IMG/VR virus record: IMGVR_UViG_3300030393_000019
Location: 1-30,082 of that record
Origin: a virus
Reading direction: 5' to 3' (one strand)
Length of the DNA stretch: 30,082 bases
Shown: positions 1 through 30,082 of the stretch, piece after piece
How the letters are laid out: each line of letters begins with the position of its first letter
Position numbering within the stretch: the stretch's first letter is position 1
Notes under the pieces: model-generated
Databases searched by the model: none
Told to the model about the DNA's origin: nothing
What the model saw: the letters and a program-made list of their open reading frames with translations, nothing else
Program-made: the position numbers and the translations under genes

Positions 1-64
1 ATGTTGTTTCCTGTGATTTTACTTTCAAAAACTAATGTATTTTACAATTGCCAAAGAAAATTAA

Positions 65-72
65 TATCTTTG
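65..72 (+). promoter_or_regulatory. Bacteroidota-type -7 promoter element upstream of rloA
   Basis: The sequence TATCTTTG matches the TAnnTTTG -7 consensus of the primary sigma factor of Bacteroidota. It lies 39 bases before the ATG at 112. A TTG at 48-50 is closer than the usual -33 spacing, so the upstream half is weak. The element supports translation starting at 112 and not at the in-frame ATG at base 1, which would lie upstream of the transcript. Confidence 0.5.
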
Positions 73-111
73 CAAGAAATAAAAATACTTACTAAGAAAA
101 AGGATACGGAA

Positions 112-1437
112 ATGATTTTACAGTTTTCAATCAAAAATTATAAAACATTCAAAGAGAAAGCTACTTTGAGTTTTATTGCATCTAATTACGATAAAGAGAC
201 CCGTGAAGATGAAAACATATACTACAATGAAAGATTTGGATTTAGATTGCTAAAAAGTGCTGTAGTATTTGGAGCTAATGCAAGTGGAAAAAGTAAGTTG
301 TTTGAAGCTTTTAGGTTTATGAAGCGATATATTAGAAATAGTTCTAAAGAAGGGCAAAAGGGAGATGAAATTGATGTTGATCCTTTTAGACTAAATAGCC
401 TAACTGAAAATGAACCATCAGAATTTGAAATAACCTTTATTCACCGAGATGTACAATACAGATATGGGTTTGAAGTAACCAGAAGTGAGGTTATTTCGGA
501 ATGGCTGTATCAAAAACGAAAGATAAAAGAAGTTGAGTTGTTTTATAGAGACGATACAGGAGTTGAATTACACGAAAGAAATTTTTCTAAAGGGAAAAGG
601 ATCGTAAAAGAAGAGTTGCTAAGAGAGAATGCTCTTTTAATTTCAGTGGCAGCGCAGTTCAACGATGTGACTTCAATCGAAGTTCTTGAATGGTTTAAAG
701 GGTTAATAAATCTTTCGGGTCTTGATGAGTCTGGATATAAAGGTTTTACTGTAAGCAAGGCCGATGATCTAGTTGAAAAAATAAAAATTCTAAATTTACT
801 AAAGGCTGCGGATTTGGGCATCAAGGATATTCAACCAAAAAGACTAGATTTAGATAAATTACCAAAAGATCTTCCAGAAGAAATAAAGAATAAAATTCTT
901 CGTGAAGTTGAAGAAGAAAAAGCAGAATTTTTTTCAGGGGTTTTAACGGCACATGATAAGCATGATGAAGAAGGAAACTCCATAGATGGTGTACAGTTTT
1001 CACTTGAAGATGACGAATCGTCAGGAACAAGAAAGTTTTTCGCATTGACAGGGCCTATTTTAGATGTTCTCAAAAATGGATATATTCTTGTAGTTGATGA
1101 GTTAGATTCTAAGCTACACCCTAATTTAGTATGCAAAATAGTATCGCTGTTTAATTCTAAAGAGTTTAACCCAAATAATGCTCAATTAATTTTTAATACT
1201 CATAACACCAATCTTTTAAATTCAGGATTGTTTAGACGTGATCAAATTTGGTTTACTGAGAAGAATAAGTTTGGAGAAGCTAAATTATTTTCTCTAGCAG
1301 ATTTTAAATCAAAAGATGTGAATAAAAAAGACCCATTTGAAGAGCATTATATTGATGGAAGGTATGGAGCAATTCCTTTTTTAGGCTTATTTGATAACTT
1401 AGATTATATTCTATCGCCTCATGAAGATGAAAAGTAA
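112..1437 (+). CDS. rloA: RloA-like AAA15/ABC-type ATPase, defence-associated
   Basis: This encodes a 441-residue ATPase of the AAA15/RloA (AbiLi-like) group. With the start at 112 the P-loop GANASGKS falls at residues 54-61, an ABC-signature-like SSGTR at about 303-307, the Walker B VVDELD around D329-E330, and a switch-like His in FNTHN near 364. The N-terminus (MILQFSIKNYKTF) is typical of the family. The frame is open back to base 1, but a -7 promoter element at 65-72 and the family N-terminus favour 112. It overlaps rloB by 17 bases, so the two are translationally coupled. It is on the opposite strand from the phage lysis genes and looks more A+T-rich than the structural genes, fitting a cargo or moron gene. 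Family membership is clear; the biological role as ATPase partner of RloB in phage defence is inferred from AbiL and RloAB relatives. Confidence 0.85.
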   Translation: MILQFSIKNYKTFKEKATLSFIASNYDKETREDENIYYNERFGFRLLKSAVVFGANASGKSKLFEAFRFMKRYIRNSSKEGQKGDEIDVDPFRLNSLTENEPSEFEITFIHRDVQYRYGFEVTRSEVISEWLYQKRKIKEVELFYRDDTGVELHERNFSKGKRIVKEELLRENALLISVAAQFNDVTSIEVLEWFKGLINLSGLDESGYKGFTVSKADDLVEKIKILNLLKAADLGIKDIQPKRLDLDKLPKDLPEEIKNKILREVEEEKAEFFSGVLTAHDKHDEEGNSIDGVQFSLEDDESSGTRKFFALTGPILDVLKNGYILVVDELDSKLHPNLVCKIVSLFNSKEFNPNNAQLIFNTHNTNLLNSGLFRRDQIWFTEKNKFGEAKLFSLADFKSKDVNKKDPFEEHYIDGRYGAIPFLGLFDNLDYILSPHEDEK

Positions 1438-2131
1438 AAGAGAAAAAGATATTGCTAAAATAAAAGCACATAGAGATTTACTGAAAGAACAGAGAAGAGG
1501 CAAGCAGAATATTGAAAGGAAAGAAGCTACTTTAGAAGAGAAGCCTACAATATTAATTGTATGTGAAGGAAAAAATACTGAGCCTTCATATTTTAAACAA
1601 TTTAAACTTTCATCTGCAACTGTAAAAGCAATAGGTGAGGGTTATAATACTGTTTCATTAGTAAAACGAACTGAGCAATTAGCTAAGATAAAGGATTATG
1701 ATCAAGTTTGGTGTGTATTTGATAAAGATGATTTTAATGATACTGATTTCAACAATGCAATATTAATGTCAGAAGGTTTAGACTTCAACACTGCTTATTC
1801 TAATCAAGCTTTTGAATATTGGTTGATACTTCATTTTAATGACCATCAAGGAGCAGGTATGCTTCGTAGTGATTACGATGATGTAATAAATGGTTTGCTT
1901 GAATCATTACCATCCACTGTAGTTTATGATGGGAAAAGAAGTAAATTAATTGAAGAAGACTTTTTCAATTTATTAGTTGGTATTGATACAAAAACAAATA
2001 ACAGAAGAGTTGATTTAGCAATAAAAAGAGCAGAAAGAAATTATAATCAACATGACCATTTAAACCCTGCTAGCGAACAATCAACAACAACAGTTTTTAA
2101 ACTGGTAAGAGAGTTGTTGAAATACGTTTAA
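1421..2131 (+). CDS. rloB: RloB-like TOPRIM-fold protein (AbiLii-like effector)
   Basis: This 236-residue protein belongs to the RloB family. A basic N-terminal helix (about residues 4-35) precedes a TOPRIM-like core: ILIVCEGKNTEP at about 44-55 contains the conserved Glu (E49), and VWCVFDKDDF at about 96-105 contains the DxD pair (D101, D103). RloB/AbiLii proteins pair with an AAA15 ATPase in abortive-infection systems, and the family is thought to act as a nucleic-acid nuclease. The ATG at 1421 overlaps the end of rloA; the ATG at 1427 is an alternative. The gene is followed by a strong hairpin and T-run, so rloA-rloB forms a self-contained two-gene unit convergent with the phage late genes. 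Confidence 0.85.
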   Translation: MKMKSKREKDIAKIKAHRDLLKEQRRGKQNIERKEATLEEKPTILIVCEGKNTEPSYFKQFKLSSATVKAIGEGYNTVSLVKRTEQLAKIKDYDQVWCVFDKDDFNDTDFNNAILMSEGLDFNTAYSNQAFEYWLILHFNDHQGAGMLRSDYDDVINGLLESLPSTVVYDGKRSKLIEEDFFNLLVGIDTKTNNRRVDLAIKRAERNYNQHDHLNPASEQSTTTVFKLVRELLKYV

Positions 2132-2164
2132 TTTAGCTACTAGTACGTTAACTAGATATATTCG

Positions 2165-2207
2165 ACCACCTTGCTAATTTTTCACAACAATTTAGTAAGG
2201 TGGTTTT
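2165..2207 (+). terminator. Intrinsic terminator after rloB
   Basis: A 13-bp stem pairs 2165-2177 with 2192-2204 (one G-U pair) around a 14-base loop, followed by a short T run on the plus strand. It lies in the convergent gap between rloB and the minus-strand spanin candidate. The minus-strand side lacks a T run, so it should mainly stop rloAB transcription. Confidence 0.8.
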
Positions 2208-2221
2208 CATTTAGAATAATA

Positions 2222-2767
2222 TTACTTTTTTTTCATTCTTTTATAAAAATATCTACCTACAATAAAAAGAATGATATACAACCACCAGTAGTCTAAAATT
2301 GAAGATTTAGCAGTTACATTTTTTGAGTCAGTTATGATGTGAGTTTTTGTTGTTTTACCACCTGAATTACTTGAATTTTTAGCAATGTTATTTTGTTGCT
2401 TTTTAGATATATTTTTTAACTCACTAGCATTAGAAGAGCTGGAAGCAACTTGTTTAATTCTAGTACCTTTTATTATTGCATTCTGCACCGTGGTTACAGT
2501 ACCATTAGGAGCTATTATACTAATAGGTTCAGTACTATCTACAGGAGTGAGGGTGAAGCTTTCAGCATCAATAAAGGTTATAGACTGGTTATGTACTCGC
2601 TTTTCAGTTTGCTCGTCTACTTTTGTTGTAGATAAATCCTTTTCTTGAGCAGTAGTAAGGTACTGCTCAATAGTATCAATACGTTCTTTTTTGCTATGTT
2701 TTTCTACTTGGCGCGTTTTGCAACCAAGTAGAATAAATAACAATAATAGTGAGGGTATATATTTCAT
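2222..2767 (-). CDS. Candidate unimolecular spanin (lipoprotein with C-terminal membrane anchor)
   Basis: This 181-residue protein begins with a lipoprotein signal: a hydrophobic stretch and lipobox LLGC with lipid-accepting Cys16. It ends with one hydrophobic segment (about residues 157-171, rich in W, Y, I) followed by a basic tail KRMKKK. Between them is a polar Ser/Thr/Lys-rich region of about 140 residues. Lipidation at one end and a C-terminal inner-membrane anchor at the other is the topology of u-spanins such as phage T1 gp11, which join the two membranes and fuse them in the last step of lysis. Its start overlaps the endolysin stop as TAATG, so it is translationally coupled. I see no sequence similarity to a named spanin; the call rests on topology and context. 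The alternative is a generic phage lipoprotein. Confidence 0.65.
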   Translation of the reverse strand: MKYIPSLLLLFILLGCKTRQVEKHSKKERIDTIEQYLTTAQEKDLSTTKVDEQTEKRVHNQSITFIDAESFTLTPVDSTEPISIIAPNGTVTTVQNAIIKGTRIKQVASSSSNASELKNISKKQQNNIAKNSSNSGGKTTKTHIITDSKNVTAKSSILDYWWLYIILFIVGRYFYKRMKKK

Positions 2768-3231
2768 TAGTCTAGTATTTTCGGGTGTACAAACAGAGCC
2801 ACGTTAATACTTCTTACGCGATTCATAACCGCGCCACCATTACTTTGATTAGATACCGAAGTATTCCCTTCAATTGTATAAAACAGCCCTTGCGCTTTAC
2901 TTTTCCAACCATTAAAAATACCCACATGATCGTATCGACCATCTTTATTCCAATCAAAAAAAACTAAATCACCTACTTGTGGTTTTTTAGTAACTTCACC
3001 TGTTTTTTTAAAATGAGCTACTGCTGTTTGGCAACCAGCAAAACCTTTGTAGAAACCTATTTTAGGTAACTTTAGCCCTGCATGGGCATACACCCACGAA
3101 CAAAATATAGCGCACCAGGCTACACCATTAAAACCAAACCATTTACCATATTTAGTTTGGTTACTGTTTTTAGGGCTTTCAGTTGTACCTACTTCTTTAA
3201 ATGCAACATCAATTATTTTTTGTCCTTTCAT
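2767..3231 (-). CDS. Endolysin, CHAP-type (NlpC/P60-like) peptidoglycan hydrolase
   Basis: This 154-residue protein is a single CHAP-like catalytic domain that cleaves peptidoglycan amide bonds. The catalytic Cys is C40 in VAWCAIFCSW, the His is H102 in YDHVGIF, and the polar third residue is likely E121 or N123 in IEGNTS. The block PQVGDLVFFDW is also typical. There is no signal peptide, so it needs a holin for export. It sits between the holin gene (18-base gap) and the spanin candidate (TAATG overlap) at the distal end of the late operon. Amidase versus endopeptidase activity cannot be told from sequence alone. Confidence 0.9.
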   Translation of the reverse strand: MKGQKIIDVAFKEVGTTESPKNSNQTKYGKWFGFNGVAWCAIFCSWVYAHAGLKLPKIGFYKGFAGCQTAVAHFKKTGEVTKKPQVGDLVFFDWNKDGRYDHVGIFNGWKSKAQGLFYTIEGNTSVSNQSNGGAVMNRVRSINVALFVHPKILD

Positions 3232-3249
3232 AGTTTTAGAATTTAAATT

Positions 3250-3819
3250 TTATTCTATTATGTTTTCTTGTGTATCGGGCTGTTTATCTCTAAAATTATT
3301 TAAGTCTAAATCTTTATTAAAAGCATTTAGTTTTGAGATCCAGCCAAGAGGAGGGAAGCGACCATTTGTTAAAGCGCTAATATTCATAAAAGCAGAACCT
3401 GCGGGATATAGCACAACAATAAGCCGTGTTACCATCTTTAAGTAGTCATAAATTAATGAAGCCTCTTTAACAACCAGGTATATAACCTCAAAAAGTATAG
3501 CAGCCACTACACATAAGGATAGTTTTGTAAGTAAGCCTATAGCATTTTTCTTGAAGGTAAAATCTTTGACCCTGAAAGCATGATATATACTTCCTACAAT
3601 ATGATCTACAGCTATACAAATAAGAACTCCTGCTACATAGTCACGGTTAGAAATAGTCCAGCCTGTAATATTTATTATTACAAACGTGGGAATAACAGCA
3701 ACAATAGCAAGCTTAACAGTACTCCACAATTTTATAAGTATACCGCCTTTATGCAGCCAGTAAAAGCTCATTAAAACAAACAGTAAAAGCCAGTTTTTTA
3801 GTTTGAGTAAATGTTTCAT
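3250..3819 (-). CDS. Phage holin family protein
   Basis: This encodes 189 residues with several hydrophobic segments (about 10-22, 35-51, 61-79, 100-117, and a weaker one near 125-140). The motif DHIVGSIYHAF with a following K-rich stretch and GLLTKL resembles the phage holin 4 family, whose members form inner-membrane lesions that release the endolysin. The conserved-looking tail NGRFPPLGWISKL is seen in Bacteroidota phage holins. The frame extends to an ATG at 3861, but that start would overlap the upstream gene by 26 bases; the ATG at 3819 begins directly before the first membrane segment and leaves a short gap. It starts the holin-endolysin-spanin cassette. Confidence 0.75.
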   Translation of the reverse strand: MKHLLKLKNWLLLFVLMSFYWLHKGGILIKLWSTVKLAIVAVIPTFVIINITGWTISNRDYVAGVLICIAVDHIVGSIYHAFRVKDFTFKKNAIGLLTKLSLCVVAAILFEVIYLVVKEASLIYDYLKMVTRLIVVLYPAGSAFMNISALTNGRFPPLGWISKLNAFNKDLDLNNFRDKQPDTQENIIE

Positions 3820-3835
3820 AGTTTTATTTTCAAGG

Positions 3836-4033
3836 TTAAAATTCTTCTTCAGGTTTTTCAAATTCGTTGATCAATATTTGCACATCATATTTTCGTAGCA
3901 TGAATGTTACAATAGCATCAGTAAGATCAGTTACGATATGTTTATTGTGCATACCAACTAGATCTATATCTTTTGAAATTTTCATTATTGACGTGATCTC
4001 TTGATCGTCGTATCGTATTAAATAAGTATCCAT
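3836..4033 (-). CDS. Small phage protein of unknown function
   Basis: This 65-residue protein has no recognisable domain. It starts MDTYLIRYDDQE and ends in an acidic tail. It has no signal peptide or membrane segment. It fills the gap between the LRR tail protein (1-base gap) and the holin, in the same operon, so it is a real gene by packing. A role in tail-tip assembly or lysis timing is possible but nothing shows it. Confidence 0.6.
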   Translation of the reverse strand: MDTYLIRYDDQEITSIMKISKDIDLVGMHNKHIVTDLTDAIVTFMLRKYDVQILINEFEKPEEEF

Positions 4034-4034
4034 T

Positions 4035-5663
4035 TTATTGTTCCGGTTTTAAAGTCCATATATGTTCATACTGGTGTGTTAAAACCCACACCTTTTCTAG
4101 TGAAGTTGTTGGTGTTCCGTTTGCGCTTCCTTGTATATATTCTGTAGGCTCTTGATATATTCCACTTGGTCGAAAAGAATTAGCAGGAGAAGCTGATCTA
4201 TAGGTTAGTATATTCATAGTCCTAAAAGCAGTATTACCTGCTGTAATAGCAGCATTAGCAGTAACAAAAGCATAGATACTATCTACTAGATCATTCATCT
4301 TTTGTAGCGTTTCAAAACTAGCATGGCAATCGAAAGTTTTAAGACTTGTAAGGTTTACGAGCCACGAAGGCCATGTTAAATCCATCTTTTGCTGCCATCT
4401 GAAATTAATTTCTCTTAAAGCTGTTGCATCGCTGAAATCACCCCATGAAATCAAGTTGAAACGCCCACTATATACTGAGTAGTTGTAACTACCATAAATT
4501 ACAAGCGTTTCTAGTACTTTCATTTGATTAATACAACTTGGAGGTATTCCATCATTCCATCGTCCGTAAGAAGCATCGAAAGTAGTAACAGATAGATCAT
4601 CTGTATCTAATATTAGATCTACAGCGGTTAACGTTGAACCAAAAGTTCTAATATTTAAATATTTTCCTGTAGATGGCACTTCTTGTATGTACCTTTTTAC
4701 TTCTGAAAATGGAAAATTATTAGAGTCACTAATATTCAAACTCTTAAAACTGGTTAAGCTTGAAAGATCAGTAGGAAACTTGAAATTTTCGCTTGCAGGC
4801 ATGGACTTACATGAAAATGTATTTAGATTAACAATTTCACCGAAACTTTCAGGTAATTGATAATTAAGATTACACTTGTTTAACGATAGTATATTTAACG
4901 TTGTTTTAAATGGCTGTATAATCTCTGTATTAAAATGATTAGCATCTGAAAGCGTTATGTAACTAGAGAGATTTAAATAAGTAATAGGGCTATTCTTTAT
5001 CCATATTGGAACGGTAGTAGCTGTAGAACCTATAAACGATAATGAAACTATTTTTAAAAGTGTATTTACAGCTTCATTTTCAAATGCAGAAAGATTTGGT
5101 AGAAATTCAAGCTCTAAAATCACTAAGTTTCGTAATCGTGCTAACGATGGGAATATACCCAATAACACTACATTCTGGAAAGATATAGCTTGTATTTTGC
5201 TAGGGGTTTCAAACTTGATATATATTTCGCGCTCTTGCTCGTAGTAATGATCTACGGTGTCAATTTTTGCAGAGTCTTGTAAGTCTTGATAAAAGTGTAT
5301 TCCAAACTCTTCACCACCGTTTCCATCATTAGGTCTTACATATATATCAGCAGAATTAGGGGTGATAGTCGCAGGATCATCAGAATCATTTACTCGAAAT
5401 ATTCTTTCTGTTCTGCTACCATTCTGCACTAGATTATATTCGTGCCACCCTGTGCCATCTGAATAGTCAATTAATACTTTGTTATCTACATTATTAAATG
5501 ATCGTATTTGAAAAAAACATGAACGTGTTGAGTAACCATCGGCACGCGCAGGGAAGCACGTACCTCTAGTGTTTAATTTTAAAATTATTTCTCCATCAGG
5601 TAAAATAATGGGAGCAAAACCACCAACAGTACCTATCGTGTTATATGTTGTTTGCAGTACCAT
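4035..5663 (-). CDS. Leucine-rich-repeat tail protein, probable receptor-binding protein
   Basis: This 542-residue protein has an N-terminal phage-specific region (about 1-150) and a long array of irregular leucine-rich repeats (about 155-470). Examples are LRNLVILELEFLPNLSAF, TLNILSLNKCNL, LTSFKSLNISDSNNF, VLETLVIYGSY and LTSLKTFDCHASF, with the LxxLxxLxL spacing. The C-terminus ends in VWVLTHQYEHIWTLKPEQ, a short adsorption-tip-like tail. It is the last gene of the tail block and overlaps the previous tail gene as TAATG. Last position plus a protein-binding repeat domain suggest it recognises the host surface; that role is inferred. Confidence 0.65.
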   Translation of the reverse strand: MVLQTTYNTIGTVGGFAPIILPDGEIILKLNTRGTCFPARADGYSTRSCFFQIRSFNNVDNKVLIDYSDGTGWHEYNLVQNGSRTERIFRVNDSDDPATITPNSADIYVRPNDGNGGEEFGIHFYQDLQDSAKIDTVDHYYEQEREIYIKFETPSKIQAISFQNVVLLGIFPSLARLRNLVILELEFLPNLSAFENEAVNTLLKIVSLSFIGSTATTVPIWIKNSPITYLNLSSYITLSDANHFNTEIIQPFKTTLNILSLNKCNLNYQLPESFGEIVNLNTFSCKSMPASENFKFPTDLSSLTSFKSLNISDSNNFPFSEVKRYIQEVPSTGKYLNIRTFGSTLTAVDLILDTDDLSVTTFDASYGRWNDGIPPSCINQMKVLETLVIYGSYNYSVYSGRFNLISWGDFSDATALREINFRWQQKMDLTWPSWLVNLTSLKTFDCHASFETLQKMNDLVDSIYAFVTANAAITAGNTAFRTMNILTYRSASPANSFRPSGIYQEPTEYIQGSANGTPTTSLEKVWVLTHQYEHIWTLKPEQ

Positions 5664-6640
5664 TATTCAAGGGGGATATTAGATAATTGTAATGTAGTCC
5701 AGTCAGTATCGTTGTCTCCTGTTTTAAGATATATTTTAGGTGAAGGAAGTTCTTTACACACAATTTGTGTTCCTTTAACAAAGCCATTTGCAGCGCTATA
5801 ACCACCTATGTTTATTAATGCATCTATAGAGTTGTATGGGGTTGTAGTTTCATCTATAATAAAAAGTTCTTTTGTAGGTATAGAAGTACTATTACCTTGG
5901 TCATCAACACCAACTACTACTATTTCTCCAGTTGATGGGAGTGGAGAGGGCTTGTCTACTTTGTTTTGTAAATCTAAATCAGCAATAACATTACTGTTTG
6001 TACTAGCTACAAAATCAGTAGCTTCTAAATCACCATCATAAATACCAGGATCACCCACAAATTGCACAAAGTATAATACTGACTCAGTTACATAACTAAA
6101 ATAATAAGTCTTAACCGCACCGTTTTCATTTTGAGTGCCTGAGTCGCTAAAATCACGTTGTTCACTATTAACTATTGTCAAATAATCACCATCAGGTATA
6201 TTACCTAAAGTAGTTAGACTAGCCGCAGGGTTATTATCTATATCGGCTTCAGTAGTATTTAATATTGATTTTAAAACCACAGACAAAGCACTGATATCTG
6301 TACCATCAGAAAAAACACTTCCCCACCAGCCTTTACCTGAAAGAAAATCAAATAAATATTTTTTACCATTTCGTGTAAATTCAAACGTTACCGGAGTAAC
6401 TATTTTTCCAATAACAAGAATCCACGGTAAAGCATTAATTGCAGTTGCAACTTCTTGCCTGGTAATTTCACCCGTACCAACAAGCTCACCAAACTGAATA
6501 TACAAACCTTTGTTATTACTGTAATTATCAACAGTAGCAGCTAAATCAACTATTCTACCATTTAAAACAGCAATATTATTATCAGCCTCAGCACTTGTAA
6601 GTGGTGACCCTTTTTCAGCTCTATATACTAAATCACTCAT
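5663..6640 (-). CDS. Tail fibre or baseplate-associated structural protein
   Basis: This 325-residue protein opens with MSDLVYRAEKGSPLTSAEADNN, which is like the SPLTxxExDxNF tail-fibre N-terminus common in phages of many hosts. The rest is low in recognisable motifs, rich in D, T, S and N, and ends in a segment KTGDNDTDWTTLQLSN that resembles the C-terminal tips of Bacteroidota tail proteins. It is coupled by TAATG to the LRR protein. It probably links the tail tip to the LRR receptor-binding protein. Confidence 0.6.
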   Translation of the reverse strand: MSDLVYRAEKGSPLTSAEADNNIAVLNGRIVDLAATVDNYSNNKGLYIQFGELVGTGEITRQEVATAINALPWILVIGKIVTPVTFEFTRNGKKYLFDFLSGKGWWGSVFSDGTDISALSVVLKSILNTTEADIDNNPAASLTTLGNIPDGDYLTIVNSEQRDFSDSGTQNENGAVKTYYFSYVTESVLYFVQFVGDPGIYDGDLEATDFVASTNSNVIADLDLQNKVDKPSPLPSTGEIVVVGVDDQGNSTSIPTKELFIIDETTTPYNSIDALINIGGYSAANGFVKGTQIVCKELPSPKIYLKTGDNDTDWTTLQLSNIPLE

Positions 6641-6647
6641 ACATGAA

Positions 6648-7256
6648 TTACTTTTCTATTACTTTATCCGTTAAATCAAAATCAATAACATAGTTTACCG
6701 CGCTATCATTGGGTTGGTAAAACTTAACAGTATAGGGTACTGTAGTTTGCTTAAAACTAAATTGGCTACCTGTACTACCATTATTGAGTAATAAGCCCAC
6801 AGCACGCAATGCAGTAACATCTTCATTACTTATAGGTTGACCATAAGGCAATGAAATCACTGTTTTTATATTTTCAGGAAACGAAGGCGTATTAAACACA
6901 GCCTTTATAACTATACCATTAGGTACAGCATCACCAGTAGTACTATCAATATCATTTCGTACATAAGAGCTTCTTAAATCAAACTCTTTTACACCTGAAT
7001 CATAAGCTACTTTAAAAACATAACAGCCTTGCTCATGTACAAAAGCAGCAGCATCAATAGCATTAAATAAAGCATCCATATAATCAGGATCGGTAAACTG
7101 AGTAGGTAGCACAGCAGGTAATGTATCAGGCAAATCTGCCAACACATAACGGCGCTCTACATCAAGTAACAAAATATCACCCGTTGCTAACCATGTTTGT
7201 AGCTTACCTTTATCAAGTCGCTCGTATAATGTTATTTTACCTATATTTCTTTCCAT
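6648..7256 (-). CDS. Tail-region protein of unknown function
   Basis: This 202-residue protein has no domain I recognise. It is soluble, without signal peptide or membrane segment, and has a mixed beta-rich look (VPYTVKFYQPNDSAVNYVIDFDLTD near the end). Its ATG overlaps the stop of a 40-codon gene just upstream as TAATG, so translation is coupled. The position between the large tail-tip protein and the fibre-like protein suggests a structural tail-tip component. Confidence 0.6.
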   Translation of the reverse strand: MERNIGKITLYERLDKGKLQTWLATGDILLLDVERRYVLADLPDTLPAVLPTQFTDPDYMDALFNAIDAAAFVHEQGCYVFKVAYDSGVKEFDLRSSYVRNDIDSTTGDAVPNGIVIKAVFNTPSFPENIKTVISLPYGQPISNEDVTALRAVGLLLNNGSTGSQFSFKQTTVPYTVKFYQPNDSAVNYVIDFDLTDKVIEK

Positions 7257-7378
7257 TATTCTACATAATCTTCTGTTACATAACTAGCCTCTACATACAC
7301 CCGAGCTGATAAGTTTTCGGATAAATTCCATTGCTGTACTCTACAATAGAGTATGTGTATTGTGTTATCTATTGACAT
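7256..7378 (-). CDS. Short 40-residue protein between tail-tip genes
   Basis: A 40-codon frame runs from the ATG at 7378 to a TAA at 7256-7258. It begins MSIDNTIHILYCRVQQWN and ends EASYVTEDYVE. It overlaps the end of the 787-residue gene by 14 bases and overlaps the next start as TAATG, the same coupling used at four other junctions here. Without it there would be a gap of about 110 bases in an otherwise gapless gene block. No function is recognisable. Confidence 0.55.
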   Translation of the reverse strand: MSIDNTIHILYCRVQQWNLSENLSARVYVEASYVTEDYVE

Positions 7379-9728
7379 AATCAGTAATGTTTTCTATTTT
7401 AGCTTCTAAAGCAGTAATTTGGGTGTGACCTGTAGTAAAATTTATAGCTAAGCGTAATGGTATAAAATCTCGCATTTCGCGCCAGTTAAAGCGTAAAAAT
7501 TCCATAGGAGTAACAATACCATAAGCATTGCCTTCTATTTTTACTAAAGGCTCAGGCTGCACATCGTGATACATTTTTGCCATGCAAACCCCGTGGCGCT
7601 CAACTTCATCAATACCGTAACGTTTCCAGCTTTCACGCCATTCATTATTTTCAGTAATCCATCCGTATTGCCCTGGTAAACCTTGTCCCGTATTAATAAA
7701 TAGTATTTCGAAGTTGTCGATGTTATCAAAAACATCACTAGCATGATCGACTTTTATCATACTAATAAACCATGTACCATTAGCAGCTTGGTACACGCCC
7801 CACAATACACTAGGATCACCACTATATAAATCGTTTATATAATAATTCTCACCTAAGTACTGCACCATTAATAAAGCTGTATTTTGCAATATTACTTGCG
7901 CATCTTGGTATGATATATAAAGTTTATATATTGTAAATGCACCAACTTGCACTTCGCTTGTTAGTACAGTAACATCGTTATCTAAACCATCAAAAGGGAT
8001 GTATCTACGAAAACGAAATTGTTTTTGTGATAAGTCCTGTATACTATCACCATGAAAGTAGGAGAGGGCATATACTGTAGTAAAATCAATATCGCGCACA
8101 AAAGAATCATACCATTCATCTTGCGCCGTATATTCAGCCTCTAACACCGTAAACGTATAACCATAAAATTCTGCGTTTTCAGGATCAGGAAAAACAGGAG
8201 CGAAAAATTTAAGGTTAAAGAAACCGTTATGTGGTAACTCTATGTTTTCTTTTTCTAGTTTTCCCGTTGTTTGCTCAGGTGTAACATTTACAATATTATA
8301 ATCTAACGGGTTTTCTTCTATAATCTCACTAGATCCCGCGCGATAATCCATTTCGTATTTAAAATTAGCAGCACCTAATGCTTGCGGGCGGTTTGATACC
8401 ATCATGGTATCATTTACTACCATATCACACCTAAAAACATCTTGCAAACTCTCACCATCAATAAGTTCTTGACTACCACCGTTTGCAAACAAGGCTACTT
8501 TAAAGGTTAAATAACGATCGATATACTCATCAGAGGTTTTTAAGTAATGAGGGTTTTGGAGGTTTATAAAATTAGTTAATGTACCCGCTGCGGTTTCGCC
8601 CGTAGCAGCTGCACCAATACCATAACTTTTAGCAAGCTTTAAATTATAAGGACCTATAGGACTTTGCAGTACTATTAAATCGAGTCCGTTTGTAAAGTCA
8701 AGTAAATATTTACCCTCACGTGAGCCAACTCCTGCACTAATACTACCGTTTTTTTGCCAGTGTTTTATTGGTGCTTCAGTAGCAACACCATGTGTACCGG
8801 CATCTAGTATAGCATTACCTGTACCTATGTGCCATTTATCAGGATCTTCTTCTATTATATATTCAGGTAATAAATCACCATTTTCATCTATTGCCCAGGT
8901 TGCATTTACTTCTTTCCAAGGTGATACTACAGAGATATAAGGAGGTTCTTGAAAAAACAAATCGTGACTAGGGCGTGCTATATTTCTATTATCTACATAC
9001 ACACCATCTACGGTATAGCGTACAAATTCGCCATAGGTTTCATGTTTACGGTTTATACCAGTTACAAACCATTCGCCTTGCCAAGTAAATACAGTACAAC
9101 CTATGCTTTTTACTAAAAGCTCTAAAATTTCATAAGCGCTTTTACGTTTGGGTAATGCTTTTAAAACACCAAATGCACCACGTGGTCCTTCTTCCTCACG
9201 GTACACTGTACCATCTACATATATTTCATCCCATCGATAATTAACTGCCGCAGGTAGTATAGCAGGAGCAAAGTTTATTACTTGGCTTAAACCAGTAAGT
9301 TTTAAACACTCCGCTATTAATTGTATAACACCACTTTCTTTATTATAATACTCGTAAGGCAATGTTTTACCTTTAAGTCTACCAGTACCACAAGTAGCTA
9401 CCATATTTACAAATAAGTGACCGTTTTGGTATGGTTCACCATACTGGTCAGGCATTAAGTGCCCAGCCCATAACAAAGCATCATCTTGATCGCTCAATGT
9501 TACTTTGTACCTGGTATCGCTACCGGTATATAAATGAAAAAACTTGCCATCAGCCACATCAGGCACCGAGAAGTTAAACTTTAATTCTGAAGTTAATAAT
9601 GTTTGGTATTTATCATCACCACCGTTATAAAACAGTACTGGCGCACCTTTTTCGGTACGTTCTTCTAACAGTACACGATCGTTTTCGTGTGTATCTATTA
9701 TTTTTATATTAAAGCTCGTTACATTCAT
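7365..9728 (-). CDS. Large tail-tip (distal tail/baseplate hub-like) protein
   Basis: This 787-residue protein follows the tape measure gene directly (TAATG overlap), the position of distal-tail and tail-associated proteins in siphophages. The N-terminal part (about 1-115), with SELKFNFSVPD, YKVTLSDQDDALLWAGHLMPDQY and a following beta-rich stretch, resembles the first domain of large tail-tip proteins in Bacteroidota phages. The remainder has many short beta-like segments and no enzyme motif that I can see. It probably forms the hub at the end of the tail tube; the exact match to Dit or Tal families needs structure prediction. Confidence 0.65.
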   Translation of the reverse strand: MNVTSFNIKIIDTHENDRVLLEERTEKGAPVLFYNGGDDKYQTLLTSELKFNFSVPDVADGKFFHLYTGSDTRYKVTLSDQDDALLWAGHLMPDQYGEPYQNGHLFVNMVATCGTGRLKGKTLPYEYYNKESGVIQLIAECLKLTGLSQVINFAPAILPAAVNYRWDEIYVDGTVYREEEGPRGAFGVLKALPKRKSAYEILELLVKSIGCTVFTWQGEWFVTGINRKHETYGEFVRYTVDGVYVDNRNIARPSHDLFFQEPPYISVVSPWKEVNATWAIDENGDLLPEYIIEEDPDKWHIGTGNAILDAGTHGVATEAPIKHWQKNGSISAGVGSREGKYLLDFTNGLDLIVLQSPIGPYNLKLAKSYGIGAAATGETAAGTLTNFINLQNPHYLKTSDEYIDRYLTFKVALFANGGSQELIDGESLQDVFRCDMVVNDTMMVSNRPQALGAANFKYEMDYRAGSSEIIEENPLDYNIVNVTPEQTTGKLEKENIELPHNGFFNLKFFAPVFPDPENAEFYGYTFTVLEAEYTAQDEWYDSFVRDIDFTTVYALSYFHGDSIQDLSQKQFRFRRYIPFDGLDNDVTVLTSEVQVGAFTIYKLYISYQDAQVILQNTALLMVQYLGENYYINDLYSGDPSVLWGVYQAANGTWFISMIKVDHASDVFDNIDNFEILFINTGQGLPGQYGWITENNEWRESWKRYGIDEVERHGVCMAKMYHDVQPEPLVKIEGNAYGIVTPMEFLRFNWREMRDFIPLRLAINFTTGHTQITALEAKIENITDYVNR

Positions 9729-12337
9729 TATCTATTACGGTTTTGAATGTTATTAGTACGATCTAAAACAAGCTTTAATTTTGAGCCTTCAACTTCGAAA
9801 CCACCCATTAATTGTACGGCAACATCGGCAGCACTCACAGCAGGGTTTGTTTGTGCTAATAAATTACGTTGCTGCCTTTGATTTAAAACTAACTCACCAC
9901 TATTAGCACGTATCATTAATCTATCACCTATGTATGACGTACCACCAATTACACCACCGTTTTCAAATTTTGGTAGTGCTGCAAAAGCTGCAAAAACCCC
10001 ACTCATTGCCTGAGCTATAAAAGCAGGAGTAGTAAAGATTGAAGCAGGACCAGTAGCCGCACCAGCAGCCGTAGCACCTGCAATAGATTGCGCTAAAGAT
10101 TGCGCAAGCATTGCCGATATAATTTTAATGATTGTACCCGCCAGCATTTTAAAGAAACCTTGTAAACCATCGTTTGCAGCACCAAGACTATCTACAAAAC
10201 GATCAGACATACCCTCAAAAGCATTAGCAAAACCATTAGCTACTAAAGTTGCTGTTTCTTGCATTTCTTTAGACTTTGTATTCATAGCATCCATCTGCTC
10301 TTTATAGTTTTGCCCAAATACACGTACACCTTCATCAGCTTCAGCTAATTTTTCAGTAGGAAAATCAAATTTTATATCGCGCTCTAATTCAAATTCAGCA
10401 ATAGCACGCCCTAAACCATGATACACTTCTGAGGTAGTAGCAACTTGATTTTGTAATTTTTGCAGATTAGCAATTTCGTTATTGTAGTACTCAACACTAC
10501 CCACACTATCAAGCTCAGGAGTATCACCACCTAAACGTTCTTCTACAGTAGTAACTTTAACCCTAACATCATTTAAGGCATCTATTTTAGAGCGAAGTAT
10601 ATCGATACGGTTTTCAAGTACACGCACTCCTTCGGGCGTTGTTTCAAATTGTTTTTTAAGCTTTTCAAGCCCTGAAATTTGTTCTTCGAAATAAGCAATT
10701 GTACCTTTTTTTATTCCTTCATCAATACCTTTATTTTCAGCAGTACTAACACCGTTTAGTAAGTCCAGGTATTTTTTATTTTCTTCAAATACAGTTGTTA
10801 AAAAATCAACTTTACGTTTTTCGGCAGCAACTCTTTTTTTAGCAGCCTTTTCTTCTAAACCATCAAGTTTTTTAACTTGCTCCTGTAATACAGCATTTGT
10901 TTTTAATTGCGTTTCAGTTTGCGTAAGATTTTTTTCTTCAAACTTTCGGCGCGCTTCAGCTGCTTCATTTGCTTTAAACTCAGCATCAATTTGCGCTTTA
11001 AAAACCTCAGTTAGTTTTTCCTGTGCAGCCTTTGCTAAAGCCCCTTTTAATAGTACTGCGTTATACTTTTTTACAGCCTCACGTGCTTCATCAGTATTAA
11101 TTTTTTCTAACGTTAAATTACCCAAGTATTTAGGCGCAAGCTGGTTTAATTCTTTTACAGCAGCAACACGCTCTTTATAGTCTACTTTTAGGTTTTTAGC
11201 AACACTTAAAAGCTGATTAACTTTAGCTTTTTGTGATGATATTAATTTATTAGCCTTAGTGTTTAAATCATTAGAAAGCTTTAAACGCTCGTTATTTTCT
11301 TTTTGCGCTGCTGTTAACTTAATAACATTATTTGAAGCACTCAACGCATAGATAGCAACAGCACCTAAAGCTACTGCCACCGCAGCATAAGGATTAGATA
11401 ACATTACAGTATTAAGCGCTTTTACAGCTCCTGTAATACCAGTAAACCCTGTTACTACAACAGGAAATAATTTAATTAAACCACCTACACCAAATAATAC
11501 AGGACCTATAGCCGAAGCTACACCACCAACAGTAACAATAAAACGTTTTGTACCATCATCAAGCCCCTTTATATACTTTGCTAATTCTTTAGCTTTATTT
11601 ATAAAAGGCTCGATCCCTTTATAAATAATAGCACCAAAATCTTCGGTAATATCACTAATAGTATTACCAAGCTGTTTTAAGCCACCTGCACCAGCTTTAG
11701 CAGCTGCTTTTGCTGATCCACCGTATTGTTTCTCTAACTCAGTAAGAATAATATCCTGAGCATCAGCTAGACGATTAGTTTTAACCAGTTGGTTAATAAC
11801 AGCTTTTTGTGCTTTTGAAAACTGAATTCCCGAACGACTTAATGCCGAAAGGTTGGCTACAGGGTCATTAAGTGCTTTACCTAACTGTATAGAGGCACTT
11901 TTTAAATCACCACCTAAACGGCTCGCTAAATCAAGTGCTACTTGCTGTGTACGTTCAAATTGGGTATTAGCTATATTAGTAAAAGTTAATAGTTGTGCTG
12001 TTACATCTTTTAATATCTCTTCATCACCAAAGAGTGTATTATCTTGCAAAGCAGCATCTATTTTTTGTAACTGATCTGAAGTATAACCAGCTGCACCACC
12101 TGTAGATCTTAAACCAGCTTCTACTTGCGCAATGGCTTGCGCTTGGTCATCAAATGATTGTACTGATTTTGCACCCAAAGCCACGAGGGGAGCAGTAACA
12201 TAAGTACTTAACCCAGCACCCACACCTTGCATAGCTGTACCTATTTTTTTTAAGTCACGCTCAGCGCTTTGCATTTGTGTACTAAGCTCTTTAAGCCCTA
12301 ACTTAAACTTAATATTTATAGTTGCTAAACTCCCCAT
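9728..12337 (-). CDS. Tail tape measure protein
   Basis: This is the longest gene of the window, 869 residues. The N-terminal part (NIKFKLGLKELSTQMQSAERDLKKIGTAM) and the block LTFTNIANTQFERTQQVALDLA are typical of tape measures. Hydrophobic stretches lie at about 266-332 and near 735-800, with a long coiled-coil-like Lys/Glu-rich region between, and the end FENGGVIGGTSYIGDRL...NSGELVLNQRQQ is the usual C-terminal signature. The protein sets tail length: at the known ratio of about 0.15 nm per residue, a tail near 130 nm is expected. It follows a terminator and a 36-bp repeated element, so it may start its own transcription unit. Confidence 0.9.
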   Translation of the reverse strand: MGSLATINIKFKLGLKELSTQMQSAERDLKKIGTAMQGVGAGLSTYVTAPLVALGAKSVQSFDDQAQAIAQVEAGLRSTGGAAGYTSDQLQKIDAALQDNTLFGDEEILKDVTAQLLTFTNIANTQFERTQQVALDLASRLGGDLKSASIQLGKALNDPVANLSALSRSGIQFSKAQKAVINQLVKTNRLADAQDIILTELEKQYGGSAKAAAKAGAGGLKQLGNTISDITEDFGAIIYKGIEPFINKAKELAKYIKGLDDGTKRFIVTVGGVASAIGPVLFGVGGLIKLFPVVVTGFTGITGAVKALNTVMLSNPYAAVAVALGAVAIYALSASNNVIKLTAAQKENNERLKLSNDLNTKANKLISSQKAKVNQLLSVAKNLKVDYKERVAAVKELNQLAPKYLGNLTLEKINTDEAREAVKKYNAVLLKGALAKAAQEKLTEVFKAQIDAEFKANEAAEARRKFEEKNLTQTETQLKTNAVLQEQVKKLDGLEEKAAKKRVAAEKRKVDFLTTVFEENKKYLDLLNGVSTAENKGIDEGIKKGTIAYFEEQISGLEKLKKQFETTPEGVRVLENRIDILRSKIDALNDVRVKVTTVEERLGGDTPELDSVGSVEYYNNEIANLQKLQNQVATTSEVYHGLGRAIAEFELERDIKFDFPTEKLAEADEGVRVFGQNYKEQMDAMNTKSKEMQETATLVANGFANAFEGMSDRFVDSLGAANDGLQGFFKMLAGTIIKIISAMLAQSLAQSIAGATAAGAATGPASIFTTPAFIAQAMSGVFAAFAALPKFENGGVIGGTSYIGDRLMIRANSGELVLNQRQQRNLLAQTNPAVSAADVAVQLMGGFEVEGSKLKLVLDRTNNIQNRNR

Positions 12338-12375
12338 TTTTTACCCTTGATTTTATACCATAAAAATAAAACAGG

Positions 12376-12411
12376 AGTAGAGGAGTAGAGCGGAACATTG
12401 TGCGGTTTGTT
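12376..12411 (-). repeat. 36-bp repeated element, copy 1, upstream of tape measure gene
   Basis: Read on the minus strand this element contains AACAAACCG, then AATGTTCCG, then TCTACTCC and CTACT. It matches the copy at 19132-19167 at 32 of 36 positions. It ends 39 bases before the tape measure ATG; the other copy ends 36 bases before the portal ATG. No TAnnTTTG element is visible here. Shared place and spacing suggest a late promoter or a regulator-binding site. Confidence 0.6.
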
Positions 12412-12442
12412 ATAAAAAAAATACAGCCCCGAAGGGCTGTAT
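12412..12442 (-). terminator. Intrinsic terminator after the tail chaperone G/GT genes
   Basis: A perfect 9-bp stem pairs 12421-12429 with 12434-12442. On the minus strand the loop is the stable TTCG tetraloop, and the stem is followed by about eight T residues. It lies 35 bases beyond the GT stop codon and separates the chaperone genes from the tape measure gene. Confidence 0.9.
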
Positions 12443-12477
12443 CAAACAAAAAACATAAATAAATATAGAGAAACAAC

Positions 12478-13262
12478 TTAACTTTTTTTGTTCTTTAGAG
12501 CATCATATTTAGCCCACATTTCTTTTGCAGCTTCAACTTCCTTTTGCATTGCTTCAGCTTCTTTAGCGGTTAACTCATCCGGTTGCTCCCAAGGAAACGA
12601 CCACATATCTGTTTCTTTTACTGTATTAGCATTTTTTAAATAAGGACGAGTTATATAGTAAGCTAGCTTACGTACATTAAACGAAAAGAAATCATTTTGT
12701 ACTTCAATTGCTTTACGTTTACCTGTTACAATATTTAAAAATATTCGAGGTGTAAGACTGTAGAAGTAATTGAAATCTAACCCACATTCACCTAATGCAA
12801 TTTCTTCTAGTTCATCCCAAGTTAGAAGCTTAATTTCTTTTGTTATGTTGTCGCTGCTATCTTCTTTCCCGCATCGGGTGGTGTTTCTTTAACAACTGGC
12901 ATTGCTTGCACAAATAAGGTTATAATTTTTTGTACTTCAGGTAAATTATTAAACATCCAGGCGGCAGCTTCATCTACATCTAAACACTGTTCTTTATCGT
13001 TAGTAGCTGCTGCTGCCTGCATTACATCAGTAAACATTTCTACAAACCTAAAAGGCACATCTATTGTAGCATCATCAGGTATATTATCAGGGTCTATATT
13101 TTGTGTTTGTTGCACAAATAAAGCAGTATTCTCACTAAACTTTTTTTGTACTTCTACAGGACCTTTACAACCCCACATATCACCAAGTTTACGCAAAAAG
13201 CTAAATGAGAATTTAAGCGTATATTCTTTATTATCTATTGTTATTTTTAAAATGTTTTCCAT
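12478..13262 (-). CDS. Tail assembly chaperone GT-like frameshift product
   Basis: A second frame without its own plausible start lies directly downstream of the G-like gene, in the -1 frame, and runs from the slippery site to the TAA at 12478-12480. It encodes about 120 residues such as ITKEIKLLTWDELEEIALGE, and ends in a Lys/Glu-rich helix and NKKS. The only late ATG would give a short fragment. The site GGGAAAG (12864-12870) in frame as G-GGA-AAG allows a -1 shift that fuses it to the G-like protein. Lambda uses the same heptamer to make gpGT, which binds the tape measure (G part) and tail tube protein (T part). The product would be about 260 residues. Coordinates span both frames. Confidence 0.85.
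12843..13262 (-). CDS. Tail assembly chaperone, lambda gpG-like
   Basis: This 139-residue acidic protein starts MENILKITIDNKEYTLKFSF, a beginning common in tail chaperones of siphophages, and lies between the tail tube gene and the tape measure gene, the fixed place of these chaperones. Near its 3' end it carries the slippery heptamer GGGAAAG nine codons before the TAA stop, counted from the AAG codon. It should bind the tape measure protein during tail assembly and be absent from the mature virion. Unshifted translation gives this product; shifted translation gives the longer GT form. Confidence 0.85.
   Translation of the reverse strand: MENILKITIDNKEYTLKFSFSFLRKLGDMWGCKGPVEVQKKFSENTALFVQQTQNIDPDNIPDDATIDVPFRFVEMFTDVMQAAAATNDKEQCLDVDEAAAWMFNNLPEVQKIITLFVQAMPVVKETPPDAGKKIAATT
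12864..12870 (-). promoter_or_regulatory. Programmed -1 ribosomal frameshift site GGGAAAG
   Basis: On the minus strand the heptamer reads G GGA AAG in the G frame, a standard X XXY YYZ slippery site, and is identical to the lambda G/GT site. The downstream -1 frame stays open to 12478. The zero frame stops at 12843-12845. Confidence 0.85.
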
Positions 13263-13285
13263 TTTTATGTTTTGTTTTTCTATTT

Positions 13286-13313
13286 AAAAAAGCCCTACCA
13301 CAGCAGGGCTTTT
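13286..13313 (-). terminator. Intrinsic terminator after the tail tube gene
   Basis: A 9-bp stem pairs 13288-13296 with 13305-13313 around an 8-base loop and is followed on the minus strand by six T residues. It lies just beyond the tail tube stop and before the chaperone start, and may let tube protein be made in excess over chaperone. Confidence 0.85.
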
Positions 13314-13318
13314 ATTTA

Positions 13319-13735
13319 TTAAGCAGACACAACATCTTTTGTTAATTTTCCATCACCATTAAATGAAAAGCTACCACTTGATACAGCGCCATTAGTTGCA
13401 GTAATATCACTTTGCGATACATAAGCACTACCACTATAAACGGTATCATCTGTTACGCCTGTAGTAAATTCTACAGTTACAATTGTATCATTTAATTGAA
13501 GATCGATTAAATCATCAGCATTAACATGAGTAGTATCACCATCAGGTAGATCAGCTACTAAATTAGAGGTACTCAACGTCCAGCTATAATCACCTGGTAA
13601 TTGATTCTTACCATCAGTATCTTTACTAGCCAATTCTTCAAAATCGGTAGTTATCGATAATGAACACTCTGTAGCATGCCATAATTTTTTACCACCAAAA
13701 CTTAAACGCAATTTCTTTCCTTGTATAAAAGCCAT
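13319..13735 (-). CDS. Major tail tube protein
   Basis: This 138-residue protein matches the phage tail tube families: MAFIQGKKLRLSFGGKKLWHATECSLSITTDFEELASKD is the usual opening beta region, and the end SGSFSFNGDGKLTKDVVSA is like other tube proteins. It polymerises into the tail tube around the tape measure. It follows the DUF3168-like tail terminator and is directly followed by an intrinsic terminator, as expected for the most abundant tail protein. Confidence 0.85.
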   Translation of the reverse strand: MAFIQGKKLRLSFGGKKLWHATECSLSITTDFEELASKDTDGKNQLPGDYSWTLSTSNLVADLPDGDTTHVNADDLIDLQLNDTIVTVEFTTGVTDDTVYSGSAYVSQSDITATNGAVSSGSFSFNGDGKLTKDVVSA

Positions 13736-13747
13736 TATTTCTATTTT

Positions 13748-14110
13748 TTAAAAATTAATAATACTATATTCCATTGTACAAACAATACTTTCAGTTTCTT
13801 CATCAACAGCTACTTCGCTACGCTCAAAGCTAAAAGGAGTAGAGGATAAAATACCTCTTACAACATTCTTAAAATCCAAACAAGCGCTATATTTCGACTC
13901 ATCGAAACAAAGCATAATATCTACACCATAACTTTCACCACCATCTTTACTTATTGGCTCAGCATCGTTAATACGGTACACTACAAAAGGATAACTAACA
14001 CCCTGAGAGCCATAAAGCGGAAAAACCTTATCATCCATTACAGCTGTAAATTCTGCATCAGCTTGCAATGTATCTTTTAATAAAATTGCTATTTCCTTTT
14101 CTGTGCTCAT
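13748..14110 (-). CDS. Tail terminator (DUF3168-like)
   Basis: This 120-residue protein resembles DUF3168 tail-completion proteins: an N-terminal helix (EKEIAILLKDTLQADAEF), then YPFVVYRINDAEP and a beta-rich end ESIVCTMEYSIINF. Such proteins cap the tail tube and form the joint with the head. It overlaps the gp10-like gene by 4 bases (ATGA), a sign of coupled translation, and precedes the tail tube gene by 12 bases. Confidence 0.75.
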   Translation of the reverse strand: MSTEKEIAILLKDTLQADAEFTAVMDDKVFPLYGSQGVSYPFVVYRINDAEPISKDGGESYGVDIMLCFDESKYSACLDFKNVVRGILSSTPFSFERSEVAVDEETESIVCTMEYSIINF

Positions 14111-14643
14111 CGGCTTAGTTTATCTATTCTTTTTTGAATAAAACGTGCTACACTTTTTTCAGCATCAGCAGTAACACGTCCTTTTGTTCTATTATAAGCA
14201 CGCCCCATAAACGGGTTGGCTTTAGTCTTACTTTTACTACCTGTAGTATTATGCGCTTTTGCACGTTTACTACTCGATCGTTTACGGCGAAAACCCGCCT
14301 TATATATGTTATGACCATACTCTACAAAATGACCATAAAAACCAAAGTTTTTACCCTTTGTACGTGGACCTACATATACAGTAGGATTAATTTTTGCATC
14401 ACCTTTACGCCCTACGATAACCCCTATAGATTTTTTAAGATTACCAGGTGATACTTTCTTTTTACGTGCTACGTGTGCTTTTTTAGATACTGGTGCTTCA
14501 TTTCGTGCTACTTTTACTGTAGATCCTGCTACTTTACGCAATACACTTATTGCTTCGCGTCTTTTACTTTTATCATCAGCTAAAAGCTTTATTTTGCGCT
14601 GTAACTCATCAAATCCTTCAATTTCAATTAACGACTTAGTCAT
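14107..14643 (-). CDS. HK97 gp10-like head-tail connector/tail protein
   Basis: This 178-residue basic protein belongs to the HK97 gp10 family: FDELQRKIKLLADD near the start, a core with VKVARNEAPV, SPGNLKKSIGV, and GHFVEYG near residue 107 (the family's hallmark HxxFxEfG-like motif). An extra basic insert rich in K and R (about 115-140) follows. Its role is at the head-tail interface. It overlaps the genes on both sides by a few bases. Confidence 0.85.
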   Translation of the reverse strand: MTKSLIEIEGFDELQRKIKLLADDKSKRREAISVLRKVAGSTVKVARNEAPVSKKAHVARKKKVSPGNLKKSIGVIVGRKGDAKINPTVYVGPRTKGKNFGFYGHFVEYGHNIYKAGFRRKRSSSKRAKAHNTTGSKSKTKANPFMGRAYNRTKGRVTADAEKSVARFIQKRIDKLSR

Positions 14644-14974
14644 AATCTACACATATTAGCTCCAAATGTGAACGCCCTATTTTACGCACATAATGCACCT
14701 TATACACTTTATCCGTTTCAGTATCTTCAAGCTCTAAATTTACTACACCAACAATACCATTACGCTTACGAATAACATACGAAGCATTAACAAGTTGGGT
14801 AACTTTTTCTTCAAGATCTAAGCCACCCGTATTAGCACCAAGAGCAGCATAGGTATCACAAACTAAAACCCTATCATCTACAGTAGCACCAGTAGCATCT
14901 TGCTGTTTATCTAGTCTATATACCCGTACTTTTGTATCTAATTTTGCTATATATGGTTTTTTATTATCAGCCAT
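14636..14974 (-). CDS. Head closure/head-tail adaptor protein
   Basis: This 112-residue protein looks like phage head-tail joining proteins (SPP1 gp16-like). It has the beta-barrel pattern VRVYRLDKQQDATGATVDDRV, then ALGANTGGLDLEE, and a C-terminal LELICVDYD strand. It overlaps the gp10-like gene by 8 bases and lies next to the gp6-like connector, the normal order in HK97-type modules. Confidence 0.7.
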   Translation of the reverse strand: MADNKKPYIAKLDTKVRVYRLDKQQDATGATVDDRVLVCDTYAALGANTGGLDLEEKVTQLVNASYVIRKRNGIVGVVNLELEDTETDKVYKVHYVRKIGRSHLELICVDYD

Positions 14975-14975
14975 A

Positions 14976-15530
14976 TTACCATTGTGTTTTATAACTTCGC
15001 CACAAGCTCAATGCTGCCGTATTAGTAGTAATACCATTACGATCTTCACGGCGCTCATAAAAATCAGCGATACGTAGATAAATACCCTGTTTCACCGCTT
15101 TAGGACATGAAGTGTTAATTACCACTTTTACAACAGCATCACCTTCAGCCAGTTCAGGTAATTGAATACCTGTAACACTTTTAAAAGCTAGATCATTTAT
15201 ATCACCTATAAACCGCCTTCTAAAAGTGTAATTTTCAGTAGGTAAATCAACATACTCATTACTACCTTCGGGTAAATACTGTATAGAATCTACAACAGCA
15301 TCTCGCAAGGCTTGTAACTCTACAGCATTAAAATCATTAAGTTCTAAACTTAAAACACCTGTTAATGATCTGTTTAAATAATTTACAGCATCATCTTGAG
15401 CAGCCTGTATAGCTGATTCGATATAAGCATCATCATCTTCAAAATCAGCCTCAATATTTAAGTGTTTTTTAGCTTCATCTAAAGAAACTACAACACTATC
15501 ACTAGGCTCAAAATCATAAACTTTAATCAT
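14976..15530 (-). CDS. Head-tail connector, gp6-like DNA packaging protein
   Basis: This encodes 184 residues beginning MIKVYDFEPSDSVVVSLDEAKKHLN. The pattern SLDEAKxHLxI, DDDAYIESAIQAAQD, and YLNRSLT is typical of gp6-like connectors, which form a ring below the portal. The frame extends to 15587, but that would overlap the previous gene; the ATG at 15530 gives the family N-terminus and a 13-base gap. The C-terminal part has RIADFYERREDR, also usual for the family. Confidence 0.85.
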   Translation of the reverse strand: MIKVYDFEPSDSVVVSLDEAKKHLNIEADFEDDDAYIESAIQAAQDDAVNYLNRSLTGVLSLELNDFNAVELQALRDAVVDSIQYLPEGSNEYVDLPTENYTFRRRFIGDINDLAFKSVTGIQLPELAEGDAVVKVVINTSCPKAVKQGIYLRIADFYERREDRNGITTNTAALSLWRSYKTQW

Positions 15531-15543
15531 AACAGGTGTTTTT

Positions 15544-15912
15544 TTATTTAGTTTCTTCTTCAGGTTTTTCTGATTCAGGAGTAGCATTTTCTTCTTCTAC
15601 CTGAATATCTTTTACCTCTTTTTTAGCGGTATCGATCAGCTTATCAATCTCAGCTACTTTAGTCTTATCAGGTACAACAATACCCGCAAGCTCACAAGCT
15701 GCTAAAAGTACTTTGTAGCATTTATTATAATCCGCAGGTTTTATAACTTTTTCTTCAGGTTTTTTAGCACCAGGCACAATAGCGTGCCCATTTGCTAAAA
15801 TTTCATCTGCTAAACCTTTTTCAATTTTCACTACATCACCTGTACTATACGCTAACCCATAAATACCAGTAGGGGAGCAGGTAAATTGTATTTCTTTTTT
15901 TGTATCAGCCAT
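15544..15912 (-). CDS. Small head-module protein with acidic tail
   Basis: This 122-residue protein follows the capsid gene. The first about 50 residues hold a short beta-type stretch (YSTGDVVKIEKGLADEILANGHA) seen in small phage head-associated proteins. The C-terminal third is strongly acidic (EEENATPESEKPEEETK). It could be a capsid-associated or connector-assisting protein. The function is not recognisable from sequence. Confidence 0.6.
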   Translation of the reverse strand: MADTKKEIQFTCSPTGIYGLAYSTGDVVKIEKGLADEILANGHAIVPGAKKPEEKVIKPADYNKCYKVLLAACELAGIVVPDKTKVAEIDKLIDTAKKEVKDIQVEEENATPESEKPEEETK

Positions 15913-15921
15913 AATTAAAAA

Positions 15922-17244
15922 TTAAACAGTTATCCAATCTTTAACTACAGAGAAAGCTTTCGCCTGGCGCACCATCAAATCAATAAATGAATTGACTGTA
16001 ATCTCGATATATCCGTCTTTCTTTTTAGAAATGTTATCCACTGAGAGATCAGCAAAACCCCATTGACCAATATATAATTGGCTAAAATCACCATAAATAC
16101 CTGCACTTAAATTAGTACCTGAACCTTTTGAAAGATTATTAGGAACTAGAGTACTAACCCCTACACCATAACCGTTAACAGTATTATCAGTAGCCATTAA
16201 ATACCCTAAATCACCAGCCTCGTGTTTTGTAGTTTTTAATCTACCTTTTGTTCCAGGATTAATTAAATAACTCATACGCGCAGCATTTGCATTTTCAATA
16301 GAAACTTTTGTTTCCATATCAACAATCTGTTTCCAGTTAGGTAAAGCACCATTTGCTCCTGCTTCAATGACATTAATACCAGTAGTGTTTAATATTCCTT
16401 CAGGTACACCCGATAGTCCACTACCATTAATTCCCGCAGCATCGATTGCATTAGCAACAATAGAATTAATTTCATTTACAGTATACATTTCTAAATCAAT
16501 ACCTGATTGCATGATGTTTTGCAATGAAATTAATACCGAAGCAGCCAGTCGTTTAGGTGACATTTTTTTACTACCATAAGTGTTTTTTGTATTACTTACT
16601 GTATCAACTTCACCTTCCCAAGAAGCAGCAATACCACCTTCGTTAACAGGGAATTTAAGATCACCAGTTAAACCAGTTAAATATGTAGCCCCTAGGGTTG
16701 CAAGTACTGGTTTAGGTCTTAAAAATTCAATAGGATTACGGGTTTCAGTAGCCACTAACTCAGCACCATGATTACCACCATCTTGTGTTACTGTTTGTCC
16801 ATCTGCACGTTTATCAAACATAGGTATAGCAACACCACCAACTGTAATACCTAAACCAGCAGCACGCTTTAATGCCTCTTCATGAAACTCTTTTTCTACA
16901 CCATCAAGCCCAGTACCACCATTCATTTGCGAACGTATAGCCTTATGCAAAGAATATCTTTCTTTCATGGTATCTTGCTCGCGTTGCTCAGGTGTTTTAC
17001 CATCATTTTTTAATCGTGAGCGACTCTCAGGAGCTGTACCCGCAAGCCTTTGATTTTCTTCAAAATCTTCAGCATCTTTAATTTGAGGTGCTAAATCCTC
17101 AATTTCTTGTTGCAAACTTCTAAATGAAGCAGTTTCAGTTTCATTTAGTTCAGCGCGTGAATCAGCAGTAGCATCATCATGTAGTTTTCTTTGAGCCGCA
17201 ATTAACTCAGCTCTTTTTTTAATTAGTTCAGCAGATTTTTTCAT
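15922..17244 (-). CDS. Major capsid protein, HK97 fold
   Basis: This 440-residue protein has a coiled-coil, charged N-terminal delta domain (about 1-100; KKRAELIAAQRKLHDD) and an HK97-type shell domain: ATETRNPIEFLRPKPVLATL near 165-184, LKFPVNEGG, the Ser/Ala-rich SWEGEVDTVSNT, SPKRLAASVLIS, SGLSGVPEGILN, and the C-terminal end RQAKAFSVVKDWITV. The protease is encoded just upstream and would remove the delta domain, with a cut likely in the 110-155 region; the exact site is not visible. The gene is 6 bases from the protease gene. Confidence 0.93.
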   Translation of the reverse strand: MKKSAELIKKRAELIAAQRKLHDDATADSRAELNETETASFRSLQQEIEDLAPQIKDAEDFEENQRLAGTAPESRSRLKNDGKTPEQREQDTMKERYSLHKAIRSQMNGGTGLDGVEKEFHEEALKRAAGLGITVGGVAIPMFDKRADGQTVTQDGGNHGAELVATETRNPIEFLRPKPVLATLGATYLTGLTGDLKFPVNEGGIAASWEGEVDTVSNTKNTYGSKKMSPKRLAASVLISLQNIMQSGIDLEMYTVNEINSIVANAIDAAGINGSGLSGVPEGILNTTGINVIEAGANGALPNWKQIVDMETKVSIENANAARMSYLINPGTKGRLKTTKHEAGDLGYLMATDNTVNGYGVGVSTLVPNNLSKGSGTNLSAGIYGDFSQLYIGQWGFADLSVDNISKKKDGYIEITVNSFIDLMVRQAKAFSVVKDWITV

Positions 17245-17250
17245 TTCTGT

Positions 17251-17868
17251 TTATAAATTTTGATTAATAATTAAAGTAGCCTCCGTTAATGAGATCCCTT
17301 TTTCTTTTCGTTCTTCTATAAATACATTGTGACTTCTTTTTGCCACTGTAGTATCACTATAAGCAGGATAAGTAACTGGTGAAACGTCGTATAACTTGCC
17401 TACTTTTACTATTTGTCTTAAATCTGCTTCACCTTCACGTTCTACCCAGTTAGTTTCTTTTGCTATAAAAGCAAATGAGCTTTGCGAAACATCACCTTCA
17501 TTAATAGCATCCATTAAATCGTGTGCATATTGTCTATCAGGCGATTCATAACGATACCACAAGCCTTTAGCATCTACACCAAAAGAAAGGGTAGGAGTAG
17601 CACCACCACTACGTGCTAAAATGTAGTTAGGATCGTGATTAAATAAACAGCGTACATCATCATTCAATACATCATCAAAAGCACCAGTTAATATTTCTTC
17701 ATGCATCCAGGGTACTATTTCAGCCACTTCATTAAATACCGCCGCATACCCCTCAACAACAAAGCTTTCTACATCACCTTCAGCACGTTTTTCAACCTTC
17801 ATACCTGCCACAGCATAACGGCGCTCAGCACCTTCAATACCTTTTATATAGTCTTTATTATTTTCCAT
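17251..17868 (-). CDS. Prohead protease, HK97 family
   Basis: This 205-residue protein is an HK97 gp4-like prohead serine protease. FVVEGYAAVFNEV is at about 36-48. The catalytic His is H78 in LFNHDPN; the Ser is in GDVSQSSFAF (likely S131). KLYDVSPVTYPAYSDT near 160 is the standard closing motif. It cleaves the capsid protein during head maturation. The ATG lies inside the last codons of the portal gene (11-base overlap). Confidence 0.93.
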   Translation of the reverse strand: MENNKDYIKGIEGAERRYAVAGMKVEKRAEGDVESFVVEGYAAVFNEVAEIVPWMHEEILTGAFDDVLNDDVRCLFNHDPNYILARSGGATPTLSFGVDAKGLWYRYESPDRQYAHDLMDAINEGDVSQSSFAFIAKETNWVEREGEADLRQIVKVGKLYDVSPVTYPAYSDTTVAKRSHNVFIEERKEKGISLTEATLIINQNL

Positions 17869-19096
17869 TTTCTTCTAGCTTTTTATCAATTTCTTCTTGC
17901 GTTTGGGTGTTAACTGGAAAACGAAGCTCATCGCCACCCGGTAAACTATTTAAATCTTCTTTTGCACGTATTTCATTAGCAGCATAAATACCACTGTTTA
18001 CCATACCGGTATAAAACTCTTTTTTAGTTTTCATATCAGTACGTACTAGCACATTCATATTACCCACTATATACCTACCTGTTTTACGTTCTGAGCGCGT
18101 TAACATTTTGCGGTTTATTTCTTCTTCAATAGAGGTAACAATAGGCTGCATAGTGTCCGAAACAAAATCAAGTGACATTTGCTCTACGTTATTATTTGTG
18201 CTTTGTGTTAATGATTTTAGTTTGTATAATGGCACGTTAAACCATCGTGCGACATCTTCAATATTAAAGCGACCACTTTCTATTAATTGCGCTTCTTGTG
18301 GCGTTACACTAATAGACTTGTATTTCATTCCTTCATCGAGTACTACAACACGTGAAGGCGATTTTTCAGCCATAGCATTACGATAACCAGCTACTATTTT
18401 GGTTTTAGAATCTGTTAATACTTTTTCACTTTCAATAACACCGCGAGAAACTCCTTTGTTATCTACATTGGTATAGCTAAAGTGTTGTTGCTCAATACCG
18501 ATATTTAAGGTAAGAGCAGCATAAGTAAGTACTGAAAGCCCTACAATACCATCAAGTGAAAGCCCTTTAAAATGTAGCACCTCAGAAGCTAATAATATTG
18601 TACCCTTTTTTATATGATAAGTTATTACACCATCAGTAGAACAGCGTATATCTTGCACATCACACCAGTCGATGTATTTTATAGTCATATCACCACTATT
18701 AGCAGTAATAATTTCAAACAAACAATTACCACGTAATTTTAATGATGTACCTATTAGTTTTTTAAATTCGAATGCATTTAAATAACCATTTTCACCATCA
18801 GGCTCTTGAGTTAACAACCAATCTACAGGGTGATTAATTAACCTTATACGACCTTCATCTGTTTTTTCATATACCTTAAAAGGTACGACCGCAAGGCTAT
18901 CAGATATAATATCTACAGCATTATAAACAGCTGATAATGTAAGCGCTCGTTTTTCATTTACAGGTTTTACAGGAGTAGTACCCATAGCATTTAAGAAAGG
19001 GAAAAAACTACCCCCTAACTTAGATGTACCCAAAGCTGCGCCCCGTGTTGTAAATGCATTGTTTAACGATCGCCCTATTATACTCATACCTCGCAT
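17858..19096 (-). CDS. Portal protein, HK97 family
   Basis: This 412-residue protein belongs to the HK97 portal family: SAVYNAVDIISDSLAVVPFKVY near 55-76, GNCLFEI, VLHFKGLSLDGIVGLSVL, EDVARWFNVP near 281-290, and the closing NEIRAKEDLNSLPGGDE. The portal forms the ring through which DNA is packaged. The ATG at 19096 and the one three codons later (19087) are both possible. A 36-bp repeated element ends 36 bases upstream. A TerL-portal order interrupted by two small genes is slightly unusual. Confidence 0.92.
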   Translation of the reverse strand: MRGMSIIGRSLNNAFTTRGAALGTSKLGGSFFPFLNAMGTTPVKPVNEKRALTLSAVYNAVDIISDSLAVVPFKVYEKTDEGRIRLINHPVDWLLTQEPDGENGYLNAFEFKKLIGTSLKLRGNCLFEIITANSGDMTIKYIDWCDVQDIRCSTDGVITYHIKKGTILLASEVLHFKGLSLDGIVGLSVLTYAALTLNIGIEQQHFSYTNVDNKGVSRGVIESEKVLTDSKTKIVAGYRNAMAEKSPSRVVVLDEGMKYKSISVTPQEAQLIESGRFNIEDVARWFNVPLYKLKSLTQSTNNNVEQMSLDFVSDTMQPIVTSIEEEINRKMLTRSERKTGRYIVGNMNVLVRTDMKTKKEFYTGMVNSGIYAANEIRAKEDLNSLPGGDELRFPVNTQTQEEIDKKLEENGK

Positions 19097-19131
19097 TTAG
19101 TTAATAAATTACTAGGTAAAATTACTCCGCA

Positions 19132-19167
19132 AGTAGGGGAGTAGAACGGAACATTTTTCGGTTTGTT
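19132..19167 (-). repeat. 36-bp repeated element, copy 2, upstream of portal gene
   Basis: This is the partner of the element at 12376-12411 (32 of 36 positions identical, four scattered substitutions). It begins at the stop codon of the 63-residue membrane protein gene and ends 36 bases before the portal ATG. It is outside any evident coding frame. Confidence 0.6.
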
Positions 19168-19358
19168 TACTCTTTTTCTTTTTTAATAGATCTTACCACC
19201 TCTTTTAATACTAATAAGCCTATTATCAATTCACAAAATACTAATATCACTACTAGAGTATAGCGTACAGGGTGATCGTTAATAAAAGGAATTTCAAAAA
19301 GTAGCGAAGTTGCAAAAGCAATTAAAAATGTAATTACTATAGTAAGTATAGGTTTCAT
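19167..19358 (-). CDS. Small two-segment membrane protein
   Basis: This 63-residue protein has two hydrophobic segments (about 4-22 and 33-51), separated by a short polar turn (PFINDHPVRY), and a basic C-terminus (KEVVRSIKKEKE). It lies between a small coiled-coil-like gene and the portal gene in the packaging region. Two small membrane segments would fit a holin-like, exclusion or entry-related role, but the sequence does not decide. Confidence 0.6.
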   Translation of the reverse strand: MKPILTIVITFLIAFATSLLFEIPFINDHPVRYTLVVILVFCELIIGLLVLKEVVRSIKKEKE

Positions 19359-19366
19359 AGTGTTGT

Positions 19367-19672
19367 TTATTTCTTTTTAAAATACCGCCTTATCGATTTT
19401 ATGAAACTATCATGTGAGCTATAACGATACTCACCAAATAGATCACAATATGTATCGTTTATTTTATTAAAAGCATCTACATTATATTTATGTTTTTGCG
19501 TTTTAATCTCATCAATATATACTTGATAAAACCCACCTATAGTAGCCATTTTGCGCATCATTTCATTTTCAATACACTTCTTTTCATATTGTGCGTTAGC
19601 GGCTTCTACTTTTTGTAAGGCAGTATCAAGTTCTACTTTTAAATCATTAACAGAGGTGGCAGTATCATTCAT
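19367..19672 (-). CDS. Small helical protein of unknown function
   Basis: This 101-residue protein is mostly helical; residues about 8-40 form a likely coiled coil (NDLKVELDTALQKVEAANAQY). The C-terminus is basic (SIRRYFKKK). It sits alone between terminase and the membrane protein gene, behind an AT-rich gap of 153 bases, so it may begin a transcript together with that gene. No family is recognised. Confidence 0.55.
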   Translation of the reverse strand: MNDTATSVNDLKVELDTALQKVEAANAQYEKKCIENEMMRKMATIGGFYQVYIDEIKTQKHKYNVDAFNKINDTYCDLFGEYRYSSHDSFIKSIRRYFKKK

Positions 19673-19825
19673 AATTTTTTAGTTAAAAAACATTGTATTA
19701 ATATTTTGACTATTAATACATTAGTATAAAATTTAACGCGTTTGTCATTATATAAATTATTCGCCTACAAAAAATCAACATTGTAAATTATTGTTTAACA
19801 ATAGTCTAATTAAGTATTAGATATG
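19673..19825. other. AT-rich intergenic gap between terL and the next gene
   Basis: No coding frame of worth is visible. There is a perfect small palindrome TTGTTTAACAA at 19791-19801 and the stretch is very AT-rich. I found no TAnnTTTG element or strong terminator. Confidence 0.4.
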
Positions 19826-21577
19826 TTAGCAATAAAAATCAACATCAGGGTTATCATATACACTACCACTAGGCTCATCTGCACCACTCATAGAACCACC
19901 TATAGCATTAATAGCAGCAGCTATACCATCTATACGGCGACCATTAGTATTACTTCGTCCTTTATCAATTCTTATATTTTCATTATTATCTACACGGGTT
20001 TGACAACCTGCCAACATCCAAGCCATTACAGGATTACCACAATGCTTTAAAACACTTTTATATACCAAGCGTTCAAACTCTTTTGTAGGAGCAGATAATA
20101 CTGTTATCGCTTGGCTAAATTCAGATACATTAACACCTACTTCTTCTAAGCGCTGCATTGTAGCCTGTGCATTCCACTTATCACACTCTATGCGCTCAAT
20201 ATTATATTTTTCATACACCAACATTATTTTTTCTTCTACTTCAGCATAATCAACCACATTACCAGGAGTAGCAATAATATATCCAGCATCAGCCCAAGCC
20301 CTGTATGGCACACGATCTTCTTTACTACGCATATTGATAGTATCAAAAGGGCAAAATAAAAAGGGTACTATATATCGGTTATTAAATTCGTCAGGATTAG
20401 AAATTAATACAAGTGCTGTAATATCTCTATTTGTAGAGAGATCAAGCCCACCATAACCGCCAAACTCTTGAAACTTGGCTACTATTTCATCAGGTGATAA
20501 ATTGTGTTTATTTTCCTGCCATATCTCATTAGGTATCCATACTGTAGGTGCATCTACCCACATATTAAGGTGCTTTGTCTTAAAGTTGGGTATCTTACTT
20601 GGCTGAGCTTTTGCATTTTCATATTCTACTTGCAAACTTTCTACCTCTAAACCTTGCCCCAAAATAGGATTAGCTTTAAACCAATTATCTTGAGATTCCC
20701 AGTCGTCACCCTCGTCTAAATCATGTATCATCACAAAAAGGTGATCTAACTCTACACGTCCTTCAAGCACCTCTATAACACTATCTTCATAACGTTTGCA
20801 AGGGCTTTGTACATTTGTACCAGCAGTAGTAATATGCCACACTATAGGCTGCGAACGCATAACCATACTACTTTCTAAATTTTCTTTTAAAGTATCATCT
20901 ACATGAGCATGATATTCATCTATAATAGCCAAGTGTGCATTAATACCATCTTGGCGTTCACTTTTACCATCAAGTGCTATCATTGACGACTCAGTACGTC
21001 TAAAATTTACTGTAGTTTGTTGTGCATAAAACCCAATTTTACGCAAGGCAGAATTTGCCACATGACTTGTAATAAATTGCTTTGCTTGCTGCCAGCATAA
21101 ACGTGCTTGTTTCTCTTTTGTAGCTCCTACATATACTTCGGCTTCCATTTCTGAATCGAAGCCCATTACATATATTGCAAGCCCTGCCATTTCAGCCGTT
21201 TTACCATTCTTTTTAGCACGCTTATCATATACCGTTTTTATACGGCGTTTATCATTTATAGGGTCTATAACACCAGGTTGCTGCATCTTTTTCCATGCAA
21301 AAACATTATACATTGTGAATTGCTGAAATGGTAATAAATGAAACGGTTTACCTTGCAACTTACCCTTAGTATGATTTAACCAAGTAGGAAAAAAAGAAAC
21401 AATGTGCATACCCGCCATGTGGTCCAGGTAATACCCTTTTGCTTCAGCTTCATCAATCCATCTAAAAAAACGATCTACAGCCTGTTTTATACGCTTACCA
21501 GTAATAATACGCCCTTCACGCACACCATAAGCATACTGAAACGGAACACTATTTTTCATTTCTTCAGTTATAGTCAT
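19826..21577 (-). CDS. terL: Terminase large subunit
   Basis: This 583-residue protein is an HK97-type (Terminase_1) packaging ATPase-nuclease. A Walker-A-like RAKKNGKT is at 120-127. Walker B LAIIDEYHAH is at 216-225 with the catalytic Glu at 221. The motif WHITTAGTN follows as the coupling motif. The nuclease domain begins around GGYGGLDLSTNRDITAL with the first acidic residue, and further acidic motifs lie at IERIECDKWNAQ and near the end. It drives DNA into the head and cuts concatemers. It follows terS by 10 bases. Confidence 0.93.
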   Translation of the reverse strand: MTITEEMKNSVPFQYAYGVREGRIITGKRIKQAVDRFFRWIDEAEAKGYYLDHMAGMHIVSFFPTWLNHTKGKLQGKPFHLLPFQQFTMYNVFAWKKMQQPGVIDPINDKRRIKTVYDKRAKKNGKTAEMAGLAIYVMGFDSEMEAEVYVGATKEKQARLCWQQAKQFITSHVANSALRKIGFYAQQTTVNFRRTESSMIALDGKSERQDGINAHLAIIDEYHAHVDDTLKENLESSMVMRSQPIVWHITTAGTNVQSPCKRYEDSVIEVLEGRVELDHLFVMIHDLDEGDDWESQDNWFKANPILGQGLEVESLQVEYENAKAQPSKIPNFKTKHLNMWVDAPTVWIPNEIWQENKHNLSPDEIVAKFQEFGGYGGLDLSTNRDITALVLISNPDEFNNRYIVPFLFCPFDTINMRSKEDRVPYRAWADAGYIIATPGNVVDYAEVEEKIMLVYEKYNIERIECDKWNAQATMQRLEEVGVNVSEFSQAITVLSAPTKEFERLVYKSVLKHCGNPVMAWMLAGCQTRVDNNENIRIDKGRSNTNGRRIDGIAAAINAIGGSMSGADEPSGSVYDNPDVDFYC

Positions 21578-21587
21578 AATTGATTGA

Positions 21588-22040
21588 TTAACCGTGCTTT
21601 TTACTCATTTCTTTTTCCCACAAATCAAGTTGTCCAGTTTCTATCTTAGTGGTAAGTGCTTTTTCGCTTTTCGGGTCCAGTCCAAACAATGCACTACATT
21701 CTTTCATCTCTTTTGCAGCACGGTCACGTAGTACCATTTCGGCAGTAATGTTTTTCGCTCCGCTGCTGTATTTTTGTATGTAGCCTGTACCAGGTTCAAC
21801 TTTATTAAGTTTATTAATCTCAGTACAAGCCCATGACCATTGCACATAGTTAACTGCGAAAATCTCTAAGGTGTGTAGGTTGGTAGCGGTGATCCGTTTT
21901 TCTTTCATTAAAAAATCAGCTACTTTTTTATACGCTGTTTTTTCTTCACGGCTCAAATGTTTAGGTAGGTTACCAGGTAACTCTTCTAGTTTGTTGGTTG
22001 GTTCACCTTTGTGTTCAAGTTTTAAAACATTATTTTTCAT
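21588..22040 (-). CDS. terS: Terminase small subunit, P27-like
   Basis: This 150-residue protein resembles P27-family small terminases: LPKHLSREEKTAYKKVADFLMKE, ITATNLHTLEIFAVNYVQW, then a C-terminal part ending in a Lys-rich tail. It recognises the phage DNA start site. The frame is open to 22088, but the ATG at 22040 (MKNNVLKLEHKG) is the best start; the upstream stretch is GC-rich, repeated and non-coding in look. It is adjacent to terL and HNH genes. Confidence 0.75.
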   Translation of the reverse strand: MKNNVLKLEHKGEPTNKLEELPGNLPKHLSREEKTAYKKVADFLMKEKRITATNLHTLEIFAVNYVQWSWACTEINKLNKVEPGTGYIQKYSSGAKNITAEMVLRDRAAKEMKECSALFGLDPKSEKALTTKIETGQLDLWEKEMSKKHG

Positions 22041-22159
22041 AATCAAAATATTATAATTTAAAATCATACCCCCCCTTACCAAAAACAACCGCGAGTAAAA
22101 ATTTGATTAAACAGCGATGTACGCCACTCGCTATACAACGAGATTTTACCCCATACCCC
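22041..22159. other. Intergenic region between HNH and terS genes, candidate cos site
   Basis: This gap of 119 bases is unlike its AT-rich surroundings. It holds a run of seven C (22069-22075) and mutually exclusive short inverted repeats: CTCGC at 22127-22131 can pair with GCGAG at 22091-22095, with the overlapping AGCGA at 22113-22117, and CTCG with CGAG at 22139-22142. The place between HNH and small terminase genes is where cohesive-end sites often lie in HK97-type phages. The cut position is not visible. Confidence 0.4.
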
Positions 22160-22474
22160 TTATAAATGCCGTTCACGTCCGGACTTAGAATTATGACACG
22201 TTTTACAAGACGAAAACAAATATTTTTCATCGTATGGATCATCGCCGCGAGCTATTAATACTTTTGCTCTAGGTTCGTGATCTACCACCGTAGCTTGCGT
22301 AACTTTATCAACCTTAGCACAGTACTCACACAACGGATCTTTATCTAGTTTTGACCTTCTAACATTACGCCACTTGCGCCCGTTATAATCAAAGTCGCTT
22401 GCGTGTCGTTGCCTTTCAAAAGGTTTACGCTCAGGTAACCACGGTCTATTTATTCTTTTAGGTTTATTAGCCAT
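22160..22474 (-). CDS. HNH endonuclease, packaging-associated
   Basis: This 104-residue HNH protein has zinc pairs CEYC (C49, C52) and CKTC (C90, C93), the DHE motif with H66, and HN at 94-95. The sequence VVDHEPRAKV and the C-terminal CHNSKSGRER are typical. The frame extends two codons upstream to a TTG, but ATG at 22474 is preferred and clears the dnaB stop. HNH proteins next to terminase in cos phages help the terminase cut. That role is inferred by position. Confidence 0.85.
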   Translation of the reverse strand: MANKPKRINRPWLPERKPFERQRHASDFDYNGRKWRNVRRSKLDKDPLCEYCAKVDKVTQATVVDHEPRAKVLIARGDDPYDEKYLFSSCKTCHNSKSGRERHL

Positions 22475-22476
22475 AA

Positions 22477-24015
22477 TCAAAAGGGTGTATCGTTATCATC
22501 AGGAGTAGGACCAAAGGCTTCATTAGCCGTAGCAGGTTTAATATCTTCCTTTGTATTACCTTCATTCAACATCTTAGCATCAGCCTCACGTGTTTCTGCA
22601 TACTCATCAGGATCCATGAACTTTGTTTTATTCTCATCGAAATACAAGCCTATCTTATCTATACTACCATTACGATACTTAGCTATAATAAATTCAGTGT
22701 TAGCATTCATCAATACCAAATCTTCATCAGGTTCAATATTGTAATATCCAGGGCGATAAAGAAAGTTAACCATATCAGCATCTTGCTCAATTGCTCCCGA
22801 TTCTCTTAAATCTGAGAGCATCGGACGTTTACTACCTCCACGTGTTTCAACTGCACGTGATAGTTGAGAGAGTAGGAGTATAGGTATATTCAACTCTTTT
22901 GCTAACTTCTTTAATGATCGGGTTATAGTAGATATTTCTTGCTCTCGATTACCTGTTTTACCTAGTCCTGTAAAGCTCATCAGTTGTAAATAATCTATAA
23001 TAAGAAGTTGTATTTTGTTTTTACGGCGCCACAATCTAGCCTTAGCTATAACATCAAGTAAATCAGTACTTGTATCATCAAAGTAAGCAGGGTAGGACTT
23101 CATTTCATTTTCTAAATTAATATACTGTTCAAAGTATTTTTGTTTAGAAAACCCATGTTTAAACAACTGATTTAAATGAAAGTGACTATTGCAAGCCACC
23201 ATGCGTGTTACCAGTTGCTGCGTACTCATTTCGCAGCTAATAAAACCTACAGGAATATTATTTTTAATATTCTCTAACATACACTTCAACACGTAAGAAG
23301 TTTTACCCATACCAGGACGTGCTGCAATAATAATTAAATCACTATCCTGCCAGCCACCTGTTTGACCATCTATTTTTTTTGAACCTGTAAACACACCACT
23401 AAGCTGATTATTACTTTGCTGGTGCGATAACATTTCAACGCGTTGCTTAATAGCTGTAAGCACATCAGGCATATACTTTTCTTTAGCACCAGTATCAATC
23501 GATTCATTTACTTTGTCAAGTTGTTGCGATGCTGTACCAAGCAAATCAAATACATCTACTTCATCACTATATGCTTTCTCGACAAAAGCAGTATAATCTT
23601 TTATTATTTGCCTGCGCACCCACATTTGCTGTACTATTCGAGCGTGATATTCAATATGCGCACTACTCGATATTTTTTGAGTGAGCTGTATTAAATAATA
23701 ATCACCACCTGCCATTTCGAGCGTACCATTCCCTTTTAATTGGGCACTAACAGTTAGCAAATCGATAGGCTCATTTTTAAAATGCAATGTTTGTATTGCC
23801 TGAAAAATCAATTGATGACCATCTTTATAAAACACATCAGCGTTTTTAATTACGATCAAAGCATCTTGCACACCCTTGGCATCTATAAGCATTGCTCCCA
23901 GTATAGCCTCTTCAACATCTATAGCTTGTGGTGGTAGCTTGCCTTGCTGCAAAGCGATTACTTTACTAGCTTCTTTAGCATTAGCACCTTCAAAGTTTTG
24001 TTTACCCTGCTGCAT
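22477..24015 (-). CDS. dnaB: Replicative DNA helicase DnaB
   Basis: This 512-residue protein is a full-length DnaB. The N-terminal helical domain (PPQAIDVEEAILGAML) spans about 28-125; the RecA-like motor has Walker A AARPGMGKTS at 231-240, FISCEMS, Walker B LLIIDYLQLM with D341, and LSQLSRAVE and RESGAIEQDAD further on. It unwinds phage DNA at the fork as a hexamer. It lies directly after the initiator gene (2-base gap), matching an initiator-helicase module. No separate DnaC-like loader is visible, so loading may be done by the initiator itself. Confidence 0.95.
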   Translation of the reverse strand: MQQGKQNFEGANAKEASKVIALQQGKLPPQAIDVEEAILGAMLIDAKGVQDALIVIKNADVFYKDGHQLIFQAIQTLHFKNEPIDLLTVSAQLKGNGTLEMAGGDYYLIQLTQKISSSAHIEYHARIVQQMWVRRQIIKDYTAFVEKAYSDEVDVFDLLGTASQQLDKVNESIDTGAKEKYMPDVLTAIKQRVEMLSHQQSNNQLSGVFTGSKKIDGQTGGWQDSDLIIIAARPGMGKTSYVLKCMLENIKNNIPVGFISCEMSTQQLVTRMVACNSHFHLNQLFKHGFSKQKYFEQYINLENEMKSYPAYFDDTSTDLLDVIAKARLWRRKNKIQLLIIDYLQLMSFTGLGKTGNREQEISTITRSLKKLAKELNIPILLLSQLSRAVETRGGSKRPMLSDLRESGAIEQDADMVNFLYRPGYYNIEPDEDLVLMNANTEFIIAKYRNGSIDKIGLYFDENKTKFMDPDEYAETREADAKMLNEGNTKEDIKPATANEAFGPTPDDNDTPF

Positions 24016-24017
24016 GA

Positions 24018-24680
24018 TTATATTATTTTTTTAGAATGATATGGTGCAACCGTTTCAGGAGCAGTATTATTTGCAGCAAACTGAGGTTTGTTTCTTATCC
24101 AGTTGTTTGCTAATTGTTCAAAACGTCCTTCAAGTACGTTGCTTTTAAAATCTAAATTTTCTTTTTTAACCTTCGCATTATAATCATCACACACTAACTT
24201 AAAATCATTACCTAAACGGCTTTTATATTTCATCATTAATCGCTCAAAAACCGAAGGGTAGGTTTTCTCTAAAAATTCGAGCGGTTCGCCTTCTCTATTA
24301 ATTGTATTATTATATGTAGTATTCTCCTTAATAGGAGTGCTCTTTTCGTCACTAGCTAGTGCTCTTTCTGTCACTAGGTCGTGATCTTTTCGGCACGAGG
24401 TAGTGACTTTTTTGTCAATAGTAATTCTACGTTTATTACCACTATTATGTAAGATTTCTACTTCAATATAATCCCGATCACGAAGCTGAGAAATCCATCG
24501 TGAAATTGTTTTAATATTCACATCATACAACTGCGCGAAATAGTCATTATCAGCCCAACAATAACCCTCAGCATTGCACAAAGCTGTTATCTCACCATAA
24601 AGCAATTTTGCATTAGGTTTTAACTCATTATCGTAACGAACAGAGGCAGGAATAAGCGCGTAATAACCAGGAGCAGCCAT
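24018..24680 (-). CDS. Phage replication initiator with winged-helix domain (lambda O-like)
   Basis: This 220-residue protein has an N-terminal winged-helix domain: YALIPASVRYDNELKPNAKLL near 6-26, GYCWADNDYFAQLYDVNIKTISRWISQLRDRDYI near 38-72, typical of phage replication organisers. A polar linker (about 85-125) is followed by a helical domain that probably binds DnaB. The linker coding segment holds four 22-bp DNA repeats, the place of the origin in lambda gene O. It precedes dnaB by 2 bases and follows a terminator. Confidence 0.8.
   Translation of the reverse strand: MAAPGYYALIPASVRYDNELKPNAKLLYGEITALCNAEGYCWADNDYFAQLYDVNIKTISRWISQLRDRDYIEVEILHNSGNKRRITIDKKVTTSCRKDHDLVTERALASDEKSTPIKENTTYNNTINREGEPLEFLEKTYPSVFERLMMKYKSRLGNDFKLVCDDYNAKVKKENLDFKSNVLEGRFEQLANNWIRNKPQFAANNTAPETVAPYHSKKII
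24328..24415. repeat. Four tandem 22-bp iterons, candidate replication origin
   Basis: Four direct repeats start at 24328, 24350, 24372 and 24394, exactly 22 bases apart. The last three begin with CAC-N6-GTG (CACTAGCTAGTG, CACTAGGTCGTG, CACGAGGTAGTG); all share a pyrimidine-rich second half close to CTCTTTTCGT, and the first copy is weak in its first half. Because 22 is not a multiple of three, the repeat is selected as DNA and not as protein. An AT-rich stretch borders it at about 24291-24327, as an unwinding region would. Confidence 0.75.
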
Positions 24681-24712
24681 ATATTATTTATTTTGAAGTT
24701 TTAGTTGTTTAT

Positions 24713-24749
24713 AAAAAGGCTACCACACAATGAGCGTTGTATAGTAGCC
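24713..24749 (-). terminator. Intrinsic terminator after the DUF2303-like gene
   Basis: The 6-bp stem GGCTAC/GTAGCC (24718-24723 with 24744-24749) encloses a second ACAA/TTGT stem and is followed by five T residues on the minus strand. It separates the first early genes from the replication genes. Confidence 0.75.
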
Positions 24750-24757
24750 GTTTTATT

Positions 24758-25477
24758 CTATAATTGAAATATTTTAAGCTGAGGGTATAACTCAGCTATT
24801 TTATCTAACTGAGCACCTATAATCTCTTTAGCTTGCACATCAATAAACTCTTTCAATTCAGGCGATATAAGCGCACAACCATAAGTATCAGCATCTACTT
24901 CAATTTCTATTTTTATACGCTCAGGATCTTGCCCTACGAATACTGGTAGGTTTAAATAAAACTCAGCAGGTATATTACTTTCAATAACTTCTTGCGAAAC
25001 CAGTACGCGCGCACTACCTCTTTTATCATCGGCCGCTTCAAGGGCTTTTTGAGCTTTTACCTTTATATTTCTAAGTGCAGCTACGAGCTTTAAAGCCAAA
25101 CCTTTATCATCAAAATAATGGCGATTCATATTTATAAAATCAGCTAATTCTTTATGCTCATACACACGACCTTTATTAATTTGCCAGTTCAATAACTCAG
25201 GGTGTAACTTTAGCACTCCATTAACGGTATCATAATTTTCACGGCGCGCGGCATAAAATAAATCCAAATAAAGACCTTCATAAGAGTACTGAACCTTCGA
25301 GTTCTTTATTTCATCAGGATCAATACCTTCTTTACCTAAATATTCGGCTACTGAACCTATAGTAGCACCCTGTACTATAACAGCACTAGGTACATGAACA
25401 TCATTAGCTTTACCTTCACGAATAACAAGCTCTTTAACACCTTCTTCTACTGTAACTTTTACATTCTGATTTTCCAT
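24758..25477 (-). CDS. DUF2303-like phage protein
   Basis: This 239-residue protein resembles DUF2303 proteins of phages: a helical central part (HKELADFINMNRHYFDDKGLALKLVAAL), then IPAEFYLNLPVFVGQDPERIKIEIEVDADTYG and a C-terminal region with ISPELKEFIDVQAKEIIG. The biochemical role is unknown. It sits with a coiled-coil protein gene (13-base gap), a pair often found in early phage regions. Confidence in the family is moderate. Confidence 0.6.
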   Translation of the reverse strand: MENQNVKVTVEEGVKELVIREGKANDVHVPSAVIVQGATIGSVAEYLGKEGIDPDEIKNSKVQYSYEGLYLDLFYAARRENYDTVNGVLKLHPELLNWQINKGRVYEHKELADFINMNRHYFDDKGLALKLVAALRNIKVKAQKALEAADDKRGSARVLVSQEVIESNIPAEFYLNLPVFVGQDPERIKIEIEVDADTYGCALISPELKEFIDVQAKEIIGAQLDKIAELYPQLKIFQL

Positions 25478-25490
25478 TTTTTTATATTAA

Positions 25491-25922
25491 TTAAGAATTA
25501 GCAAGTTTTCTAACTGAATTATCTATAATACTGTACTGCCTTTCGTTAGGGAGTAGCGCACGTTCTAAAAGCAAAGCACCTTCTTTACTATACACGCCCA
25601 TACGTTCATGTTCTTCATCTTTCAGCAAGTACACAGTATCTACTACTTCTTCACTACGGGTGCGTATTTCTTGCAATACCGCATTGTTTTCATTTTCTAA
25701 AGGTTTAGCATCAGCTTTATACTTATCGCGAGCCTCTTTCAATTCCTGTTTAGCCACATCAATTTTTATCATGTTTTGACTAAGAGTTGTTTGCCTATCC
25801 TGCAATTCACCTTGTTCTAACTCACGGGTGTAACTGTAATTTTTTTCGACTTTAAAAGCACTAGCTTCTAAAATTTCTAATCGTTCGGCATCCGAACAAT
25901 CTTTTGCAATTTGTTTTTCCAT
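25491..25922 (-). CDS. Coiled-coil early phage protein
   Basis: This 143-residue protein is mostly helical and charged; a long likely coiled coil (about 37-105; QGELQDRQTTLSQNMIKIDVAKQELKEARDKY) dominates. It has no signal peptide or catalytic motif. It is co-transcribed with the DUF2303-like gene. Function is unknown; it could be a partner of the DUF2303 product or a recombination accessory protein. Confidence 0.6.
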   Translation of the reverse strand: MEKQIAKDCSDAERLEILEASAFKVEKNYSYTRELEQGELQDRQTTLSQNMIKIDVAKQELKEARDKYKADAKPLENENNAVLQEIRTRSEEVVDTVYLLKDEEHERMGVYSKEGALLLERALLPNERQYSIIDNSVRKLANS

Positions 25923-25943
25923 AATTATTTAATAGTTTTAAGT

Positions 25944-26186
25944 TTAATATCTTTCTGCACACACTTGGCATTTAAAAGGAAAATCAGGGTGCTTTTCATC
26001 ACACACTAAAAACTTATTACAGTCGTGCACCACAGTGGCTTTTTTAATAGCTAGTTCATTACGAACCACTACTTTTACAAACCATATTACAACTACCAGT
26101 ATCAAAAGCATATAAATTGCCATTACTACTACTAGCGGCATAAATAATTCACTATCTATCATATTAATATCAATTTTGTTTTTCAT
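25944..26186 (-). CDS. Small membrane protein with C-terminal Cys4 module
   Basis: This 80-residue protein has one strong membrane segment (about 15-37) followed by a basic stretch and a Cys4 module C56-x5-C62-x10-C73-x2-C76, probably zinc binding. The same spacing occurs in the neighbouring 74-residue protein. It lies in the early region before the coiled-coil gene. No known function. Confidence 0.6.
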   Translation of the reverse strand: MKNKIDINMIDSELFMPLVVVMAIYMLLILVVVIWFVKVVVRNELAIKKATVVHDCNKFLVCDEKHPDFPFKCQVCAERY

Positions 26187-26218
26187 GTATTTAGTTGTTT
26201 GGAATTAGATGTTTTATC

Positions 26219-26276
26219 AAAAAAATAGCTCCCTTAACTCGTTTTGAACGTAGCTACATAAATAGCAGCTAAGGGA
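26219..26276 (-). terminator. Probable intrinsic terminator between the two Cys4 genes
   Basis: A 7-bp stem TCCCTTA/TAAGGGA (26230-26236 with 26270-26276) encloses a small self-complementary GTAGCTAC and is followed by seven T residues on the minus strand. The loop is long, so efficiency is uncertain. Confidence 0.5.
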
Positions 26277-26286
26277 AGGGGGAACG

Positions 26287-26511
26287 TTATATTATTTTAC
26301 TACAGTCGCCACACCAGGTAATACTACCATGACCACGCTCGTTACAAACACGTTTATTATCACATTTTTTAAACTTGATTTCTTTACCTATACGAGCATT
26401 AAGCGGCTCACCATTGCGAGCTTTTACTTCAGCCATATATTTTAAGTTTATCCGTAAAGCTTTTGCATTTTGTTTTTGCAACTCAGGCGATATGTTTCTC
26501 TTTTTACCCAT
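26287..26511 (-). CDS. Small basic protein with C-terminal Cys4 module
   Basis: This 74-residue protein has a basic N-terminal half (GKKRNISPELQKQNAKALR) and a C-terminal module C50-x5-C56-x10-C67-x2-C70, with a His at 61 between. The basic half suggests nucleic-acid binding; the Cys residues suggest a zinc ribbon. The neighbouring membrane protein carries the same Cys spacing. No family is recognised. Confidence 0.6.
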   Translation of the reverse strand: MGKKRNISPELQKQNAKALRINLKYMAEVKARNGEPLNARIGKEIKFKKCDNKRVCNERGHGSITWCGDCSKII

Positions 26512-26515
26512 AGTT

Positions 26516-26827
26516 TCACAAATAATCGTTTCGTACTAAAAAAGAGGTTGCTATTTTGCGCACTCCGCTAGTCGTTTTATATATCTCATCAGATTTTATA
26601 ACTCCTTCATCAATCCAGCGTTGTAAACCCGATTTTGATTTTATAGGCAATACATCTATCTCTAATATTTGCTTAAATGTTAGGTGTGTTTTTTTAGTAT
26701 ACCTACGGCGTAACTCATTAATTTTTAAAGCATTTGTAGCTGCAAGTTGTTCAGCTTTTACAATAACTAACCCTTCAGCTTTTAGCTTATCCATAAATAC
26801 ATCTATATCTATAAGGTTAGGCTGCAT
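26516..26827 (-). CDS. Small early protein, possible winged-helix regulator
   Basis: This 103-residue protein has a helical first half (DKLKAEGLVIVKAEQLAATN) and a second half with SKSGLQRWIDEGVIKSDEIYKT that looks like the helix-wing core of small excisionase or MerR-like DNA-binding proteins. It is the second gene of the early operon, one base from the previous gene. An excisionase or early-regulator role is possible but not shown. Confidence 0.55.
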   Translation of the reverse strand: MQPNLIDIDVFMDKLKAEGLVIVKAEQLAATNALKINELRRRYTKKTHLTFKQILEIDVLPIKSKSGLQRWIDEGVIKSDEIYKTTSGVRKIATSFLVRNDYL

Positions 26828-26828
26828 A

Positions 26829-27077
26829 CTATTCTTTATTAAGTTGATCTAACACAGAGCTGACTTTTGCAATCATATCATCTGATACATTACGAAAGTG
26901 CCAAAAGTTTGTAATTCTCTCTTTTGTAACATCAGGATAATAAGATCTAATCAAGGTTGATATAGCTGGTAGAGTAGAAAAACCTTTATCAAAAAAAACA
27001 TCTAAAAGGTTTAATGCCTCTTGTACATTATCCATCCTTTTTTTTGTTTTTTTTTCTGTTCTTGTTAATACTGTCAT
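26829..27077 (-). CDS. First early-operon gene, putative small regulator
   Basis: This 82-residue protein is the first gene of the leftward operon, divergent from the repressor, the place of Cro-like regulators. The basic N-terminus (TRTEKKTKKR) is followed by helices with YYPDVTKERITNFWHFRNVSDDMIAKVSSVL, a pattern I associate with small helical DNA-binding proteins of Bacteroidota phages. ATG at 27077 is taken; ATG at 27035, after AAAGG, is an alternative. Function is inferred from position. Confidence 0.55.
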   Translation of the reverse strand: MTVLTRTEKKTKKRMDNVQEALNLLDVFFDKGFSTLPAISTLIRSYYPDVTKERITNFWHFRNVSDDMIAKVSSVLDQLNKE

Positions 27078-27090
27078 AGTTACATTTAGT

Positions 27091-27098
27091 TATATTTG
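27091..27098 (+). promoter_or_regulatory. -7 element TATATTTG, plus strand, toward the repressor
   Basis: TATATTTG matches TAnnTTTG. A start of transcription near 27105 would lie at the edge of the palindrome at 27105-27122. No good -33 TTG at the usual distance is visible; the nearest, 27062-27064, is rather far. Confidence 0.45.
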
Positions 27099-27104
27099 TC
27101 ACTA

Positions 27105-27122
27105 ACACCTTGTACAGGGTGT
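27105..27122. promoter_or_regulatory. Operator-like palindrome in the divergent control region
   Basis: ACACCTTGTACAGGGTGT is an 18-base inverted repeat with 16 of 18 positions symmetric. It lies between two outward-facing -7 elements, so a protein bound here could block both. AGTTACA also occurs three times around it (27078, 27128, 27148), the last two 20 bases apart. Confidence 0.55.
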
Positions 27123-27132
27123 TTTATAGTTA

Positions 27133-27140
27133 CAAATATA
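27133..27140 (-). promoter_or_regulatory. -7 element TATATTTG, minus strand, toward the early operon
   Basis: On the minus strand this reads TATATTTG, a match to TAnnTTTG, 56 bases upstream of the first early ATG (27077). The transcript would cross the palindrome at 27105-27122 in its leader. Confidence 0.5.
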
Positions 27141-27189
27141 TCTAAAAAGTTACAAAAAGTATTACTTTTTATACCTTTTTAATTTAAAA

Positions 27190-27606
27190 ATGTTTCAAAT
27201 GATTGATATACAGAATATTACAGACAAGGAACTGCATGATAAAATTGTAGAATATTGTAATTTAAATGGAATAACAGGTTATGATATATCCAAAAACACA
27301 GGAGTATCAAAAAATCAAGCTGCAAATATTCTTAAAAATGAAACCGTAAACCCAAGAAGAACAACGCTTTTAAAAATATGGAACTATATTTCTAATATAG
27401 AAAGTGGAATTATAAAAACTGAACCAAAACAGACTACCACAACTGAATTAGAGAAATATTTAGCCCTAAGTAATAAGATAATAGAGCTACAACAGGATAA
27501 TATGGATTTTTTAAAGCGTGAGCGTGAGTATATAAAAACCATTATGCAATTAAAGAAAGTACTAGAGCAACATAATATAGATTACAGCCATATAACCCCT
27601 GAGTAA
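27190..27606 (+). CDS. HTH-type phage repressor
   Basis: This 138-residue protein has an N-terminal helix-turn-helix (about 28-50; GYDISKNTGVSKNQAANIL) of the XRE type and a C-terminal half that is a likely coiled coil (LEKYLALSNKIIELQQDNMDFLKRERE). It has no S24 peptidase domain, so RecA-driven self-cleavage is not expected. It is divergent from the early operon and is the best candidate for the lysogeny repressor. The ATG at 27199 is an alternative start. Confidence 0.75.
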   Translation: MFQMIDIQNITDKELHDKIVEYCNLNGITGYDISKNTGVSKNQAANILKNETVNPRRTTLLKIWNYISNIESGIIKTEPKQTTTTELEKYLALSNKIIELQQDNMDFLKREREYIKTIMQLKKVLEQHNIDYSHITPE

Positions 27607-27610
27607 TTTT

Positions 27611-27618
27611 TATATTTG
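27611..27618 (+). promoter_or_regulatory. -7 element TATATTTG upstream of the first exported paralog
   Basis: TATATTTG lies 5 to 12 bases beyond the repressor stop and 22 bases before the ATG at 27640. It overlaps the in-frame TTG at 27616, which makes that TTG an unlikely start. Confidence 0.5.
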
Positions 27619-27639
27619 AGCACTAAAAGATTACTAAAT

Positions 27640-28209
27640 ATGAAAAAATTACTGTTTGTTCTATTATTTATACCAATTCTTGTTAATAGTCAAGAGATAA
27701 AAATCGAATTTGACGAATTCGAAAAATCAACAACCGTTACTTCTGAATTTTTTAAGAATGGAAAATTTGACTTGAAACAATCAGCAGGTAAAAATAGATT
27801 CTTTAGTTTAAATGCTTTATACTATAAACCTAAAAACAAAGAAGGTTATTTTTTTATAGATATTTTACTTGTTTCCGAAGCATCTAAAATTACCTGCCTA
27901 AGTGAATATAAAGGTAAAATAACATTTTTATTAGAAAATGATACCACATTAGAATGTCTACAAATAAGTCGTACGGATTGTGATAGTGGTCTTATTGGAG
28001 CTAGGTATATTGCTGCACCAAGTATGAAAGTAGTAAGTTATGCATTTACAAGTAGTCATTTTTTATTATTAAGTCATCTTAGTATAAAAAAGATCAGAAT
28101 TGCAACTACAGACGGAAATATCGATATTGAAATTGATGAAGACTATAAAGAATATCTAAAAAATTGTTTTAAAAAAGTTCATGACAAAGGAGAGGAGCTT
28201 AAACAATAA
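27640..28209 (+). CDS. Exported protein of unknown function, paralog 1
   Basis: This 189-residue protein starts with a clear signal peptide (MKKLLFVLLFIPILVNSQE) with probable cleavage before QE. The mature part shares with paralog 2 the motifs NGKFDL, a TLEC motif with a nearby second Cys (DCDSGLIGAR), and IKKIRIATTDGNIDIEIDEDYK near the end. It looks beta-rich. It is on the plus strand between repressor and integrase genes and has its own -7 element, so it may be expressed in the lysogen. Its stop overlaps a short relic of an integrase gene end. It is not a family that I recognise; a role in superinfection exclusion or host surface change is only a guess. Confidence 0.7.
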   Translation: MKKLLFVLLFIPILVNSQEIKIEFDEFEKSTTVTSEFFKNGKFDLKQSAGKNRFFSLNALYYKPKNKEGYFFIDILLVSEASKITCLSEYKGKITFLLENDTTLECLQISRTDCDSGLIGARYIAAPSMKVVSYAFTSSHFLLLSHLSIKKIRIATTDGNIDIEIDEDYKEYLKNCFKKVHDKGEELKQ

Positions 28210-28242
28210 CTTTATACAAAGCTTCATCACGCATTGCTTCAG
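28204..28242 (-). pseudogene. 39-bp relic of an integrase gene 3' end
   Basis: This stretch matches the real integrase 3' end at 28867-28905 at 35 of 39 positions, with 22 bases at one end identical. Read on the minus strand it encodes EAMRDEALYKVI, against EAMRDEALYRVIA of the integrase. It sits just after paralog 1 exactly as the real integrase end sits after paralog 2. Confidence 0.8.
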
Positions 28243-28305
28243 CGGAATTTAAAGTTTACTATAACCAAATTACTTAGCATTATTCTATTACATAATTTCA
28301 CTATA

Positions 28306-28872
28306 ATGAAAAAAATATTTTTACTATTTCTATTTGCACATACATTAATCTTACAAAGTCAAGAGTTAAAAACTGAAACAGATAAAACTAATGAAATAAT
28401 AATCACTACCGAACTTTTAGTTGATGGAAAACTCGATTTAGACAAATCCGTAGGGAAAGATAGAGTTCTATTTGTATTACCCGTATTCCAAAAACCCGTG
28501 GACCTAGAGGGTTTTTATAGTGTGGATATTGTTTTTGACACAAAACAATTAAAGGTTTGTTTAGACCAATTAAGTGGTAAAACAATATTTTATTTTGATG
28601 ATGATAGTACTTTAGAATGTGCACAGTTAGTGCCTAAGGTATGCAAATCAACACTTCTAGGTTGTAGATTTTTAGCAGGTAAAAGTATGGATTCGTTTGG
28701 TTATGATTATACAAAAAATGAATTCATGAAATTATGCAATAAAACCATATCAAAAATTAGAGTAGTAACTACTGAAGGTAACATTGATATTGAAATAAAA
28801 GATGATTATAAACAGTTTTTACAAAACAGCTTTATAAAAGTTAGTAAAAAAGCTAATGAATTTATGCAATAA
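28306..28872 (+). CDS. Exported protein of unknown function, paralog 2
   Basis: This 188-residue protein is a diverged copy of paralog 1. A signal peptide (MKKIFLLFLFAHTLILQSQE) is followed by the shared motifs DGKLDL, STLECAQL with VCKSTLLGCR, and ISKIRVVTTEGNIDIEIKDDYK. The Cys in TLEC and in the following C-x-S/T-x-L-x-G are conserved in both and may form a disulphide. The frame extends upstream to 28234 inside the repeat, but the signal peptide fixes the ATG at 28306. Its 3' end overlaps the integrase gene end by 11 bases on the opposite strand. Function unknown. Confidence 0.7.
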   Translation: MKKIFLLFLFAHTLILQSQELKTETDKTNEIIITTELLVDGKLDLDKSVGKDRVLFVLPVFQKPVDLEGFYSVDIVFDTKQLKVCLDQLSGKTIFYFDDDSTLECAQLVPKVCKSTLLGCRFLAGKSMDSFGYDYTKNEFMKLCNKTISKIRVVTTEGNIDIEIKDDYKQFLQNSFIKVSKKANEFMQ

Positions 28873-30082
28873 CCCTATATAACGCTTCATCACGCATTGC
28901 TTCAGGGTATCTATCTTTGTAATAATTATCTATTTCATCACGTTCGTGCCCTTGTAACTCACGAAGTAAATCTTCATCAATACCCATTGTTTTTGCAATA
29001 CTAGCAAAAGTGTGGCGTGCTACTTTGTGACCCCAAATACCACCAGCTCCGCTTAATTCAATACCGTGCTTTATTTGTGCCTTTTTTAAAGCATCATACG
29101 CTTTACGGCGGTGTGTTTTATAACCATCTACATCTTTACGCCAAGGGAATACGTATTCACCATCTTGTTTATACTTATCAATAATAGTTTGAGCCTTTGG
29201 GTGTACTTTCAAGTCTATAGCAACACCGCTATTACCTTTATTACGATTAAAATATACACGACCATTACGCAATTGTTCATTTTTAAGGTAGTATATATCC
29301 ATATAATCAGCACCAGCAAAGTAATACTGTAATAACCAAAAATCAGTAAAACGGTATAGAGTAGGGTAGTCGTGCTCTATAACTTCTATCTTTTTAATCA
29401 TTTCAGCACTCATATTTTTTTTACGTGCTGCATAACTTTTAACAGTAAGCCCCTTCATAACTCCTTCAAACGGGTTGCTAGCTTCAAACTCATGGATCTT
29501 TATAAACTTATTGTATAAAGCTCTTAGCGTGCGTAAATATAACGATACAGTCGATTTGCTATTACCTTTTTGCAATCGCGCATCACGAAACTGCATTAAT
29601 AACTTAAAAGTAATACCACTAAACTTTATACCAGGTGCAAATACATCAAATTCAATTAAAGCGCGCTCATATACTCGCGCATTACCACGTGCTTTATTAG
29701 CATTAATATAATCTTTACGCTTTTCATAAGAGTTAGCTGAGGCTTCTAGTTCAGATACTACAGCCATACCCATATCATTAAATGTACCTAAATCAACAGC
29801 TTTTTTTTCATTGAATAAATTCTCATATACCTCATTAATATCATCAGGGCGCGATAATAGTATTTTTTTAGCCTTAGCTTTCCATACTTGTATTTTAGGT
29901 GCTAGTATATCATAATCAGGGTGGCGGCTCGATAATAGCTCTTCAGATGCTATCCAGTGCTCAGGTAGGCAATTACAAATTTTATATTTTTTGCGTTTAC
30001 CTTTATGTGATAATATGAAAATAAGAGAATAGCCATTTTTGTTTAATGGCTCAGTAGTTAAGAGCTTTATATTTATAGTCAT
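28862..30082 (-). CDS. int: Tyrosine recombinase (phage integrase), IntDOT-like active site
   Basis: This 406-residue integrase has an N-terminal arm-binding region (about 1-95), a core-binding SAM-like domain (about 100-200) and a catalytic domain. Active-site residues: K282 (beta-hairpin), R356 in KVARHTFA, H379 in LQGHE, and the nucleophile Y388 in DNYYKD. The first Arg (in the usual TGxR) is replaced: GADYMD has Asp at 259; the usual box II His is Lys (K353). Such changes occur in Bacteroidota recombinases such as IntDOT. The ATG is at the window edge and gives a family-like N-terminus, so the gene is probably complete. Confidence 0.9.
   Translation of the reverse strand: MTINIKLLTTEPLNKNGYSLIFILSHKGKRKKYKICNCLPEHWIASEELLSSRHPDYDILAPKIQVWKAKAKKILLSRPDDINEVYENLFNEKKAVDLGTFNDMGMAVVSELEASANSYEKRKDYINANKARGNARVYERALIEFDVFAPGIKFSGITFKLLMQFRDARLQKGNSKSTVSLYLRTLRALYNKFIKIHEFEASNPFEGVMKGLTVKSYAARKKNMSAEMIKKIEVIEHDYPTLYRFTDFWLLQYYFAGADYMDIYYLKNEQLRNGRVYFNRNKGNSGVAIDLKVHPKAQTIIDKYKQDGEYVFPWRKDVDGYKTHRRKAYDALKKAQIKHGIELSGAGGIWGHKVARHTFASIAKTMGIDEDLLRELQGHERDEIDNYYKDRYPEAMRDEALYRVIA

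Follow-up and report, generated by a model that had tools for sequence, protein, structure and literature searches.

An integrase-tail relic between two sister cargo genes suggests additive cargo acquisition at the integrase 3' end of a prophage

How does a prophage come to carry two related cargo genes in tandem, each ending over the 3' end of an integrase gene, one of these complete and the other a short relic? The question is raised by one end of the window, by which we mean the whole stretch of DNA that was analysed (30,082 nt, C5:439-30520 in an assembly of 2.5 Mb that is 84% complete). In this flavobacterial prophage the genes of a tailed phage lead into a CI-like repressor, the cargo genes p1 and p2 (start codons corrected to those in Table 1) and a convergent integrase. 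The p1 and p2 proteins have 75 of 187 aligned residues in common (40%) and both carry signal peptides.

Table 1. Features at the repressor-integrase end of the window.
Feature	Position	Strand	Basis
CI-like repressor, upstream flank of the cargo block	27190..27606	+	Pfam HTH_3, 8e-6; same place in relatives
p1, presumed older cargo gene, predicted exported protein, 189 aa	27640..28209	+	family members in L084, L059, L087, L079, L078
Relic of integrase 3' end, 14 codons and stop	28199..28242	-	overlaps p1 end; tail-scan score 58 against a null maximum of 33
Joint, integrase similarity stops	28242..28243		28243-28305 without homology to 28906-28990
Block between the two tails, 63-nt spacer and p2	28243..28861		order by analogy with L067/L063
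p2, presumed newer cargo gene, predicted exported protein, 188 aa, sister of p1	28306..28872	+	sequence, tree
3' end of working integrase, second repeat copy	28862..28905	-	sequence
Tyrosine recombinase (phage integrase)	28862..30082	-	PF00589, 1.9e-8

The segments 28204-28242 and 28867-28905 are identical at 35 of 39 positions and share a perfect 22-nt core, for which 100 shuffles of the window give no match with three or fewer mismatches; the host assembly holds two copies of the repeat, both those of the window. On the minus strand the relic encodes AEAMRDEALYKVIV and the integrase tail PEAMRDEALYRVIA, in frame and each closed by a stop codon. The overlap of p1 with the relic (28199 to 28209) is like that of p2 with the integrase (28862 to 28872), about 10–11 nt in each case. 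The repeat reported in the original prediction is thus real and rightly placed, lies beyond chance, is in frame and has the same cargo overlap in both units. No extension of the repeat was found beyond 28242, and a search for a repressor-tail relic upstream of p2 gave nothing significant. The relic is best explained as what remains of the 3' end of an earlier integrase. It is not decayed, and other integrases are no more distant from it than from the working tail. The two tails differ mostly at synonymous sites; as to the one replacement described as Arg to Lys, Lys, the residue of the relic, is the commoner one in relatives, so that the change, if anything, arose in the working integrase.

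A well-preserved repeat that adjoins an integrase gene could also be an attachment site or another functional element (a terminator) and not a scar, a reading that we regard as highly improbable. The integrase start (L004:1521) is 158 nt from a tRNA-Arg(TCT) gene (L004:1680-1754) that lies just outside the window and belongs to a Ser-Pro-Arg tRNA cluster, and a related integrase (43% identical) in L039, from the same genus, sits at the same cluster. The att site therefore probably lies on the 5' side of the integrase, opposite the repeat, which was rejected as att core on these grounds and as terminator on finding no strong hairpin; the att core itself is not seen and the other att end is absent from the contig. 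A functional element is also difficult to reconcile with the absence of a second repeat copy from 52 of the 56 related (pro)phage integrase loci compared (window included; 51 first, five added later). The tRNA-Arg(TCT) gene adjoins unrelated or distant integrases of other genomes in L039, L043 and L042, for which it is a common integration site, and the Ser-Pro-Arg cluster is found in L039 and L043.

The tree places p1 and p2 together as sisters (support 98/97), a grouping of either with L084 or L059 being rejected by AU tests; each is thus the closest relative of the other. This kinship to the exclusion of the sampled relatives, and the identical overlap geometry in the two units, is what a simple tandem duplication of cargo and integrase end inside one phage, with later divergence of the cargo, would leave behind. 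We nevertheless consider such a duplication unlikely. The divergence is not equal across the unit, with dN 0.40–0.47 and dS 0.69–1.16 for p1/p2 and dN 0.10 and dS 0.65 for the tails (14 codons only). A relic drifting freely since the p1/p2 split is expected to differ at about 29–52% of sites (dS 0.6–1.5), and the four differences in 39 positions that are observed have a probability of 5e-3 (dS 0.6) to 5e-8 (dS 1.5); the relic is too similar for a drifting copy as old as that split. The regions upstream of p1 and p2 lack homology to one another. Integrases that are ~40% identical still share up to 28–30 of 36 tail bases; tails are thus conserved in general, and 90% identity alone is no sign of a recent copy. 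Over the 14 codons compared, the two tails look like working integrase ends of similar age, as if from sister phages.

The wider set of loci places this arrangement in context. Among the first 51, a convergent gene ends between -38 and +26 nt of the integrase stop in 38, and the cargo families found there are unrelated: besides p1/p2 they include a 125-aa exported family (L039, L060, L063 and others), DUF4468 or similar (L019, 6e-10) and others, with stacks of two or three cargo genes at many loci. The repressor and the integrase flank a block whose content varies between close relatives, as in a hotspot. Of 49 close integrase pairs (DNA identity of 78% or more), 42 lose homology at -36 to +15 nt relative to the stop codon, most often at -1, which makes the integrase stop a sharp module boundary. 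The suggestion that the spot is a recurrent acquisition site is supported by relatives that have other cargo at this junction, among them L039, which occupies the same tRNA-Arg site. Searches for a close relative or donor of the window (viral contigs and GenBank phages for integrase and cargo, genome contigs for integrase) found none, nor did a tail pattern search in 399 genomes of the genus find a close relative. In L045, from the same locus as L018 and L009, two tandem related membrane-protein genes lie at the integrase 3' flank, a second case of one-family cargo stacking; no integrase-tail relic was detected in this flank.

Where the cargo overlaps in the -10 geometry, a TTA in the integrase tail provides, on the opposite strand, the stop codon of the cargo gene; the window is one such case, its TTATTG reading CAATAA in antisense. 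One might picture the integrase 3' end as a dedicated capture site, at which the conserved TTATTG (antisense CAATAA) caps the cargo with a stop and a recombination activity inserts cargo stepwise, copying the tail and setting the newest gene next to the integrase to build ordered stacks; we think this very unlikely.

Relics comparable to that of the window were sought by scanning the first 1.8 kb past each integrase against all tails, with 102 shuffled or reversed controls as the null (maximum 33). Four of 51 loci score above it (L087 99, the window 58, L074 47 and L067 42), and the five further loci scanned have no relic; L041 was not counted, its gapped tail match (score 38) being doubtful. 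All four relics, which measure about 21, 28, 39 and 64 nt, mark the place where an older convergent cargo gene ends, and the DNA between relic and integrase differs from locus to locus; at each, an older passenger gene is thus kept together with the 3' relic of a displaced gene. The insert of L074 (L074:7212-7845, minus strand) comprises a HicA-like toxin gene (a weak match at 2.6e-5, below the Pfam curated cut-off) and its upstream partner gene, that of L067 a 223-aa plus-strand gene and that of L087 two small genes. In these three phages none of the inserted genes duplicates the older cargo, which again argues against tandem duplication. The same junction beside unrelated inserts, looked for on the strength of the original prediction, is thereby found in three other phages; the repeat is not absent from all relatives, and p1 and p2 do not come from unrelated sources. 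Of the proposal that a unit of gene and integrase end was duplicated or inserted stepwise, the stepwise addition at the integrase end is supported by the relics in four loci, and the simple tandem duplication is disfavoured, p1 and p2 being too diverged for a drifting relic and homology being absent past the repeat. That the repeat guides homologous insertion is a conjecture; relic lengths vary, and most relatives carry no relic.

The pair L067 and L063 (integrases 93% identical) provides the uninterrupted counterpart of one such locus. The cargo abuts the integrase in L063, and in L067 1,153 nt are inserted between the two, flanked by an exact 21-nt repeat of the integrase tail, one copy of which is carried by the cargo; the two copies do not differ, and both have a TGA stop, which is missing in L063. 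The 64-nt relic of L087 has no synonymous change relative to the integrase and retains the terminus GSFECL, whereas the present integrase ends in VIG (each before the stop codon). All three changes confined to the L087 relic (Y to H, D to G, Y to C) are at residues conserved in relatives, which identifies this relic as dead sequence. L067 and, in part, L087 look more like a local duplication of the resident tail, and more than one process may therefore feed the spot. Extended to the window, this would mean that new DNA entered the integrase 3' end and that 20–65 nt were copied locally (by staggered break repair, template switching or a recombinase), the relic being a target-site duplication of the resident integrase. 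The exact repeat around the L067 insert is as expected from such an event, as is the L087 copy, where the older cargo has kept the original terminus (SFECL). Against it, the copy length ranges from 21 to 64 nt, the inserts have no gene in common and no mobility gene was recognised in them, and at synonymous sites the two tails of the window are as far apart as two phages are; for the window we judge target duplication to be quite unlikely.

The reading that we favour, with moderate confidence, is that a mosaic one-sided recombination, possibly facilitated by homology, fused two sister phages that both had cargo abutting the integrase. The layout of these phages has a cargo gene that is flanked by the CI-like repressor and the integrase, reads towards the latter and has its stop inside or against the integrase frame. 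The left part of one phage (repressor, p1 and the last 14 integrase codons) would then have been joined to a stretch of a sister phage as donor (spacer, p2 and complete integrase), the integrase side anchored by homology and the other side an illegitimate joint at 28242/28243. Homology reaches the integrase stop and none is found beyond it, a pattern seen here without the parental sequences. As p1 ends inside the integrase frame, a product with the whole of p1 and a whole integrase must carry an integrase scar. By analogy with L067/L063, the spacer and p2 would have come later, along with the present end of the integrase. At least three relatives would have undergone the same additive event on their own, with different inserts (a HicA-type toxin gene pair and unknown genes). 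Taken together, the loci support the view that the integrase end is a spot of repeated additive cargo acquisition in these phages.

What the cargo does can be approached from its position and sequence. Neither p1 nor p2 has a Pfam, PHROG or PADLOC match, and PADLOC likewise finds no match for the cargo of L059, L063, L067 and L087. A structure model of p2 (pLDDT 86) has no PDB match at E ≤ 0.001; its one match is the viral protein A0A1B0WMU9 (E = 1.2e-6). Our best guess, from the position with the repressor and from export, is a putative role in superinfection exclusion or at the host surface. A host gene just past the Ser-Pro-Arg tRNA cluster (L004:2102-2671, minus strand) is a distant member of the p1/p2 family (iterated HMM, 7e-7) and looks as if it were cargo left at the site by a former prophage; it was rejected as a close p1/p2 paralogue, pairwise BLAST not being significant. 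Further cargo is present at the far end of the prophage, where window positions 1-2131 (plus strand) hold an AbiL/RloAB-type defence operon consisting of an AAA ATPase gene (AAA_21; PADLOC AbiLi 1.8e-103) and an RloB-like gene (PF13707; AbiLii 1.3e-31).

Phage cargo usually arrives without trace, whereas here the tail-to-tail overlap gives each additive event a datable scar, so that the sequence can show in what order, with which partners and how fast flavobacterial prophages gain cargo, and mosaic joining and target duplication become testable against each other. Hotspots between CI and integrase are known, as are arrays built by sequential displacement; the literature searched yielded no integrase-tail relics as a record of such stepwise gain of cargo. 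P2-related phages have a variable defence/cargo hotspot between the cI repressor and the integrase, and P4 has one between psu and int (PMC9122126). Our locus resembles the former in being small, of high turnover and placed between conserved repressor and integrase, with content that differs among close relatives; it differs in belonging to another phage group, in carrying mostly small exported proteins without PADLOC match and in its relics of additive insertion, which are absent from the portion of that source considered here. The Ltp/Sie superinfection-exclusion lipoprotein of TP-J34, a phage of S. thermophilus, is likewise small, exported and encoded next to the integrase within the lysogeny module, and it is expressed in the prophage state (PMC3952083); unlike it, p1 and p2 have no lipobox cysteine after the signal peptide, and so are probably not lipoproteins of the Ltp type, which block DNA injection, and they have no sequence or PDB fold match. 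The TP-778 prophage also has a truncated integrase copy, which can recombine with the intact one (PMC3952083), but that remnant flanks the prophage at its border with the host, whereas the relic of the window is inside the prophage between two cargo genes. In the T6SS immunity arrays of V. cholerae, sequential displacement leaves orphan immunity genes, and homology-facilitated illegitimate recombination has been proposed (PMC5361080). There as here a new module is set beside a conserved anchor gene, the older passenger is kept and the 3' end of the displaced gene can shift back with it; the anchor in our phages, in contrast, is an integrase that is convergent with the cargo and overlaps it, and it is this overlap that forces the scar.
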